From contig CAMEZQ010000004.1 in NCBI GenBank assembly GCA_945947915.1, forward strand, positions 1-64,000: a DNA stretch of 64,000 nt, read 5' to 3'. The stretch is from an uncultured Clostridia bacterium. Lineage in GTDB: Bacteria > Bacillota > Clostridia > Oscillospirales > Butyricicoccaceae. Below, in pieces: positions 1-64,000 of the stretch (position 1 is its first letter; every line of letters starts with the position of its first letter). The notes under the pieces were generated by a model. It ran no database searches and was not told where the DNA came from. It saw only the letters and a list, made by a program, of their open reading frames with translations. The position numbers and the translations under genes were made by a program.

Positions 1-7
1 CCGGTTT

Positions 8-76
8 CCCCAAACGGCATACCGTTTTGGGGCCCCTTTGATTGCATAGATCTGCGGCAAATGAATTGCCGCAGAT
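8..76. terminator. Two hairpins beyond the 3' end of degV
   Basis: Two inverted repeats stand back to back: an imperfect one at 8-32 (CCCCAAACGG paired with CCGTTTTGGGG) and a perfect 11-bp stem with 5-nt loop at 50-76 (ATCTGCGGCAA / TTGCCGCAGAT). They lie just past the degV stop on the strand degV uses, so they probably end that transcript. Neither has a proper T tract, which keeps the call tentative. Confidence 0.4.
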
Positions 77-103
77 CGGCGCCGGACTGCCGGCGTTTGG
101 GAC

Positions 104-949
104 TTACGCCTGATTTTTCCTGAAATACACGATGGCTGCCGCGCCCGGGCCGACATGGGTGCCGATGGTGCTGCCGATGCTGTCGACGAGGATATCCTGG
201 GGGCAGAAGGCCGTTCCCAGCGCTTTGCGCAGGGCTTCCATATTGTCCGGCACGGCCGTATAGCCCAGGGCGCTGGGGCGGTCGGGGTCGGGCAGGCCCA
301 TGCCGGTGGCGGTGTCCAGAATGAACTTGCAGGCCCGGGCGGTGCCGCGTTCTTTGCCCAGCACCTGGATGGCGCCGTCCTGCAGGGTCAGGATGGGCTT
401 GATGCCCAGCAGGCCGCCGGCCAGCGCGGCCGTTTTGGAAAGGCGGCCGCCCTTGTGCAGATAGGTCAGCGTATCCACGGAAGCCAGCAGGACCAGGTCC
501 TTTTTTTCGGCTTCCAGATGCCGGGCGATGGAGGCGCCGTCCAGCCCCTGGTCCCGGAGCTGCACGGCCCGCCGCACCAGGATATTCAATCCCAGCGCGG
601 CGCTTTCGGAGTCGACGAGATAGACCTCTTTGCCCGGCAGGCCTTCGGCGGCAATGGCCGCGCTCTGCGCCGTGCCCGAAAGGCAGGCGGCCACGGTCAC
701 GACGACCAGCGTGTTTTCCGGCGCGGCTTCATAGACTTCACGGAATTCCTGGGTCGAAGGCTGGGTGGTGGTGGGAAGCTCTTTGGCCTGGGCCAGTTTT
801 TCATAAAACACCGGGTTGGTGATGTCGACGCCGTCTTTGTATTCGACGCCGTTGAAGATGACTTTGAGCGGTACGACGTCGATGTTGAGCGCACGGGCCT
901 CGGCCTGGGTGATATCCGACGTCGAATCGGTGATGATCCTGACAGACAT
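104..949 (-). CDS. DegV family fatty-acid-binding protein
   Basis: 281 residues, normal length for DegV proteins, which bind a long-chain fatty acid; homologues (FakB) hand the fatty acid to a kinase for phosphorylation and phospholipid synthesis. The N-terminal TDST motif (residues 7-10) and a later GTAQSA segment (about 91-96) fit the fatty-acid-carboxylate pocket of the family. It follows the marR gene by six bases on the same strand and so is probably co-transcribed with it. Marginal point: no fakA-like kinase gene lies in the window, so the partner must be elsewhere. The ATG is preceded by the tail of the marR gene, which carries the ribosome site. Confidence 0.9.
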   Translation of the reverse strand: MSVRIITDSTSDITQAEARALNIDVVPLKVIFNGVEYKDGVDITNPVFYEKLAQAKELPTTTQPSTQEFREVYEAAPENTLVVVTVAACLSGTAQSAAIAAEGLPGKEVYLVDSESAALGLNILVRRAVQLRDQGLDGASIARHLEAEKKDLVLLASVDTLTYLHKGGRLSKTAALAGGLLGIKPILTLQDGAIQVLGKERGTARACKFILDTATGMGLPDPDRPSALGYTAVPDNMEALRKALGTAFCPQDILVDSIGSTIGTHVGPGAAAIVYFRKNQA

Positions 950-955
950 ACTGTG

Positions 956-1429
956 TTATTTCCTCTCGGCTTGTATTTTTCTTTTTTCGGGCTGCGGAAG
1001 CTCGGTCTCCGGCATCAGTTCCGCCGACAGCACCTGCAGCAGCTCGCGGAGCTTATCGGCATCTTCCGCGGAAAACCGCTGGGTGATGCGCCGGACCACC
1101 ACGTCGATGTATTCCTCGTTGATAAAATAGAAATCCATGAACTTCCGGGTCACCTGCAGCCGCTGCTCCCGGCGGTCGGTGGGGGAGGGGATGCGTTCGG
1201 CATAGCCCTTTTTGACCAGCGACTGGACGCGGTAGGTGGCGTTGGGCGCCGAAATGCCGATGACCGACGCCAGCTGGCTCATGGTGGGCTGGCCCAGCGC
1301 GTAGATCACCTCGGCAGTCAGCGCCTCCATAATGGTCAGTTTGCCTTCGGCCGCGTGGAGCGTGCCGAAAATATGGCGGTAAAAGTGCAGCTTGAACCGG
1401 TTGTAGACCGCTTTGAATGCCGCTTCCAC
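956..1429 (-). CDS. MarR family transcriptional regulator (GTG start)
   Basis: 157 residues with a winged helix-turn-helix around residues 45-110 (ALGQPTMSQLASVIGISAPN then YRVQSLVKKGYAERIPSP and the wing TDRREQRLQVT), the standard MarR layout. The start is GTG, eight bases after GGAGG. It heads a two-gene operon with degV. Regulation of fatty-acid genes by a MarR protein (FabT, FapR-like roles) is known in Firmicutes, so a role in lipid homeostasis is a fair guess but only a guess. An AT-rich palindrome between its promoter and start suggests autoregulation. Confidence 0.9.
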   Translation of the reverse strand: MEAAFKAVYNRFKLHFYRHIFGTLHAAEGKLTIMEALTAEVIYALGQPTMSQLASVIGISAPNATYRVQSLVKKGYAERIPSPTDRREQRLQVTRKFMDFYFINEEYIDVVVRRITQRFSAEDADKLRELLQVLSAELMPETELPQPEKRKIQAERK

Positions 1430-1462
1430 AAAGGACGCCTCCTTCGGTTATTATTTCAAAAA

Positions 1463-1514
1463 TTTTAATTAAAAATCTTTAAATTAAGCATACCACAAAA
1501 CAGCCAAAAGTCAA
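1463..1514 (-). promoter_or_regulatory. marR-degV promoter with AT-rich palindrome
   Basis: Read on the minus strand there is TTGACT (1509-1514), a 16-bp spacer and TATGCT (1487-1492). Just downstream is the perfect 12-bp palindrome TTTTAATTAAAA (1463-1474), placed where a repressor would block the polymerase. The palindrome fits MarR autoregulation, but this is inference. Confidence 0.6.
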
Positions 1515-1677
1515 GAAAAATATTTGAAAAACTAAATATTAAAATGTCGAAAAGAAAAAAGGCGAGAGCCGGAGAGCGTGTTCACAATTCAGACGTATTT
1601 TATTCACAATTCTTTGATTCAAGCGGCCCATATATGGAGTAAAATAAATACATAAGAAAAAGAAAGGGGCCTCTTCC

Positions 1678-3495
1678 ATGAAAGAAGTCAAAGAACCCTC
1701 TAAAAAACCATTTATTTACTACTATATCATCGTCCTGATCGTCCTGATGCTGCTCAACGCGCTGGTTTTTCCCAGCGTGCTGGAAGAACAGGTCAGTGAG
1801 ACCGATTACGGGACCTTTATGACCATGACCGAGGAGAAAAACATCGGTCTGGTACAGATCCAGGACAATCAGATCGTCTTTACCGACAAGGCCGAAAAAG
1901 AGATCTACAAGACCGGGCGGATCAACGATCCCGAGCTGGTCGACCGGCTGCACGAGGCCGGCGCCACCTTCAGCTCTGAGATCGTCACCCAGGCGTCGCC
2001 CATCCTGTCTTTCCTGATCTCCTGGATCTTCCCCATTCTGATCTTCGTCGTTCTGGGGCAGATCCTCTCCAAAAAGATGTCCAGGATGATGGGCGGCAAC
2101 GGCAGCTCCATGGCCTTCGGCATGGGCAATTCGGGCGCCAAGGTCTACGTCCCCTCCTCCACCGGCATCCGGTTTGACGACGTGGCCGGCGAGGACGAGG
2201 CCAAGGAACTGCTGTCGGAGATCGTCGATTTTCTCCACGACCCCCAGAAATACAGCGAGATCGGCGCCAAGCTGCCCAAGGGCGCGCTGCTGGTCGGCCC
2301 GCCGGGCACCGGCAAGACCCTGCTGGCCAAGGCTGTGGCCGGTGAGGCCAACGTGCCCTTCTTCTCCATTTCCGGCTCGGAATTCGTGGAAATGTTCGTG
2401 GGCCGCGGCGCCGCCAAGGTGCGCGACCTCTTCAAGCAGGCCAACGAGAAGGCGCCCTGCATCGTGTTTATCGATGAGATCGATACCATCGGCAAAAAGC
2501 GCGACGGCAATTTCGGCGGCAATGACGAACGGGAACAGACCCTCAACCAGCTGCTGACCGAGATGGACGGCTTCGACGGCTCCAAGGGCGTCGTGGTGCT
2601 GGCGGCCACCAACCGGCCCGATTCCCTCGACCCGGCCCTGCTGCGTCCCGGCCGTTTCGACCGCCGCATCCCCGTCGAGCTGCCCGACCTCAAGGGCCGC
2701 GTGGAGATCCTCAAGGTCCACGCACGCAAGATCAAGCTGGAGCCGGGCGTCGATTTCGAGCCCGTCGCCAAGACGGCGGCCGGCGCTTCGGGCGCCGAGC
2801 TGGCCAATATCGTCAACGAAGCGGCCCTGCGGGCCGTCCGCTGCGGCCGCAAGGCGGCCAGCCAGGAGGACCTGATGGAAAGCGTCGAAACGGTCATTGC
2901 CGGCTATGAGAAAAAGAGCCGCATGCTTTCCGACCGGGAAAAGAAGATCGTCGCCTATCACGAGATCGGCCACGCCCTGGTGGCCGCCCGGCAGAACAAC
3001 TCGGCTCCCGTCCAGAAGATCACCATCATTCCCCGTACCTCCGGCGCGCTGGGCTATACCCTGCAGGTGGATGAGGGCGACCACTTCCTGATGAATAAAG
3101 ACGAGCTTTTGAACAAGATCGCCACCTATGCCGGCGGCCGTGCCGCCGAGGAGCTGGTCTTCGATTCGGTGACCACCGGCGCCTCCAACGACATTGAGCA
3201 GGCCACCAAGCTGGCGCGGGCCATGGTGACCCAGTTCGGCATGACCGATGAGTTCGGCATGGTGGCTTTTGAGACCATGAGCAACCAGTATCTGGGCGGC
3301 GACGCTTCGCTGACCTGCTCCCCCGAGACCCAGGCCCGCCTGGACCGCAAGGTCATGGAGATCGTCGAGAGCCAGCGGCAGAAGGCACGCCGGATCCTGA
3401 CAGAGAATATGGATAAGCTGCACGAGCTGGCGGCTTACCTGTACAGTCACGAAACCATCACCGGCGAAGAATTCATGGCCATTTTAAACAAATAA
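1678..3495 (+). CDS. ftsH: ATP-dependent zinc metalloprotease FtsH
   Basis: 605-residue membrane-anchored AAA+ protease that degrades misfolded and regulatory membrane proteins. Two membrane segments (about 12-32 and 102-122) flank a short extracytoplasmic loop. The AAA module has Walker A GPPGTGKT (about 206-213), Walker [10 protein letters not shown] and the second region of homology [20 protein letters not shown]. The M41 zinc site reads HEIGH at residue 428, against the more common HEAGH, and the third ligand is in ASNDIEQAT. Length is on the short side for Firmicute FtsH, with little tail after the protease domain. GGGGCC-less context: the ribosome site is AAAGGGG a few bases before the ATG. 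It stands alone between a divergent marR and the alarmone synthetase. Confidence 0.96.
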
Positions 3496-3501
3496 CAATA
3501 C

Positions 3502-3532
3502 GCCGGACGGGGAATATTCCGTCCGGCTTTTT
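3502..3532 (+). terminator. Terminator of ftsH
   Basis: Nine-base-pair stem GCCGGACGG / CCGTCCGGC with an 8-nt loop, followed by TTTTT. It lies shortly after the ftsH stop. Confidence 0.85.
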
Positions 3533-3628
3533 GCAAAAAGACTGCCGTTCCGCGTAGTTTTTTACCGCGGCTGATGTTATAATAGGAGCGCAGCGAGGAT
3601 CTGCGCAGAAAAGAAAGAGGTGCCCCCT

Positions 3629-4303
3629 ATGACCAACAAAGCCAGCGCCGTTGAATTGCTCGAGGAGCAGAAATACACCATCTCTCCGGATATTATGAAG
3701 GCCTTCGTCTGTGAGATGCAGGTCTATCGTGCCGCCATCAAGGAGATGCGTACCAAGCTGGAAAATCTCGACGACAGCTTTCAGGCGCGGTATGAATACA
3801 ATCCCATCCATCATATTGAAACACGGCTCAAAAGCATTCCCAGCATTCTGAAAAAGCTGGAAGCGCGCAACATCCCCATGTCCATTGAAAATATGAACAA
3901 CGAGCTGAGCGATATCGCCGGCGTGCGCGTCATCTGCAATTATTTCGACGATGTCGAGCAGGTGGCCGATATGCTGCTCAGCCAGGACGATGTCACCCTC
4001 ATCCGCCGCAAGGATTACCACCGCCACCCCTCCGAGACCGGCTACCGCAGCCTGCACCTGGTGGTGTCGATCCCGGTCTTTCTGGCCGGCGAACGGCGCG
4101 ATGTGACGGTGGAGATCCAGATCCGCACCATCGCCATGGACTTCTGGGCCAGCCTGGAGCATCAGCTCCGGTATAAAAACCGCCACAATACCCCCATCCC
4201 CGAGGAGCTGTCCGAGCGCCTCTACACCTGCGCTCTGGCGCTGGCCGAGGTCGACAAGGAGATGCAGATGATCTACGACGCCATACTCAAGCTCAACAAC
4301 TGA
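3629..4303 (+). CDS. Small alarmone synthetase (RelA/SpoT synthetase domain only)
   Basis: 224 residues, close to RelQ/YjbM-type small alarmone synthetases that make (p)ppGpp from ATP and GDP or GTP. The synthetase fold spans roughly residues 45-180, with DIAGVRVIC, the YRSLHLVV motif and the EIQIRTIAMDFWASLEHQL segment. There is no hydrolase (HD), TGS or ACT domain, which separates it from long Rel. The ATG at 3629 was chosen over an in-frame GTG at 3620 because AAAGAAAGAGG is well spaced only for the ATG. An extended -10 (TGTTATAAT, about 3575-3583) lies upstream. It is monocistronic and ends at a strong terminator. The product acts in the stringent response and is cytoplasmic. Confidence 0.92.
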   Translation: MTNKASAVELLEEQKYTISPDIMKAFVCEMQVYRAAIKEMRTKLENLDDSFQARYEYNPIHHIETRLKSIPSILKKLEARNIPMSIENMNNELSDIAGVRVICNYFDDVEQVADMLLSQDDVTLIRRKDYHRHPSETGYRSLHLVVSIPVFLAGERRDVTVEIQIRTIAMDFWASLEHQLRYKNRHNTPIPEELSERLYTCALALAEVDKEMQMIYDAILKLNN

Positions 4304-4315
4304 CGCACAGATAAA

Positions 4316-4351
4316 AACGCCGTATCCGGAGATCCGGATACGGCGTTTTTT
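4316..4351. terminator. Bidirectional terminator between the alarmone synthetase and trkH
   Basis: A perfect 14-bp stem (AACGCCGTATCCGG / CCGGATACGGCGTT) with a 4-nt loop, flanked by AAAA on the left and TTTTTT on the right, so it can serve both converging genes. Confidence 0.9.
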
Positions 4352-4367
4352 GCGTTTGGTCCCGCGG

Positions 4368-5837
4368 TCAGGCTTTTTTGCTGCCGTCGGGCTTTTTGCG
4401 GCTGTGCCAGAAGGGGAAGGCAAAGCCGAAGAGCAGCGGGAAGATCTCCAGGCGGCCCAGCAGCATATCCAGAATGAGGATCAGCTTGGAAAAGCCGGAG
4501 AAGGCCGAATAATTGCCGATGGGGCCGACAGCGCCCAGGCCGGGGCCGATGTTGTTGAAGCAGGCGGCCATGGCCGTAAAGGTGGTTTCAAAATCAAATC
4601 CGTCCAGGGACAGCAGCAGCACGCTGGCGGCGGCGATAAAGACGTAGATGACCAGATACATGTAGGCGCCGGTGATGGTGGCTTCGTTCAAGGGCTTGTC
4701 GTCCATGGATACCGAGGTCACCATGCGGGGATGGAGCAGGCGCTGGATCTCGCGCTTGGCGGCCTTGGCCATGATGAGCAGACGGGAGACCTTGAGGCCG
4801 CCGCCCGTGGAGCCGGCGCTGGCGCCGACGAACATGAGCAGCACCAGCAGGTTTTTGGAAAAGGCCGGCCACAGGTTGAAATCCGCCGTCGCGTAGCCGG
4901 TGGTGGTCATGACGGTGGAGACCTGAAAGGCCGAGAAGCGCAGGGCGTTGAGGAAGGTGCCCTTCAGAGGCATGATGTTGACGGCGATGGCCAGGGAGGC
5001 GCACACCATGATGCCCACATACCACCAGAGCTCCTCGTTGCGGAAGGCGGCCTTGAAATTGCGGATCATCAGAAAATAATACAGGTTGAAGTTGATGCCG
5101 AACAGGGCCATGAAAATGGTGACGACCCAGTCGATGTAGGCGCTGTTGTAATAGGCGATGCTGGAATTCCGGCAGGAGAAGCCGCCGGTGCCGGCCGTAC
5201 CGAAGGTGTGGATGGCACTGTCGAAGGGCGACATGCCGCCCAGCAGCAGCAGGACGAACATGGCCAGGCTGAGCAGAATGTAAAGGCCGTAAAGGATCTT
5301 GGCCGTGTCCCGCAGCTTGGGGGCCAGCTTGCCCACCGTGGGGCCGGGCACCTCGGCGCGCATGATGTGCATGGAGCGGCGGTCGGACATGGGAATGACG
5401 GCCAGGGCGAAGACCAGCACGCCCATGCCGCCCACCCAGTGGGTGAAGCTGCGCCAGAAGAGCAGGGCGCGGGGCAGATGCTCGACGCCGGGCAGGATGC
5501 TGGCGCCGGTGGTGGTGAAGCCGCTGACCACTTCAAAGAGCGCGTCGATATAGTTGGGAACATAGCCGCTGACCCAGAAGGGCAGGGCGCCGATGGCCGA
5601 AAGGCCGATCCAGGCCAGGGCCACGGTGGCAAAGCCCTCTTTGGCAAAGATCACGGTGTCCTCGGGCTTTCTGTGGCTGAGCAGCCCGCCGCACAAAGCG
5701 GCCACGGCGGCGGCCAGCAGGAAATAGAGCCAGATCTTTTCGTGATAATACAGCCCCACCAGGGCGGGCAGCAGCAGCAGCGCCGCCTCGACGCGGATGA
5801 TCCGGCCGGTGAGATACAGGACCATTGGACGGTTCAT
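4368..5837 (-). CDS. trkH: TrkH/KtrB family potassium uptake protein
   Basis: 489-residue integral membrane subunit of the Trk/Ktr potassium uptake system. The four P-loop regions that form the selectivity filter can be seen: SGFTTTGASILPG, GTAGTGGFS, STVMTTTGYAT and CFNNIGPGLGAVG. Many hydrophobic segments run along the protein. It follows trkA with a 4-bp ATGA overlap, so the channel and its gating subunit are translationally coupled. Members of this group are usually called TrkH in Clostridia; distinguishing TrkH from KtrB needs a tree. Confidence 0.93.
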   Translation of the reverse strand: MNRPMVLYLTGRIIRVEAALLLLPALVGLYYHEKIWLYFLLAAAVAALCGGLLSHRKPEDTVIFAKEGFATVALAWIGLSAIGALPFWVSGYVPNYIDALFEVVSGFTTTGASILPGVEHLPRALLFWRSFTHWVGGMGVLVFALAVIPMSDRRSMHIMRAEVPGPTVGKLAPKLRDTAKILYGLYILLSLAMFVLLLLGGMSPFDSAIHTFGTAGTGGFSCRNSSIAYYNSAYIDWVVTIFMALFGINFNLYYFLMIRNFKAAFRNEELWWYVGIMVCASLAIAVNIMPLKGTFLNALRFSAFQVSTVMTTTGYATADFNLWPAFSKNLLVLLMFVGASAGSTGGGLKVSRLLIMAKAAKREIQRLLHPRMVTSVSMDDKPLNEATITGAYMYLVIYVFIAAASVLLLSLDGFDFETTFTAMAACFNNIGPGLGAVGPIGNYSAFSGFSKLILILDMLLGRLEIFPLLFGFAFPFWHSRKKPDGSKKA

Positions 5838-7204
5838 AGCGCATATCCTTTCTGCAGGATCTCGGAAAGATCATCCAGACGCTCGTTGGTGGTGACCACG
5901 ATGACGCGGTCCCCCACCGAGATGCAGTCGCGGCCGCCGGGAATGATGGTCCGGCCGTCGCGGGAAATGCAGGCGATGAGGAGATCGGGACGCAGCTTGA
6001 GCTCCATCAGCGGCGTATCCAGCTGCGGGAAGTTTTCGCTCACACGGAATTCCAGGGCCTCCACCCGGCCGCCCACCAGGCGGTGGAGGGTCTCGATGTT
6101 GCTGCCCATGGAATTCTGCATGGCGCGGACATAGCGGATGATGATATTGGCCGTCAGCACGCGGGGCGAGATGATGGAGCCCAGCCCCGTCGATTCGGCG
6201 ATGGCGGCCAGGGTGGGCCGGTTGATCTTGGTGATGACCTTGGCGTCGGTGCGGCTTTGGGCGTAGAGGGCCAGAATGATGTTTTCCTCGTCCAGGCCGG
6301 TCAGCGCCACCACGGCGTCCATGGTATCCAGACCCTCTTCGGCCAGCAGCTCCTGGTCGGTGCCGTCGCCGCAGATGACCATGGCCCGGGGCAGCTGGCG
6401 GCTCAGCTCGGCGCATTTCTGCGGGTCGATATCGATGATCTTGACCCGGGCGCCGTTTTCCAGCAGCATGCGGGCCAGATAAAAGCTGATGCGGCCGCCG
6501 CCGATGAGCAGCACGTCGCGGGCTTCGGGCAGCAGGTTGCCCAGGCTGGCAAAGAAGTCCAGCATATCGTTGGCGGCGGCGATGACGCTGATCTTGTCGC
6601 CGGCGCGCAGCATGAAATTACCGCCGGGGATGGTCACCTGGCTGCCCCGCTGGACGGCGCAGATGAGGGCCTTGCCCTTGAAGGTCTTATGCAGGTCGCG
6701 CAGATAGACGTTGTCGAGGGCCGAGCCCTCCTTGAGCCGGATCTCGGCGATCTCGGCGCGCTTGTTGGAAAAGGTCTCGATCTTCAGGGCCGACGGGAAC
6801 TTGAGCAGCTTATAGAGCTCGGCGGCTGCCGCGCGCTCGGGATTGATGCTGAAGGAAAGGCCCAGCTCGTCACGCATGAAGACCAGCTGGTCGCTGTATT
6901 CGGGGTTGCGGACGCGGGCGATGGTGTGGCGGGCGCCGAGCTTGCGGCCCACCAGACAGCACAGCAGGTTGATCTCGTCCTGGCTGGTGCAGGCGATGAG
7001 CAGATCGGCCTTCTGCACCTCGGCCTCCAGCAACACCTGATAGCTGGCGCCGTTGCCGCACACGCCCATGACGTCCAGGGTGTTGACCAGATTGTCGATG
7101 GTCTGCTGGTTTTTGTCGATGACGATCACGTCGTGGTCCTCGTTGGAAAGCTGTTCGGCAAGGGTACTGCCCACCTTGCCGTTGCCGACGATAACAATAC
7201 GCAT
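5834..7204 (-). CDS. trkA: Trk system potassium uptake protein TrkA (double RCK)
   Basis: 456 residues made of two RCK units, as in long TrkA rather than single-unit KtrA. Each unit starts with a nucleotide-binding Rossmann motif, VGNGKVGSTLAEQL (about 5-18) and IGGGRISFYLARML (about 234-247), and ends with a TrkA-C domain. It binds NAD(H)/ATP and gates TrkH at the inner face of the membrane. Transcribed first in the trkA-trkH operon. The first unit has the classic GNGKVG, while the second has GGGRIS, so the second glycine of GxGxxG is kept but the third is replaced by serine. Confidence 0.94.
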   Translation of the reverse strand: MRIVIVGNGKVGSTLAEQLSNEDHDVIVIDKNQQTIDNLVNTLDVMGVCGNGASYQVLLEAEVQKADLLIACTSQDEINLLCCLVGRKLGARHTIARVRNPEYSDQLVFMRDELGLSFSINPERAAAAELYKLLKFPSALKIETFSNKRAEIAEIRLKEGSALDNVYLRDLHKTFKGKALICAVQRGSQVTIPGGNFMLRAGDKISVIAAANDMLDFFASLGNLLPEARDVLLIGGGRISFYLARMLLENGARVKIIDIDPQKCAELSRQLPRAMVICGDGTDQELLAEEGLDTMDAVVALTGLDEENIILALYAQSRTDAKVITKINRPTLAAIAESTGLGSIISPRVLTANIIIRYVRAMQNSMGSNIETLHRLVGGRVEALEFRVSENFPQLDTPLMELKLRPDLLIACISRDGRTIIPGGRDCISVGDRVIVVTTNERLDDLSEILQKGYAL

Positions 7205-7304
7205 AGTCTTTCAAATCTCCAATTGGATAAAAAGAAGATGAAGCGGAAAGCAGTGCTTCCGCGGCGGCGCGCAGCCTTGACAAAACGCGCCTATACACAC
7301 CTAT

Positions 7305-7333
7305 ACCATAGCACAAACGACAGCCTTCGGCAA
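7305..7333 (-). promoter_or_regulatory. Promoter of trkAH
   Basis: On the minus strand TTGCCG (7328-7333), 17 bp, TATGGT (7305-7310). It leaves a leader of about 95 nt before trkA in which I saw no recognisable riboswitch. Confidence 0.5.
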
Positions 7334-7415
7334 TGATAATTTTAATGCTATCTTTATAAAAAACTTATGCAGCCTTAATGCGGGGCAGCCGGGCCGGCGC
7401 CGCGGCTTTTCGGAC

Positions 7416-7444
7416 TTGCAGCCCGGCTTTGCAGGCATTATAAT
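7416..7444 (+). promoter_or_regulatory. Sigma-A-type promoter of the M20 gene at 7485
   Basis: TTGCAG (7416-7421), 17-bp spacer, perfect TATAAT (7439-7444), followed about 30 bp later by AGGAGGAG before the ATG. Confidence 0.75.
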
Positions 7445-7484
7445 AGAACTGCCATCCAATTTATAGATACAGGAGGAGATCCAT

Positions 7485-8606
7485 ATGCAGTTCAATCAGG
7501 AAAGAGTGCTCGAGCGCCTCATGGAAATGATCCGCATCGACAGCGTTTCCTATCACGAAGGTCCCATGACCGATTACCTGCAGAAGTATTTTGAAGACCG
7601 CGGCTATGAGGTGTACCGCGACCAGGCCGGCGCGGCCATCGGCGGCGACAACGCGGGCAATCTGCTCATCCATATCGGCGGCGACATGGAAGGCGAGGGC
7701 ATCTGCCTCAACGCCCATCAGGATACCGTCGAGCCGGGACTGGGCATCGAGCCGGTTTTTGAAAACGGCATTCTGCGCAGCCGCGGCAACACCATCCTGG
7801 CCGCCGACGACAAGTCGGGTATTGCCATGATGATGGAGCTGCTGGATGTGCTGCAGGAGACCAAGACGCCGCACAGAGACCTGTGGTTCCTGTTCACCAT
7901 CTGTGAAGAGAACGGCATGCACGGCGCCAAGAATTTTGACTATGACAAGCTGCCGGTCAAGAATATCTTCGCGCTGGACGGCGCGGGCAATCTGGGCGGC
8001 ATGCTCAAGTCGGGCGCCGGCAAGGACGCCCTCAAGATCACCTTCCACGGCAAGATGGCCCACGGCGGCATCGAGCCGGAAAAGGGCATCAACGCCATCG
8101 CCGTGGCCGCTTCGGCCATCAGCCGCGTCAAATTCGGCCGCATCGATCCCGAAACGACCTCCAACATCGGCCGCATCGAGGGCGGCGGCGCCACCAACAT
8201 CGTCACCGACGAGGTGACCTTCACCTGTGAGGTCCGCTCCCATACCCAGGCCCAGATCCAGCAGCAGGTCGATCTGATCGTCAAGGCCTGCCAGGACGCC
8301 GCCGCGGAGTTCGGCGCCACCGTCGATATCGACATCGACCACTTCTGCCCGCCCCACAAGCCCGATCCCGACGGCTTTATGTATAAGTCGATGATCCGCG
8401 CGCTGGAAAACGAGGGCTTCCAGGTGGAGTACCGCGTCAGCAACGGCTCGGGCGACGCAAATATTTTCTCGGGCAAGGGCTTCAACTGCTCGGGCATTTC
8501 CACCGGCATGTTCGACGTCCATACCACCGAGGAATATCTCGACATGGCTGTTTTCGCCAAGGCTTTCAACGTGGTCTGGAGCATTCTGACCCAGAATCTG
8601 GCGTAA
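7485..8606 (+). CDS. M20 family metallopeptidase, peptidase T-like
   Basis: 373-residue cytoplasmic zinc peptidase of the M20/M25/M40 superfamily, peptidase T-like branch. Metal and catalytic positions are seen in NAHQDT (His78, Asp80), ADDKSG (Asp108) and CEENG (about 140), and the lid domain holds GKMAHGG. Peptidase T enzymes remove N-terminal residues from tripeptides. No signal peptide. Single-gene unit with its own promoter and terminator. It is related to the enzyme at 44174-45304. Exact substrate cannot be read from sequence. Confidence 0.9.
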   Translation: MQFNQERVLERLMEMIRIDSVSYHEGPMTDYLQKYFEDRGYEVYRDQAGAAIGGDNAGNLLIHIGGDMEGEGICLNAHQDTVEPGLGIEPVFENGILRSRGNTILAADDKSGIAMMMELLDVLQETKTPHRDLWFLFTICEENGMHGAKNFDYDKLPVKNIFALDGAGNLGGMLKSGAGKDALKITFHGKMAHGGIEPEKGINAIAVAASAISRVKFGRIDPETTSNIGRIEGGGATNIVTDEVTFTCEVRSHTQAQIQQQVDLIVKACQDAAAEFGATVDIDIDHFCPPHKPDPDGFMYKSMIRALENEGFQVEYRVSNGSGDANIFSGKGFNCSGISTGMFDVHTTEEYLDMAVFAKAFNVVWSILTQNLA

Positions 8607-8646
8607 TACCGGACGTCTTCCCGCGGAATACACAGTATATGGCATA

Positions 8647-8681
8647 CGCTCCCTGCGCTTTGCACAGGGAGCGTTTTTTTT
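8647..8681 (+). terminator. Terminator of the M20 gene
   Basis: Nine-bp stem CGCTCCCTG / CAGGGAGCG followed by eight T. Confidence 0.9.
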
Positions 8682-8744
8682 GAGCCTGCCGGAAAAGAGG
8701 GAAAATATTTATGCGAATTTGTGAATATTTTTCCCGAAACCCTC

Positions 8745-8773
8745 TTGCCATTTCCGGCGTGCGGTGCTATAAT
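8745..8773 (+). promoter_or_regulatory. Promoter of the secreted M14 peptidase
   Basis: TTGCCA (8745-8750), 17-bp spacer, perfect TATAAT (8768-8773). It is an ordinary vegetative-type promoter, which suggests steady growth-phase expression of the surface enzyme. Confidence 0.75.
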
Positions 8774-8839
8774 GCCTGTATCGGATAAATATTCTAATTC
8801 ATGAATTTTTATTCAGATAAAACAAAAGGAGTGATATGA

Positions 8840-11800
8840 ATGCTTACTGCAAAGCAAGCAAAGACGTCGGGCAGCAAACTGCTTTCCCTGCTGCTGGCGC
8901 TGGCTTTGGTGCTTCCGCTGCTGCCGGTGACGGCCCTGGCGGACAGCCTGGACAAAGCGCCGGTCGCGGCCGGTTCCTACGACGTCGCCTGCCAGATCCC
9001 TCTGGCGGAAGATACCGAAGATATGACCGTTTCCATTCCGGTGGACGGCATGACCGTTGATGCGCTGCAGGCGCTCATCGACGGGGAAGAAGTGACCCTT
9101 CAGCTGGTCCGCAACGCCGAGCGTCCCTATGTGGATGCCGAGCAGTATCCCAACCAGCAGAACGGCGGCGGCCTGACCACCGACTGGCAGACCCTGAACA
9201 AGACCCCGCTTTTCACCGATGTGGAAATGCAGGCCGTCGAGTCGGAAGGCAAGGCAGCCCTGCAGGTGACCTTTGATGTCAACTGCTATTTCTACAGCCG
9301 CGGCAATGTCGATTACAGCGCGCCCCACAGCAGCGGCGGCACCTATCTGGATGTCTGCGGCTACTTCACCCTTTCGGCCCAGCAGGACGGCAAGGTCCTG
9401 GGTTCGGTGGAGACCAAGATCGTGCCCTACGACAACTTCCACACCATGGATGAGATCTACGCCGAGCTGGACGACATGGTGGAGTTCGGCGCTGAACACA
9501 CCGGCCTCTATGTCGAGAAGTTCTCCATGGGCACCTCTTCCGGCGAGATCTACGCGCCGCTGGATATGCCTTATCTGATCATCGCCAAGGACAGCGCGGC
9601 CGTCAAGGACTGGCTGGCCTTTACCGAGAAGGCCGAGACCGATCCCGAGCAGGTGCTGGCCGATATCGAAGCCGGCGAATATGACGATCTGAAGGTTCCC
9701 GTCATGTATTCCAACATCCATGCCAACGAAGTTGCCGCCTCTGACGGCATCATCAGCTTTGCCTGGATGATTCTGGAAGCGGCTGCCGAAAGCGGCGAGA
9801 TCGAGTATAACACCCTGACCGGCTTCACCGAAGTAGGACAGGCGCAGCTGGAGAAAGAGATGACGGCCCAGGGCATGCATGTGCCCGATCTGGTCGCGGA
9901 TACCGCCACTTATCTGGGCTTTATCCGCGATGGCAAGAGCATTTCCGGCAAGGTCGATCTGGATGCTTATTACACCCAGGAGACCGAGACCGTCGTGGTC
10001 GACGAGCTGCTGGATGACGTTTTCTTCATTCTGGTCCCCGAGGAAAACGTGGAAGGCCGTACATATGTGACCCGTACCGCCTCCAACGGCTACGACCTCA
10101 ACCGTGACAACTCTTTCCAGACCACCGAAGAGACCCAGAACATGCAGCACCTCATCGCAACGTTCAATCCCGTCTCTCTGACCGAGTTCCACGGCCGTGT
10201 CCAGACCTTCCAGTGCGAGCCCTGCTCGCCTCCCCACGAGCCCAACTTTGAATACGACCTGCTGGCACAGCATCTGATGACCGGCGGTGAGGCCCTGGGC
10301 ATCGCCGCGGTGGCCAACAATGAGAGCTACAACAGCTACGTCATTCCCCAGCGCGACTATCTCTATACCGATAAAGAAACCGGCCTGCCCTCCTGGGAGC
10401 CCTGGGACGATATGTCCACCTCCTACACCCCCCAGTTCGCCATGCTGCAGGGCACCGTTGCCTATACCGTCGAGCTGCCCGCCTACAGTGATGATACGAC
10501 CGGCCTGGTGCAGTACGGCTGCCTGGGTCAGTCGGATTACATCGCCAGCGAGAAGCTGGGCTATCTGACCGCCCAGACCGAGATCTATGCCCGCGGCGCA
10601 TCTAACTTCAATTCTGACGCCTACGACCTGGTCGGCCAGTGGTTCTGCGACCAGAACGACGTGGAAGGCGCCGAAATGGATCTCTTCCGTCCCGAATACG
10701 ACGGCGAAGGCCAGAACGGTAACTTCTATCCCGAATGCTACATCATCCCCCTGGACGGCAAGAACCAGAGCAATCTGCAGGCCGCCTACGACATGATGGA
10801 GTGGCTGTCCCGCAACGATGTCAAGATCATGGTCGCCGAGCATTCCTTCTCCTATGACGGCGTGACCTATCCCGCCGGCACCATGGTCATCTCCATGTAT
10901 CAGGCCAAGCGTTCGGTGGCCAACGGCGTGCTGTATGACGGCACCCTCATCGAAAACTGGACCGATCTGTATTCCGAAGGCATCACCACCTTCAACGAAG
11001 TCCGCGGCTTCGACATGGTGACTGTCGCCGAGCCCGCCGCTTATCAGACCATTGCCGCCGCCTGCGGTGAGATGATGGATTACGCGGCGTGCATGGACTA
11101 TATTGAAGACAACGCCGCCTCGTATTTCACCGGCAACGTCAACTGCTCGGTCATTATTTCCAACGCGTCGGAAGATTCCACCGCTGCCGTCAACGCCCTG
11201 CTCAAGGCCGGCAAGACAGTGGCCATGGTCACCGACGAGAACAGCCCCTATTACGGCGATTTCGTCTGCAGCTATGCCGACTATAAGACGGTGCGCGGCA
11301 GCTATATCCTGAACGCCACCGGCATCAAGGCCGCCAATGTTCCCGAGGCCAAGGCCATCACCGGCGCCCCCGTCGTCTTCATCACCGGCCAGTCGTCTGC
11401 CAATCCCAGCGGCTTCGTCTGGGCCAGCCGCGTGAGCAGCGCCAACTGGAACTATGACCGCTGCGCCATGGAGCTGATGAACTTCAGCGTCACCACCGAC
11501 GCCGCCGAGGCCGACGTCATCCTGGGCGCCAGCAAGCTGTCGGGTTCCGCGCTGAAGGCCGTCCAGAACGGCACGCCCTATATCGGCTACGGCAGCAGCG
11601 GCGCCACCGCCGGCAGCATCTTCGGCAATGCGCTGGTGCGCAGCTCGGCCTCCGGCATGGACTGCCTGGGCTATGTCACCTACCCCAACACCACCCTGGT
11701 CAACGCCAGCTATGTGATGGACGGCGATGACGTCCTCTACGGCTACGGCCTGGGTTATTTCTCAAAGATCCCCGAAGGCGCGCAGGTCCTGGTGCAGATG

Positions 11801-12616
11801 GACGGCTCCAAGACACCCACAGAGGGCTTTGTCCAGGCCATCACCGATGGCCAGAAGGCCTCCAGCGCCGCTTATCTCAACGATTCCGTCCAGGGCATTG
11901 CCTATCAGGGCAAGGATGCCTCGGGCAACGATGTCAATGTGGTTCTCTTTGCCAACTCGCTGACCCACAAGGTCAACCAGCGCGACGAGTATGCCTATAT
12001 CAGCAACTTCATCTTCTCCAATATGCTGTCTGACAAGCACTATGTCCCCGCCGCCGACCTGACCGTCTTCACCGATGTCCAGCCCAACGCCTGGTACTGT
12101 GACACCCTGCAGAAGGCCGTCACTCTGGGCCTGCTGGAAGGCACCTCCGACACCACGCTGGAGCCGGAAAGCGGCATGACCCGCGCCATGGCCATCACCG
12201 TGCTTTATCGCATGGCCGGCAGCCCCGCCGTCAGCGGTTCGACCCCCTTCGGTGATGTGCAGACCGGCACATGGTACAGCGACGCCGTCGCCTGGGCTTA
12301 TGCCAACCACATCGTCAACGGCGCCGATGACGCCGCCTTCAATCCCAACGGCTATATCACCCGCGAGCAGCTGGCCGCCATCCTGTGGCGCTATGCCAAG
12401 ACCAGCGGCATGGATGTCAGCGTGGGCGAAAACACCAACATCCTGTCCTACACCGATGCGCTGTCGGTCAATGACTACGCCTATCCCGCCCTCCAGTGGG
12501 CCTGCGGCGCAGGCATCGTCAACGGCGACAACGGCGCGCTGAAGCCGGCCGCCAACGCCACCCGTGCCGAAGCGTCGGCCATGCTGATCCGCTTTATGAC
12601 CGTGACAGGCAAATAA
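8840..12616 (+). CDS. Secreted M14 zinc carboxypeptidase with three SLH domains
   Basis: 1,258 residues. A signal peptide (about 1-35, ending ALA-DS) sends it out. The M14 catalytic domain (about 180-640) shows HxxE in NIHANE (His294, Glu297), the substrate-binding DLNRDN, a later zinc-ligand candidate EFHGRVQTF, and the general-base region [12 protein letters not shown] long middle region of unassigned folds follows. Residues about 1078-1258 hold three S-layer homology repeats ([53 protein letters not shown]), which bind pyruvylated wall polymers. It is therefore probably a cell-surface exopeptidase that trims peptides before uptake. The ATG at 8840 lies eight bases past AAGGAG. A shifted ATG at 8836 is out of frame. 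Confidence 0.93.
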
Positions 12617-12645
12617 ACCAGATACAGAAATGCGCGCAGGCGCAC

Positions 12646-12685
12646 CAAAGGCTTCGTGCCCACCGGCACGGGGCCTTTGTTTTTG
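12646..12685 (+). terminator. Terminator of the M14-SLH gene
   Basis: Stem CAAAGGC / GCCTTTG enclosing an inner GTGCC / GGCAC stem, followed by TTTTT. Confidence 0.8.
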
Positions 12686-12783
12686 AAGCGCCGCGGCTAT
12701 GCATGAAAGTGCCAAAAGATCCGGCTGTTTTTTGGTGGAGTTGCTATTTTTGCCCGGGCGGGAAGCACTTTCTGCTGAAATGA

Positions 12784-12812
12784 TTGAAAAAAATACGGTG
12801 CCTTGGTAAAAT
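12784..12812 (+). promoter_or_regulatory. Promoter of the tandem M20 pair
   Basis: TTGAAA (12784-12789), 17 bp, TAAAAT (12807-12812), about 70 bp ahead of the first M20 start. Confidence 0.65.
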
Positions 12813-12885
12813 ATACACATACCGGCGGCGGCCGGTATGGCAAGAAAACAGAAGATGCCCGAAAACGGCAAAGGAGGAACGCCCT

Positions 12886-14217
12886 ATGCAAGTTTCCGAA
12901 ATGAAAAAGATCGCCTGCGAAGCCATCGACGCCTATGCCGATCGGCTGATCGCGCTGGAATCTTCCATTTATCACGAGCCCGAGCTGGGCTATAAGGAGT
13001 TCAAGACGGCCGCCAAGATCAAGGCCGCGCTGGACGAACTGGGATATACATATACCGACGGCCACGCGGTCACCGGCATCATCACGCCGGTGCACGGCCG
13101 CGACCATAAAGTCAATCTGGCCGTGATGGGCGAGCTGGACGCCGTCATCGTCAAGGGGCATCCCTGCTGCGACCCCGAGACCGGCGCCGCCCATTCCTGC
13201 GGCCATTCCTGCCAGGCCGCCTCGGTGGTCGGCGTGGCTGCCGCCCTCAAGGCCCCCGGCATTATGGAGAATCTCGATGGCGACATCACGCTGATGCATG
13301 TGCCTTCGGAGGAATTCGTCGAGCTGGAATACCGCCAGAGCCTCAAGGACCAGGGCATCATCAAGCTGTTCGGCGGCAAGCAGGAGTTCATCCGCCTGGG
13401 CCTGATGGACAACGTCGATATGATGATCATGCAGCACACTTCCGTGACGGAAAATCCCGGCGCCGAGGAGTGGAGCAAGGGCAACGCCGGCGGCGCTGTC
13501 GGCAAGGGCTTCGTCGGCAAGCTGATCCGCTATACCGGCAAGGCCTCCCACGCCGCCGCTCCCCATCAGGGCATCAACGCCCTCAAGGCGGCCCAGCTGG
13601 GCCTCTCGGCCATCGACGCCAACCGCGAGACCTTCCGCGATGAAGACGGCATCCGCGTCCATCCCATCATCACCAAGGGCGGCGACCTGGTCAACGTGGT
13701 GCCCGACGACGTCCGCATCGAGACCTATGTCCGCGGCAGCAATACCAAGGCCATCTTCGAGGCTTCGGCCAAGGTCGACCGCGCGCTGGAAGCCGGCGCC
13801 ATGGCCCTGGGCGCCAAGTGCGAGATCACCCAGCTGCCCGGCTATATGTGCCCCTTTGAAAGCGAAGAACTGAAAGACGTGGTTTACGATAACCTCAAAT
13901 ATGTCCTGGGCGAAAAGAACTGCCACCGCAACGGCCCCGGCGGTTCCACCGACGCTTCCGATGTATCCAATATCCTGCCCACCGTGCACATGCGCATTGG
14001 CGGCGCCAGAGGCGTCGGGCACGGTGCCGATTACGAGATCGCCCGTCCCGATCTGGCTGTTGTCAGTGCCGCCAAGATCATGGCCTGCACGGCCATCGAT
14101 CTGCTGGCCAACGGCGCCGAAAAGGCGCTGGAGGTCAAGAACAACTTCAAGGCGCCCATGACCAAGGAAGAATATCTGGAGCAGTGGTGCCATCTGGAAA
14201 AGGGCAAGGATTTCTAA
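12886..14217 (+). CDS. M20 family amidohydrolase, first of a tandem pair
   Basis: 443 residues. The M20 dinuclear-zinc centre is visible as GELDAV (82-87), HSCGH (103-107) and SEEF (about 143-146), with a dimerisation lid carrying GKASHAAAPHQG. The family hydrolyses N-acyl or N-aminobenzoyl amino acids and dipeptides (AbgB, IAA-amino-acid hydrolases). The ATG at 12886 was preferred to an upstream in-frame ATG at 12784, since AAAGGAGG sits only before the former and the upstream one falls inside the promoter. It lies 57 bases before a close paralogue. It has HSCGHSC where the other two paralogues have HACGHFA. Cytoplasmic. Confidence 0.9.
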   Translation: MQVSEMKKIACEAIDAYADRLIALESSIYHEPELGYKEFKTAAKIKAALDELGYTYTDGHAVTGIITPVHGRDHKVNLAVMGELDAVIVKGHPCCDPETGAAHSCGHSCQAASVVGVAAALKAPGIMENLDGDITLMHVPSEEFVELEYRQSLKDQGIIKLFGGKQEFIRLGLMDNVDMMIMQHTSVTENPGAEEWSKGNAGGAVGKGFVGKLIRYTGKASHAAAPHQGINALKAAQLGLSAIDANRETFRDEDGIRVHPIITKGGDLVNVVPDDVRIETYVRGSNTKAIFEASAKVDRALEAGAMALGAKCEITQLPGYMCPFESEELKDVVYDNLKYVLGEKNCHRNGPGGSTDASDVSNILPTVHMRIGGARGVGHGADYEIARPDLAVVSAAKIMACTAIDLLANGAEKALEVKNNFKAPMTKEEYLEQWCHLEKGKDF

Positions 14218-14274
14218 ATCGCCCGACTACGGCAATCCTGATCCATGCATAAAAAGAAGAAAGGACAGATCCCC

Positions 14275-15603
14275 ATGAATGTCAACGAAATGAAAGCCGC
14301 TGCCTGTGCGGCCATCGATGCCAACGCAGACAAGATCATCGCCCTGGGCGAATCCATCTTTGAAGAGCCCGAGCTGGGCTATAAAGAGTTCAAGACGGCG
14401 GCCAAGGTCCAGGCGGCGCTGGACGAGCTGGGCCTGCAGCACCAGGACGGCGTGGCCGTCACCGGTATCCTGACCCCCCTCAAGGGCCGGGATCACAAGG
14501 CCCATCTGGCCATTATGGGCGAGCTAGACGCCGTCGTGGCGGCCGGCCACCGCTGCGCCGATCCCGTCACCGGCGCGGCCCACGCCTGCGGCCACTTTGC
14601 CCAGGCCGCCTCGGTGGTGGGCGCGGCCTACGGCCTGACAGCGCCCGGCGTTATGGAAAACCTCGACGGCGACATCACGCTGATGCATGTGCCCGCCGAG
14701 GAATTCGTCGAGCTGGCCTACCGCAAGAGCCTCATCGAACAGGGCACCGTCAAGCTGCTGGGCGGCAAGCAGGAGTTCATCCGTCTGGGCGTTTTTGACG
14801 ACGTCGATATGATGATCATGCAGCACACCCGCACCACGGAAAATGAAGACAGCCCCGCCGAGATCAAGGCCGACGCCGGCGGCACCGGCATGGGCTTTGT
14901 GGGCAAGATGATCCAGTATATCGGCAAGGCTTCCCACGCCGCCGCTCCCCATATGGGCATCAACGCCCTCAAGGCGGCCCAGCTGGGCCTGGCCGGCATC
15001 GACGCCAACCGCGAGACCTTCCAGGACAAGGACAGCATCCGCGTCCATCCCATCATCACCAAGGGCGGCGACCTGGTCAACGTGGTGCCCGATGACGTCC
15101 GCATCGAGACCTATGTCCGCGGCCTGTCGGTGGACGCCGTCCTCGACGCTTCGGCCAAGGTCGACCGCGCCCTGCAGGCCGGCGCCTATGCCCTGGGCGC
15201 CCAGTGCATCATCACCGAGCTGCCCGGCTATATCATTCCCTACGAGAGCCAGGAGCTGAAGGACGTCGTTTACGAGAACCTCAAGTATGTCTTTGGCGAA
15301 GACAAGGTCAAGCGCAACGGCGGCGGCGGCTCCACCGACGCTTCCGACGTATCTGTCCTCATCCCCACCGTCCATATGAACATCGGCGGCGCCAGAGGCA
15401 TCGGCCACAGCAACGATTACGAGATCGCCTGCCCCGAATACGCCTATCTCAACGCCGCCAAGAGCCTGGTCTGCACGGCCATCGACCTGCTGGCCAACGG
15501 CGCCGAAAAGGCCCTCTACGTCAAGGAGAACTTCAAGCCCTACATGACCAAGGAAGAATACCTGACCAAGTGGTGCCATCTGGAGCCCGGCAAGGATTTC
15601 TAA
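14275..15603 (+). CDS. M20 family amidohydrolase, second of a tandem pair
   Basis: 442 residues, collinear with its upstream neighbour and clearly its duplicate; whole blocks such as SKVDR-flanking GGDLVNVVPDDVRIETYVRG match exactly in both. Zinc-site motifs GELDAV, HACGH and AEEF are present. The ATG at 14275 was taken over the ORF's first ATG at 14245 because AAGAAAGGA is spaced for it and homology with the paralogue starts there (MNVNEMKAAACAAIDANADK aligned with MQVSEMKKIACEAIDAYADR). Probably co-transcribed with the first copy. The likely job is hydrolysis of amide-linked amino acids, with slightly different specificity. Confidence 0.9.
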   Translation: MNVNEMKAAACAAIDANADKIIALGESIFEEPELGYKEFKTAAKVQAALDELGLQHQDGVAVTGILTPLKGRDHKAHLAIMGELDAVVAAGHRCADPVTGAAHACGHFAQAASVVGAAYGLTAPGVMENLDGDITLMHVPAEEFVELAYRKSLIEQGTVKLLGGKQEFIRLGVFDDVDMMIMQHTRTTENEDSPAEIKADAGGTGMGFVGKMIQYIGKASHAAAPHMGINALKAAQLGLAGIDANRETFQDKDSIRVHPIITKGGDLVNVVPDDVRIETYVRGLSVDAVLDASAKVDRALQAGAYALGAQCIITELPGYIIPYESQELKDVVYENLKYVFGEDKVKRNGGGGSTDASDVSVLIPTVHMNIGGARGIGHSNDYEIACPEYAYLNAAKSLVCTAIDLLANGAEKALYVKENFKPYMTKEEYLTKWCHLEPGKDF

Positions 15604-15620
15604 ACAGCAAAATACAAAAA

Positions 15621-15646
15621 AGCCGCCCTCTCGGGCGGCTTTTTTT
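15621..15646. terminator. Bidirectional terminator between the M20 pair and the Nudix gene
   Basis: Eight-bp stem AGCCGCCC / GGGCGGCT flanked by AAAAA and TTTTTT. Confidence 0.9.
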
Positions 15647-15651
15647 ATGGG

Positions 15652-16125
15652 TCATTCCAGCGGCAGGGGCTGGCCGTTGAGGACGGCGCCGGTCAGGCGG
15701 TCGCCGTCGTAGCACAGCTTGAGGGAGAAGAAGGGGGCCTCCTCGGCCAGCAGGCGCAGGAAGATCTTGTCGCCCTCCCAGATGGGCAGCTGGGGGACGT
15801 GGGATTTTTTCACCCATTCCAGCCGGCCCTCGCTGCATTCGCCGATCTCGCCCGTCCAGCCGGAGGCGGTGAAGAGATGCATGTATTCCGTTTCGTAGAT
15901 CGTGTTGACAAAGGTGACCAGACCCCGGTAGCGGAAATCGGTTAGGGTCAGACCGGTCTCCTCCAGCGTTTCCCGCAGGATGCAGTCTTCGGGGCTTTCG
16001 CCTTCTTCAAACTTGCCGCCGACACCGATCCATTTGTCGTGGTTGACGTCGTTTTTCTTCTTGACCCGGTGGAGCATCAGATATTCGTCGCCCTGTTCGA
16101 TATAACAAAGTGTTACATTTTTCAT
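15652..16125 (-). CDS. Nudix hydrolase, MutT/8-oxo-dGTP diphosphatase-like
   Basis: 157 residues. The Nudix box is clear (GGKFEEGES then RETLEETG, about 38-60), giving the metal-binding helix that cleaves nucleoside diphosphates linked to another group. The opening CYIEQGDEYLMLHRVKKKND is typical of 8-oxo-dGTP diphosphatases of Firmicutes. It begins one base after the P1 peptidase gene ends and must share its transcript, although no functional link is obvious. Confidence 0.9.
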   Translation of the reverse strand: MKNVTLCYIEQGDEYLMLHRVKKKNDVNHDKWIGVGGKFEEGESPEDCILRETLEETGLTLTDFRYRGLVTFVNTIYETEYMHLFTASGWTGEIGECSEGRLEWVKKSHVPQLPIWEGDKIFLRLLAEEAPFFSLKLCYDGDRLTGAVLNGQPLPLE

Positions 16126-16126
16126 G

Positions 16127-17173
16127 TTATTTCCCTAAAGTATTCAAATAAACGTCGGTCAGGCTGTATTTTACCGTGCCGTCGAAGCCTTGCACCGTGT
16201 GGGCCATGGCCAGGGAATTGAGAATGGCCTCCTCGGTTGCCTCGGCGCAGGCGGTGAAGGCCGCGCCCAGCAGGGACTCCTGCAGGATCTCGATGGTCTG
16301 TGTGCCGGTCTCGGGGGCACTTTCGATGCGGTTGGCCGTGGTGAAGCCCAGCATGATGTCGCCGCTGCCGTGGCCCATGAAAGAGCCGCAGCGGCTGAGG
16401 CCGACGCCGGCCCGGCGGATGATGCGGCCCAGCTGCCGGTCGGACACCGGCAGGTCGGTGGCGATGATCATCATAATGGAGCCGCGGTCCAGATCGCTGG
16501 GGGTGATGCGGGCCTGCAGGGCGGGGCCGATGGGCTGGCCGCAGAGGGTGAAGGTCTCGGTGGCGCCGAAGTTGGACTGCACCAGCACGCCCAGCGTATA
16601 GCTCCGGCCGCCGACGGGCACCCGGCGGGAGGCCGAGCCGATGCCGCCCTTGAGGCCGAAGCAGACGGTGCCCTTGCCGGCGCCCACGTCGCCTTCTTCA
16701 AAGTCCCGGCAGGCATGGGCGATGGCTTCCAGCACATGGCCTTCCTCCACGGCCCGCAGGGCGATGTCGTTGAGAATGGAATCGTTGCATTCGCCCACCA
16801 CCGGATTGATGGAGGTGCAGCGCACGCCCTCCCGGGCGCAGCGGTTCAGCATATAGCCCACCATGGCGTCGTGCACCTTGCCGATGTTGAGGGTGTTGGT
16901 CAGAGCGATGGGAGTCTCCAGCGTGCCCAGCTCCTGGATCTGGGGGATGCCCTGGGTCTTGCCGAAGCCGTTGTGGACGTAGGCTGCCGCCGTCAGCTTG
17001 CGGGCAAAGGGATTGTCGGCGCAGGGCAGGATGACGGTGACGCCGGTCTTGCTGCGGTCGGTATCGACGGTGCAGTGGCCGACGGTGACGCCGGGGACGT
17101 CGGTGATCTTGTTGAGGGGGCCTTTTTCCATATGACCGATGGCAAAGCCGTAGTCGCAGATGCGTTTGTTCAT
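16127..17173 (-). CDS. P1 family peptidase (DmpA/BapA-like, Ntn-type)
   Basis: 348 residues, the normal length of S58 (P1) peptidases. These self-cleaving aminopeptidases, such as DmpA and beta-peptidyl aminopeptidase BapA, remove D- or beta-amino acids. The opening KITDVPGVTVGHCTV, the central NPVVGECND, KGTVCFGLKGGIGSASR and GHGSGDIMLGF match the family. The autoproteolytic Gly-Ser is probably in MGHGSGD, which I infer from family knowledge. Ribosome site AAAGGCGG. Nudix gene follows directly. Confidence 0.88.
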   Translation of the reverse strand: MNKRICDYGFAIGHMEKGPLNKITDVPGVTVGHCTVDTDRSKTGVTVILPCADNPFARKLTAAAYVHNGFGKTQGIPQIQELGTLETPIALTNTLNIGKVHDAMVGYMLNRCAREGVRCTSINPVVGECNDSILNDIALRAVEEGHVLEAIAHACRDFEEGDVGAGKGTVCFGLKGGIGSASRRVPVGGRSYTLGVLVQSNFGATETFTLCGQPIGPALQARITPSDLDRGSIMMIIATDLPVSDRQLGRIIRRAGVGLSRCGSFMGHGSGDIMLGFTTANRIESAPETGTQTIEILQESLLGAAFTACAEATEEAILNSLAMAHTVQGFDGTVKYSLTDVYLNTLGK

Positions 17174-17202
17174 AAATATACCGCCTTTGTTTGAATTTTT
17201 GG

Positions 17203-17230
17203 AAAAAACAGCCCTGCGGCGGCAGGGCTG
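17203..17230 (-). terminator. Terminator of metG-tatD
   Basis: Nine-bp stem CAGCCCTGC / GCAGGGCTG; on the minus strand it is followed by TTTTTT and lies just past the tatD stop. Confidence 0.85.
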
Positions 17231-17240
17231 TTTGGTATTT

Positions 17241-18008
17241 TTATTGGGAAATGCCGTAGCATTGCAGGCCGTTCCGGCAGGTCATCTCGGCGGCTTCTTC
17301 AAAGCTGATGCCGCGCAGCTCGGCGATGCGCGCCACGGTATAGCGCAGATAGCCCGAATGGTTGCGCTGCCGGCGGAAGGGCACGGGGGTCAGATAGGGA
17401 CAGTCGGTCTCGGCCATGATGCGGTCGCTGGGGATATAGGGCACCACCTCGGGGGCGCGCTTGGCGTTGTCGAAGGTGATGACGCCGGTAAAGGAGATAT
17501 AAAAGCCCAGATCCAGCAGAATGCGGGCCGTTTCGACGCTGCCGCCGAAGCAGTGGACGACCCCCTTGTGCACGCCGGAGGCGCGCAGGATGTCCAGGCA
17601 GTCCTGGCAGGCCTCGCGCTCGTGGATGACCACTGGCACATCAAAGGCCCGGGCCACCTCCAGCTGGCGGGCAAAGGCCTCCCGCTGGACCGGACGCTCG
17701 GAGAAGTCGTAGTGGTAATCCAGGCCGATCTCCCCCAGCGCGCGGATCCTGGGATGGGACAGCAGCTTCTCGATCTCGTCCAGGGCCTCGTTGGTCAGGC
17801 TCTTGGCCTCGTGGGGATGAAAGCCCACGGCGCCCCAGACGTGGGGGAAACGGTCGCAGAGCGATACCGTCTGCCGGGAGGTCTCCAGGTCGGTGCCGAT
17901 GTTGGCGATATAGCCGACGCCCTGGCCGGGCATGGAGGCCAGCAGGCTGTCGCGGTCGCCGGAAAAGCGCTTGTCGTCGTAATGGGCGTGGGTATCAAAG
18001 AGCATCAT
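17241..18008 (-). CDS. TatD family metal-dependent hydrolase
   Basis: 255 residues, a TIM-barrel DNase/hydrolase. The metal motif DTHAHYDD opens the protein (residues 5-12), and GEIGLDYH, VIHEREA, HCFGG and ETDCPYLTPVP follow in the usual order. TatD proteins are 3'-5' exonucleases acting in repair or DNA breakdown. It overlaps the metG stop by 4 bp (ATGA), the common Firmicute arrangement of metG followed by tatD (yabD). Confidence 0.94.
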   Translation of the reverse strand: MMLFDTHAHYDDKRFSGDRDSLLASMPGQGVGYIANIGTDLETSRQTVSLCDRFPHVWGAVGFHPHEAKSLTNEALDEIEKLLSHPRIRALGEIGLDYHYDFSERPVQREAFARQLEVARAFDVPVVIHEREACQDCLDILRASGVHKGVVHCFGGSVETARILLDLGFYISFTGVITFDNAKRAPEVVPYIPSDRIMAETDCPYLTPVPFRRQRNHSGYLRYTVARIAELRGISFEEAAEMTCRNGLQCYGISQ

Positions 18009-19951
18009 CCCAGCACAGCACCCTTTTCACAATGGTCGGCAAAGATGACGCGGACGTCGTCTTCTCCGCATTCGGCCGAAAGGATCATGCCGTTGCTCTC
18101 CAGACCCATCAGCTTGGCCGGCTTGAGGTTGGCCACGATGATGACATTGTGGCCGATGAGGTCTTCGGGCTTGTACCATTTGGCGATGCCCGAAAGCACC
18201 TGGCGCTTGTGGTCGCCCAGATCCAGTTCAAAGCGCAGCAGCTTCTTGGACTTGGGCACCGGCTCGCAGTGGACCACATGGGCCACCCGCAGCTGCACCT
18301 TGGCAAAATCGTCGATGGCGATCTGGGGCAGCTGGGGCACGGGAGGCAGCGCGGGCGCGGGCGCGGCGGCGGCTTCCTTGGCCTGATAGAAGGCCTCGAC
18401 CTCGGCCAGCTTCTTCTGGGCGTCCAGACGGGCGAAGAGGATCTCGGGGGTGCCGACGGTGTGGCCGGCAGGGATCAGGCCAAAGCGCTCCAGGCTCTCC
18501 CAGCCGCCCATCTGCAGATTGAGCTGGCTGAAGATCTTTTCGGCTGTCTGGGGCAGGAAGGGGAAGAGCAGGGTGGCGGCGATGCGGATGGTCTCCAGCA
18601 GATTGTAGAGGACGGTATCCAGCCGGGCCTTCCGGCTCTCGTCCTTGCCCAGCACCCAGGGGGTGGTCTCGTCGATATACTTGTTGGCGCGGCGCAGCAG
18701 GGTGAAGATCTCGGAAATGGCGTCGGCCACCTTCAGCTCGTCCATTTTGGCTTCGACCTTTTTGGGGGTCTCCAGGGCCAGGGCGATCAGCTCGTCGTCG
18801 ACGGGCGCCGTTTCACGGAAATTGCCGATGGTGCCGCCGAAATATTTCTGGGTCATGGAGATGGTGCGGTTGACCAGATTGCCCAGGATATTGGCCAGGT
18901 CGCTGTTGATGCGCTCGATGAGCAGCTCGTGGCTCAGCACGCCGTCGCTGGCGAAGGGGATGTCGTGGAGCAGATAATACCGGATGGCGTCCAGGCCGTA
19001 CAGCTCCACCAGATCGTCGGCATAGAGCACGTTGCCCTTGGACTTGCTCATCTTGCCGTCGCCCACCAGCAGCCAGGGATGGCCGAAGACCTGCTTGGGC
19101 AGGGGCAGATCCAGCGCCATCAGCAGGATGGGCCAGTAGATGGTGTGGAAGCGCAGGATGTCCTTGCCGATCAGATGGACGTCGGCCGGCCAGTATTTTT
19201 TATACAGCTCGCCGTGGTTGCCGTCGGGATCATAGCCGGGGAAGGTGATATAGTTGCTCAGGGCGTCGATCCAGACGTAGATGACGTGCTTGGGGTCGAA
19301 TTCGATTGGCACGCCCCAGGAGAAGCTGGAACGGGAAACGCACAGGTCCTGCAGGCCGGGCTTGAGGAAGTTGTTGACCATCTCGTTCTTGCGGGCCTCG
19401 GGCTGGATGAACTCGGGATGGTCTTCGATATACTGCATCAGCCGGTCCTGGTATTTGGACATCCGGAAGAAATAGGCCTCCTCGCTGGCGCGGATGACCT
19501 CACGGCCGCAGTCGGGGCATTTGCCGTCGACCAGCTGGGCGTCGGTGTAGAAGGCTTCGTCGGGCACGCAGTACCAGCCCTCGTATTTGCCCTTGTAGAT
19601 GTCGCCCTGGTCATAGAGCTTTTTGAAGATCTTCTGGACCACTTCTTCGTGGCGCTTGTCGGTGGTGCGGGCGAAGATGTCGTAGGAGGTATTCATGGTG
19701 TCCCAGATCGTTTTGACCTGGCCGGCGATATCGTCGACGAAAGCCTGGGGGGTGACGCCCTTTTCCTCGGCCTTCAGCTGGATCTTCTGGCCATGCTCGT
19801 CGGTACCGGTCTGGAACAGCACATCGTATCCGTTGAGACGCTTGAAACGCGCGATGGCGTCAGCCAGAACGATCTCGTAGGTGTTGCCGATGTGGGGTTT
19901 ACCGGAGGTGTAAGCGATGGCGGTGGTGATAAAATATTTGCCTTTATTCAT
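18005..19951 (-). CDS. metG: Methionyl-tRNA synthetase
   Basis: 648 residues. Class I signatures are KPHIGNTYE (HIGH-type, near residue 20) and GKMSKSKGNVL (KMSKS). The zinc knuckle contains CPDCG. A C-terminal EMAP/OB-fold tRNA-binding domain (from about residue 545, KVQLRVAHVV to GMILSAE) is fused on, as in dimeric MetRS. The ATG at 19951 was chosen, as AGAGAGG is about eight bases upstream of it; an in-frame ATG three codons earlier overlaps the ribosome site. First gene of metG-tatD. Confidence 0.96.
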   Translation of the reverse strand: MNKGKYFITTAIAYTSGKPHIGNTYEIVLADAIARFKRLNGYDVLFQTGTDEHGQKIQLKAEEKGVTPQAFVDDIAGQVKTIWDTMNTSYDIFARTTDKRHEEVVQKIFKKLYDQGDIYKGKYEGWYCVPDEAFYTDAQLVDGKCPDCGREVIRASEEAYFFRMSKYQDRLMQYIEDHPEFIQPEARKNEMVNNFLKPGLQDLCVSRSSFSWGVPIEFDPKHVIYVWIDALSNYITFPGYDPDGNHGELYKKYWPADVHLIGKDILRFHTIYWPILLMALDLPLPKQVFGHPWLLVGDGKMSKSKGNVLYADDLVELYGLDAIRYYLLHDIPFASDGVLSHELLIERINSDLANILGNLVNRTISMTQKYFGGTIGNFRETAPVDDELIALALETPKKVEAKMDELKVADAISEIFTLLRRANKYIDETTPWVLGKDESRKARLDTVLYNLLETIRIAATLLFPFLPQTAEKIFSQLNLQMGGWESLERFGLIPAGHTVGTPEILFARLDAQKKLAEVEAFYQAKEAAAAPAPALPPVPQLPQIAIDDFAKVQLRVAHVVHCEPVPKSKKLLRFELDLGDHKRQVLSGIAKWYKPEDLIGHNVIIVANLKPAKLMGLESNGMILSAECGEDDVRVIFADHCEKGAVLG

Positions 19952-20010
19952 AAAATGCACCTCTCTTGCAGTTTTTTTAAAAAGAAGCCGGAATGGGGCT
20001 CAACAGAACA

Positions 20011-20039
20011 AATATAGCATAACGGGACGCCGAAATCAA
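20011..20039 (-). promoter_or_regulatory. Promoter of metG-tatD
   Basis: On the minus strand TTGATT (20034-20039), 17 bp, TATATT (20011-20016). The roughly 60-nt leader is too short for a T-box. Confidence 0.6.
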
Positions 20040-20077
20040 TGAAATACCGGGGAAGGAAGGCTTTTGGCGGCCCAAAA

Positions 20078-20108
20078 TCAAAAATCCGGCCATCAGATGA
20101 TGACCGGA
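20078..20108 (-). terminator. Terminator of the 39-codon gene
   Basis: Nine-bp stem with one G-U pair (TCCGGTCAT / ATGGCCGGA) and six-base loop, followed on the minus strand by TTTTTGATTTTG. It begins 28 bases after the stop codon. Confidence 0.8.
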
Positions 20109-20136
20109 CGGTGTTCTGGAAAGCCTTGCCGCGGGA

Positions 20137-20256
20137 TCATCCGCGCCTGCCGTTCCGGTCATCGGTTTTTTCGGGCATGGGCATGCACATGGTGCGCATA
20201 CGGCGCATCATGCCGGCGGACATCTGCATTGTCGAAAAAACGAAAGACCCTGTCAT
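20137..20256 (-). CDS. Small methionine-rich protein, 39 codons, unknown function
   Basis: A short open frame with its own promoter, ribosome site (AAAGGAG, ten bases before the ATG) and terminator. The 39-residue product has nine methionines and one cysteine: it starts MTGSFVFSTMQMSAGMMRRM, goes on RTMCMPMPEK and ends basic and hydrophilic (TDDRNGRRG). MxM and MxxM spacings resemble copper(I) or other soft-metal sites, but this is only composition. It is not a membrane protein; at most the first 17 residues are weakly hydrophobic. I do not recognise a family. It could instead be a leader or a structured RNA, although no other gene follows before the terminator. Confidence 0.5.
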   Translation of the reverse strand: MTGSFVFSTMQMSAGMMRRMRTMCMPMPEKTDDRNGRRG

Positions 20257-20293
20257 GGCAGCGCGGCTCCTTTCTGAAGCGGTTTCTGTTTTT

Positions 20294-20322
20294 ATCATAC
20301 GCCAAGCCGCTCCGTCTGTCAA
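20294..20322 (-). promoter_or_regulatory. Near-consensus sigma-A promoter of the 39-codon gene
   Basis: On the minus strand TTGACA (20317-20322), exactly 17 bp, TATGAT (20294-20299). This is one of the closest matches to consensus in the window. The -35 box directly follows the T tract of the upstream vanW-gene terminator, so the unit is insulated. Confidence 0.85.
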
Positions 20323-20323
20323 G

Positions 20324-20356
20324 AAAAAAGCCCCGCATACGCGCGTATGCGGGGCT
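20324..20356 (-). terminator. Terminator of the VanW-domain gene
   Basis: Almost uninterrupted palindrome (AGCCCCGCATAC / GTATGCGGGGCT with GCGC at the tip) followed on the minus strand by TTTTTT. Confidence 0.9.
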
Positions 20357-20377
20357 GAAAAGCATGGGAAAAGCCGA

Positions 20378-22111
20378 TCACGGGGTGACGGGCAGGGGAT
20401 CGTCGGGTTCTGGCGTGGTGCCGGGATCGGGCGTCACCGGATCGGTGGGCGGCGTGACCGGCTCGGGATCCGGTGTGGAGGGGGCTGTGGTGTTGCCCTG
20501 GCCGGAGGACGGCGTGGAAGGCGGCGTATAGCTGCCGGATTTTTCCGGCGTCGAGGGATTTTCCAGAATCAGCTTGTCGAGCTTTTTATAAACGCTCTTG
20601 TTTTCAAAGGTGTTGGACACCAGCTTGCCGTTTTCATAAACCAGCCGGTAGCTTTCGGTGGTATAGCCGGTATAGCCGTTGTTTTTGACCTTCTGGGTGT
20701 CGGCCGGCAGGCTGGTATCGGTCTTGTAAACCACTTCAAAGGGGGTCTTGGAAAGGGTCTTTGTGGAGATCTCCACCTTTTTGCCTGTCAGGTTGGTGCC
20801 GATGATCTTGACGGTCATGCTGGATTTTCCGTAGGTGACCGACAGCTTGATGGGATAGTCGGTGTCGTTGACGAAGCGGAAGTCCTTGCTGCCGTAAACG
20901 ACGGTGGCGTCCTCGCCCAGAGGCACATAGGTGATCATGTAGCTGTGGTTATAGCGCTCGGTGATCTTGAGGTCGGCGTGGAGGGCGGCTGAATAAATGG
21001 TCGAGCTGACCTGGCAGATGCCGCCGCCGACGCCCTCTTCGGTGGTGCCGGCCACATAAACGGTGGCGTCCTTGAAGCCGCGCTCATAGGTGCGGGGACC
21101 AACGGCCTTGTTATAGGAAAACTCGTCGCCGGGATTGAGAATGATGCCGTCGCAGAAATCGCAGGCCAGCTTGACGTTGGTGGTGCGTCCGGCCAGGCTG
21201 GCGTTGAAGTTGGAAGTGACCGAGCTGAGGGTGTGGGTGAACAGATTGCTCTTGAAGGTCTCCACCGACATGGTCGGCTCGGTAAAGGTGACGGCAAAGG
21301 TGAAGGTGTCGGCGTCGCCCGAGGCCGCGTAAGCCGCCTTGGCGGTGTCGATATCCATAGTGACGCCGCGTTCACCGGCCAGGACGGTCTTGCCGGAGGG
21401 ATCGTTTTCCAGATCCAGGCGGGGATTGCGCATGGGACGGTCGATCTCCTGCTTGAGGGCGTCAAAATCGATCTCGGCATGGCCCGACTGGGCATCGATG
21501 GTGATGTCGGTGAAATCCATGGTTTTCAGCTTGGGCTCCAGCAGCGCCGCGATGTCGGCATCGGTCACGGTCACGGCGTCGCCGCCCTTGGTGACGGTGA
21601 CAGTGGCGTCGTCGTTGATCTCGTAGGAAAAGACGGTGGCGCTGCGGCTCAGCCTGGCGGCGGCGTCGGAAAGCACGCTCTGCAGGCGGCTTTCATCCCA
21701 GGTGATGGAGAGGGGGATCTCCACGGTCTTGTCTTCTCCGAACAGCCGGGCGAACAGGGTCTCCTGGCCGGCCTTGTAGGCGGCCTCGGTGATGGCGTCG
21801 GCATCGTAGCGGGCACCGATCTGGTCCAGCGTCAGCGTATAGGTATCATCCAGAAAAGAGAGGGTGATGGCGTCGGTCAGAGGGTTCTGGTCGGCGATGC
21901 GGCCAACGGCTTCCCGCAGGCTTTCCTCGGTCAGATCGGTCAGATTGTTGCCGAGGATGCTGACGGTGGCCGTGATCTTGCCGCCGCTCTGGCTGCAGCC
22001 GATGAAGGAAAGGCACAGCGCCGCGGCCAGGACCAGCACAATGCAGGCCCCGGTCAGGGCACTGCGGGCGCCCTTCTTCTTTTTGGGCGCGGAATGCTTG
22101 TATTTACTCAA
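20378..22111 (-). CDS. VanW family protein with peptidoglycan-binding domains (TTG start)
   Basis: 577 residues. One N-terminal membrane helix (about 18-38) anchors it outside the cell. Residues about 45-290 contain two repeats of the PG_binding_4 type found in L,D-transpeptidase-like wall proteins. The VanW domain (about 300-440) shows NPGDEFSYNKAVGPR, GGGICQVSSTIYSAAL and ERYNHSYM. A proline/threonine-rich tail (about 525-577) probably spans the wall. VanW is named after a gene of the VanB cluster, but most VanW proteins have no link to vancomycin and no known function. The start is TTG, seven bases after GGAGG. Monocistronic. Confidence 0.88.
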   Translation of the reverse strand: MSKYKHSAPKKKKGARSALTGACIVLVLAAALCLSFIGCSQSGGKITATVSILGNNLTDLTEESLREAVGRIADQNPLTDAITLSFLDDTYTLTLDQIGARYDADAITEAAYKAGQETLFARLFGEDKTVEIPLSITWDESRLQSVLSDAAARLSRSATVFSYEINDDATVTVTKGGDAVTVTDADIAALLEPKLKTMDFTDITIDAQSGHAEIDFDALKQEIDRPMRNPRLDLENDPSGKTVLAGERGVTMDIDTAKAAYAASGDADTFTFAVTFTEPTMSVETFKSNLFTHTLSSVTSNFNASLAGRTTNVKLACDFCDGIILNPGDEFSYNKAVGPRTYERGFKDATVYVAGTTEEGVGGGICQVSSTIYSAALHADLKITERYNHSYMITYVPLGEDATVVYGSKDFRFVNDTDYPIKLSVTYGKSSMTVKIIGTNLTGKKVEISTKTLSKTPFEVVYKTDTSLPADTQKVKNNGYTGYTTESYRLVYENGKLVSNTFENKSVYKKLDKLILENPSTPEKSGSYTPPSTPSSGQGNTTAPSTPDPEPVTPPTDPVTPDPGTTPEPDDPLPVTP

Positions 22112-22259
22112 TTTTCTACCTCCGATATGTATAAAAAGCTCCTCAAAAGATGCAGAGGCCGCCTCTGTCGAAATCCGGCGGAAAAGCCCCCGTTTTCGTC
22201 TTCATTATATACAACGCGGAGGTCGATGGCAATTACGAAAGGGTTACAATTGCCCCGGC

Positions 22260-22781
22260 TCAGGCCTGCGCGCCGTCTTTGGGATCCTCCGCCGCGTCCT
22301 CTGCTGTTTGGACGTCTGCCGCGGCGATTTGTTCCGCCGCGTCGCCGGCTTCTTCCGCCGGTCCTTCTTCGCTGCCGGCGTCTTTGGGCAGGAAAAGCTC
22401 CCGCATGACGCGGTCCTGGGCCGGCCCGAAATCGCGGAAGAACTGCTCGGGCGTCAGTTCGGTCACGTCGTATTCGGCGTCGATGCGGCGGGGATCGACC
22501 ACTTCGGTCCAGCGGGCGATCATTTCCTGATTATATCGTTTGGCCTTGTTGCTCATGCCGTCGGCCCAGGCCCATTCCTGCCCTTCGATGGTCAGCACGC
22601 CGGGATAGCAGTTGGTTTTGCCGAACTGATTGGCCTCGATCCACAGCAGGGTAACGCGGCCATCGAGGCTTTTGGCGAAATAGAAGCCGTTGTCGGATTT
22701 TTTCTTGAAAATGGTGCGCCAGAAAGAGAGGCGCTTTCTCTTCTTGGGGATGAGCGAGGGGGTGTATTTTTTATTGGCCAT
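22260..22781 (-). CDS. Hypothetical protein, 173 residues
   Basis: A basic N-terminus (KKYTPSLIPKKRKRLSFW, residues 3-20) leads into a compact region with many aromatic residues (about 30-125: GFYFAKSLDGRVTLLWIEA, WAWADGMSNKAKRYNQEMI, LTPEQFFRDFG). Residues 130-173 are low-complexity acidic and Ala-rich (EEGPAEEAGDAAEQ). No signal peptide or membrane helix. Ribosome site AAAGGACAGG. I do not recognise the family. The opposite charges of its two ends suggest nucleic-acid or membrane-surface contact, which is speculation. Confidence 0.7.
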   Translation of the reverse strand: MANKKYTPSLIPKKRKRLSFWRTIFKKKSDNGFYFAKSLDGRVTLLWIEANQFGKTNCYPGVLTIEGQEWAWADGMSNKAKRYNQEMIARWTEVVDPRRIDAEYDVTELTPEQFFRDFGPAQDRVMRELFLPKDAGSEEGPAEEAGDAAEQIAAADVQTAEDAAEDPKDGAQA

Positions 22782-22897
22782 GCTGAACCTGTCCTTTCCT
22801 GTGCGTCTGCCGACGCCTGCTTTGCGTATTGTAAAAAATTATAGCACAGAGCCGAAGCCGGGGCAAGAGGGCGGACGGCTGCCATTGGTGAACAAAA

Positions 22898-23131
22898 AAA
22901 GAACACCGGCAGCCCGGTGTTCTCAGCTTGCTCCGAAAGTCCGGCTGCGGCCGGACTTTTTCTATCAAATTGTTTTTCCGCGGACATGTGTCGGGGAAAA
23001 ACGCCTTAACCCGCCGGTTTTTCCGCAGAAAAACGGCGAAACCGCCCCGCAGGGCGGAGCCTGATCTGCCCCGAAACCCAACGAAGTGGATTCGGGGCAG
23101 GCTCAAGAACACCGGTTTTCCGGTGTTCTGG
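22898..23131. repeat. Hairpin-packed intergenic element bounded by duplicated hairpins
   Basis: The 374-bp gap between the hypothetical gene and the AbrB-like gene has no credible ORF but at least six hairpins in a row. AGAACACCGG-N4-CCGGTGTTCT appears at both ends (about 22898-22922 and 23107-23130). Between them lie AAGTCCGGC/GCCGGACTT followed by TTTTT (22937-22965, terminator-like on the plus strand), the 31-base imperfect palindrome 22972-23002, a second GTTTTT..AAAAAC palindrome (about 23017-23034), the segment 23028-23052 shared with 24687-24712, and TGCCCCGAA/TTCGGGGCA (about 23067-23100). Probably a composite of dispersed repeats that also ends transcription. Confidence 0.7.
22972..23052 (-). 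repeat. Dispersed palindromic repeat, copy A
   Basis: Read on the minus strand it contains GGGCGGTTTCGCCGTTTTTC (20 bases identical to 24692-24711), then a 31-mer (22972-23002) that matches the 31-mer at 24706-24736 in 27 of 31 positions (copy B). The 31-mer is an imperfect palindrome with ends GTTTTTCC and GGAAAAAC. Copy A carries an extra internal GTTTTTC..GGAAAAAC hairpin that copy B lacks. Confidence 0.7.
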
Positions 23132-23155
23132 AAAGGTCCTTTGCGGAATAGGAAT

Positions 23156-23404
23156 TTACTGCGGGTCCTCCATCAGTTCGGCCCGGCAGGCGGCGCAGAT
23201 ATTCTTTCCCTTGAAGGAAACGACCTTTTTGGAGCCGCCGCAGAAAACGCAGGTCGGCTCGTGCTTGCGCAGCACGATCGACTGACCATCGACGTAGATC
23301 TCGACGGGATCCTTCAATTCAATGTTGAGCGTCCGGCGCAGCTCGATGGGGAGCACGATACGGCCCAGCTCGTCTACTTTTCTTACGATGCCTGTTGATT
23401 TCAT
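23156..23404 (-). CDS. AbrB/SpoVT-type transcriptional regulator with C-terminal CxxC pair
   Basis: 82 residues. The swapped-hairpin AbrB DNA-binding domain fills residues 1-48 (MKSTGIVRKVDELGRIVLPI). The tail has Cys52-x2-Cys55 and Cys70-x2-Cys73, a likely zinc ribbon that is common in clostridial AbrB relatives. AbrB proteins control the transition from growth to stationary phase and sporulation. The ATG at 23404 was taken since AGAGGTGAT precedes it and the family starts there; the open frame runs 12 codons further up. Its promoter is covered by a palindrome that may be its own operator. Confidence 0.9.
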   Translation of the reverse strand: MKSTGIVRKVDELGRIVLPIELRRTLNIELKDPVEIYVDGQSIVLRKHEPTCVFCGGSKKVVSFKGKNICAACRAELMEDPQ

Positions 23405-23453
23405 ACCAATATCACCTCTCAAATCTTCTCTGAAATCCATAGACGTTCTTCTG

Positions 23454-23487
23454 ATTTGATTGTAATCAAATTGTAAGATTTTGTCAA
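23454..23487 (-). promoter_or_regulatory. AbrB-like gene promoter covered by an operator-like palindrome
   Basis: On the minus strand TTGACA (23482-23487), 17 bp, TACAAT (23459-23464). The palindrome ATTTGATT-GT-AATCAAAT (23454-23471, 8-bp perfect arms) lies exactly over the -10 box. A protein bound there would block transcription. Confidence 0.75.
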
Positions 23488-23577
23488 CTAAAAAACGGCG
23501 GGAAAAACGGTGAAAATATTGTACAAAAAATGTAAATCATTGTTTAAAATGACGAAAATTTCCAAGGCGGAAGGGCT

Positions 23578-24159
23578 TTGTTATCCAAAATTGTCGAATT
23601 CATGGGGATCCTCGCCCTGTTTTGCGGATTGTGTTTCGGCCGCATGGACAGCCTGGCGGCATCGGTGGCCCAGTCGCCGGGACAGGCGCTGGAGGTGCTG
23701 CTGGGCATGGCCGGCAGCATCTGCTTCTGGTCGGGCATGATGGAGGTCATGGAGGAAAGCGGCCTGGCCGAATGGCTGGGGCGGCTGCTGCGGGCGCCCA
23801 TCGGCTGGATCTACGGACACCTGGGCGGCGACCGGCAGGCTGTGGCGCTGCTGGCGCGCAATATGGCCGGCAATCTGCTGGGGCTCGGGTCGGCGGCGAC
23901 ACCGGCCGGACTGGAGGGCGCCGCGCGGCTGCAGACCCTTTGGGAGCAGGGACGCATCGGCCGCCGGCCCCTCTGCCTGCTGGCTGTGGTCAACACGGTC
24001 TCCATTCAGCTGATCCCCACAACGGTGGCTGCCGGCCGCAAGGCCCTGGGGGCGGCGGCGCCCTACGACATCCTCCTGCCGGTCTGGTGTGCTTCGGTCT
24101 GCTCTTTGCTGGCGGCGCTGCTGGCCGCGCGGGTGCTGCTGGAGGAGGAGGCCCGGTGA
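23578..24159 (+). CDS. spmA: Spore maturation protein A (TTG start)
   Basis: 193 residues with several membrane segments and the Gate (nucleoside recognition) domain; GNLLGLGSAATPAGLEGA and NTVSIQLIPTTVAAGRKALG are hallmark stretches of SpmA. SpmA and SpmB act together in dehydration of the spore core. TTG is used as start, about eight bases after AAGGCGG; no better ATG exists before the conserved region. The stop overlaps the GTG of spmB. Two-gene spmAB operon. Confidence 0.88.
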   Translation: MLSKIVEFMGILALFCGLCFGRMDSLAASVAQSPGQALEVLLGMAGSICFWSGMMEVMEESGLAEWLGRLLRAPIGWIYGHLGGDRQAVALLARNMAGNLLGLGSAATPAGLEGAARLQTLWEQGRIGRRPLCLLAVVNTVSIQLIPTTVAAGRKALGAAAPYDILLPVWCASVCSLLAALLAARVLLEEEAR

Positions 24160-24665
24160 GCGCCTATGTCATTCCCTGCGTCGTGGTGTGCATCCTGCTC
24201 TGGGCAGGGCATCGGGGGACCGATGTCTACGCGGCGTTTGCCCGGGGCGTGGGCAAGGGCCTGGGGGTGTTGGGACAGATCTTTCCGCCCATGCTGCTGA
24301 TGACGGCCATGATCGGCATGCTGGACAGTGTCGGCGCCGTGGAGGCACTGGCCGGCACGCTGGCCCTGCCGGCCCGGCTGCTGGGGCTGCCGGCCGAATG
24401 TCTGCCCCTGATGGTGCTGCGTCCCTTTTCCGGCTCGGGCGGGCTGAGCATGGGGCTGGCGCTGATGGAACAGTACGGGGTCGATTCCTATATCGGCCGC
24501 ACGGCCGCCGTCATGCTGGGGGCCGCCGAGACCAGCTTTTACACGGTCGGCCTGTACGCCGCCCGTCTGGAAGGGCGGGAGGTGCGCCGCATCCTCTGTG
24601 CCGCCCTGGTGGGCGACCTCTGCGCCTTCCTGTCGGCCGCCTTTTTCGTCCGCCTGCTGATGTAG
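24156..24665 (+). CDS. spmB: Spore maturation protein B (GTG start)
   Basis: 169 residues, polytopic membrane protein of the Gate family. GQIFPPMLLMTAMIGML, LPLMVLRPFSGSG and AAETSFYTVGLYA match SpmB. The GTG start shares bases with the spmA stop (GTGA) and is preceded by the purine-rich GGAGGAGGAGG, so coupled translation is expected. Works with SpmA in spore core maturation in the spore inner membrane (family knowledge). Confidence 0.88.
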   Translation: MSAYVIPCVVVCILLWAGHRGTDVYAAFARGVGKGLGVLGQIFPPMLLMTAMIGMLDSVGAVEALAGTLALPARLLGLPAECLPLMVLRPFSGSGGLSMGLALMEQYGVDSYIGRTAAVMLGAAETSFYTVGLYAARLEGREVRRILCAALVGDLCAFLSAAFFVRLLM

Positions 24666-24686
24666 AAAGAAACAACCCTGCATATG

Positions 24687-24750
24687 GCCGCAGGGCGGTT
24701 TCGCCGTTTTTCCCCGGCGTATGTCCGTGGAAAAACAATCCCATAAAAAC
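24687..24750 (+). repeat. Dispersed palindromic repeat, copy B
   Basis: Contains the 20-mer shared with copy A and the 31-base palindrome at 24706-24736, followed by AACAATCCCATAAAAACAGCC, which resembles the sequence after copy A (AACAATTTGATAGAAAAAG) and copy C (AACAATTCCATAGAGAAAAA). Sits between spmB and its terminator. Confidence 0.7.
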
Positions 24751-24780
24751 AGCCCTGCACGAAGATGCAGGGCTGTTTTT
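24745..24780. terminator. Bidirectional terminator between spmB and the M20D gene
   Basis: Ten-bp stem CAGCCCTGCA / TGCAGGGCTG, flanked by AAAAA and TTTTT. Confidence 0.9.
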
Positions 24781-24800
24781 GTATCACAGGAGGTATGTTG

Positions 24801-25949
24801 TTAGGCTTCAGTCAGGAAGTCGTAGGCGGCCTGCGCGTAGAAGGCAACGCCGGTCTCGAAGGCTTCTTCCTCGATCCAGTAATGGTCGCTGTGGCCGGGA
24901 TAGGTGCCGCCGGCGCCCAGGCTGAAGAATGCGCCGGGCACGACCTTGGTGTATTCGGCAAAGTCCTCGCCGCCCATGCCCTTCTGGTCGTAGGCGACCT
25001 TGTCGCTGACCTTACGGGCCGAAGCCATGCCCTTTTCGACCATGGTCTCGTCGTTGACCAGCACGTCGGTCAGCACTTCGTAGATGACCTTGGCTTCGCA
25101 GCGGTAGGCGGCCGCCGTTTCCTTGGCGATGCGCTCGAGGATGCCGGGGATCTGGGCGTGCAGCTCGCGGTTGAAGCTGCGGATGGTGCCTTCCAGCTCG
25201 GCGTCGCCCGAAACGATGTTGAATCTCGAGCCGGAATGGAAGGAACCGACGGTGACGACCAGCGGCTCCATGGGCGAGACCTCGCGGCTGACCATGGTCT
25301 GGAGGTTCATGACCATCGCGGCGCCGCAGACGGTGGCATCAACGCCCATATGGGGGCCGGCGCCATGGCAGGCCTTGCCGGTCACCTTGATGACGAAGCG
25401 GTCGGTGGAGGCGTGGTGGGGGCCGGCGCTGGAGGTCAGCAGGCCAAGCTCCTTCATGGCGCCGATGTGGACGCCGTAGATGCCGTCGACCCCTTCCAGG
25501 CAGCCCTGCTTGATGGCCAGGGCGGCGCCGGCGCCGATCTCCTCGGCCGGCTGGAAGATGAAGCGGACGGTGCCGGCAAACTGATCCTTGAGCTGATTGA
25601 GGACCATGACGGCGCCCAGCAGCATGGAGGCGTGGGTGTCGTGGCCGCAGGCGTGCATCATGCCGGGCACGCAGCTCTTAAAGGGCAGGTCGGTCTTTTC
25701 CTGGATGGACAGAGCGTCGATGTCGCCGCGGAGGGCGATGGTCTTGCCGGGGCCCTTGGCGCCGTGGATCTCGGCGATGACGCCGGTGGGGTCGAGCAGA
25801 CGGTAGGAAACGCCCAGCTCGTCGAGGGCGGCGGCGATCTGCTTGGTGGTGCGGAATTCCTGCAGGCTGGCTTCGGGGTTCTGGTGGAGGTCGCGGCGGA
25901 AGGCGACCACCTTGTCCTGCACTTCATGGGCAAGCTGTTTGATATCCAT
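24801..25949 (-). CDS. M20D amidohydrolase (hippurate/IAA-amino-acid hydrolase-like)
   Basis: 382 residues. Classic M20D motifs: RRDLHQNPEAS (18-28), RGDIDAL (74-80), HACGHDTHAS (99-108) and QPAEEIGAGA, plus the lid motif GPHMGVD. These cytoplasmic zinc enzymes hydrolyse N-acyl amino acids such as hippurate, N-acetyl-diaminopimelate or N-acyl-cysteine conjugates. It is distinct from the GELDAV-type M20 enzymes elsewhere in the window. Monocistronic, with a weak ribosome site (AGAAAGTGAGTG). Confidence 0.92.
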   Translation of the reverse strand: MDIKQLAHEVQDKVVAFRRDLHQNPEASLQEFRTTKQIAAALDELGVSYRLLDPTGVIAEIHGAKGPGKTIALRGDIDALSIQEKTDLPFKSCVPGMMHACGHDTHASMLLGAVMVLNQLKDQFAGTVRFIFQPAEEIGAGAALAIKQGCLEGVDGIYGVHIGAMKELGLLTSSAGPHHASTDRFVIKVTGKACHGAGPHMGVDATVCGAAMVMNLQTMVSREVSPMEPLVVTVGSFHSGSRFNIVSGDAELEGTIRSFNRELHAQIPGILERIAKETAAAYRCEAKVIYEVLTDVLVNDETMVEKGMASARKVSDKVAYDQKGMGGEDFAEYTKVVPGAFFSLGAGGTYPGHSDHYWIEEEAFETGVAFYAQAAYDFLTEA

Positions 25950-26108
25950 ATTGGTTCACTCACTTTCTGATATTGGGCGCGGCGCGGCGGCCGCGTGGAA
26001 CTTTCTTTATGATAACATCTTCTGATTTGCTTGTAAAGAAAAAATAATTTAAAGAATCCTATTTTTACGAAACAAATCGCCGGGGGTCGGTTTTTTGTCC
26101 TCCACCGG

Positions 26109-26161
26109 TTGACAAATGGGGACGGCAGGCGTATGCTTTGGTTAGTTGATAGTACAACTAA
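26109..26161 (+). promoter_or_regulatory. Strong promoter with MarR-style operator for the ABC exporter
   Basis: TTGACA (26109-26114), 17 bp, TATGCT (26132-26137). Immediately downstream, over the expected start of transcription, is TTAGTTG-N6-CAACTAA (26142-26161), a 7-bp perfect inverted repeat of the kind bound by MarR-family repressors of drug exporters. No regulator gene lies next to the exporter. Confidence 0.75.
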
Positions 26162-26197
26162 TTTTCGGCCGCAGCATGCGGCGAAAGGAGCCTGCTT

Positions 26198-27937
26198 ATG
26201 GGAGAGATCTCACCGGGGGCGGCCACCGACCGCCTGGGCTATTACTTTCAAAAGGAGAAATGGCGGCTGGCAGTTATCACGGCCACCGGACTGTTCTACA
26301 ATCTGGGGCTGGCGGCTGTGCCGTGGTTCGAGGGCCAGATGGTGCAGTATCTCTGCGACATTCTGGGCGGACGCCGGGCAGCCGCGGAAATGGTGCGGAT
26401 GGCCGCCTGCTATCTGCTGGCCGTGCTGGCCATCCAGGGGGCGCGGTACGGCAAGCGGCTGTATGTGCGCCGCTTTGCCAACCAGACCGGCCGGCGCATG
26501 AAGCTGGCCATTTACGAAAACCTGCTCTGGCAGCGGGGCGGAGAAGCGGCTGAGGCCGGCGATATGATGACCCGCGTCCTCTCCGACGCCGACGCCTGCG
26601 CCGAGGGGATGCGCAAATGCACCACCGAGGTCTTCGACACCGGCGTCGTCATGGCGGCCTATCTGGGCCTGCTGCTGTCCTACGATGTGCGTCTGACCCT
26701 GCTGGTCATGCTCTTTCCGCCGGCGGCCTGCCTGCTGGCCGAGCGGCTCAAGACGGTGGTCACCCGGAACGTGGCCCGCAGCCGGGAGAGCAGCGCCCGC
26801 CTGAGCGGCGCCGTGCTGGAGCGCATCACCAACGCGCTGACTTACCGCATCCACGGCCGGGAGGCCGGCCGTGACGACGAGCTGGAGACCCTGTTGGACC
26901 GGCACGAGCGCTTGGCCGTGAGGGCCAATATCTGGGAAAATTCCATGCAGCCCATCTATCAGGTCATTTCCATGGTGGGCGCCGGCATGATCCTGTGGCA
27001 GGGCGGCAGAAACGTGCTGGGCGGCGGCTGGGCCGTCTGGGACGTGGCGGCCTTTACGGCCTATTTCTCCTGCTACCGCAAGCTGGCCGTCAAGGCCTCC
27101 AAGGCGGCCAAGCTCTTCAACGCCGTGCAGAAGGCCAAAGTGTCCTGGAAGCGCATCCAGCCCTGGCTGCACCCGGTGGCAGCCGAAGAATGCCTGCCGC
27201 TGCTGCCGGCCGGTGTCCTTTCGGCCGAGGGGCTGACCTTTGCTTACGACGGCCGGGATCCCGTCTTTTCCGACGCCGCGCTGACGGCGCGGCCGGGGGA
27301 GATCGTCGGCATCACCGGGCCGGTGGCCTGCGGCAAAACGACCCTGGGCCGGATCTTCACCGGCGAGGCCGTGCAGCAGGGCCGGGTGCGGCTGGGAACG
27401 GCGGAGCTGACCGGCGACCCGGCGGCCTGTGCCCGGGCGGTGGGCTATCTGGGCCACCAGCCCGAGCTGTTCAGCGGCACCATTGAAGAAAATATCTGCA
27501 TGGGGCAGCCGGGCGACGTATGGCCCGTGCTGCGCGCCGTCTGCCTGGACGGCGAGGTGGCCGGACTGCCCCAGGGCATCCATACGACGGTGGGCAGCGG
27601 CGGCGTGCGGCTGTCGGGCGGGCAGCAGGCGCGGCTGGCGCTGGCCCGCACCCTCTACCACCGGCGGCCGGTGCTGGTGCTGGACGATCCCTTCTCGGCC
27701 GTCGATCCCGATACCGAGGCGCGGATCTTTGAAAATCTGCGGCGGGATCTGGGCGACGGCATCCTGCTGCTCATTTCCCACCGGCTGGCTCTGTTCCCGC
27801 AGACCGACCGGGTGGTGTGGATGGACGGCGGCCGGGTGACGGAGGGCACCCATCAGGCGCTTGCCGAGGGGCAGCCGGCATACCGGCAGCTCTGGCAGGC
27901 ACAACAGAAAGGCGGTGTATGTCATGAAACGAGATGA
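26198..27937 (+). CDS. Heterodimeric ABC exporter, subunit 1 (degenerate catalytic site)
   Basis: 579 residues: six membrane segments (about 25-300) then an ATPase domain. Walker A is GPVACGKT (about 374-381), signature LSGGQQARLALARTL, H-loop ISHRL. Walker B is LVLDDPFSAVD, where the catalytic glutamate is replaced by aspartate (about residue 497). That is the mark of the inactive-site subunit in heterodimeric exporters such as BmrC/BmrD and TM287/288. It overlaps the next gene by 14 bp. Likely exports lipids, drugs or a peptide. Ribosome site AAAGGAG. Confidence 0.9.
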   Translation: MGEISPGAATDRLGYYFQKEKWRLAVITATGLFYNLGLAAVPWFEGQMVQYLCDILGGRRAAAEMVRMAACYLLAVLAIQGARYGKRLYVRRFANQTGRRMKLAIYENLLWQRGGEAAEAGDMMTRVLSDADACAEGMRKCTTEVFDTGVVMAAYLGLLLSYDVRLTLLVMLFPPAACLLAERLKTVVTRNVARSRESSARLSGAVLERITNALTYRIHGREAGRDDELETLLDRHERLAVRANIWENSMQPIYQVISMVGAGMILWQGGRNVLGGGWAVWDVAAFTAYFSCYRKLAVKASKAAKLFNAVQKAKVSWKRIQPWLHPVAAEECLPLLPAGVLSAEGLTFAYDGRDPVFSDAALTARPGEIVGITGPVACGKTTLGRIFTGEAVQQGRVRLGTAELTGDPAACARAVGYLGHQPELFSGTIEENICMGQPGDVWPVLRAVCLDGEVAGLPQGIHTTVGSGGVRLSGGQQARLALARTLYHRRPVLVLDDPFSAVDPDTEARIFENLRRDLGDGILLLISHRLALFPQTDRVVWMDGGRVTEGTHQALAEGQPAYRQLWQAQQKGGVCHETR

Positions 27938-29588
27938 TCCGGTCACCCTGCGCCGGGTTTTGCTGAAAGCCCTGTGGTCGGGCAGAGGGACCTGTATACT
28001 GCTGGTGCTGGCCATCGGCGGCGCGGTGGGCGCCGGCCTGCTGCCGCCCCTGGTGCTGGAACGGGGCGTCGACGCGCTGACGTCCGGCAGGCCCGTCACC
28101 TTTGGGCTGGCCGCCGCCTATTTCGGACTGACGGCTGCCGCCGGTCTGCTGGATGCCGCCCGGGAGGGCTTGATCACCCGGTTTGGCCAGCGGATCACCC
28201 ATTCCATCCGCTCGGCCATGCTGGCCAAGCTGCGCCGCCTGCCCTCCGGCGATTTCATCGATCAGGATCCGGGCGTTCTGACAGCCCGGCTGACCGGCGA
28301 CGTCGACGCCGTCGACCGGCTCTTCGCCACCGGCGTCATCGGCATGGCGGCCGACGGCTGCCGTCTGGTGAGCATTCTGGCCGTCGTCTTCGTCAAGAGC
28401 CGTGGACTGGGGCTGCTGCTGACCGCCGCCGCGCCCTTTCTTTTCTGGATGACCCGCGTCTTTCAGCGGCGGATGCTGGCCGCCCAGCTGGATGCCCGGG
28501 CGGCGGCGGCCCGCACCGGGCAGTGGATCCCCGAAACGCTGCGCAACCGCCGCACCATCCGCATGCTGCGCCAGGAGGCGTATATGGAGCGGCGTTACGA
28601 CGAAGCCATCGAGGCCGGCTTCCGGGCCCAGTCCCGCTCGGATTTCTACGACGCCGTCTATTCGCCCATCATCGTGACCGTCGGCGCGCTGCTGACGGCG
28701 CTGGTGCTGACAGCGGCCGCCCGGGGCGGCGGAATGGACAGCTTTTTCGGTATGACGGCCGGCACGGCGGCGGCTGTCATGGCCTATATCACGTCCTTTT
28801 TCGAGCCGCTGGAAAGCATCGGCATGGAGATCCAGAGCATCCAGTCGGCGGTGGCCGGCGTGCGGCGCATCGACGAGTTCCTGCGCCTGCCCGAAATGCC
28901 TGTGCCCATCGGGCAAGACCGGGCGGAAGAGGGGGCGGCCGTCCGGCTGGAGGACCTCTGCTTCCGGTACGGACCGGAGGAGCCGGAGCTGCTGCACGGG
29001 CTCGACCTGACCGTCCGGCCGGGAGAGCAGGTCTGGCTGACCGGGCGCACCGGCGCCGGCAAAAGCACCCTGCTCAAGCTGGTGGCCGGGCTGTACGCCC
29101 CCACAGGCGGCAGCGTGCGCGTCTTCGGCCTGCGGCCAGAGGCCGTCCCCGACGGTGAAAAACGCCGCCTTTTCGGCTATGTGGAGCAGCAGTTCCGCCC
29201 GGTGGAGGGGACGGTGGCCCGGCAGGTGTCGCTGGGCGATCCGGCCGTGACGTCCGGACAGATCCAGACAGCATTGGCCTGCGTCGGCCTGTGGGAAACG
29301 GTGGCGGCGCTGCCGCGGGGGATGGATACCGACTATGCCGACGAGCTGTTTTCCCAGGGCCAGCGCCAGCTTTTGTCCATCGCGCGGGCCATCGTCTGCC
29401 AGCCCCGGCTGCTGCTGCTGGACGAGATCACGGCCAATCTGGATGCCGGCACCGAGGCACAGGTACTGGGCGCTCTGCAGGCGGCCGGACGGGACCGCAC
29501 GGTGCTGTCGGTCTCCCACCGGCTTTACGAAACGGCCGGCGGCCGCCGGGTCACGATCGGGAATTCTGTAAGGAATGATGAATCGTGA
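27924..29588 (+). CDS. Heterodimeric ABC exporter, subunit 2
   Basis: 554 residues with membrane domain (about 15-300) and ATPase domain. Walker A TGRTGAGKST (about 373-382), Walker B LLLLDEITANLD with the catalytic glutamate kept, H-loop VSHRL. The signature loop reads FSQGQ instead of LSGGQ. Thus the non-hydrolysing site is built from Walker motifs of subunit 1 and this altered signature, and the hydrolysing site from Walker motifs of subunit 2 and the normal signature of subunit 1. The ATG at 27924 is preceded by AAAGGCGG inside the upstream gene; the longer frame to 27861 is coding sequence of subunit 1. Confidence 0.9.
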   Translation: MKRDDPVTLRRVLLKALWSGRGTCILLVLAIGGAVGAGLLPPLVLERGVDALTSGRPVTFGLAAAYFGLTAAAGLLDAAREGLITRFGQRITHSIRSAMLAKLRRLPSGDFIDQDPGVLTARLTGDVDAVDRLFATGVIGMAADGCRLVSILAVVFVKSRGLGLLLTAAAPFLFWMTRVFQRRMLAAQLDARAAAARTGQWIPETLRNRRTIRMLRQEAYMERRYDEAIEAGFRAQSRSDFYDAVYSPIIVTVGALLTALVLTAAARGGGMDSFFGMTAGTAAAVMAYITSFFEPLESIGMEIQSIQSAVAGVRRIDEFLRLPEMPVPIGQDRAEEGAAVRLEDLCFRYGPEEPELLHGLDLTVRPGEQVWLTGRTGAGKSTLLKLVAGLYAPTGGSVRVFGLRPEAVPDGEKRRLFGYVEQQFRPVEGTVARQVSLGDPAVTSGQIQTALACVGLWETVAALPRGMDTDYADELFSQGQRQLLSIARAIVCQPRLLLLDEITANLDAGTEAQVLGALQAAGRDRTVLSVSHRLYETAGGRRVTIGNSVRNDES

Positions 29589-29603
29589 AGCATGGATAAA
29601 AGA

Positions 29604-29662
29604 AGGCTGCGAGCCAGCTCCCCCTGCACGGGGGAGGCAGCCTTGGCGGATGGACCCGAACC
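29604..29662. repeat. Probable remnant of a widespread clostridial palindromic repeat
   Basis: GCCAGCTCCCCC-TGCA-CGGGGGAGGCAGCC forms an imperfect hairpin, with CTTGGCGGATGG after it. Similar intergenic units with CTCCCCC..GGGGGAG cores and GGCGGA flanks are familiar from gut Clostridia. Only one copy is present here, so the assignment rests on recall and not on comparison. Confidence 0.35.
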
Positions 29663-29676
29663 AATTCGATCGATAG

Positions 29677-29707
29677 AAAAAGCCGCAGGCAAATGCCTGC
29701 GGCTTTG
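29677..29707. terminator. Terminator between the ABC exporter and rny
   Basis: Ten-bp stem AGCCGCAGGC / GCCTGCGGCT with 4-nt loop; AAAA on the left gives a T tract for rny on the minus strand, TTT on the right for the exporter. Confidence 0.85.
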
Positions 29708-29719
29708 GTGTATCGGGTT

Positions 29720-31270
29720 TTATTTGGCGTAATCGACGGCGCGGGTCTCGCGGACCACGTGGACCTTGATCATGCCGGGGTAGCTCAGCTCGTTTTCGAT
29801 CTTGACCGAAAGCTCCCGGGCCAGCAGGACCATATCCTCGTCCTTGACCTCTTCGGGCTTGACGATGATGCGGACCTCGCGGCCGGCCTGGAAGGCGAAG
29901 CACTTGTCGACGCCCTTCATGCTGCCGGCCAGCTCCTCCAGCTTTTCCAGACGCTTGATGTAGGCTTCCAGATTCTCGCGGCGGGCGCCGGGACGGGCGG
30001 CCGAGATGGCGTCGGCAGCCTGCACCAGACAGGCGACGACGGTCTGGGCTTCCACGTCGCCGTGGTGGGCCTGGATGGCGTGGATGACTTCGGGGCTCTC
30101 GCGGTATTTCTTGGCGATGTCGACGCCCAGATTGACGTGGGAGCCTTCCATTTCGTGGGTGACGGCCTTGCCGATATCGTGCAGCAGGCCGGCGCGCTTG
30201 GCCAGGGTGACGTCGGCGCCCAGCTCGGCGGCCAGCAGGCCGGCGATGTGGGCCACCTCGATGGAGTGGTTGAGGACGTTCTGGCCGTAGCTGGTGCGGT
30301 AGCGCATGCGGCCCAGCAGCTTGACGATCTCGGGATGGACGCCGTGAACGCCGGTCTCAAAGAGGGCCGATTCACCGGCCTTTTTGATGACGCTTTCCAC
30401 TTCGGCCCTGGATTTCTCCACCGTTTCCTCAATGCGGGCCGGATGGATGCGGCCGTCGAGGATCAGCTTTTCCAGGCTGAGGCGGGCCACCTCGCGGCGG
30501 ACCGGGTCGAAGCTGGAAAGGGTGATGGCCTCGGGGGTGTCGTCGATGATGAGGTCGACGCCGGTGAGGTTCTCCAGCGTGCGGATATTGCGGCCCTCGC
30601 GGCCGATGATGCGGCCCTTCATCTCGTCGTTGGGCAGAGGCACCACCGAAACGGTGGCTTCGCTGACATGGTCGGCGGCGCAGCGCTGGATGGCCAGCGA
30701 GATGATCTCACGCGCCATCTTGTCGCCGTCTTCCTTGAGCTGCCGCTCGATCTCCTTGAGCTTGACGGCGGCGTCGTGGCGGGCGTCGTCCTCCACCTGG
30801 CTGATGATGAGGTTCTTGGCCTCATCAACGGTCAGGCCGGAGATCTTTTCCAGCATGTCCAGCTGATTCTGCTTGACAGCGCAGATCTCTTCCTGCAGTT
30901 CTTCGTTTTCTTTGATCTTCTTGTTGAGCTTTTCTTCCTTCTTTTCCAGAACTTCACTCTTGTGGTCGATGGATTCTTCCTTCTGGGTCAGACGGCGCTC
31001 CTGTTTTTTCAGATCCTGGTTGCGTTCCTTGGTCTCACGGTCGAACTCTGTCTTGGCTCGATAGATCTCTTCCTTGGCTTCCACCAGCGCTTCGCGCTTT
31101 TTGGCCTCGGCTGATTTTATGGCCTCGTTGATGATGCGGGTGGCTTCATCCTCGGCGCTGCCGATCTCTTTTTCAGCGATATTCTTACGATAAAGATATC
31201 CCCCGAATGTGCCAAGCAAAGCGGCTGCGGCCACGGCACAGATCCAGAGAATCGTGCTCAAACCGGGCAT
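29720..31270 (-). CDS. rny: Ribonuclease Y
   Basis: 516 residues, the usual length. An N-terminal membrane helix (about 5-25) is followed by a long charged coiled coil (about 28-190), a KH domain (about 205-270, with [17 protein letters not shown]) and an HD domain (about 330-430, [17 protein letters not shown] then LLHDIGKAV). RNase Y is the membrane-bound endonuclease that starts mRNA decay in many Firmicutes. Ribosome site GGAGAAAG. Monocistronic. Confidence 0.96.
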
Positions 31271-31466
31271 TTGCTTTCTCCTCCTTAGGGTATGAAACTA
31301 TATTAAGATAACAGCGATAAGAACCAAAAAGGTCCAATGTGCGATAACTTAACACACTATATTCTATATCCCAGAGAGGGGAATGTCAAGAAAAAACCGG
31401 CCTTCGGCGGAACTTTTAAACAGGAATGCATAGAAGTGCATCCCGGTCCGCCGGGCCGGCAAAAGC

Positions 31467-32144
31467 TTATTTGGCGAAGACGTGCTTGCCGATGACGGCA
31501 ATGGTCTCGCGGGAAAAGATCCAGCTGCTGGTGGATTTTTCCGGATTGTAATAATAGATGGCGCCGCCCGAGGGGTCCCAGCCGTTCATGGCGTCGCGGG
31601 CGGCGCTTTTGCACTGTTCCTCCGGCTCCAGGTTGAACTGGCCGTCGGTCAGCGCCGTAAAGGCGCCCGGCTGATAGAGGACGCCGGCGATGGAGTTGGG
31701 AAAGGACGGATGCTTGACGCGGTTCAGAATGACGGCGCCCACGGCCACCTGGCCGATATAGGGCTCGCCGCGGGCCTCGGCCGAGATCATTTTGGCCAGC
31801 AGATACAGGTCGTCCTCCCGCCCGGCGCCGGCCGAGGAGGTGCCCGTCGAAATGCCCAGGGCCCGGAGGGTGGCCGGGCCGCAGACGCCGTCGGCCGTCA
31901 GTCCGTTCTTGCGCTGGAAGCGGCGCACGGCTTCCACCGTCTGGCTGCCGTAAATGCCGTCGACGGCGCCGTCGTAATAGCCCCAGCGCCGGAGCTTGGT
32001 CTGGATGGTGCGCACGGTTTCGCCCGAAGCCCCCTTGCGGTAGGTGACGGCCCGCGCGGGCAGCGCCAGGATCGAGCAGAGCAGCAGGGCGGCCAGCAGC
32101 AGGGCGGCGGCGCGCCTGGATCTTGTGTTTCCGGTATCGTTCAT
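31467..32144 (-). CDS. Cell wall hydrolase, SleB-like, with peptidoglycan-binding domain
   Basis: 225 residues: signal peptide (about 1-33, ending ARA), a PG_binding_1 domain (about 38-96: VRTIQTKLRRWGYYDGAVDG then FQRKNGLTADGVCGPATLRAL) and a C-terminal Hydrolase_2 domain (about 108-225: YLLAKMISAEARGEPYIGQV, AVGAVILNRVKHPSFPNSI, AIYYYNPEKST). The glutamate in SAEARGEP is the likely catalytic acid of this lytic transglycosylase fold. It suits germination-related cortex lysis (SleB) or vegetative wall turnover. The downstream terminator is weak (about 31393-31415). Confidence 0.9.
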   Translation of the reverse strand: MNDTGNTRSRRAAALLLAALLLCSILALPARAVTYRKGASGETVRTIQTKLRRWGYYDGAVDGIYGSQTVEAVRRFQRKNGLTADGVCGPATLRALGISTGTSSAGAGREDDLYLLAKMISAEARGEPYIGQVAVGAVILNRVKHPSFPNSIAGVLYQPGAFTALTDGQFNLEPEEQCKSAARDAMNGWDPSGGAIYYYNPEKSTSSWIFSRETIAVIGKHVFAK

Positions 32145-32275
32145 AGCATAACCTCTTTCGTGGCAGGCAAAGTCCCGGGTGGGTCAAAACGGGGATTTTG
32201 CGTTTTGCATAGTTTGTGCTATAATCGATCTGATTAAACATGCATTTACGATTTCGACGGGGAAGGGCGGTTTTT

Positions 32276-33013
32276 TTGCGCCATCAGAATTATCTTTTTC
32301 CCGGTTATCCCATTCTGCAGGACGACCGGTTTTTCAAGCTGTCGCAGGACAGCGTCGTTTTGTCGGCCTTTGCCCGGCTGCGCAAGGGCGAACGGATGCT
32401 GGACCTGGGCTGCGGCATCGGGGTATTGACCATGCTCATGCTGCTGCGCTGCCCCGGCGGCCGGGCCGTGGGTCTGGAGCTGCAGCCCGGCGCCGCCGAC
32501 CTGGCCCGGGAGAATCTCGCCCTCTGCCGGCTGGAGGACCGGGGCGAGATCCGCACGGGCGACCTGCGGGCGCTGCCGGGGACGCTGTGCGACGCCTTTG
32601 AGGTCTGCATCTCCAATCCGCCCTATTTCGACCCCGGCCGGGGCTTTGTCTCGCCCCGTGCCGAGCTGGCTGCCGCCCGCAGCGAGCAGGGGGCTTCCAT
32701 CGGGGAGGTCTGCCGCAGCGCCGGACGTGCCCTGCGGTGGGGCGGCCGCTTTTATCTCTGCTATCCGCCCCAGCGGCTGGTGGCCCTCTTTGCCGCCCTC
32801 ACCGACAGCCGGCTGGAGCCCAAGACACTGCGCCTGGTCTATCCCGATGAAGGCAAGGAGCCCTGCCTGGCGCTGGTGGAGGCCCGCAAGGGCGGCGGCG
32901 CCGGCCTGCGCGTCATGCCGCCCCTGATGATCGCCCAAAAGGGGCAGAAGACCGAGGAATTCAAACGCATCTATCAACTGGAGCCATTGGAGGAGAGCCA
33001 AAATGCAAGGTAA
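32276..33013 (+). CDS. tRNA1(Val) (adenine37-N6)-methyltransferase (TTG start)
   Basis: 245 residues, a SAM-dependent N6-adenine methyltransferase of the TrmN6/YabB type. Motif I is LDLGCGIGVL (about 42-51) and motif IV is SNPPYF (about 118-123), which fits amino-group methylation. The frame extends to an ATG at 32240, but that has no ribosome site and falls within about 8 nt of the expected transcription start behind TGCTATAAT (32217-32225). TTG at 32276 is preceded by GGAAGGGCGG and starts where the conserved region starts. It overlaps rsmI by 11 bp, a common pairing. Confidence 0.82.
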   Translation: MRHQNYLFPGYPILQDDRFFKLSQDSVVLSAFARLRKGERMLDLGCGIGVLTMLMLLRCPGGRAVGLELQPGAADLARENLALCRLEDRGEIRTGDLRALPGTLCDAFEVCISNPPYFDPGRGFVSPRAELAAARSEQGASIGEVCRSAGRALRWGGRFYLCYPPQRLVALFAALTDSRLEPKTLRLVYPDEGKEPCLALVEARKGGGAGLRVMPPLMIAQKGQKTEEFKRIYQLEPLEESQNAR

Positions 33014-33845
33014 GCTGTATGTCGTTGCCACGCCCATCGGCAATCTGGGCGATTTTTCGCCCCGTGCCGTCGAGACCCTGTCGATGGTCGATTTCATCGC
33101 CGCCGAAGACACCCGGGTGGGCGCCAAGCTACTCAATAAATTTGATATCAAAAAGCCGCAGATCAGCTATTTTGAACACAATAAACGCCAGAAGGGACAG
33201 TATATCGCCGAACGCATCCTGGCCGGTGAGAACTGCGCCATCATCACCGACGCCGGCACGCCGGCCATCTCCGACCCGGGTACTGATCTGGTGGACATCT
33301 GCCGGGATCAGGGCATCGAGGTGGTCTCGGTGCCCGGCCCCAGCGCCATCATCACGGCCCTGTCCATCTCGGGCATGGAGTGCGGCCGCTTCTGCTTTGA
33401 GGGCTTTCTTTCCACCAACAAGAAAAGCCGCTTCGCCCATCTGGAGGAAACGGCAAAGGAGCGCCGCACGCTGGTCTTTTACGAGGCGCCCCACAAGCTG
33501 CTGCGCACGCTGGAGGATATGCTGGAATATTACGGCGACCGGCCCATCGCCCTCTGCCGTGAGCTGACCAAGCTCCACGAGGAGGTGGTGCGCACGACGA
33601 TCGCACAGGCTGTGGAAAAATACCGCGAAACGCCGCCAAAGGGAGAGTTTGTCCTCATCATCGGCGGATATGTCCCCACCGAGGCCGACCTGGCCGCCGA
33701 AACGCCCGATACCGACGACCTGCTGGCCGAGGTCGACCGGCGCACCGCCGCTGGCGAAAAGCTGTCGGCCGCCGTCAAGGCCGTGGCCCAGCAGTACGGC
33801 GTTTCCAAAAACGCCCTCTACCGCGCCGCCCAGACGCGGGAGTGA
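33003..33845 (+). CDS. rsmI: 16S rRNA (cytidine1402-2'-O)-methyltransferase
   Basis: 280 residues, the usual length. The start LYVVATPIGNLGDFSPRAVE, the middle AIITDAGTPAISDPG and VPGPSAIITAL are signatures of this tetrapyrrole-methylase-fold family. RsmI puts the 2'-O-methyl on C1402 in the ribosomal decoding centre. Start overlaps trmN6, with GGAGAG ahead of the ATG. A helix-turn-helix-like C-terminus (KAVAQQYGVSKNALYRA) is typical. Confidence 0.95.
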   Translation: MQGKLYVVATPIGNLGDFSPRAVETLSMVDFIAAEDTRVGAKLLNKFDIKKPQISYFEHNKRQKGQYIAERILAGENCAIITDAGTPAISDPGTDLVDICRDQGIEVVSVPGPSAIITALSISGMECGRFCFEGFLSTNKKSRFAHLEETAKERRTLVFYEAPHKLLRTLEDMLEYYGDRPIALCRELTKLHEEVVRTTIAQAVEKYRETPPKGEFVLIIGGYVPTEADLAAETPDTDDLLAEVDRRTAAGEKLSAAVKAVAQQYGVSKNALYRAAQTRE

Positions 33846-33847
33846 GG

Positions 33848-33888
33848 GGAGAAAAACAATTCCATAGAGAAAAAACCGCCCTGTACTG
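33848..33888 (+). repeat. Dispersed repeat, truncated copy C
   Basis: GAGAAAAACAATTCCATAG followed by AGAAAAAACCGCCCTGTAC resembles the right half of copy B (GGAAAAACAATCCCATAAAAA then CAGCCCTGCAC). The left palindrome arm is missing. It directly follows the rsmI stop. Confidence 0.45.
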
Positions 33889-33897
33889 AACGGCACT

Positions 33898-33936
33898 CCA
33901 CTTGTTAGACAGTATGATATACTGTCTAACAAGTGG
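33898..33936. repeat. 18-bp perfect inverted repeat with 3-base loop
   Basis: CCACTTGTTAGACAGTAT (33898-33915), GAT, ATACTGTCTAACAAGTGG (33919-33936). There is no T tract after it in the plus direction; on the minus strand the hairpin is also not followed by T's. It could be an operator (the TTAGACAGTAT core resembles TetR-family sites), or the scar of a mobile element at the border of the AT-rich gene that follows. Confidence 0.8.
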
Positions 33937-33999
33937 ATAAAAAAGAATAAATGTAAACTGTTGACCATCGCAGAATGCAGTTGATCTAAGGAGTTAAGA

Positions 34000-34452
34000 A
34001 TGAAAAAGAAAGTGTTTCTGTTAATCTTCATAATCGGTTGTGTCTGTGTAATAAGCCTTTTTCAGAATGAAAAAGCAGGTACATTTGAAGAAAAGGTGCT
34101 TGGAGCTTGTGGCTTGATTACAGAAGATCTTGCGAAGATCAACATAACGTATGTGGATGACTCGGATATGCAGCAGTATTCAGATTTAGAGATGGTTTCC
34201 CAGTTGCAAGGGTTCTCGGAATACTTTTCTGATTGCACATTTACTGAAAGTGAACATGAAGTTTTTTCTTCTCATATGATTCAAGTAGCCGCGCCTAAAA
34301 AAAGTACATGGTTTTATCTTTGGATTGATAATGATGGAAGATATTTAGAGATTCAGTGGTTTGGGCCTGGTGATAGTGATGGTTCTGCAGTATTTGAAAG
34401 CGATACTATTCTTTCAGTTGGTGAGTTATTAAGCGCAATGAATATTAATTAG
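34000..34452 (+). CDS. Small secreted or lipid-anchored protein of unknown function, AT-rich gene
   Basis: 150 residues. N-terminal KKK then a hydrophobic stretch (5-20) with IIGC at 11-14, which fits a lipobox with Cys14, or a simple membrane anchor. The rest is acidic (ITYVDDSDMQQYSDLEM, FGPGDSDGSAVFESD) with an aromatic core WFYLWIDNDGRYLEIQWFG. Ribosome site TAAGGAG. Base use is strikingly different from the neighbours: 34021-34080 has 20 G or C in 60, while flanking genes are well above half. This suggests recent transfer. I do not recognise the family. Confidence 0.7.
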   Translation: MKKKVFLLIFIIGCVCVISLFQNEKAGTFEEKVLGACGLITEDLAKINITYVDDSDMQQYSDLEMVSQLQGFSEYFSDCTFTESEHEVFSSHMIQVAAPKKSTWFYLWIDNDGRYLEIQWFGPGDSDGSAVFESDTILSVGELLSAMNIN

Positions 34453-34464
34453 GTTATATACAGA

Positions 34465-34486
34465 GGTGGCCAGCGGCCACCTCTTG
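34465..34486. terminator. Hairpin between the AT-rich gene and the lipoprotein gene
   Basis: AGAGGTGGCC-AGC-GGCCACCTCT, ten paired bases, lies between the two converging genes. T tracts are poor, so termination efficiency is uncertain. Confidence 0.5.
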
Positions 34487-34513
34487 AGCACCTTTTCATT
34501 TCCCTTATTACAG

Positions 34514-36187
34514 TCACGCCCGGAAAAAGTCGATGGCCAGCAAGGCTGTCCAGGTGGGGCGGAAGGTGAAGAGGGTACCCAAAGTTGACAGACTAAAGAG
34601 GCCGGTGGCGCATTGGCATTGTTCCAGCAGCCGGGCCATGGCGTCCCGGACATTGGCATCCTGCCGCAGGTTTTGGGCTGTATCGGGGTCCAGCCGGGCG
34701 GCCAGCAGGGCCGTCAGCAGATCATCGGTATTGGCCGTTCCATGGCTGCAGACATCGGTCAGATCCCGGGCCAGGCTGCCCGGGGCGGCGGTCTCGTCTC
34801 CCAGGCGCAGCAGGGCAAGACGGCGAAGATATTGACTGGAAAAGTCATCCAGCCCAGGCCCTTCGGCCTGCAGGACTGTTCGCAGCCCTTCGGTGAGGGC
34901 ATCGGGAAGGCTTTCGCCTGCCTGTTCCAGCAGGTCCAGCTCCAGATGGAGTTTCCGCAGATGCTCGGCATAGGGATAGGGATGTTTGTCGGGGGTCAGT
35001 TTTTCGCAGAGGGCCTCCAATCGCCGCAGGCTGCGGCCGGGGTCGACGGCATCACCGGCGCGCTGCCGCAGCAGGTCGGCAAAGACCGTCTCTGTATCCG
35101 ACGCCGGATGGGCAGCCGCCCAGTCCCGCAGAAGCCCGTCTGCCCGGTCGGCATCCAGGAGCCGGAGGGCGCTGAGGACATAGAAGGTCTCCGCGTCATC
35201 GCTGTCCATGTTGGGGTCGATGTCGGTGTACCAGCCCGACGCCTGCTGCCGCTGGAGATAATAGGCGTCGATGGCTTGGGTGTCACATTGGATGGGGATG
35301 CCGTACCGGGTGGCCAGCGTATAGACCATATTGGTGGCGTTGGGGTCGCTGTGGCCGTTTTGATAGAGCTGGTCGAACATCCCCTCGGATGTCCGATAGT
35401 TTTCCAGCCATTGGGCCGCCTCCTGGGGGCTGATGCCCATGGTCAGGCCGCAGTCGGCGCCGAGGACGATGTATTCATAGAGGACATACAGCGGCAGATC
35501 GCCCCGGGTGAAGGCTGCGCGGAGATCGGCTTCGCAGGCGTCGCGGCAATCGCGCAGCTCCCGGGTGATGTCCAGGGAAAAGCCGTAGTCCCGGTTGAGG
35601 CAGTGGGCGACATGAAGGTCGCTCTGCCGGTCGAAGGGAGCGGCAGCCTCACGGCGCTGGCGGTCGTTCTCCCAGCGGGCTTCCAGAAGCGCACGGTCGT
35701 AGTCGATGTCCAGGGCTTCGCATAGCTGCACCATGCGGCAGATGTCGCCGTAATTGCTGTCCGGCCCGAAGCGCAGCACCTCCTGCAGGGCGGCGTTCTC
35801 CCGCAGGCTTTCCAGCAGGGCGGGCGTATCGCGGATGGCGGCCTGCATGGGGATGCCCCACAGAAAGAGGTCGATGGCATCCATCTTCCGCACGCGGTCT
35901 TCCGGCCGGCTGCCGGCGGGCAGCGCGGGGGCGGCGTCACAGCGGTTCGTCTGGCCGGAAAGCCGGAAATATTCCCAGGCATAACAGGTAATCTCGATCG
36001 ATTCGGGCAAGCTATCAGGCGGCCACTGGAATCCGCCGTCTTCCAGCCGGAAGCCGGCCAGCCGGTCGCAGAGGGCCGTGCGGTCGACGGCCGGCATGGG
36101 GACGGAGGCCTCATTTTTGCCGCAGGCCGTCAGGAGAAAGAGCAGGGTGAGCAGCAGGGCACAGATGGGGTGAAATGGGGATCTCAT
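34514..36187 (-). CDS. Large lipoprotein of unknown function
   Basis: 557 residues. Signal peptide with lipobox LTAC (Cys22) marks a membrane-tethered lipoprotein. The mature part is almost wholly alpha-helical by eye, rich in Leu, Arg, Asp and Cys, with repeated segments such as ALLESLRENAALQEVLRFG and PYAEHLRKLHLELDLLEQAG. This is the look of an alpha/alpha toroid or TPR-like solenoid, but no catalytic motif is evident. The second ATG (36187) was chosen because AAAGGAG is seven bases before it, whereas the first ATG (36193) almost touches the ribosome site. It stands alone between convergent and same-strand neighbours. Confidence 0.75.
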   Translation of the reverse strand: MRSPFHPICALLLTLLFLLTACGKNEASVPMPAVDRTALCDRLAGFRLEDGGFQWPPDSLPESIEITCYAWEYFRLSGQTNRCDAAPALPAGSRPEDRVRKMDAIDLFLWGIPMQAAIRDTPALLESLRENAALQEVLRFGPDSNYGDICRMVQLCEALDIDYDRALLEARWENDRQRREAAAPFDRQSDLHVAHCLNRDYGFSLDITRELRDCRDACEADLRAAFTRGDLPLYVLYEYIVLGADCGLTMGISPQEAAQWLENYRTSEGMFDQLYQNGHSDPNATNMVYTLATRYGIPIQCDTQAIDAYYLQRQQASGWYTDIDPNMDSDDAETFYVLSALRLLDADRADGLLRDWAAAHPASDTETVFADLLRQRAGDAVDPGRSLRRLEALCEKLTPDKHPYPYAEHLRKLHLELDLLEQAGESLPDALTEGLRTVLQAEGPGLDDFSSQYLRRLALLRLGDETAAPGSLARDLTDVCSHGTANTDDLLTALLAARLDPDTAQNLRQDANVRDAMARLLEQCQCATGLFSLSTLGTLFTFRPTWTALLAIDFFRA

Positions 36188-36437
36188 GGTCATTCTCCTT
36201 TCGTATGAACGGGCGGCAGGCTTGCTTCTTATATACAGTATATCATAAGGTATATTTTGAAACGATTGGCAACTGTACCGAAATACTGGTTCTGTTTTTA
36301 TTTACCTTGACCTGTTGTTGTGAAACGCGGAAGCTGTCATAATAAAAATATGTTATAGAAGCCGATCCCGGTGAAATTCTCCAAAAGCATGACGGACGCG
36401 GTGATGGCGTATGCCGATGCGCGTTGATAAACGACAG
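36188..36437. other. Intergenic region between folD and the lipoprotein gene
   Basis: About 250 bp, AT-rich in its left part. On the minus strand there is TATGATATACT (about 36234-36250), probably the -10 area of the lipoprotein gene, with TTGCCA further up but at a 19-bp spacing. No gene is supported. Confidence 0.4.
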
Positions 36438-36470
36438 AAAAAGGGCCGCCCCCGAGGGCGGTCCTTTTTT
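36438..36470. terminator. Terminator of the fhs-fchA-folD operon
   Basis: Nine-bp stem GGGCCGCCC / GGGCGGTCC (one G-U pair) flanked by AAAAA and TTTTTT, just past the folD stop; it can work in both directions. Confidence 0.88.
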
Positions 36471-36484
36471 GCGTGTTTTTTAAA

Positions 36485-37333
36485 TCACAGTCTTTTTTTG
36501 GCGGCCTCGACAACGTGCTTGGCCAGGACGGCGGTGGTGACCGAGCCGACGCCGGCGGGCACGGGGGTGATGGCGGCGACGATGGGCTCGGCGGCGGCGA
36601 AATCGACATCGCCGGTCAGATTGCCTTCCGGCGTGACATTGATGCCTACATCCAGCACCACCTGGCCGGGGGAAACGTGGCCGGTTGTCACGACGCCGGC
36701 GCGGCCGGCGGCGGCGATGAGGATCTCGGCCCCGGCGCAGGCGGCAGGCAGGTCACGGGTGCGGGTGTGGCAGATGGTGACGGTGGCGTTGCGCTTCAGC
36801 AGCAGCATGGCCGCCGGCTTGCCGATGACGTTGCTGCGGCCCAGCACGGTGGCCTTTTTGCCCTCGATGGCGATGCCGTAATGGTCGAGGATCTCGATAC
36901 AGGCCTGGGCGGTGCAGGGAGGATAGCCCAGGCCGCTGCCCGAGAACAGGCCGGCCATGGAGCCGTCGGTGATGCCGTCCATGTCTTTTTCCGGCGCCAG
37001 GGCGGCGCAGACCCGTGCCTCGTTCATATGTCTGGGCAGGGGGCGGAAAAGCAGCACGCCGTGGACCGTGGAGTCGGCGTTGAGCTCGTGGATGACCTCC
37101 AGCAGGGCTTCTTCCGAAGCGTCCTGGGGCAGCACCCGGCTGCGCGCTTCGATACCGCAGGCGGCGCAGCGCTTGATGGCGCCCTTTTCATAAGAGAGGT
37201 CGTCGGGGCGTTCGCCCACCCGGACGATGCACAGGGTGGGGATAACGCCGTTGGCCTTGAGCGCCTCGACCTCAGGGACCAGCTGTGCCGTGATGGCCTT
37301 GGCCACCGGCGCGCCTTTTAAAATCTCAGCCAT
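36485..37333 (-). CDS. folD: Bifunctional methylenetetrahydrofolate dehydrogenase / methenyltetrahydrofolate cyclohydrolase
   Basis: 282 residues, normal for FolD. Motifs include YEKGAIKRCAACGIEAR (the catalytic region; Lys54 in EKGAIK), RPLPRHMNE, PCTAQACIEIL, VLGRSNVIGKPAAMLLL and VLDVGIN. It interconverts methylene-, methenyl- and formyl-tetrahydrofolate. Start chosen at the ATG with GGAGGTATTATGATCCT-type spacing (37333); the longer open frame has no ribosome site. Third gene of the one-carbon operon. Confidence 0.95.
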   Translation of the reverse strand: MAEILKGAPVAKAITAQLVPEVEALKANGVIPTLCIVRVGERPDDLSYEKGAIKRCAACGIEARSRVLPQDASEEALLEVIHELNADSTVHGVLLFRPLPRHMNEARVCAALAPEKDMDGITDGSMAGLFSGSGLGYPPCTAQACIEILDHYGIAIEGKKATVLGRSNVIGKPAAMLLLKRNATVTICHTRTRDLPAACAGAEILIAAAGRAGVVTTGHVSPGQVVLDVGINVTPEGNLTGDVDFAAAEPIVAAITPVPAGVGSVTTAVLAKHVVEAAKKRL

Positions 37334-37365
37334 AGGATCATAATACCTCCGTGGATGGACTGCGG

Positions 37366-38010
37366 CTATTTGTCCAGGCGGCCGCGCACGCCCGCAAAGA
37401 TCTCGTTGGCCATGGGGACGTATTTGTCCAGCATGGCGTGGGCCTCCCGGTTGAAGCCTTCGGCCAGCGTGCGGTCGGCCATCGACCGGGTGTTGATAAA
37501 GACATTGAGGGAAGCGCCCTGCAGCGCGGCGCCGCACAGGGCGGCAGCCACCCCGGCGTCGCTGACGGCGATGACCGAGCCTTTTTCGGCGTAGACGGCG
37601 ATCAGCTCGAGGGCCTGACAGCAGCAGCGCATGATCTCCATGGGCACCTCGCAGGCGTCTTTCAGAACGACGGCCATGACTTCAGCCTTGCGCGCCTTTT
37701 CTTCCTCGGTGGCGGTGGGCAGGCCGTAGGCCCTGGAGAGGGGCTCAAAGGCCTCGGCGTCCTTGTCGATCAGCCCGAGCAGACGGGCCTGCAGCGCCTG
37801 GCTCTGTTCCATCAGCGACCGGATCTCCGGCTCGACGGCGGCGTATTTTTTCTTGCCGACGGTCAGCGACCCCACCATGCAGCCCAGGGCCGTGCCCACG
37901 GCGCCCACCAGCGCCGAAGCGCCGCCGCCGCCGGGGACGGCGGCCTTGGTGGACAGCTGCGCGACGAAATCGGTCAGCGTTACTTGTGTAAATTGCATAG
38001 GATCCTGCAT
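37366..38010 (-). CDS. fchA: Cyclodeaminase/cyclohydrolase family protein (FchA-like)
   Basis: 214 residues. VAQLSTKAAVPGGGGASALVGAVGTALGCMVG (in two parts, residues about 16-47) is the PGGGS-type folate-binding start of formiminotetrahydrofolate cyclodeaminase and methenyl-THF cyclohydrolase FchA. Between fhs and folD it most likely acts as methenyl-THF cyclohydrolase, or as formimino-THF cyclodeaminase in histidine or purine breakdown. ATG at 38010 is preceded by AGGTG; an upstream in-frame GTG is part of that site. Confidence 0.9.
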   Translation of the reverse strand: MQDPMQFTQVTLTDFVAQLSTKAAVPGGGGASALVGAVGTALGCMVGSLTVGKKKYAAVEPEIRSLMEQSQALQARLLGLIDKDAEAFEPLSRAYGLPTATEEEKARKAEVMAVVLKDACEVPMEIMRCCCQALELIAVYAEKGSVIAVSDAGVAAALCGAALQGASLNVFINTRSMADRTLAEGFNREAHAMLDKYVPMANEIFAGVRGRLDK

Positions 38011-38031
38011 AATAATCACCTGTCAGAAAGA

Positions 38032-39702
38032 TTAGAAAATGCCGGTGATGTTGCCCTGGGCGTCGACGTCGATCATCTCGGCGGCGGGCACCTTGGGCAG
38101 GCCGGGCATGGTCATGATATCGCCGGTCAGCGCCACGACGAAGCCGGCGCCGGCCGAGACCTTGACCGAACGGACGGTGATCTTGAAGCCCTCGGGAGCG
38201 CCCAGCAGCTTCTGGTTGTCGCTGAAGCTGTACTGGGTCTTGGCCATGCAGACCGGCATGGATCCAAAGCCCATTTCCTCCAGGCGCTTGATCTCCCGGG
38301 AAGCCGCCGTGGAGAACTCGACGTCGTCGCCGCGGTAGATCTTTTGGACGATGGCGCGGATCTTGTCCTTGAGGCCCATCTCGCTGGGGTAGGCGAAGGT
38401 GAAGTTGTTCTCCTGCTCGCAGAGGCGGACGACCTCCTGGGCCAGCTCGACGCCGCCGGCGCCGCCCTTGCCCCAGACTTCGCTGAGGGCCACATGGACG
38501 CCCAGGGCGCGGCACTTCTCCTCGATGAGGGCCAACTCGGCCTCGGTATCGGTGGGGAAGCGGTTGATGGCCACCACCGCCGGCAGGCCGAAGACCTGGG
38601 TGATGTTTTCAATGTGGCGCAGCAGGTTGGGCAGGCCCTTTTCCAGCGCTTCCAGATTCTCGCCCGAAAGCTCGGTCTTGGGCACGCCGCCGTGCATCTT
38701 GAGGGCCTTGACGGTGGCCACGATGACCACGGCCGAGGGCTGGATGCCGGCCATGCGGCACTTGATGTCGAGGAATTTCTCGGCGCCCAGATCGGCGCCG
38801 AAGCCGGCCTCGGTGACGACGTAATCGGCCAGGCCCATGGCCGTGCGGGTGGCGATGACGCTGTTGCAGCCGTGAGCGATGTTGGCGAAGGGACCGCCGT
38901 GGATGAAGGCGGGCGTGTGTTCAAGGGTCTGGACCAGGTTGGGCTTGATGGCGTCCTTGAGCAGCGCCGCCATGGCGCCATGGGCCTTGAGCTGGCCGGC
39001 CGTCACCGGCTGGCCAGCGCGGGTGTAGCCGATGATGATGCGGGAAAGGCGCTCCTTCAGGTCGGTGATGTCGCTGGCCAGGCAGAGCACGGCCATGATC
39101 TCGGAAGCGACGGTGATGTCAAAGCCGTCTTCCCGGGGCACACCGTTGGTGCGGCCGCCCAGACCGTCGGTGATATTGCGCAGCTGCCGGTCGTTCATAT
39201 CGACGGCGCGGCGCCATGTGATGCGGCAGGGGTCGATGTTCAGCTCGTTGCCCTGATAGATGTGGTTGTCGATCATGGCGGCCAGCAGATTGTTGGCCGC
39301 GCCAATGGCGTGGAAGTCGCCGGTGAAATGCAGGTTGATATCCTCCATGGGTACGACCTGGGCATAACCGCCGCCGGCCGCGCCGCCCTTGACGCCGAAG
39401 ACCGGGCCGAGGGAGGGCTCGCGCAGGGCGATGATGGTCTTTTTGCCGATGCGGGAAAGGGCGTCGCCCAGGCCGACGACGGTGGTCGTCTTGCCTTCAC
39501 CGGCCGGGGTGGGCGTGATGGCCGTGACCAGGATCACCTTGCCCTGCTTTTCCGCCGCGGGCAGCTTGTGCACGTTGATCTTGGCCTTATAGCTTCCGTA
39601 AAGCTCCAGTGCGTCCTGGGGAATGTCCAGCTTTTGGGCGATTTCGCCGATGGGGCGGATCTCGGCGCTCTGGGCGATCTCGATGTCAGACTTGTAAGAC
39701 AT
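38032..39702 (-). CDS. fhs: Formate-tetrahydrofolate ligase
   Basis: 556 residues, the usual length. The P-loop is [20 protein letters not shown], preceded by KVILVTAI. It makes 10-formyl-THF from formate, THF and ATP, or runs backwards to give ATP and formate. First gene of fhs-fchA-folD, with AGGAGG ahead of the ATG. A TATAAT on the minus strand (about 39765-39770) sits upstream with a weak -35. The operon links formate to methylene-THF and would suit glycine, serine or purine metabolism, since no other Wood-Ljungdahl gene is in view. Confidence 0.96.
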
Positions 39703-39803
39703 GGTCGTTACCTCCTGATAGACTTTGTATTCCGTGGAAAGGGGCATCTTTCCAAAACAAAAATATTATAGCATACTTCAGGGCCGCGGGTAAACCCTGC
39801 CGG

Positions 39804-41357
39804 TCATTCTGTTTCCAGCAGCGCCAGCAGAGCTTCGGGCGTCATGCCCTCGGGGATGTCGAAGCGGCAGAGGGCGCTGAGGCTCTGGGGCAGGCCCTGG
39901 ATCAGAATATTCTGCCGGTCGGTGGTCGTCGAAACGGTCAGATGGACGCCCAGACTGCGGAAAAGAGCCTCCGAATCGGCCGTGTACTGGCCTTTGGGAT
40001 AGGCCAGGGCATAGAAGCCGCTGCCCCAAGCGGCCTGATAGGCCGCGTAATCGGCGCGCAGGGCGGCCAGAAAGCTCTCTGACGATTCGCCGGGCAGCGG
40101 CAGGGCCGTGGTGCGGGCAGCGGCCGGATCCGGCTCGAAGGGGGCGTACTGGTGCAGGTCCCAGGTATGGCTCTGGATCTCCATGACGCCGGAAGCCGTC
40201 ATTTCCCGTGCCTGCGCCTGGGTGAAATGGGGGGTGATGGCATATCCCGTGTCTTTATAGGTGCTTTTGCCCATGGATACGCCGATGGCGAAGACGGTGG
40301 CGCGCATCCCCAGCTCCCGCAGGATGGGGAAGGCGATGTTGTAATTGCTGAGGTAGCCGTCGTCAAAAGTGATCCACACCGGCTTTTCGGGCAGCGGGAC
40401 GCCCTGCTCCACATAGGCGATGAGGTCGGCTGCCGTGACGGCCGTATAGCCGGCCGCGCACAGGGCCTCCATATGGCTGCGGAAGGCGGCGGGGGAGATG
40501 TCGGCCCGGCTGACGGGATTTTCCGTGATGTTGTGATAGAGCAGAATGGGCACACGGCAGGTGTAGCCGCTGTCGTTTTCCGGCAGCGGCGCCGACTGCA
40601 CGGCGGCCAGCTGGGTCTCCGCGCGGGAGGCCGTGACGCGCATGCCGAAGCTTTCGGCCGGGATATCCTCCCCGGCGATCCGGCGCAGCGCCATGTCGAG
40701 GGTGCTGGTGCGGGCGCAGTCCTTGGTGTAGAAATACCGCATGTCGGCCGAGAGGGCGCTGCGGCTGAAATCCCAGAGATCGCAGACCGACGCCAGTGAT
40801 TTTTTATAGCGCAGCAGATCGCTCTGATCCAGGCTGCGCAGGCGGCTTTCGTGGAGGGGCAGAAAGAGCAGGGTGAAGCCGACGCCTTTGGCGTCGCAGA
40901 GGGTTTTGAGCTGCCGCACGCAGCTGACGGCGCTGCTTCGCCCATCCAGCCGGAATACCTCACTTTCTTCGGCAAAATATCCGCCGTACCGGGCGGCGTA
41001 GAGATCCAACTGGCCGATTTTTTCCACGTTGTCGGCCGACGTGGGCAGAAGAGCACTGTAGCCGCCGGCAGCTTCGCTGCCGTCCAGACAGAAGACCAGA
41101 TGGCGGATGCCATCCAGGCTGACGGCCGACCAGGCCGCGCGGAAGGCTTCCTCCAGCGAACCGGCCGGTTCTGTGCGGAAAGAGAGGCCAAAGGTTTCTT
41201 CCAGGCTGTCGGGGTCGAAAAAGGCGGCGGCGGCGCAGCCGGTGGCCAGGCCTTCTGCGGCCGTCTGCCGGGCGGCACCGGGGAAAAGGGAGAGGGCCAG
41301 GGCCAGCAGCAGGGCGGCGGCTGGCATGCGCAGGCGAAGACCGGTGTGTTTTTGCAT
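39804..41357 (-). CDS. Polysaccharide deacetylase family protein, secreted
   Basis: 517 residues. Signal peptide (about 1-33, RMPAAALLLALALSLFPGAA). Residues about 40-260 are an unassigned N-terminal half. The NodB domain starts near residue 275: PILLYHNITENP, WITFDDGYLSNYNIAFPIL (metal-binding FDDGY), MEIQSHTWDLH (the HxxxH-type metal site) and YALAYPKGQYT. Such enzymes remove acetyl groups from peptidoglycan or surface glycans. GGAGGATCC precedes the ATG at 41357. It is followed by the one-carbon operon but separated by a promoter. Confidence 0.9.
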   Translation of the reverse strand: MQKHTGLRLRMPAAALLLALALSLFPGAARQTAAEGLATGCAAAAFFDPDSLEETFGLSFRTEPAGSLEEAFRAAWSAVSLDGIRHLVFCLDGSEAAGGYSALLPTSADNVEKIGQLDLYAARYGGYFAEESEVFRLDGRSSAVSCVRQLKTLCDAKGVGFTLLFLPLHESRLRSLDQSDLLRYKKSLASVCDLWDFSRSALSADMRYFYTKDCARTSTLDMALRRIAGEDIPAESFGMRVTASRAETQLAAVQSAPLPENDSGYTCRVPILLYHNITENPVSRADISPAAFRSHMEALCAAGYTAVTAADLIAYVEQGVPLPEKPVWITFDDGYLSNYNIAFPILRELGMRATVFAIGVSMGKSTYKDTGYAITPHFTQAQAREMTASGVMEIQSHTWDLHQYAPFEPDPAAARTTALPLPGESSESFLAALRADYAAYQAAWGSGFYALAYPKGQYTADSEALFRSLGVHLTVSTTTDRQNILIQGLPQSLSALCRFDIPEGMTPEALLALLETE

Positions 41358-41473
41358 GGGCGGATCCTCCGAAAAAAATCGCCGGGCCGCGGGCGGTCCG
41401 GCGGTGAATGAATCCAGTATAGCATGTTTTTTCCGGAATTGCCACGGCAAACGCCGCAAAAGAGCGCCAAAGC

Positions 41474-41509
41474 GGCCAGGGACGCGCCCCGCGTGGCGCG
41501 TCCCTGGCC
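41474..41509. other. Perfect 15-bp hairpin upstream of the deacetylase gene
   Basis: GGCCAGGGACGCGCC / GGCGCGTCCCTGGCC with a six-base loop, and no T tract on either side. It lies about 115 bp upstream of the deacetylase start. It could be a repeat, a transcript-processing site, or a weak terminator. Confidence 0.6.
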
Positions 41510-41976
41510 GTAGAATCTATAGCAGGAAAGAGGAAAGCGGAGGAAAAGATCTGCGGCTCCCCCGTCCGGCAAAGAAGGAAGGGAGTGTTGGACTGAAACG
41601 GTCGGGGAGGTTGACGCTTTGGAAAAGCCGGAAGGGGGAAGCCGATCTGATGGGGATCAAATTGCCGTGTAAGCATCGGCACAGACCGCGGCGGCCGGGG
41701 AAAGGAGGTTCTCGAAAGGATGTGGATTTTACAGAAAGTTGAGAACCGGCTGCCGTGGTTACAGCATACGGCAAAAAGGGCGGCGGCGCAAAGCCGGGCC
41801 GGAGTTTTGAAGTCGGAAGGGGCGATTTTGCCGGGGGCAGCGAATTGCCCTTTAATTTTCGGCCGGGATGGTATATAATATCTGTAATCAGCCATCGCCC
41901 CGGCGCGGGCGAAGGGAACGGGGCCGAACCCAAGGCTTTTGCAGGTTTGAATATCAAAGACCGGAGGAATATTGTT
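41510..41976 (+). other. Intergenic and leader region ahead of the D-cysteine desulfhydrase-like gene
   Basis: About 470 bp. It holds an extended -10 (TGGTATATAATA, about 41869-41880) that probably drives the next gene. A 52-codon frame starting ATG at 41720 behind AAAGGAGG ends at 41878, right on that -10. Its product has no recognisable feature. No riboswitch or RNA gene was recognised. Confidence 0.4.
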
Positions 41977-42996
41977 ATGAAGATCCAAGCCAAAAAGATT
42001 CAGATGATCCATCTGCCGACACCGCTGGAATATCTGCCCGCCCTTTCCGCGGAGCTGGGCGTCGAGCTTTATATAAAGCGCGATGACCTGACCTCGCTGG
42101 CCATGGGCGGCAACAAGATGCGCAAGCTGGAATACCTGGCCGCCGAAGCGGTGGACCAGGGCGCCACTATGCTGCTGACGGTGGGCGGCGCCCAGACCAA
42201 CCACGGCCGGCAGACGGCCGGTGTGGCCGCCAGGCTGGGCATGAAATGCGTCATCGCCTGCATCGACCGGTATCCCGGCGAGATCTCGGCCAACATCCTG
42301 CTCGACCGCATCATGGGCGCCGAGGTCGTCTTTGAGGCGCCCACCGGGGAAAAGGGGCAGCAGGAAGCGCTGGTGCGCCGTCTGATCGAAAAATACGAGG
42401 CCGCCGGCGAAAAGGTCTATTACATCCCCGTGGGCGGTTCCAACGCGGCCGGCCTGCCCGGATATTACGAGTGTGCCTGCGAGCTGGACGCCCAGGCCCG
42501 GGCCATGGGCATCGGCGGCGCCAGAGTCGTTTCGGCCGTCGGTTCCATCGGCACCTACATGGGCCTCTTCTGCGGCCTGCGCAACGAGGGCTCGGACCTG
42601 CGCCTGACCGGCATCGCCATTTCCGATTTCGGCCCCGATAAAGAGGTGCGCCTGCAGGAATATTTTGACGAGGTGCGGCAGCATTTCGGCATGACCTGCA
42701 CGGCCGAACGCGCCGATTTCGACATCGAGACCGGCTATGTCCGCGAAGGCTACAACCAGCCCAACGCCGACGTCCGCCAGGCCATTTATCTCATGGCCCG
42801 CAAGGAGGGCATCATCCTGGATCCCTGCTACACAGGCAAGGCCTTTGCCGGCCTGCTGGATATGATCCGGGAGGGCAAGATCCAAAAGGGCGAGAAGATC
42901 ATTTTCCTGCATTCCGGCGGCCAGCCCGGCATCAATACGCCTCATCACCGGGTGGAATTCGAGCGTGAGCTGCTGGACGGCATCACCGTGCTTTAA
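41977..42996 (+). CDS. PLP-dependent D-cysteine desulfhydrase / ACC deaminase family enzyme
   Basis: 339 residues, cytoplasmic. The PLP lysine is in LAMGGNKMRKLEYL (about residues 42-55), followed by TVGGAQTNHGRQTAGVAA and the phosphate-binding PVGGSNAAG; C-terminal DPCYTGKAFAGL and HSGGQPG are typical. The family degrades D-cysteine to pyruvate, sulfide and ammonia, or opens aminocyclopropane carboxylate. CCGGAGGAAT precedes the ATG. It is followed by an alpha/beta hydrolase and an M20 enzyme in the same direction, which could mean a linked breakdown of a cysteine conjugate (inference). Confidence 0.9.
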   Translation: MKIQAKKIQMIHLPTPLEYLPALSAELGVELYIKRDDLTSLAMGGNKMRKLEYLAAEAVDQGATMLLTVGGAQTNHGRQTAGVAARLGMKCVIACIDRYPGEISANILLDRIMGAEVVFEAPTGEKGQQEALVRRLIEKYEAAGEKVYYIPVGGSNAAGLPGYYECACELDAQARAMGIGGARVVSAVGSIGTYMGLFCGLRNEGSDLRLTGIAISDFGPDKEVRLQEYFDEVRQHFGMTCTAERADFDIETGYVREGYNQPNADVRQAIYLMARKEGIILDPCYTGKAFAGLLDMIREGKIQKGEKIIFLHSGGQPGINTPHHRVEFERELLDGITVL

Positions 42997-43034
42997 ACGG
43001 CTCCATTCGTCAATGTGTTTACGGAGGATATCAA

Positions 43035-44051
43035 ATGAATAAGAAACTGAAAAACGCCCTTGCGGCCACCGGCGCCGTTGCCGTTGCCGCCGCCGCGGTC
43101 TACGGCCTGAACGCCCTGGACGAAAAGCGCGACCGCAAACGCTATCCCCAGAGCGGCCGCATGGTCGAGGTGCGGGGCAGAAAGATGCATATCTGCGGCA
43201 CGGGCGCGGGCAGCAATACCGTCGTCCTGCTGACCGGCTGCGGCACACCCACCCCTTCTCTCGATTTCAAGCCGCTGGCCGACCGCCTGTCGGGCAGCTA
43301 TAAGGTCGTCATTCCCGAGCCCTTCGGCTACGGCTATTCCGACGCCACCACCGAGCCGCGCACCGTGCGCAATATGGTGGACGAGACCCGGGAGGGCCTG
43401 CGCAAGGCCGGCTATTTCCCGCCCTATATTCTGGTGGGTCACGCCATGGGCGGCATCTCGACCCTCTATTGGGCCGCCCATTATCCCCGTGAGGTGGCCG
43501 CCGTCGTGGGCATCGACACCACCCTGCCTGCCCAGGGCAGCAGCTTTGCCTGCTGCGCCGCCGCCCGTCCCCTCAGCCGTGCCGCCGCCTTCCTGGCCCG
43601 CGTCACGCCGCTGCGCCTGCTGATCAAGGCCGGCATCCTGGACGACAGCCTGCGTCCCTATACGGGCGGCGACGACGAGCGCCTGCCCATCGTCCGCGCC
43701 CACGAGGCCAACAGCCGCACCTCGGTCACCGCCGCCAACGAGCGCATCGCGGTCGAGCAGAACTGCAGCGAGGTCGCCGGGCTCAATTATCCGGCCTCCT
43801 GCCCGGTGCTCATGCTGGTGGCCAGCGAGAGCTGCGCGCAGGTCAGCAGCGACCCCGGTCTGACGACCGACTGGCTGGCCGAGCACGAGAAGATCGCCAT
43901 GCACGCCCACAGGGGCAAGTGCGTCCTGCTGGAGGGCGGTCATTATCTGCACCACACGGCTGCCGAGGCCATTGCCGCCGAGATCATGAGCTTTGTGCCC
44001 GCCGAGGAGCAGCAGACGCCCCGTCTGCGCACCTTTCTGAACAGAAAATAA
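43035..44051 (+). CDS. Alpha/beta hydrolase-fold protein with an alanine at the nucleophile position
   Basis: 338 residues. An N-terminal membrane helix (about 7-27) anchors it. The fold is clear: VVLLTGCGTPTPS, GYGYSDATTEP, then the nucleophile elbow ILVGHAMGG, where the usual GxSxG reads G-H-A-M-G. Codon GCC at 43443-43445 encodes Ala137 in place of serine. The acid region (MLVASES) and histidine (LEGGHYLHH, about 302) remain. By family rules it should not hydrolyse esters, so it may bind ligand only or use another nucleophile. It has AGGA before the ATG and sits between a PLP lyase and an M20 peptidase. Confidence 0.85.
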   Translation: MNKKLKNALAATGAVAVAAAAVYGLNALDEKRDRKRYPQSGRMVEVRGRKMHICGTGAGSNTVVLLTGCGTPTPSLDFKPLADRLSGSYKVVIPEPFGYGYSDATTEPRTVRNMVDETREGLRKAGYFPPYILVGHAMGGISTLYWAAHYPREVAAVVGIDTTLPAQGSSFACCAAARPLSRAAAFLARVTPLRLLIKAGILDDSLRPYTGGDDERLPIVRAHEANSRTSVTAANERIAVEQNCSEVAGLNYPASCPVLMLVASESCAQVSSDPGLTTDWLAEHEKIAMHAHRGKCVLLEGGHYLHHTAAEAIAAEIMSFVPAEEQQTPRLRTFLNRK

Positions 44052-44059
44052 GGCTTGCC

Positions 44060-44091
44060 GGGCCGGCGCGCCGTTTTGGGCGCGCCGGCCC
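44060..44091. terminator. GC-rich hairpin after the alpha/beta hydrolase gene
   Basis: Perfect 13-bp stem GGGCCGGCGCGCC / GGCGCGCCGGCCC with loop GTTTTG. No T tract follows, so termination may be partial and the next gene may be read through. Confidence 0.5.
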
Positions 44092-44173
44092 GCTGTCCCT
44101 TCTGCCGCCCTTCCGGCCCGCGGGCCCTGCGGCGGACGGGAAAAAGTAAAAATAGAAAAGGGAGAAAAGAGCT

Positions 44174-45304
44174 ATGGAAAAGATCCTTTCCGATTTCCTT
44201 GAAATGGTCCGGGCCGACGCCATTTCCTTTGACGAGCGCAAGGTGGCCGATATCGTCAAGGTCAAGCTGGCCGAGCTGGGCTGTGTCGATATTTACGAGG
44301 ACGACGCCGGCGCCAAGGTGGGCGGCAACACGGGCAACGTTTTTGCCCGCTATCCCGGCACACTGCCCGGCTCCATCCTGTTTTCGGCTCATATGGACCG
44401 CATGCCCCAGGGCTTCGGCATCGAGCCGGTGATCGAAAACGGCGTCATCTCCACCCGCGGCGACACCATTCTGGCCGCCGACGATCTGGGCGGCGTGGCC
44501 GCCATCCTTGACGGCATCCGCAAGCTGAAGGAATCGGGCAAGCCCCACTGCACGGTGGAGATCCTGCTGACCATCTGCGAGGAAAAGGGCCTTCTGGGCA
44601 GCCTGCATTTCGATTATTCGGGCGTGCAGTCGAAGATCGCCTACGCCCTGGATTCCCCCGGCCACATCGGCCGCATCCTGATCGCGTCGCCCCACTCGGC
44701 CAAGCTCCAGTGCGAGGTCTTCGGTAAGGCGGCCCACGCCGGCTCTGAGCCGGAGAAGGGCAAAAGCGCCGCTGTGGGCGCCGCCCGCATCCTGGCCGAC
44801 CTGCGGGAAGGCCGGCTCGACCACGAATCGACAGCGAACTTCCCCATCGTGCAGGCCGGCCATGGCGCCACCAACGCCGTCTGCGATTACGCCGTCATCA
44901 AGGGCGAGGCACGCAGCATCGACAAGCAGAAGCTGCTGGATTACATCGACTATTTTGAAAAGCACTGCATGGAAAAGGCCGCCGGCTTCGGCGTGACGGC
45001 CAAGGTGGAGTGGACCATGGGTTCGCCCGGCTACAGCGTGCCCAAGGACAGCGCCGCCGTCCGGCTGATCAGCGCCGTCTTTGACCAGATGGGCGTGACG
45101 CCCCTGCCCGAGGCCAGCGGCGGCGGCATGGACGCCAACCGGTATAATTATAACGGCATGCAGAGCGTCGGTCTGGCCACCGGCTATTTCGACAACCACA
45201 CCACCAACGAGCACGTTTTCCTCGACAGCTTCCTGCGCACCGGCGAGATGGTGTGCCGGACGGTTTTGGAATATACGGCCCATCCCGAAATTTATAACGT
45301 CTGA
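44174..45304 (+). CDS. M20 family metallopeptidase, peptidase T-like (second copy type)
   Basis: 376 residues, related to the enzyme at 7485. Metal motifs: SAHMDRM (His73, Asp75), ADDLGG, CEEKGLLG; lid GKAAHAGSEPEKG. It has HMDRMPQG where most peptidase T-like enzymes have HMDTV, but the metal ligands are kept. Cytoplasmic, with GGGAGAA before the ATG. Ends in a strong terminator. Substrate is likely a short peptide. Confidence 0.9.
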   Translation: MEKILSDFLEMVRADAISFDERKVADIVKVKLAELGCVDIYEDDAGAKVGGNTGNVFARYPGTLPGSILFSAHMDRMPQGFGIEPVIENGVISTRGDTILAADDLGGVAAILDGIRKLKESGKPHCTVEILLTICEEKGLLGSLHFDYSGVQSKIAYALDSPGHIGRILIASPHSAKLQCEVFGKAAHAGSEPEKGKSAAVGAARILADLREGRLDHESTANFPIVQAGHGATNAVCDYAVIKGEARSIDKQKLLDYIDYFEKHCMEKAAGFGVTAKVEWTMGSPGYSVPKDSAAVRLISAVFDQMGVTPLPEASGGGMDANRYNYNGMQSVGLATGYFDNHTTNEHVFLDSFLRTGEMVCRTVLEYTAHPEIYNV

Positions 45305-45314
45305 ACATTCTGCG

Positions 45315-45351
45315 TCCGGCGCCGCATATCCCGCGGCGCCGGATCTTTTTT
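45315..45351 (+). terminator. Terminator of the M20 gene at 44174
   Basis: Eleven-bp stem TCCGGCGCCGC / GCGGCGCCGGA followed by TTTTTT. Confidence 0.88.
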
Positions 45352-45395
45352 CGGGTCGTTTATAAAAAATTCACCGATGGGGAGAATTTGTTGTT

Positions 45396-45852
45396 GCTTT
45401 GGGCAAAATACCCGTGATAAAATAATATGGGCCGGAGAACGCCGTCAGGCTGGCTTCGGCACCGATACCAGAATATATTGGAATCAAGTGAGGTGAGAGT
45501 ATGGACGGCAGTAGTAGTTGCGGAAAATGTATGGACAGGGGAGTCTTCCGCTGTCGGAGGGCGTGCGCGCTGATGCCGTTCGTATGCTGACCGCGCCGTG
45601 CCCGCCGGCGTTTGAACCACCGGGCAAGAGCCATATGGGTCTGTGATCCGCGGCCGGGCTATGCGCCTGCGGCCGCAGGGCAGAAAGACTTCCGTTGTCC
45701 CTTCCGAAACTGTGCTGTATCCAAACCGCGAACTGTGCGGCAGAGAGGCTTTCCGGCGGACAGCGGTATTTTTATGCCCATTTTTGCCGGTCTGTGCTCC
45801 GTGCCGCTCTGAAAAAACGCTTATGCAGCGAGAAATGAAGGAGGAACAGACC
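45396..45852 (+). promoter_or_regulatory. Long leader of mgtE, possible magnesium riboswitch
   Basis: A likely promoter (TTGCTT at about 45395-45400, 18 bp, TGATAAAAT) leaves roughly 420 nt of untranslated leader. AAGTGAGGTGAGAG at 45487-45500 and later GCTGATGCC..TATGCTGACCGCG resemble pieces of the M-box (ykoK) riboswitch that often precedes mgtE, but the match is not good enough to call. A frame open from 45643 into mgtE has no matching conservation. Nothing else was recognised. Confidence 0.35.
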
Positions 45853-47271
45853 ATGAACGAAGAAAAAAAGACTCTGGAAGAAAACGGCGTGGCGCTTCAG
45901 CACCCCGACTATAAAAACGAGATCGCCGCCATCCTGCGCAGCAATCTGGCGCCGGCCAAGCTGTGTGAACGCATGGGCGATTATCACGAGAACGACATCG
46001 CCGCGGCGCTGGAGCTGCTGGAGCGGGAAGAACGGGTGCGGCTTTACAAGCTGCTGCCCGACGACCTGCTGGCGCGGGTGCTGGAATATGCCGACCGCAA
46101 GGCGGAATTTCTGGGAGAGCTTTCGGTGCGCCGGCAGGCCGAGATCCTCCAGCGCTTTGATACCGACGAAATGGCCGATTACCTGCGCGGCGTGGACAAG
46201 AATCAGCGGGCGCTGCTCATTGACCTCATGGAGGATGACACCCGCCGGGAGCTGGCCTTTGCCAGCGCCTTTGACGAGGATGAGATCGGCAGCCAGATGA
46301 CGGCCGACTTTATCTCCATTCCACAGGGGCTGACCGTGCGGCAGGCCATGCGGGCGCTGGTCGACCAGGCCGAGAATTGCGATAATCTTTCCACCATTTA
46401 TGTGCTGGAAAAGGATGGCGTGCTGGGCGGCGCCATCGACCTGAAGGATCTGATCCGCGCCCGGGAATCGACGCCGCTGGAGGACATCGTCATGGCCTCC
46501 TATCCGTATGTCTACGCGGGGGAGACCGTCGACGAATGCATCGAGCGCATTCGCGGCTATTCCGAGGACTCCATTCCCGTGCTGGATGAAAAAAACCGCA
46601 TGCGCGGCGTGCTGACGGCCCAGAAGATCGGTGAACTGGCCGGCGACGCCCTGGAAGATGACTACGCCAAGCTGGGCGGTCTGACCGCCGAGGAAGACCT
46701 GCAGGAGCCAGTGCTCCAGAGCGTGCGCAAGCGCCTGCCCTGGCTGATCGCCCTGCTGGGGCTGGGCCTGGTCGTATCGTCGGTGGTGGGCATGTTCGAG
46801 GCTGTCGTCGCCTCGGTGGCTTTGGTGGTCTGCTTCCAGTCGCTGGTACTGGACATGGCCGGTAACGTGGGCACCCAGTCGCTGGCCGTCACCATCCGCG
46901 TGCTGATGGACGACAGCGTCGAGCCGCGCCAGAAGCTGCGCCTGATCGGCAAGGAAGCCCGCATCGGCTTCACCAACGGCGCCATTTTGGGCCTGATGGC
47001 CTTTATCGCCATTGGCGGGTATCTCTTCCTGCTCAAGGGCCAGGGGCTGCTGATGTCCTTCTCGGTGTCGGCCTGTACCGGCATCGCCCTGCTGCTCTCC
47101 ATGGTCATCTCCAGCCTGGCCGGCACGGTCATCCCCATGTTTTTCAAAAAGATCCACGTCGACCCCGCCGTGGCCTCCGGCCCCCTGATCACCACCATCA
47201 ACGACCTGGTGGCCGTGGTCAGTTACTATGGTCTGGCCTGGCTGCTGCTGATCCGCGTCCTGCAGATCTGA
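45853..47271 (+). CDS. mgtE: Magnesium transporter MgtE
   Basis: 472 residues. Order of domains: N domain (about 20-150, ELLEREERVRLYKLLPDDLL), two CBS domains (about 155-275) that sense magnesium, a linker helix, and five membrane helices (about 300-472) with the pore signature AGNVGTQSLAV. It conducts Mg2+ inwards and is gated by cytosolic Mg2+. ATG at 45853 is nine bases after GGAGG; earlier starts in the same frame lie in the leader. Confidence 0.94.
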   Translation: MNEEKKTLEENGVALQHPDYKNEIAAILRSNLAPAKLCERMGDYHENDIAAALELLEREERVRLYKLLPDDLLARVLEYADRKAEFLGELSVRRQAEILQRFDTDEMADYLRGVDKNQRALLIDLMEDDTRRELAFASAFDEDEIGSQMTADFISIPQGLTVRQAMRALVDQAENCDNLSTIYVLEKDGVLGGAIDLKDLIRARESTPLEDIVMASYPYVYAGETVDECIERIRGYSEDSIPVLDEKNRMRGVLTAQKIGELAGDALEDDYAKLGGLTAEEDLQEPVLQSVRKRLPWLIALLGLGLVVSSVVGMFEAVVASVALVVCFQSLVLDMAGNVGTQSLAVTIRVLMDDSVEPRQKLRLIGKEARIGFTNGAILGLMAFIAIGGYLFLLKGQGLLMSFSVSACTGIALLLSMVISSLAGTVIPMFFKKIHVDPAVASGPLITTINDLVAVVSYYGLAWLLLIRVLQI

Positions 47272-47451
47272 CACCGCCGGCCGCAGACAGCCTGCCGGGC
47301 TTCTGGCAGATATTACAGAAAATTTACATGGAAAATATGCAATCTGACGAATAGGCGCTGGCACGATAAAGTGTTATACTGTTAAGCAGAGAGTTGTTTG
47401 ACTTGCAGAATCTGGCGTCCGCCGGGGCGGGCGTGGAAAGAGGTTTTTCTT

Positions 47452-48489
47452 ATGTGGATTTTCGTCGTAATGGCCATAGCCGTGCTGGGCGGCGTGCTGG
47501 GACTCAAGTTCAAGCTGCCGGCGGGCGCCATGCTGGGCGCCATGATCGCCGTGGCCGTTTTCACCGTCGTGACCGATCTGCAGGTCATTCCGGCCTGGTT
47601 CAAGGTCTGTGCCCAGATGGTCTCGGGCGGCTATATTGGCACCACCATGACCCGCGAGAGCCTGCGGGAGATGAAAAAGGTGGCGCCGGCCATCATATTT
47701 TTGCTGGCGGGCATGCTGCTCATCAACCTGGCCGTGGGCGGGCTGCTCTGTCTGACCTCCCCCCTGGATCTCTGCACCTGCCTGTTTTCCACCGCGCCGG
47801 GCGGCATGACCGATATGACCATCATCAGCGACGATATGGGCGCCAATTCGCCTGTGGTCAGCGTATTCCAGGTCTGCCGCATGTCGCTGGCCATTTCCAC
47901 TTTCCCGCTGATCATTCCCAGGCTGGCCGGCGGAAAGGCTGCCGGACGCCGGACCAAGGCGGCCAAGGCGCGCGCGGCCATGACCGGCGCGCAGAAGGTC
48001 GAGCTGGCCAAGACCATCGCGGTGGCCGTGCTTTCGGGACTGCTTGGCTACTGGTCGGGCATTCCGGGCGGCACCATGCTCTTTTCGGTGGTGGGCGTCA
48101 GCTTCACCAAGCTGGTCTTTAATGTGGGCTACATCCCGCTGCGTGTCAAACAGGGGGCGCAGATGCTGTCGGGCGCTTTTATCGGCGCCAAGATCACCAT
48201 GGCGACGATCCTGCTGATTGCCAGCATGTGGTATAACGTATTGCTGGTGCTGGTGGTCTTTTTCCCGCTCTGCCTGCTGCTGGGGTATCTGATGCACCGC
48301 GTATGCGGCATCGACCTGCTGACCGGGCTTTTCTGCGCGGCGCCTGCCGGCGCTTCGGAAATGGCCCTCATCGCCAGCGACTGCGGAGCCGATGGCCCCA
48401 ACGTGGCTATCCTGCAGATCTCCCGCATGCTGGGTGTCATCGCCCTGTTCCCCAGCATCTTCCAGGTGATCATCGGCCTGGTGGGATAA
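47452..48489 (+). CDS. AbrB family (COG3180-type) membrane protein
   Basis: 345 residues, about ten membrane helices in two similar halves (VLGGVLGLKFKLPAGAMLGA near the start and AVLSGLLGYWSGIPGGTMLF near residue 210), the duplicated AbrB domain of a putative permease family. Both halves also hold APGGMTDM and APAGASEMALI. This family is often mislabelled ammonia monooxygenase; its substrate is unknown. It is not related to the DNA-binding AbrB. ATG at 47452 follows AAAGAGG. Confidence 0.85.
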   Translation: MWIFVVMAIAVLGGVLGLKFKLPAGAMLGAMIAVAVFTVVTDLQVIPAWFKVCAQMVSGGYIGTTMTRESLREMKKVAPAIIFLLAGMLLINLAVGGLLCLTSPLDLCTCLFSTAPGGMTDMTIISDDMGANSPVVSVFQVCRMSLAISTFPLIIPRLAGGKAAGRRTKAAKARAAMTGAQKVELAKTIAVAVLSGLLGYWSGIPGGTMLFSVVGVSFTKLVFNVGYIPLRVKQGAQMLSGAFIGAKITMATILLIASMWYNVLLVLVVFFPLCLLLGYLMHRVCGIDLLTGLFCAAPAGASEMALIASDCGADGPNVAILQISRMLGVIALFPSIFQVIIGLVG

Positions 48490-48532
48490 CGGGGGCATAT
48501 TCGCAAATCTGTCAGCATAGAAATATACACAT

Positions 48533-48562
48533 AAAAAACGCCCCCAGCGGGGGCGTTTTTTT
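48533..48562. terminator. Bidirectional terminator between the AbrB-type permease and the M20 gene
   Basis: Nine-bp stem AACGCCCCC / GGGGGCGTT with a 3-nt loop, flanked by AAAA and TTTTTT. Confidence 0.9.
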
Positions 48563-48573
48563 ATGCGCTGCTT

Positions 48574-49875
48574 TTATTCCATCAGCTCGGCCCAGGCGGC
48601 CAGCCAGGCATCCCTGTCTTTATAAACGGGGACGAAATCGCGCTTGATGCGCAGGGCGGTCTCAGCGCCGTCAGCCAGCAGATCGATGGCCGTCATGGCC
48701 ATGGACTTGGCGGCGATGATATAGGCCATGTCGGGGTCCTGCACCTGATAGTCGGAAGCGTGGCCGCCGCCCACCATGCCGCCGATATAGGGATGGATGG
48801 CGGGGATGATGTGCTGGACGTCGCCGAAGTCGGAGCAGCCGCCCATATGGTCGAAGTGGGCCACATGATCGGCGCCCACCAGGGCGTTGAGGTTGGCCTC
48901 GAAGACATCGTTGAAGGCCGGGTCGTTGCGGCGGGGCATATAGCCGGGGATCTCGACGATCTCCACCTGCGCGCCGACCGCCATGGCGCCGGCCTGCAGG
49001 GCGCGGTTGACCTTCCTGGAAGCGTCGAGGACGCCGGGCATGGTCTTGCCGCGGACATAGGTCTCGATGCGGACATCGGCGGGGACGACATTGACCAGGT
49101 CGCCGCCCTTGGTGATGATGGGATGGACGCGGATGGTGTCTTCGTTCTTGAAGGTCTCGCGCTGGGCATGGATGGCCATCAGGCCCAGGTTGGCGGCGTT
49201 CAAGGCATTGACGCCCAGATGGGGCGCGCCGCCGGCGTGGGCCTCCTTGCCGATGTAATGGACATACTTGGCCACAAAGCCGTTGCTGGTGGTGGCCACG
49301 GCGCACTTGTCGCCCGAGCCGCTGTGGATCATCATGGCCACGTCCACATGGTCGAGGCAGCCCAGCTTGATCATCTCCTGCTTGCCGCCCAAAAAGGAGA
49401 TCTTGCCCGCATCGATGAGCGACTTGCGCCATTCGACCTCGCCGGCCTCCTCGGCCGGGGTGGCCCAGAACTCGATGTCGCCGTCCAGCTGATCGCTGAC
49501 GCCGCTGTATTTGAGGCCCATAGCCGCGCCGATGACGGCGGCGATCTGGGCAAAATGGCCGCAGGCGTGGGCCGCGCCGGTGACGGGGTCGGCCTGGGGA
49601 TGGCCGGGGCAGACCACGGCGTCCAGCTCGCCCATGATGGCCAGGGTGGCCTTGTGCAGCCGGCCGGGCAGCCTGGCGGTGATGCCGGTCAGCGCCACCT
49701 CGCTCTCGTAGGGCAGACCCAGCTTGTCGAAGGCAGCCCGGACCTTGGCCGACGTTTTGTATTCTTTATAGCCCAGCTCCGGCTCGACGCGGATGCTTTC
49801 ACCGAGGGCGATGATCTCTTCCCGGTGGGCGTCGATGGCGGCGCAGGCCTGTGCTTTCATGGTTTGGATATCCAT
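48574..49875 (-). CDS. M20 family amidohydrolase, third GELDAV-type copy
   Basis: 433 residues, related to the pair at 12886 and 14275 (MGELDAV, TGAAHACGHFAQIA, FLGGKQEMIKLG). Acidic motif is PAEEAGEVEW. The family hydrolyses amide-linked amino acids. It follows a creatininase-family gene by about 55 bp on the same strand and probably shares its transcript, so both may attack C-N bonds of one compound or its breakdown product. AAAGGAG before the ATG. Confidence 0.9.
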   Translation of the reverse strand: MDIQTMKAQACAAIDAHREEIIALGESIRVEPELGYKEYKTSAKVRAAFDKLGLPYESEVALTGITARLPGRLHKATLAIMGELDAVVCPGHPQADPVTGAAHACGHFAQIAAVIGAAMGLKYSGVSDQLDGDIEFWATPAEEAGEVEWRKSLIDAGKISFLGGKQEMIKLGCLDHVDVAMMIHSGSGDKCAVATTSNGFVAKYVHYIGKEAHAGGAPHLGVNALNAANLGLMAIHAQRETFKNEDTIRVHPIITKGGDLVNVVPADVRIETYVRGKTMPGVLDASRKVNRALQAGAMAVGAQVEIVEIPGYMPRRNDPAFNDVFEANLNALVGADHVAHFDHMGGCSDFGDVQHIIPAIHPYIGGMVGGGHASDYQVQDPDMAYIIAAKSMAMTAIDLLADGAETALRIKRDFVPVYKDRDAWLAAWAELME

Positions 49876-49929
49876 GGGTGGTGACTCCTTTGCTTTTCAG
49901 TGTATACGGACAGGGGAACGGCGGGCGGC

Positions 49930-50685
49930 TCAGAGCTGGACCTTTTTGAATTCCTCGATGAAATCCAGCGCGTACTGGGCGCAGCCTTCCAGCATCTTCT
50001 GGCCCCATTCTTTGGTGGCCGTTGTGGGATGGTCGACGCCGAACCAGCCGTTGTCGCTCATCTTGCGGACGTCCCGGCGGGTGAGAATGTCGAAACCGCG
50101 GAAGTTGATGGAGCCGAAGCCGGAGGTGGTCAGGTTTTCGGTCAGGTGCTGCAGGTTGTTGTCGCCCATGAGGGAGATATCCACCAGATCGTCGCCGATG
50201 GCCATCATGGCCGCCGTCTCCTCGCCGCCGCCGTGGCCGCCCACCCAGGCGGGGTCCAGGGTCCAGGCCAGCGTCCACCAGTTGAGGATGCAGCCCATGG
50301 CGCCCTTCTTGTCCAGGTCCATGCAGACCTGCTGCAGGGCGGCGTTGTTGCCGCCGTGGCCGTTCATAAAGAGGAACTTGCGTGCGCCGTGGCTGTACAG
50401 GCTGTCGCAGATGCGGCCGACGACGGCGTGCAGCACATCATAGCCCAGATCGACGGTGCCGGGGAAGCCGGCCAGATATTCGGTGGAGCCGTAGGGCAGG
50501 GCGGGGGCGATCAGCACGTCGGTGCGGGGTTCCATCAGCTCGATGATGCGGGTGGGGACGAGAAAATCGGTGCCCAGAGCCACGTGCTTGCCGTGGCATT
50601 CGACACTGCCGACGGCCAGAATGACCATGTCGTTGTGCTTGAAGTATTCTTCGGCCTGTGTCCAGTTGATGCGTTCCAGTCTCAT
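49930..50685 (-). CDS. Creatininase family protein
   Basis: 251 residues, a metal-dependent cyclic amidohydrolase fold. Motifs GSVECHGKHVALGTD (metal ligands Glu, His, Asp, about 27-41), FMNGHGGNNAAL and GGHGGGEET. The family includes creatininase, MftE of mycofactocin synthesis and formamide hydrolases of riboflavin analogue pathways. First gene of an operon with an M20 amidohydrolase. CGAAGGAGCG before the ATG. The divergent spacer holds a 132-bp tandem repeat. Confidence 0.88.
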   Translation of the reverse strand: MRLERINWTQAEEYFKHNDMVILAVGSVECHGKHVALGTDFLVPTRIIELMEPRTDVLIAPALPYGSTEYLAGFPGTVDLGYDVLHAVVGRICDSLYSHGARKFLFMNGHGGNNAALQQVCMDLDKKGAMGCILNWWTLAWTLDPAWVGGHGGGEETAAMMAIGDDLVDISLMGDNNLQHLTENLTTSGFGSINFRGFDILTRRDVRKMSDNGWFGVDHPTTATKEWGQKMLEGCAQYALDFIEEFKKVQL

Positions 50686-50777
50686 AAAAATAACGCTCCT
50701 TCGTTTTGTTCTTTAGAATGGGGAAGCGGGTTTTCGGTAAATCCATTATAATCCCCTTTACCGCGAAAAAGCAACTG

Positions 50778-51051
50778 TGGTATAATGGCCGCAGAAAGAT
50801 TTTTAGTGGCCGTAAGCGGGATGCACGGCCATTATACCGATTTATCCAATAAAATTATACCATCGCGGCGTCCGGGCATATCGTCAAACAGGCCTTTTCT
50901 TCGCCGCTATGGTATAATGGCCGCAGAAAGATTTTTAGTGGCCGTAAGCGGGATGCGCGGCCATTATACCGATTTATCCAATAAAATTATACCATCGCGG
51001 CGTCTGGGCATATCGTCAAACAGGTCTTTTCTTCGCCGCTATGGTATGATC
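50778..51051. repeat. 132-bp tandem repeat, two copies plus a partial third
   Basis: 50778-50909 and 50910-51041 differ at only three positions, and a third copy begins (TGGTATGAT, 51042-51050). Each copy begins with an extended -10 promoter element, TGGTATAAT. Arm A (50779-50791) pairs perfectly with 50826-50838, 13 bp (14 in copy 2). Arm B (50854-50870) pairs in 16 of 17 positions with 50902-50918, which includes the start of the next copy, so the two hairpins compete. 132 is divisible by three and a frame runs through (50785-51156), but the differences are all amino-acid-changing, so it is unlikely to code. Fills the gap between divergent genes. Confidence 0.9.
51042..51050 (+). promoter_or_regulatory. 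Extended -10 promoter of the aminotransferase gene
   Basis: TGGTATGAT, the start of the third, incomplete repeat copy. No good -35 is present at 17 bp, as is allowed for TGnTATAAT promoters. Confidence 0.55.
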
Positions 51052-51098
51052 CATTTAGAAAAAACAAGCGGGCGATGCCCGTGCCAAAGGAGCAAGAT

Positions 51099-52313
51099 AT
51101 GCAGTATTCCAAGAAAGTGGAGCCCCTCTTCAAAAGCGGAAGAGAATCGGGCATAGACAAGCTCAGCGATCCGGAACTGATCAAGCTGTCCATCGGCAAC
51201 CCGCCCAACGAGGGATTTGCCGTGGAGCGCATCCGGGCCATTTCCGAACGGCTGCTGCGGGAGGATCCCTATTCCATGCTCAGCTATTCCTCGGCGGCCG
51301 GCCGCGCCGACCTCAAGGCGGCCATCAAGGCCTTTATGAACCGCCGCTTCCCCGTGATCGGCGATGACGATGAGATCACCATTACCACCGGCGGCCAGCA
51401 GGCCATCGCGCTGGCGGCCCAGCTTTTCTGCAATGACGGCGATACCGTGCTGGTAGAAATGCCCACGTTCATGGCGGCGCTGGACACACTGCGCGCCCAG
51501 GGCGCTCAGCTGGTGGGCGTGCGTATGGAGGAGGACGGCATCGACCTGGTCGATCTGGAAGCCAAAATGCGTCTGCAGCCCAAGCCCAAGCTGCTTTACC
51601 TGATCTCCGATTTTCACAACCCCATGGGCGTCTGCCTGCCGGAATACAAGCGCAGAGTCATCTGCGAGCTGGCCTATAAATACGGTATCCCCGTGCTGGA
51701 GGACAACCCCTATTACGAGCTTCGGTACGACGGCGAGTTTATCCCCTTCGTCAAGTGCTTTGACACCTACGGCATGGTGGCGCTGACCTCCAGCATGTCC
51801 AAGATCGTGGCTCCCGGCATGCGCGTCGGCTTCGTGGCCGCGCCGGGCAAGATGGGCGAGGGCTTTGCCTTGCTCAAATCGGCCGATGACCTGCATGTTT
51901 CCACCTGGCCTCAGCGGATCTGCTGCACACTGCTGGAGGAGGGCCTGGAGCAGGAGCTGGAAGACCTGCGCGCCCTTTACGGCCATCGGGGCCGGCTGAT
52001 GTATGAGCAGCTGCGGGCCCGCTGCCATCCCGTCGTGCGGCTGACCAAGCCCCAGGGCGGCATGTTTATCTGGGTAACGCTGCCGGCTTCCTGCCGGAAT
52101 ATCGATGCGTTTATCGACGAGCTGGCACAGAACCGGGTGGTGGTCGTGCCGGGTAAGGACTTTTACTGCGACCAGGAGGCGAGCACCAACAGCTTCCGCG
52201 TCAGCTATTCTCTGGCCTCCGACGAGCAGATCGAGAAGGCGGCCCGCATCATCGGCGAGCTGACCTACAAGTATATCCCCGGTCCCCGGCGTCCGGGCAG
52301 CGCCAGGGACTGA
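51099..52313 (+). CDS. PLP-dependent aminotransferase, class I fold type (2-aminoadipate/LysN-like)
   Basis: 404 residues. The PLP lysine is in TSSMSKIVAPGMRVGFV (about 237-253); other marks are YSSAAGRADLKAAIKAF, TTGGQQAIALAAQ and YLISDFHNPMG. This group takes in LysN, kynurenine and branched/aromatic aminotransferases and the MocR-type domain, here without a GntR part. The ATG at 51099 follows AAAGGAG; an upstream in-frame ATG at 51075 has no site. Downstream is an acetyltransferase remnant. Confidence 0.9.
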   Translation: MQYSKKVEPLFKSGRESGIDKLSDPELIKLSIGNPPNEGFAVERIRAISERLLREDPYSMLSYSSAAGRADLKAAIKAFMNRRFPVIGDDDEITITTGGQQAIALAAQLFCNDGDTVLVEMPTFMAALDTLRAQGAQLVGVRMEEDGIDLVDLEAKMRLQPKPKLLYLISDFHNPMGVCLPEYKRRVICELAYKYGIPVLEDNPYYELRYDGEFIPFVKCFDTYGMVALTSSMSKIVAPGMRVGFVAAPGKMGEGFALLKSADDLHVSTWPQRICCTLLEEGLEQELEDLRALYGHRGRLMYEQLRARCHPVVRLTKPQGGMFIWVTLPASCRNIDAFIDELAQNRVVVVPGKDFYCDQEASTNSFRVSYSLASDEQIEKAARIIGELTYKYIPGPRRPGSARD

Positions 52314-52318
52314 AGCCT

Positions 52319-52474
52319 ATGGCGGTAAGGGTCCGGAAAATGGAACGGGCCGATCTGGCGGCCTGCGCCGGTATCACCCTGTCTACCAACAGATACGCGG
52401 CCGCGCCGGCTTTTTACAGAAAGCACGGCTTTGTCGACTGCGGCCACGTTTTGTTCATGGCCAGGGAGCTGTAA
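52319..52474 (+). pseudogene. GNAT acetyltransferase remnant, internally deleted
   Basis: A 51-codon frame joins a GNAT-type start (VRVRKMERADLAACAGI) directly to a GNAT-type end (NRYAAAPAFYRKHGFVDCG then HVLFMARE). The central acetyl-CoA-binding beta strand and the Q/RxxGxG/A loop are missing, about 80-90 codons by family length. The reading frame is intact across the join. It lies five bases after the aminotransferase stop and before the terminator, so it is still transcribed. It may be a dead gene or, less likely, a tiny functional peptide. Confidence 0.75.
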
Positions 52475-52504
52475 GGCGTCCGCAGAACAGATATGCAAAC
52501 AGGA

Positions 52505-52545
52505 AAAGAGCATCCGTATTTGATCGTACGGATGCTCTTTTTGGC
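52505..52545. terminator. Bidirectional terminator between the aminotransferase and gntR
   Basis: Fourteen-bp perfect stem AAAGAGCATCCGTA / TACGGATGCTCTTT with 8-nt loop, T-rich on the right and A-rich on the left. Confidence 0.9.
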
Positions 52546-52558
52546 ATACAGGGAGAAA

Positions 52559-53293
52559 TCAGATGGAACTGAGCTGCAGCTCCACTTCAAAGGAATACTG
52601 GGTGTATTCATAAGTCAGGTGCATATATTCCACCAGCTCGCCCGATGAAGAATAGGCGCGGCGGACGATGGAGAGCACCGGCCAGCCCTCACGGATATGC
52701 AGCGTTTCGGCAACTTTGGGCCCGGCGGCATCGGCGCGGATGATCTGCCGGCCCTTGCCAAGGCTCATGTTCCATTTCTGTTCATACAGCTGATAAATGG
52801 TGTGGGTCTCCACGTCGGCTTTGGTGAGCTGTTCGCCGTATTTGAGGGGCAGCCAGAGCTCGGCATAGGCGGTGGGTGTTTTTTCCATTTCATGCACGCG
52901 CTCGATATGGAGGCAGCGGGGTCCCAGGCCGCGGCGCAGTTCACTGTCAAAATGGGCGGGTGTGTCGACGATCTCAAAAGTCAGGACATGCACCCTGGCC
53001 GAAAGGTGGCTTTGGGAAATAATATTTTCAACGCCGGTCAGACGGGTCAGATTGTCCTGCAGGACCGTGCGTTTAACGAAGGTGCCCTTGCCCTGCGCCA
53101 CATCCAGCAGTCCCTGCTGGGTCAGAAGGGAAATGGCTTTTCGTATGGTGATCAGGCTGACACCGAAACGCTCGGCCAGATAGGCGTGGGTGCCGATGTT
53201 GCCGTCCGGCCCATATTTTCTGGCCAGAATCTCTTCCCTGAGCTGTTCAGCGATCTGCTCGTACATGGGGACGCTGGAGTTTTTATTGATCAA
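52559..53293 (-). CDS. GntR family regulator, HutC subfamily (TTG start)
   Basis: 244 residues. Winged helix at about 10-72 ([48 protein letters not shown]) and a UTRA effector-binding domain (about 95-240) that places it in the HutC group, whose ligands are often amino-acid or amine metabolites. TTG start seven bases after AGGTGG. It is the last of ten same-strand genes and has a local promoter with an inverted repeat, so it likely controls the cluster and itself. Confidence 0.9.
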
Positions 53294-53310
53294 ATTTTAC
53301 CACCTCACTT

Positions 53311-53343
53311 TGCCAGATTAAACAGTTTGGCAGAAAAAGTCAA
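53311..53343 (-). promoter_or_regulatory. gntR promoter with inverted repeat
   Basis: On the minus strand TTGACT (53338-53343), 17 bp, TAATCT (53315-53320). TGCCA-N12-TGGCA (53311-53332) overlaps the -10 and spacer. The -35 overlaps the stop codon of the upstream aminotransferase, so this is an internal promoter of the cluster. Confidence 0.5.
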
Positions 53344-54563
53344 GCCAGAGATGCCAGAACATCCTCCAGGATGGCGGCCATTTCATCCATCTGCCGGGCT
53401 GTGACGGTAAACGGCGGCTTGAGCATGAAGCCGTTGTGTCCGGCCGGAGATACGAAAAGACGGCGGGCCTGCAGGCCGTCGAGCACCTTCCGCTGGGTTT
53501 CGGCATCGCGCAGCTCGACGGCAGCCGCCAGCCCGATATGGCGCACGGCGGCCACGGCCGGATATTTGCGGCAGAGGCCATCCAGCGCCTCCGCCATCTG
53601 CCGGCCGCGCTGGCCGATCTGCTCCAGCAGGCCGTTTTCCAAAAGCTCTTCAAAAACGGCGCAGGCCGCCGTGCAGGCCAGAGCATCATCGCCGGCGCCT
53701 CCGGTGAGGGCGTGGATATAGCGGGGGTCGGGTGTGCGCCTGGTCAGAAGGGCGCTGATGTGCAGGCCGTTGCCCAGCGATTTGCCCAAAAGCAGCATAT
53801 CGGGGTCGAGCCCTTCGGCCGGATAGCGGTAGAGCTGTCCTGTGCGGCCCATGCCGCTCTGGATTTCGTCCAGAATGAAGAGGGCGCCGTGGGCGTGCGT
53901 CCAGTCCTGCAGGGCTTTCAGATAGCCTGCCGGGGGCAGAATAACGCCGCCGCCCTGGTAGGCTTCCACGATAACGGCGCCGATGTCGCCCGCCGATTCA
54001 TGCCGGATCTTTTCTTCCAGGAAACGCAGGCAGAAAAATTCTCCCGGGCGGCATTGTTTTTCAAAAGGACAGTGGGCGCAGTCGGGATAAGGGGCAAAGA
54101 CAACGCCGGGGGCGATGGGGCCGTAATCGGTCTTGCGCTTGGGGAGGCCCGACATGGATGCGCTGAGATAGGTACGGCCGTGGATGCTGTTCCAGAAAGA
54201 CAGGATCTCGCTTTTGCCGGTCAGCTTGAGCGCCATGCGGACAGCCCATTCGGTGGCCTCCGAGCCGGAGGCGGTTAGATGGATGGCGGAAAAAGCGTGA
54301 CCTGTGGTGTCTGTCAGAAAGGCCATGAGCTTTTCTTTGTCGGGACCGTAGCCGGCTTTATTGGAGGTCAGCCCCTGCAGGCGGCCGGTCATGCGCTCGA
54401 TGAAGTGGCGGTTGTTCTGGCCCAGTGTGACGCAGATCTCGTTGAAATCCAGATAAACGCTGCCGTCGCTGCCGAATAGGGCGGCGCCCTGCCCGCCGAT
54501 GATCTCACGTTTTTTGGTGTGCTGGACCGGCTGGAGGATATCGTAAGTTTCCATATGTTCCAT
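53340..54563 (-). CDS. Class III aminotransferase
   Basis: 407 residues. ASGSEATEWAVRMALKLTG, FILDEIQSGMGRTG and the lysine in LLLGKSLGNGLHISALL are the marks of this family (ornithine, GABA and other omega-amino acid aminotransferases). A Cys-rich insert CAHCPFEKQCRPGEFFC is seen near residue 160, uncommon in the family and perhaps a metal site. It lies between a creatininase-family gene and gntR, so it may transaminate an amine freed by the hydrolases. AAGGAG nine bases before ATG. Confidence 0.9.
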   Translation of the reverse strand: MEHMETYDILQPVQHTKKREIIGGQGAALFGSDGSVYLDFNEICVTLGQNNRHFIERMTGRLQGLTSNKAGYGPDKEKLMAFLTDTTGHAFSAIHLTASGSEATEWAVRMALKLTGKSEILSFWNSIHGRTYLSASMSGLPKRKTDYGPIAPGVVFAPYPDCAHCPFEKQCRPGEFFCLRFLEEKIRHESAGDIGAVIVEAYQGGGVILPPAGYLKALQDWTHAHGALFILDEIQSGMGRTGQLYRYPAEGLDPDMLLLGKSLGNGLHISALLTRRTPDPRYIHALTGGAGDDALACTAACAVFEELLENGLLEQIGQRGRQMAEALDGLCRKYPAVAAVRHIGLAAAVELRDAETQRKVLDGLQARRLFVSPAGHNGFMLKPPFTVTARQMDEMAAILEDVLASLA

Positions 54564-54593
54564 AATGCTTTGCTCCTTGGAAAGATTCAGGTG

Positions 54594-55352
54594 TTATTCC
54601 GTGTAATCACAGGGATCCCATGGGATAAAGTCAGCCAGAAAGGCCTCCAGATCGGCGATCTGGGCTTCCAGCAGCGCGCGGCCCTTTTCGGCCGTGGCCA
54701 GCGTGCTGTTGCCGTTGATGCCGTGCGGCGTACACATCCGGTTGGGAAAATAGATCTTTTCCACACCGCCGGCTCCGGTATGCGGGAAAACGGCCGAGTA
54801 TTCCTCGACGGCTTTGTCCATATGCACAAGGTCGGGACGGAGAAAGCGCATGACTGAGGTCTCGGCTTCGTCGCCGTGGCCGCCGCGCTTCTGGCCGCAG
54901 ATGGCTTCTTCGGTCTCCCTGCCCAGACCGGCGCAGTTGGACACGGCCACTTTGACGCCGTATTCGGTGTTCATGGTCATAGACAGCAGCTTGAGAGGCA
55001 CATGGGTCGATACGCCGTCGTCGATGATGAGGAATTTTTTGACGCCGAAGCGGACAAAGCTGAGCAGAATGTCTTTGATATAGTCATAAAAATGCTGGTA
55101 TTCAATATTGACCGAGCCTTTCCAATGGAGAAAATTGGGAAAATAGGCGTAGGGGACGGTGGGCAGGGTCAGTACGTCGCAGCGGCGGGTGATCTCTTTG
55201 GCCTGGTGATCGGCCACCATGTAATCGGTGCCCATGGGCAGATGATCGCCGTGCTCCTTGGAGCCGCCGCCGATGGGCAGTACGATGACGGTCTTTTCGT
55301 TGATCAGGGCGCGGCACTGTTCGTAGGTCAGTTCAGAAATGAAATATCCCAT
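54594..55352 (-). CDS. Creatininase family protein, divergent member
   Basis: 252 residues. The first metal motif is intact (GGGSKEHGDHLPMGTD, about 28-43) and so is GGHGDEAETS (about 158-167), but the NGHGGN stretch of ordinary members, present in the copy at 49930, is replaced here by IDDGVSTH. This points to altered substrate binding. It lies between oppF and a class III aminotransferase within the cluster. AAAGGAG six bases before the ATG. Function of the subgroup is unknown; a C-N hydrolase is the best guess. Confidence 0.85.
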   Translation of the reverse strand: MGYFISELTYEQCRALINEKTVIVLPIGGGSKEHGDHLPMGTDYMVADHQAKEITRRCDVLTLPTVPYAYFPNFLHWKGSVNIEYQHFYDYIKDILLSFVRFGVKKFLIIDDGVSTHVPLKLLSMTMNTEYGVKVAVSNCAGLGRETEEAICGQKRGGHGDEAETSVMRFLRPDLVHMDKAVEEYSAVFPHTGAGGVEKIYFPNRMCTPHGINGNSTLATAEKGRALLEAQIADLEAFLADFIPWDPCDYTE

Positions 55353-55386
55353 AAATAACTCCTTTGTGTCGGTTTAAAAGGGCGGT

Positions 55387-56352
55387 TCAGCCATTCAGTT
55401 CCTCGGCACGGTGGCAGGCCACCAGGTGGCCGGGTTCCAGCTCACGCAGGGAAGGGGACGTCTGCCGGCACTGCGCAGCGGCGTGGGGACAGCGGGAGGA
55501 GAATCTGCAGCCGGGCGGCGGATCCATGGGGCTGGGGATCTCGCCCTCCAGCCGGATGCGTTTTCCGCTCTGGCGGCGTCCGACGGCGGGAATGGCCGAG
55601 AAGAGCGCCTGCGTATAGGGGTGCATGGGCCGGTCGTAGAGGGGATCGGTATCGGAGACCTCCACCAGCGTACCCAGGTACATGACGCCGATGCGGTCGG
55701 AGATGTGGCGCACCATGGACAGGTCGTGGGAGATGAACAGATAGGTCAGACCGAGGTCCCGCTGCAGGTCGATCATCAGGTTGACGACCTGCGCCTGGAT
55801 GGAAACGTCCAGGGCAGCGATGGGCTCGTCGCAGACGATAAAGGACGGTTCCATAGCCAGGGCACGGGCGATGCCGACACGCTGACGCTGTCCGCCGGAG
55901 AGCTCGTGGGGAAAACGGGAGGCGAAGTCAGCCGTCAGACCGACCTTGAAAAGCAGCTCGGCCACCCGCTGGTCCCGGGCGCGGGGCGGCAGGTCGAAGT
56001 GGACGCGCATACCCTCCTGAATGATGGTTCCGATGGTCATGCGGGGGTCGAGGCAGGAATAGGGATCCTGAAAGATCATCTGGTTTTCCCGTTTGAACTG
56101 CTTCAGCTCGGCACGGGTCAGCTGACAGGTCTCCCGGCCTTTCCAGAGAATAGAGCCGGCCGTTTTGGGATAGACACCCAGCAGAGTGCGTCCGCATGTG
56201 GTTTTCCCGCAGCCCGATTCGCCCACCAGTGAAAATGTTTCGCCCTGGCGGATACGGAATGAAACACCGTCGACGGCTTTCACGATGCCGTTCTTTTTGG
56301 CGGGAAAATACCGGCAGAGATCGTTGACTTCAAAAAGATACGGTTCAGTCAC
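55387..56352 (-). CDS. oppF: Oligopeptide ABC transporter ATP-binding protein OppF (GTG start)
   Basis: 321 residues. Walker [10 protein letters not shown], signature LSGGQRQRVGIARAL, Walker B FIVCDEPIAALD, and the C-terminal oligopeptide HPY region with GCRFSSRCPHAAAQCRQ. With OppD it powers peptide import. GTG at 56352 is eight bases after GGAGG; an earlier GTG three codons upstream touches the ribosome site. It overlaps oppD by 8 bp. Confidence 0.93.
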   Translation of the reverse strand: MTEPYLFEVNDLCRYFPAKKNGIVKAVDGVSFRIRQGETFSLVGESGCGKTTCGRTLLGVYPKTAGSILWKGRETCQLTRAELKQFKRENQMIFQDPYSCLDPRMTIGTIIQEGMRVHFDLPPRARDQRVAELLFKVGLTADFASRFPHELSGGQRQRVGIARALAMEPSFIVCDEPIAALDVSIQAQVVNLMIDLQRDLGLTYLFISHDLSMVRHISDRIGVMYLGTLVEVSDTDPLYDRPMHPYTQALFSAIPAVGRRQSGKRIRLEGEIPSPMDPPPGCRFSSRCPHAAAQCRQTSPSLRELEPGHLVACHRAEELNG

Positions 56353-57370
56353 GGTTGACACCTCCTATGCCGCGGGGGATCTCCACCCGGGGCGCGTTGG
56401 GATGAAGCAGCCAGCAGGCGGCGCCGTGGGTATCCGACAGGACGGTTTCGGCGGGGGGCTGCTTTTTACAGATGGGCATACAGTATTCGCAGCGGGCGGC
56501 AAAGGGACAGTGCTCCAGAGGAAGAAGCAGGTCGGGCGGCGTGCCGTGCAGGGAATACAGACGGCTCTTGCGGTCGGGCGCCATGCCGGGAATGGAACGC
56601 AGCAGGGCCCAGGTGTAGGGATGGCGGGGATTTTGGAAGATCTCCTCCACCGTGCCCCGTTCAACGATCCTGCCGGCGTACATGACCTGCACCCGGTCGG
56701 CAAAGTCGGAGACGATGCCGAGGTCATGGGTGACCAGAATGATGGACATCCCCAGCCGGTCCTTGAGACCGCGCAGCAGGTCGAGGAGCTGTGCCTGGAT
56801 GGTGACGTCCAGGGCTGTGGTCGGCTCGTCGGCAATAAGCAGGGAGGGGTCCATGGCCAGCGCAATGGCGATCATGGCCCGCTGGCGCATGCCGCCGGAA
56901 AGCTGATGGGGATAGTTGCGCAGGCGTTCATGGGGATTGGGGATCTCCACCATGCGAAGCAGCTCCTCGGCCCGCCGGAGGGCGTCTGCGCGGGAGACGC
57001 GGGCGTGGGTGCGGATGTTTTCGGTGATCTGCGCGCCCACCGTCATGGTGGGGTTGAGGGAGGTCATGGAATCCTGAAAGATCATGGAAATTTCAGAGCC
57101 GCGGATCTGGCTCAGGCGTTTTTTATCCATGGCCAGGATATCCTCACCTTTGTAATAAATATGGGAACCGGGCTGGATAACGCCGGTGGTGCGTCCCAGA
57201 AGGCGCATGATGCTTTTGGAAGTCACCGTTTTCCCGCAGCCCGATTCGCCCACCAGGGCCAGGGTTTCCCGGGCGTCTACATGAAAGGAAACGTCCCGGA
57301 CAGCCCGCACTTCGCCAGCGTAGGACAGAAAGGAAACACTGAGGTTTTCGACTTTTAACAGTTCAGACAT
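56345..57370 (-). CDS. oppD: Oligopeptide ABC transporter ATP-binding protein OppD
   Basis: 341 residues. Walker [14 protein letters not shown], signature [15 protein letters not shown], Walker [14 protein letters not shown]-terminal HPY region with [17 protein letters not shown] at 57370 follows AGGTGATTCC. Starts four bases after the oppC stop. Confidence 0.93.
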
Positions 57371-57374
57371 GGAA

Positions 57375-58322
57375 TCACCTCCGGAGCTTGGGATCGAGGG
57401 CATCCCGCAGGCCGTCGCCCATCAGCGTGAAGCAAAGCATGGTGAGCGCGATGAAGAGGGATGGAAACAGCATCATGTACGGGTAGAAGAGCAGATTGGC
57501 CTGGCCGGCCGAGGCCAAAGCGCCCCAGCTCGTATTGGGCGGCTGGACGCCGAGGCCGACGTAGCTGAGAAAAGCCTCACTGAAAATAAAGCCGGGCACG
57601 CGGAAGGTGATATTGACGATAATGAGGCTGAGCGTGTTGGGGATCATGTGCCGCAAAACGATCTGCAGCGGCGGCACGCCCATGACGCGGGCGGCCATGA
57701 CATATTCCGACCGGCTGATCTGCAGCATCTGAGAGCGGACCAGGCGGGCTACGGGACACCAGCCGGTAATGGTCATGGCCAGAAGCAGGGTGGGGATGCT
57801 GCTGCTGTCCAGAATGATCGACATCATGATGATGACCAGCAGGTTGGGCACCGAGCTGAGGATCTCGACGATGCGCATCATCAGCATATCGACCCATCCG
57901 CCGAAATAGGCGGCGATGCCGCCGTAGACGCAGCCGACGGCGGCCACGATCAGAGCGCCCAGCACGCCGATGGCGATGGAGACCCGGCCGCCCTGCCAGA
58001 CGCGGGTGAACAGGTCGCGGCCCAGGTCGTCGGTGCCGAACCAGTGGTCCGCGGAGGGCCACTGCTTGCGGACCTTGAGATCCTGCTTGGCATAGTCATA
58101 GGGGCTGAGCATGGGTACGGCGATGGTCATGATGGTGATCAGAAGAAGCAGGAAAAAGGCGGCCACCGCCAGCTTGTTCTGACGGAAGCGGCGAAGCGCG
58201 TCGCCCCAATAGGTGACGGGACGGCGGGCAAAGCGCTCGCTCTGGGCGGTATCGGCGCCGACGATCTCAAAATCGCCCGGCGCGAAGGCGTCAGAAGGGG
58301 GATTCTTTTTGATTTGGGACAC
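57375..58322 (-). CDS. oppC: Oligopeptide ABC transporter permease OppC (GTG start)
   Basis: 315 residues, about six membrane helices with the inner-loop EAA motif around MVMAARVMGVPPLQIVLRHM. The N-terminal cytoplasmic extension and the GTDDLGRDLFTRVWQGGRVS stretch are typical of OppC/DppC. GTG start after GGAGG. Confidence 0.93.
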   Translation of the reverse strand: MSQIKKNPPSDAFAPGDFEIVGADTAQSERFARRPVTYWGDALRRFRQNKLAVAAFFLLLLITIMTIAVPMLSPYDYAKQDLKVRKQWPSADHWFGTDDLGRDLFTRVWQGGRVSIAIGVLGALIVAAVGCVYGGIAAYFGGWVDMLMMRIVEILSSVPNLLVIIMMSIILDSSSIPTLLLAMTITGWCPVARLVRSQMLQISRSEYVMAARVMGVPPLQIVLRHMIPNTLSLIIVNITFRVPGFIFSEAFLSYVGLGVQPPNTSWGALASAGQANLLFYPYMMLFPSLFIALTMLCFTLMGDGLRDALDPKLRR

Positions 58323-58337
58323 TGTGCGACACCTCCT

Positions 58338-59267
58338 TTAACGGTCGTTGGAATAGCGGATGCGGGGATCGGTCAAAGCCATGAGGATATCGCAGAGCAG
58401 CATGGCCAGAATGTAAATGCCCGTGAAGATGATATTCAGCCCCAGGACCACCGAATAGTCGCGGTCGTTGATGGCACTGATGAAATACTTGCCCAGACCG
58501 GGAATGGCGAAGATCGACTCGATGATGAAGGAGCCGGAAAAGATGCCGGCGATGCTGGAGCAGATCATGGTGATGCAGGGCAGGAAGGAATTGCGGAAGA
58601 TGTGGCGGGTGACGATGCGGAACTGGCTGACCCCCTTGGCCTCGGCGGTCAGGATATAATCCTGATTGACTGTGTCCAGCACACTGGAGCGCATGTATCT
58701 GGCGTAGGTGGCCACCGGGCCGACACACATACAGAGCACCGGCAGGACGATATGCTTTGCCTGTCCCCAGCCGGTGGTGGGAAAAATGGGCCAGGTGACA
58801 GTGAGGAGATACTGGAGCACGGCCGCCGTGACAAAGGTGGGAATGGTGGTGCCCAGAATGGCGATCACCATAATGAGCTTGTCAGGCCATTTGTTGCGGT
58901 TGAGGGCGGCCAGAATGCCGCACAGAATGCCGATGGTAAAGCCGATGGCCAGGGACAGTCCGCCGATGACGCCCGAAACGGGGGCGTAATTGCGGACGAT
59001 GTCGATGACCTTGCGGCCGGGATAGCGCAGGGATTCGCCCAGATTTCCGCAGAGGCAGGCTTTGATGAAGCGGACGTACTGGACGCCCAGCGGCTGATCA
59101 AAGCCGTACCGGGCCAGATAGACGGTACGGGTCTCTTCGGGCAGGTCCTGCACCATGGCGGTGATGGGATCGCCGGGAATGGAGTGGACCAGAAAGAAGG
59201 TGATGGTCACCACGATGAAGAGCACCACCAGCATATAGCCCAGACGTTTGAGAGTAAATTTGAGCAT
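58338..59267 (-). CDS. oppB: Oligopeptide ABC transporter permease OppB
   Basis: 309 residues, about six membrane helices; start LKFTLKRLGYMLVVLFIVVT, IPGDPI and the EAA-like LTAEAKGVSQFRIVTRHIF are typical of OppB/DppB. AGGAGGATC precedes ATG at 59267; the frame extends 19 codons upstream without a site. Confidence 0.93.
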   Translation of the reverse strand: MLKFTLKRLGYMLVVLFIVVTITFFLVHSIPGDPITAMVQDLPEETRTVYLARYGFDQPLGVQYVRFIKACLCGNLGESLRYPGRKVIDIVRNYAPVSGVIGGLSLAIGFTIGILCGILAALNRNKWPDKLIMVIAILGTTIPTFVTAAVLQYLLTVTWPIFPTTGWGQAKHIVLPVLCMCVGPVATYARYMRSSVLDTVNQDYILTAEAKGVSQFRIVTRHIFRNSFLPCITMICSSIAGIFSGSFIIESIFAIPGLGKYFISAINDRDYSVVLGLNIIFTGIYILAMLLCDILMALTDPRIRYSNDR

Positions 59268-59348
59268 GACAGATCCTCCTGAATACAGGTGCGGGGGGTG
59301 GATAGAAAGCGGCGGGGGCCACACGGCCCCCGCCTTTTGAACGACGGC

Positions 59349-61031
59349 TTATTCTCTGCCGACGGTATAGAGACCGGACAGGCCCATGGTATCAAAGGTG
59401 TTGCCGGTCAGTCCCTGCAGATAGTTGTAATAGAATCTGCGCTGGGCGGCGAAGTAGACGGGGGCAAAGGCGGCGTCGGTGACGATCATCTCCTCGGCCT
59501 GGGCGTAAAGCTCCAGACGCTCCTTTTCATCGACCGTCTGGTTGGCGCGGCTGACGAGGCTGTTATAGTCGGCGTTCTGCCACTGGGACTGACCGCCCTT
59601 CTTGTTGGCCCAGCGGCTGAGTTGGAACTGCGGCTCGATGTTGGCGCCCCAGCTGGTGATGGCCATCTGGTAATTGCCCTGGTTGACATTGCTCATATGG
59701 GTGGAGCTGTCGTTGAACTCCAGCTCGACGACGCAGCCCAGCGCATCCTGCCACATCTGCTGATACAGCTCGGCATAGGTGCGGGCGGTGGCTGTGGTGG
59801 CGCCCCAGGCGAAGGAAACGGTCAGCTTGGAGGTGTCTTCACCCAGACCCAGCTCCTTCATGCCTTCCTGCAGCAGGGCCTTGGCGTCGCTGTGCTGGGC
59901 CTTGAGGGCCAGCAGCGGCTCGTCGGCGTTTTCGCGGAAGTTGAGGGAGCCCACCGAACACTCGGCGGGGATCAGGCTGTAAGCCGGTGTGGCGGTGCCG
60001 TTGGAGATGACCTCGGCCAGCATCTCACGGTCGATGGCCAGAGAGAAGGCCTGGCGGATCTTGGCGTTCTGGAAGACATCGTCCTTGCAGTTGAAGACGA
60101 CCATCTGGGTGCGGGCGCTGGGGATCAGCATTTCCGACATATCGTCGCGGCCCTGGAACTTCTTGACATAGTCGGCGTCGGAAACGGTCAGATAATCGAG
60201 CGAGCCGTTTTCAAAGGAGGCCAGCTGGGCGTTGCTGTCGGGGATGATGTTGAGGGTGGCCGACTGCAGCAGAATGTTGTCGGCGTTCCAGTACTTTTCG
60301 TTCTTTTCCAGCTTGAGGGCGCTGTTGTGGGTCCATTCGGTCAGAACGAAGGGGCCGCAGCAGGGCGTCTTGTCGGCTTCTGTGCCGAAGGTATCTCCGC
60401 AGGCTTCGGCAACGTCGGCACGGCAGGGGAAGAATTCGCTGCTGGACAGCAGCGCCGGGGTGGGCGCCGTCAGATGGAGCACAAGGGTCTTGTCGTCGGG
60501 AGTTTCGATGCCGAGGGCGTCGGCATCCATTTCGCCGGTGGAGACAGCCTCAAAGTTCACGATGGCGTAGTAGTCGCTGGCAAAGGCGAAGGCGTTTTTG
60601 GGGTCGGCCTGCCGGCGCAGGGCGGTGGCGTAGTCTTCGGAAGTGACCGGCTGCCCGTCGCTCCAGCAGTTGTCGCGCAGCGTGAAGGTCAGGGTCAGGT
60701 CGTCATCGGAGAAGCTCCAGCTTTCGGCGCCGGCGGCTGCGGGCACGCCGTTTTCAATGCGGACCAGCGGCTCGAGGACGTTGTAGAACAGGCTGCGGTC
60801 GGCGATGCCCAGAAAACGGGCCACATCGAGGACCGAAGGCTCGGCCGAGTACAGGATGCTGAGGGTCTGCACTTCGTCGGGGGCGTTGGTGTTGTCAGGG
60901 GTGTCGGTCTGGCTGCCCTGGGTCTCCTGCTCCTTTTCATCGCCGCCGGCGGTTTCATTTCCGCCGCCGCAGGCTGTGAGCAGGCTGCAGAGCATCAATA
61001 GAGAGAGCAGCAGTGCAAAAGCGCGTTTCAT
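59349..61031 (-). CDS. oppA: Peptide/nickel-type ABC transporter substrate-binding lipoprotein
   Basis: 560 residues. Signal peptide with lipobox LTAC (Cys21), then a Thr/Gln/Asp-rich linker to about residue 50 and an SBP_bac_5 domain (about 75-555, with the RDNCWSDGQPVTSEDYATAL stretch). It captures the ligand outside the membrane for OppBCDF. Ligand could be a peptide or another amphiphilic compound; sequence alone does not tell. AAAGGAG before the ATG. 82 bp separate it from oppB. Confidence 0.92.
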   Translation of the reverse strand: MKRAFALLLSLLMLCSLLTACGGGNETAGGDEKEQETQGSQTDTPDNTNAPDEVQTLSILYSAEPSVLDVARFLGIADRSLFYNVLEPLVRIENGVPAAAGAESWSFSDDDLTLTFTLRDNCWSDGQPVTSEDYATALRRQADPKNAFAFASDYYAIVNFEAVSTGEMDADALGIETPDDKTLVLHLTAPTPALLSSSEFFPCRADVAEACGDTFGTEADKTPCCGPFVLTEWTHNSALKLEKNEKYWNADNILLQSATLNIIPDSNAQLASFENGSLDYLTVSDADYVKKFQGRDDMSEMLIPSARTQMVVFNCKDDVFQNAKIRQAFSLAIDREMLAEVISNGTATPAYSLIPAECSVGSLNFRENADEPLLALKAQHSDAKALLQEGMKELGLGEDTSKLTVSFAWGATTATARTYAELYQQMWQDALGCVVELEFNDSSTHMSNVNQGNYQMAITSWGANIEPQFQLSRWANKKGGQSQWQNADYNSLVSRANQTVDEKERLELYAQAEEMIVTDAAFAPVYFAAQRRFYYNYLQGLTGNTFDTMGLSGLYTVGRE

Positions 61032-61119
61032 GATTTCTTACTCCTTTTTCCTGTTTTATTTTGTTTGCGGATCTGCGGGATCCGCGCCAAAGCCGCGTCA
61101 GCGGCTGAGGGTCTGGGGA

Positions 61120-62451
61120 TCAGAAAAGCACCGAGCCGTCCATGGGCAGGACTTCGCCGTCGAAGGCGGCCAGCACCTCGGGCGGGGCGTATTTGCGGGC
61201 GATCACGACGCTGGTGACGAACATATCGAACCAGCTGTCGTCCATGACATAATGGCCGCGGATACCCATGCCGGGGCCGTAGCTGTTGTGGACCTTCCAG
61301 CGCAGCGGCCGGCCGTTTTCGTCCAGCTGGACGCCGCTGAAGGTCATGATATGACAGCCCGAGGTGGCGCCGCTCTGGCCCTTGAAGCGCAGCCAGGAGG
61401 TCTTGTCGGGGAATTCCAGCGTCGTTCCGAAGACGGTCTCGTAATCGAGCAGCCGGCGGTGCATATAGCCCGAGGGCTTATCCGACTGCTTGGCAACATC
61501 ACAGCCCATGATGACCTGATCGCCGCCCCGCAGCGAGGCGATGACCAGCTGCCGGATGGTGTCGGCGTCCAGATTGAGCCGGCGGTCGAGGGGGCCGCGG
61601 CACTGCTTTTCAGTGGTGTAGCACTGCATGAAGGGGTATTCCTCCAGCGGACAGTTGAAGATCATCATGTAATCTTCGGCGCGCATCCCGCCGTAGGCTT
61701 CAAAGAAAGCCAGCGGGGTCATGGCCGGCAGGCGGACGAAGACGCCGTCATCCCGGCGGTATTCAAAGGCGACAGTCTGGGGCGGCGCGCCCAGAAAACG
61801 GGTGAGAATGGAAAAGACGCCGCCCAGCTGCTGTTCCCGCAGGGCCAGCAGGGCATCCGTATCGCCGCCCTGCTGCCGGAGATCCCAAAGCTCCTTGGCC
61901 GACAGCTTGAGCTTCTGCTCCAGCAGACGGGTGACATATTTGGAATCGCGGGAGCACTGGGTATCGGGCATGGCCGATTTGGGGACGACGCCGTATTTGC
62001 CGGCCAGGGCCATGAAGGTGTACCACATCCCGTTGTCCTGAATGGGACGGCGCAGCAGGTTCTGGGTGGCCGGCGAAGTCAGCGGCTCGTCGATGCGGTC
62101 GATGAAGCGGTCGAGGAAAGCGGCCGATTTCTCCAGCTGATCGAAGAAATAGATGTAGTTCTGGGAAAGCTCAAAGTTCTTTTCGGCGATGCGGAGCGTG
62201 CGCTTGACATTCTGCCGGACGACATTGAGGGAGGCAAAGGCCCAGCAGCGGCCGGTGGAACCCTGGTCGGTGACGCCTTCGTCCCAGACATCGATGTCAA
62301 AGGCGAAGGGCAGGCGCTTCTGCACCTCCTGGTCGATGGCGGGGGGCAGCGCGCCTGTGCGGCTGACGGCGTTGGCCATGGCCCGCGCCTGCGGGTCGGC
62401 CAGAAAAGCCTCGGTGTGGGCGCGGACAAATTCCGGTGTGATCTCTTTCAT
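61120..62451 (-). CDS. C1 family cysteine peptidase (PepC / bleomycin hydrolase type)
   Basis: 443 residues, usual for PepC. Catalytic cysteine in QGSTGRCWAFASLN (about 67-80), catalytic histidine probably in SGCHIMTFSGV, asparagine in KVHNSYGPG. No signal peptide, so it acts in the cytoplasm, where these hexameric aminopeptidases trim peptides. Its histidine loop has SGCHIM in place of the common NHAM, a small oddity. ATG at 62451 follows GAGGAA. Second gene of the cluster, so probably processes what OppA-F import. Confidence 0.92.
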   Translation of the reverse strand: MKEITPEFVRAHTEAFLADPQARAMANAVSRTGALPPAIDQEVQKRLPFAFDIDVWDEGVTDQGSTGRCWAFASLNVVRQNVKRTLRIAEKNFELSQNYIYFFDQLEKSAAFLDRFIDRIDEPLTSPATQNLLRRPIQDNGMWYTFMALAGKYGVVPKSAMPDTQCSRDSKYVTRLLEQKLKLSAKELWDLRQQGGDTDALLALREQQLGGVFSILTRFLGAPPQTVAFEYRRDDGVFVRLPAMTPLAFFEAYGGMRAEDYMMIFNCPLEEYPFMQCYTTEKQCRGPLDRRLNLDADTIRQLVIASLRGGDQVIMGCDVAKQSDKPSGYMHRRLLDYETVFGTTLEFPDKTSWLRFKGQSGATSGCHIMTFSGVQLDENGRPLRWKVHNSYGPGMGIRGHYVMDDSWFDMFVTSVVIARKYAPPEVLAAFDGEVLPMDGSVLF

Positions 62452-62461
62452 AAATTCCTCC

Positions 62462-63310
62462 TTATCTGCTGTCTGCCGGCGCAGGCGCCTGAGGCAGGGG
62501 ATGAGCTGCCAGCCAGGCTGTCGCGTCATCGGTGAAGGTGGTGCCCTTGAGGGAGTGATCGGCGCCCGGATAGATCACGAGGCGGCACTCGCAGCCGGCT
62601 TCCTGCAGCTTTTCATACATTTTCTGGCTCATTTCGGGGACGACACGCCAGTCGTCGGTTCCCTGACAGATGAGCATGGGGGTGTGGATGCGGTGGGCCT
62701 GACAGGTGCCCGAACGGGCGGCAAAGGCCTCGGCATGGGTGTCGGGGCCGCCGCCCACCAGCTCGTGAAAGACATCCTTCATGCTCTGCTCGCGTGTCTC
62801 ATACATCATAAAACAGTCGGTCATGCCGGCGCCCAGCACGGCGGCGCGGATGCGGTCGTCCCGCGCACAGGCCAGACAGGTCATCATGCCGCCGCGGGAA
62901 TGGCCCACCATATAAACACCGCCCTTTTGGCAGCAGGGCAGGGCCAGCCCCATGTCGATGAGCCGGATGACATCGTTGACGTCGGCGCCGCCGAATTCCT
63001 CCTGTCCTGTGCCGCCGCAGTTGCCGCGGTACTGGCTGCCCAGTACGACATAGCCCCGCACGGCGAAGCGGCAGACGGCTTCGGGACGCAGATAACCGAA
63101 CTCCCGGTTGCCGCCCCGGTTGTAGATCAGACAGGGCAGGGGGGCATCCGGATCGGCCGGACAGGCGGCGTAACCCATGACGCGGCAGTCATCCGACTGA
63201 TAGCAGATGGCGTAAAGACGGACGCGGCCTTCGTAATCGGCCGGCGCTTCGGCCGGCTCGGCCGAAAGCATACCGGGCGCCTGCCGCAGCATTTGCAGAA
63301 ATTCGTCCAT
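62462..63310 (-). CDS. Alpha/beta hydrolase, prolyl oligopeptidase/acylaminoacyl peptidase-like
   Basis: 282 residues, no signal peptide. The nucleophile elbow is MVGHSRGGMM (serine kept, about 144-153), the acid lies in LICQGTDDWRVV and the histidine in YPGADHSLKG. This fold and these motifs match S9-type peptidases and dienelactone-hydrolase-like enzymes. First gene of the ten-gene cluster, right behind its main promoter. Starts with ATG after GAGGTG. Substrate unknown; in context an amide or ester in the imported compound. Confidence 0.88.
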   Translation of the reverse strand: MDEFLQMLRQAPGMLSAEPAEAPADYEGRVRLYAICYQSDDCRVMGYAACPADPDAPLPCLIYNRGGNREFGYLRPEAVCRFAVRGYVVLGSQYRGNCGGTGQEEFGGADVNDVIRLIDMGLALPCCQKGGVYMVGHSRGGMMTCLACARDDRIRAAVLGAGMTDCFMMYETREQSMKDVFHELVGGGPDTHAEAFAARSGTCQAHRIHTPMLICQGTDDWRVVPEMSQKMYEKLQEAGCECRLVIYPGADHSLKGTTFTDDATAWLAAHPLPQAPAPADSR

Positions 63311-63349
63311 GAAGGTTCACCTCGTATTTGGATTTTGAGCAGATTCGTT

Positions 63350-63401
63350 ATATAACATTATATGATGACTTCAGCATAGCACATGATAGAAGGACTGTCA
63401 A
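63350..63401 (-). promoter_or_regulatory. Main promoter and operator-like palindrome of the ten-gene cluster
   Basis: On the minus strand TTGACA (63396-63401), 17 bp, TATGCT (63373-63378). Around +10 to +23 lies ATATAA-CA-TTATAT (63350-63363), a 6-bp perfect inverted repeat in the right place for a repressor such as the GntR protein. It differs from the TGCCA..TGGCA repeat at gntR. Confidence 0.7.
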
Positions 63402-63513
63402 CGATTTCACATATTGAAAACAGAATTTTGTAGAAATTGATCAGAATACCGGTGAAAATGCACAAAACACCATGGGGGCGGAGGGCCGCGCGGAAATTTG
63501 ACGGCGAAAAACA

Positions 63514-63542
63514 TTGCCTAAAGCGGGGGCTTGCCGTATAAT
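63514..63542 (+). promoter_or_regulatory. Promoter of hisS
   Basis: TTGCCT (63514-63519), 17 bp, perfect TATAAT (63537-63542). The leader is only about 63 nt, too short for a T-box. Confidence 0.75.
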
Positions 63543-63612
63543 TACAATATGGCGGCTGTTGTGAAAAAAGCGGCGGCTGCGCCCCAAGACGCTGAGTGAG
63601 GAGAATTGAAAT

Positions 63613-64000
63613 ATGGGTTTTACAGTCAAGCCGAGGACCCTTTCGGGGTTTATGGAACTGCTGCCCGAAAAGCAGCTGCAGTTTGAAGCCGTGCGGGAGG
63701 TACTGGCGCGGGTCTATGCCAGCTACGGCTTTTATCCGTTGGACACGCCGGTGCTGGAATCGGCCGAAGTGCTGCTGGCCAAGGGCGGCGGCGAGACGGA
63801 AAAGCAGATCTATCGTTTTCAGAAAGGCGACACCGATCTTGCCATGCGTTTTGACCTGACCGTGCCGCTGGCCAAATATGTGGCCCTCAATTACGGCAGC
63901 CTTTCCTTCCCCTTCCGCCGCTATCAGATCGGCAAGGTTTACCGCGGCGAGCGTGCCCAGAAGGGACGCTACCGGGAGTTTTATCAGGCCGATATCGATA
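63613..64000 (+). CDS. hisS: Histidyl-tRNA synthetase, 5' part only
   Basis: The first 129 codons are seen; the gene runs off the window. [56 protein letters not shown] (class II motif 2 region) and [19 protein letters not shown] are the normal HisRS start. HisZ paralogues can look alike here, but the intact [15 protein letters not shown] loop favours the synthetase. GAGGAG precedes the ATG. Confidence 0.9.

Follow-up and report, generated by a model that had tools for sequence, protein, structure and literature searches.

A probable small mobile element, present in tandem, at the -10 box of an aminotransferase gene promoter

The 64-kb stretch of DNA analysed in this study (referred to below as the window) contains a tandem array situated between two divergently transcribed genes. 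The gene on the minus strand (49930-50685) encodes a creatininase-family amidohydrolase (PF02633, Pfam E-value 8.8e-59), while the one downstream of the array, on the plus strand (51099-52313), encodes a class I/II PLP aminotransferase (PF00155, Pfam E-value 3e-38), whose ATG at 51099 is preceded by the ribosome binding site AAAGGAG. Tandem Repeats Finder placed the array at 50778-51047 (period 132, 2.0 copies, 97% match) with a score of 519, the strongest in the window, where the four other arrays scored 52-58.

The array, as assembled, consists of two complete plus-strand units, unit 1 (50778-50909, from the head TGGTATAAT to CGCCGCTA) and unit 2 (50910-51041), followed by a 9-nt third head, TGGTATGAT (51042-51050), which is a possible extended -10 and, according to the junction profile described below, marks the return to native DNA. 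The two units are 97.7% identical, differing only at 50825, 50873 and 50893; a fourth difference, at 50777, lies just beyond the copy boundary. These data agree with the preliminary description of the locus, which had reported two copies with three differences plus the start of a third, each opening with an extended -10: the sequence TGGTATAAT was found at four sites in the window (both strands), every one of them within the array, against 0.08 expected.

Each unit can form two hairpins. In unit 1, H1 pairs GGTATAATGGCCG (50779-50791) with CGGCCATTATACC (50826-50838), and H2 pairs ATTATACCATCGCGGCG (50854-50870) with CGCCGCTATGGTATAAT (50902-50918), the right arm of H2 overlapping the head of unit 2; both are covarying helices in an alignment of 86 members (see below). 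The corresponding hairpins of unit 2 are H1, 50911-50924 with 50957-50970 (identified by the inverted-arm search), and H2, 50986-51002 with 51034-51050 (placed by sequence, in the register of H2 of unit 1). The arm lengths given previously, 13-14 bp and 16 of 17, were thus reproduced, and alternative pairings are indeed possible, since a shared GGTATAAT core ends H2 of one unit and starts H1 of the next. Folding was more stable than that of shuffled sequences both for the unit as single-stranded DNA (z -5.1) and for the leader as RNA (z -4.1). No Rfam family was matched within the window. A coding function was considered as well, as the unit has an open frame (132 = 3 x 44), and was dropped: all three differences between the copies alter residues, and there was no other sign of a protein.

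A promoter scan yielded a single -35/-10 pair, TTTACC-18-TATAAT (50757-50786), on the plus strand at the first copy. It comprises the -35 box at 50757-50762, an 18-bp spacer and the extended -10 TGGTATAAT at 50778-50786, with TATAAT at 50781-50786. The aminotransferase promoter had earlier been assigned to the third copy; an extended -10-like motif does occur there, about 48 nt before the start codon, but a clear -35 box is absent. On the minus strand we predict a divergent promoter of the creatininase gene at 50745-50774 (-35 TTGCTT at 50769-50774, 18 bp, -10 TATAAT at 50745-50750), based on its sequence and on conservation within the genus; its motifs, read in this way, are left unbroken by the insertion.

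Comparison with relatives revealed what this site looks like without the array. Orthologues of both flanking genes lie next to each other in all six available genomes of the same genus, and alignment of their intergenic regions showed the double promoter, CTTTACC-N-AAAAAAGCAAC-TGTGATATAAT, clearly in five of them and in an altered form in the sixth (G001). The unit is absent from this region in 6/6 genomes, and the alignment contained no single-copy precursor. The promoter is therefore kept in relatives lacking the unit, and by this comparison copy 1 opens with the ancestral -10 box of the aminotransferase promoter, directly behind which about 264 bp have been gained. In a relative from another species of the genus (G006) the same intergenic gap holds an unrelated palindromic repeat of about 150 bp, CTCCTTTTGAAAGGAG...CCCTCTTTCAAAAGAGGG (L054, G006:C67, about 497-655).

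The preliminary description proposed a search for the unit elsewhere in the genome. In the genome that contains the window (G000) the unit occupies one locus only; dispersed relatives were, however, found in other genomes. Searched at the DNA level, 87 genomes of this taxonomic family (one per species, some of them drafts) yielded partial relatives. A covariance model built from nine units, used to score only those candidates that survived an initial screen, matched in 29 of these 87 genomes. The window units scored 81.5 bits (unit 1, E-value 9.6e-11) and 81.3 bits (unit 2), and the highest numbers of scored units were obtained for the complete genome G064 (37) and for G063 (32). The taxonomic family is taken to be Butyricicoccaceae, judged from the named genomes hit by a looser scan with the core pattern (Butyricicoccus faecihominis DFI.6.109 and an Agathobaculum genome).

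Reading the partial relatives revealed a shared layout: GGTATAAT-stem-loop-stem-ATTATACC (H1), a spacer rich in A+T, ATTATACCAT-stem-loop-stem-ATGGTATAAT (H2), followed by a gene. Each of the two hairpins pairs an outer GGTATAAT with an inner ATTATACC. The elements measure about 77-132 bp and often stand head to tail, sharing heads; a compact variant of about 77 bp was found at two loci of one genome of the same genus (G005). In the alignment of 86 members, 93.7% of the cells pair, 24 of the 30 pairs have changed on both sides (shuffle mean 8.6) and 115 cells are compensatory (shuffle mean 22.1); this alignment was fitted to the model, and an independently made alignment of nine sequences showed the same trend.

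Some of the weak matches of the covariance model in other genera may belong to a wider superfamily. A second model, applied to 394 genomes of the order with stricter filters and few candidates scored per genome, matched in 39. Outside the family most of the matches keep the outer plan, and several add a middle hairpin, GCC(A/G)TTTT..CTC-stem-AACCG..AAAA..ATGGC, in arrays with a period of about 110 bp. Such middle-hairpin elements with the GGTATAAT/ATTATACC plan were recorded at L270, L273, L274, L277, L278, L279, L281, L282 and L284, in other genera and families of the order. As judged from these shared features, the elements inside and outside Butyricicoccaceae may form one superfamily. Rfam contained nothing that covered the element beyond chance at eight related loci, scans of genome and viral collections with exact-arm patterns gave no matches, the looser core pattern matched no viral contigs, and the element was not matched in plasmid and phage records.

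The boundaries of the element were defined by comparing its junctions at 27 loci. At the heads, ATAGCCGC is conserved after GGTATA, and the sequence upstream of it holds little information other than the T(G) of an extended -10; at the tails, CGCTGT is conserved before GGTATA and little information follows GGTATAAT. At loci where the core runs on into a native C (TATACT behind the array), the A of the element is still found in the head (TATAAT), and at L135 the head has the native core GATATA, while the tail has the core of the element, GGTATA. These features place the crossover inside GGTATA and speak against target duplication of the ordinary kind. The ends of the element are thus direct GGTATA cores, and terminal inverted repeats are absent. 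As read from the DNA, these junctions show that the element inserts precisely inside the GGTATA of -10 boxes, in the orientation of the gene, leaving a -10 at each end.

The distribution of the arrays relative to genes (starts taken from a codon-usage gene caller) was biased. None of 52 array ends fell in coding sequence, compared with 81% of random points, and 44 of the 52 had a same-strand gene start within 150 bp, compared with 30% of random intergenic points. Even by itself the motif TGGTATA(A/C)T favours promoters, where 6 of its 12 occurrences in 400 kb lie; sequence specificity, combined with selection against insertions in genes, may therefore account for the promoter preference.

Presence/absence polymorphism was seen between G063 and G064, sister species with, for the most part, about 98% identity at the loci they share. 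The promoter of the transporter gene nss is empty in G063, where it reads ATCTGTGGTATAATATAAAAGC, and holds a full unit in G064; the zapA promoter is filled in G064 and empty in G063, G010, G062 and G080. The number of units also varies at loci shared by G063 and G064: one and three (L138/L119), two and three (L145/L122), two and three (L147/L128), and three and two (L146/L132). A change in copy number, as suggested earlier for the window, is thus documented between sister species at other loci, and the count in relatives proposed at that time gave none in the six genomes of the same genus; that the change was recent in the window is plausible given the 97.7% identity, but not proven. The insertion polymorphism was observed elsewhere in the family and not within the species of the window, whose genome holds a single locus.

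The units of one array are not always each other's closest relatives. Some are only 75-87% alike within an array, yet closer to units at other loci, which points to separate insertions or to conversion between loci. In other arrays, including that of the window, neighbouring units are 98-100% identical (e.g. L122 units 1-2, and L270), which points to local duplication, and the 97.7% identity of the window copies suggests the same origin for the second of them. The nrdR promoter bears quite different units in two lineages (L059 of G072, and L131/L150 of G064/G063), and possibly represents an insertion hot spot or an old insertion.

Taken together, these data make it very probable that the array is a tandem pair of units of a small, non-autonomous mobile element that inserts in promoter -10 boxes. 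In the mechanism that we propose, insertion would be a conservative, site-specific event, in which a putative recombinase acts on the folded element and joins it at GGTATA, thereby restoring a -10 box at both element ends; the internal ATTATACC copies would mimic the complement of the target. Taken alone, the step involving a recombinase that recognizes the folded strand is possible rather than probable. Because the core would be restored, further elements could insert head to tail, or resident ones could duplicate. Transcription could begin, as before, at the ancestral promoter, which remains intact, in which case the leader would be about 264 nt longer and contain strong hairpins, or, alternatively, at the last extended -10. 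If expression is affected, this is probably incidental and not the work of a dedicated switch. One observation speaks against the mobile element: at L142 (696-807, G063:C1) the four arms and the -10 box share a coordinated change of GGTATAAT to GATATAAT, as if correction had brought the arms into line with each other or with the target, and simple insertion does not account for this variant.

An improbable alternative is that the units belong to the REP/REPIN or IS200/IS605-type elements, whose mobilization depends on a Y1 HUH transposase that recognizes hairpins in single-stranded DNA. The two terminal hairpins, the end cores matched by internal complements and the lack of target duplication are all in line with this possibility, and Y1 genes are present in G063 and G064, the genomes richest in units. 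However, such genes are absent from 10 of the 14 element-bearing genomes of genus g5, including the complete G060 and G071 with 19 units, and none was found in G000; moreover, the ends of the IS200-like copies in G064 are unrelated, and GGTATA is lacking. A Y1 transposase was consequently rejected as the mobilizer on grounds of both co-occurrence and ends. These IS200-like copies (L290-L295) are near-identical, have a conserved TTAG start, and several of them are located behind a T-rich, terminator-like sequence.

The preliminary description had viewed the array as a regulatory switch, in which mutually exclusive hairpins of adjacent copies, formed in RNA or in supercoiled DNA, would control the aminotransferase gene. 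The strong folding of the unit and of the leader, the covarying helices and the position of the array in the promoter/leader region are what such a switch would exhibit. Nevertheless, a purpose-built device for this gene is quite unlikely: units built on this plan stand before dozens of unrelated genes, the unit is missing at the orthologous promoter in all six genomes of the same genus, and there is no Rfam match. In addition, the left arm of H1 includes the -10 box; it should therefore lie upstream of the expected start of an RNA initiated from that box, and be missing from this transcript.

A MITE of the classical type, mobilized by a DDE transposase and having terminal inverted repeats and a target-site duplication of TGGTATAAT, would also be short, non-coding and dispersed, and the 9-bp direct repeat at the ends of the array could be taken for such a duplication. 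This origin is very unlikely, since the ends are direct and not inverted, and the pairs TATAAT (head) and TATACT (after the array), as well as GATATA (head) and GGTATA (tail) at L135, do not derive from one duplicated target. Finally, ordinary duplication in tandem or slippage, confined to local DNA and needing no mobile element, may have produced the second window copy, as the identity of the copies and the 98-100% identical units of other arrays (L122 units 1-2, L270) would allow, but it is refuted as the origin of the unit, and is scarcely credible as the whole explanation, by the lack of a single-copy precursor in relatives, the same structure at unrelated promoters of other genomes and the presence/absence at other loci.

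The mobile element of -10 boxes resembles several known repeats. With MITEs it shares a short, non-autonomous, dispersed and insertion-polymorphic character; it differs from them in that its arms pair each end with internal sequence and not with the other end, and in that its head/tail pairs split native and element bases across the core, in place of an identical target-site duplication. Integron attC cassettes, folded palindromic sites that undergo site-specific insertion and form same-orientation arrays beside a promoter, are similar in outline, but inspection of the unit revealed no attC boxes (GTTRRRY/RYYYAAC), and the element has no cassette gene. The bcr1 repeats of the Bacillus cereus group are likewise small mobile repeats in Firmicutes; targeting of -10 boxes is not known for bcr1. 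Correia (NEMIS) elements of Neisseria are small dispersed non-coding repeats near gene starts, with possible sigma-70-like promoters and RNA hairpins (PMC10969869). The location near gene starts, the promoter motifs and the hairpins are common to both, whereas Correia elements count among the MITEs, having terminal inverted repeats and a TA target duplication; the present element, compared by its features, has direct GGTATA ends, occurs in one orientation in the -10 box and commonly forms tandem arrays. REPINs are mini non-autonomous elements with predicted single-stranded DNA hairpins and compensatory stem changes (PMC3116915), traits also found here. However, REPINs are extragenic inverted REP doublets linked to RAYTs, while our element consists of two different hairpins, H1 and H2, whose order and orientation are constant, targets the -10 box, and is present without a Y1 gene (PF01797) in the genome of the window and in the 10 genomes of g5 mentioned above. 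Nor does it share ends with IS200/IS605 elements, as judged from six near-identical IS200-like copies of G064, or match a curated cis-regulatory RNA family of Rfam.

Since the terminal inverted repeats and target duplication of MITEs and the RAYT link of REPINs are lacking, the family appears to be a variant with its own features among small non-autonomous mobile repeats, and one not described before, as far as a limited search of open-licence full text, which found no description of it, can tell. More tentatively, the elements might constitute a large undescribed superfamily of gut Clostridia (Oscillospirales, from the named hits), which would insert conservatively in -10 boxes by means of a putative recombinase, probably in the form of folded single strands whose internal complements of the target serve as guides. 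They would restore the target, accumulate in tandem and so rewire promoters that nonetheless survive. A mobile element that uses the -10 box as its target, re-forming it at either end, could alter the promoters of many genes without breaking them. It also offers a testable case of non-coding mobile DNA spreading in gut bacteria, raises the question of what enzyme would recognize a -10 box as the place to insert, and would explain tandem promoter repeats otherwise taken for gene-specific switches.

Solo right ends, CCGCT(A/G)TGGTATA(A/C)T, with no recognisable left part, were detected in G064 (L256, L257, L258), G073 (L259) and G060 (L260, L261, L262). No larger autonomous element with matching ends was seen at these sites; they mostly precede genes and are probably remnants. 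L284 (about 340-628) has an element that precedes a T-box leader (60.6 bits, under the Rfam cut-off) by about 60 nt, a placement consistent with insertion at the -10 box of a T-box operon.
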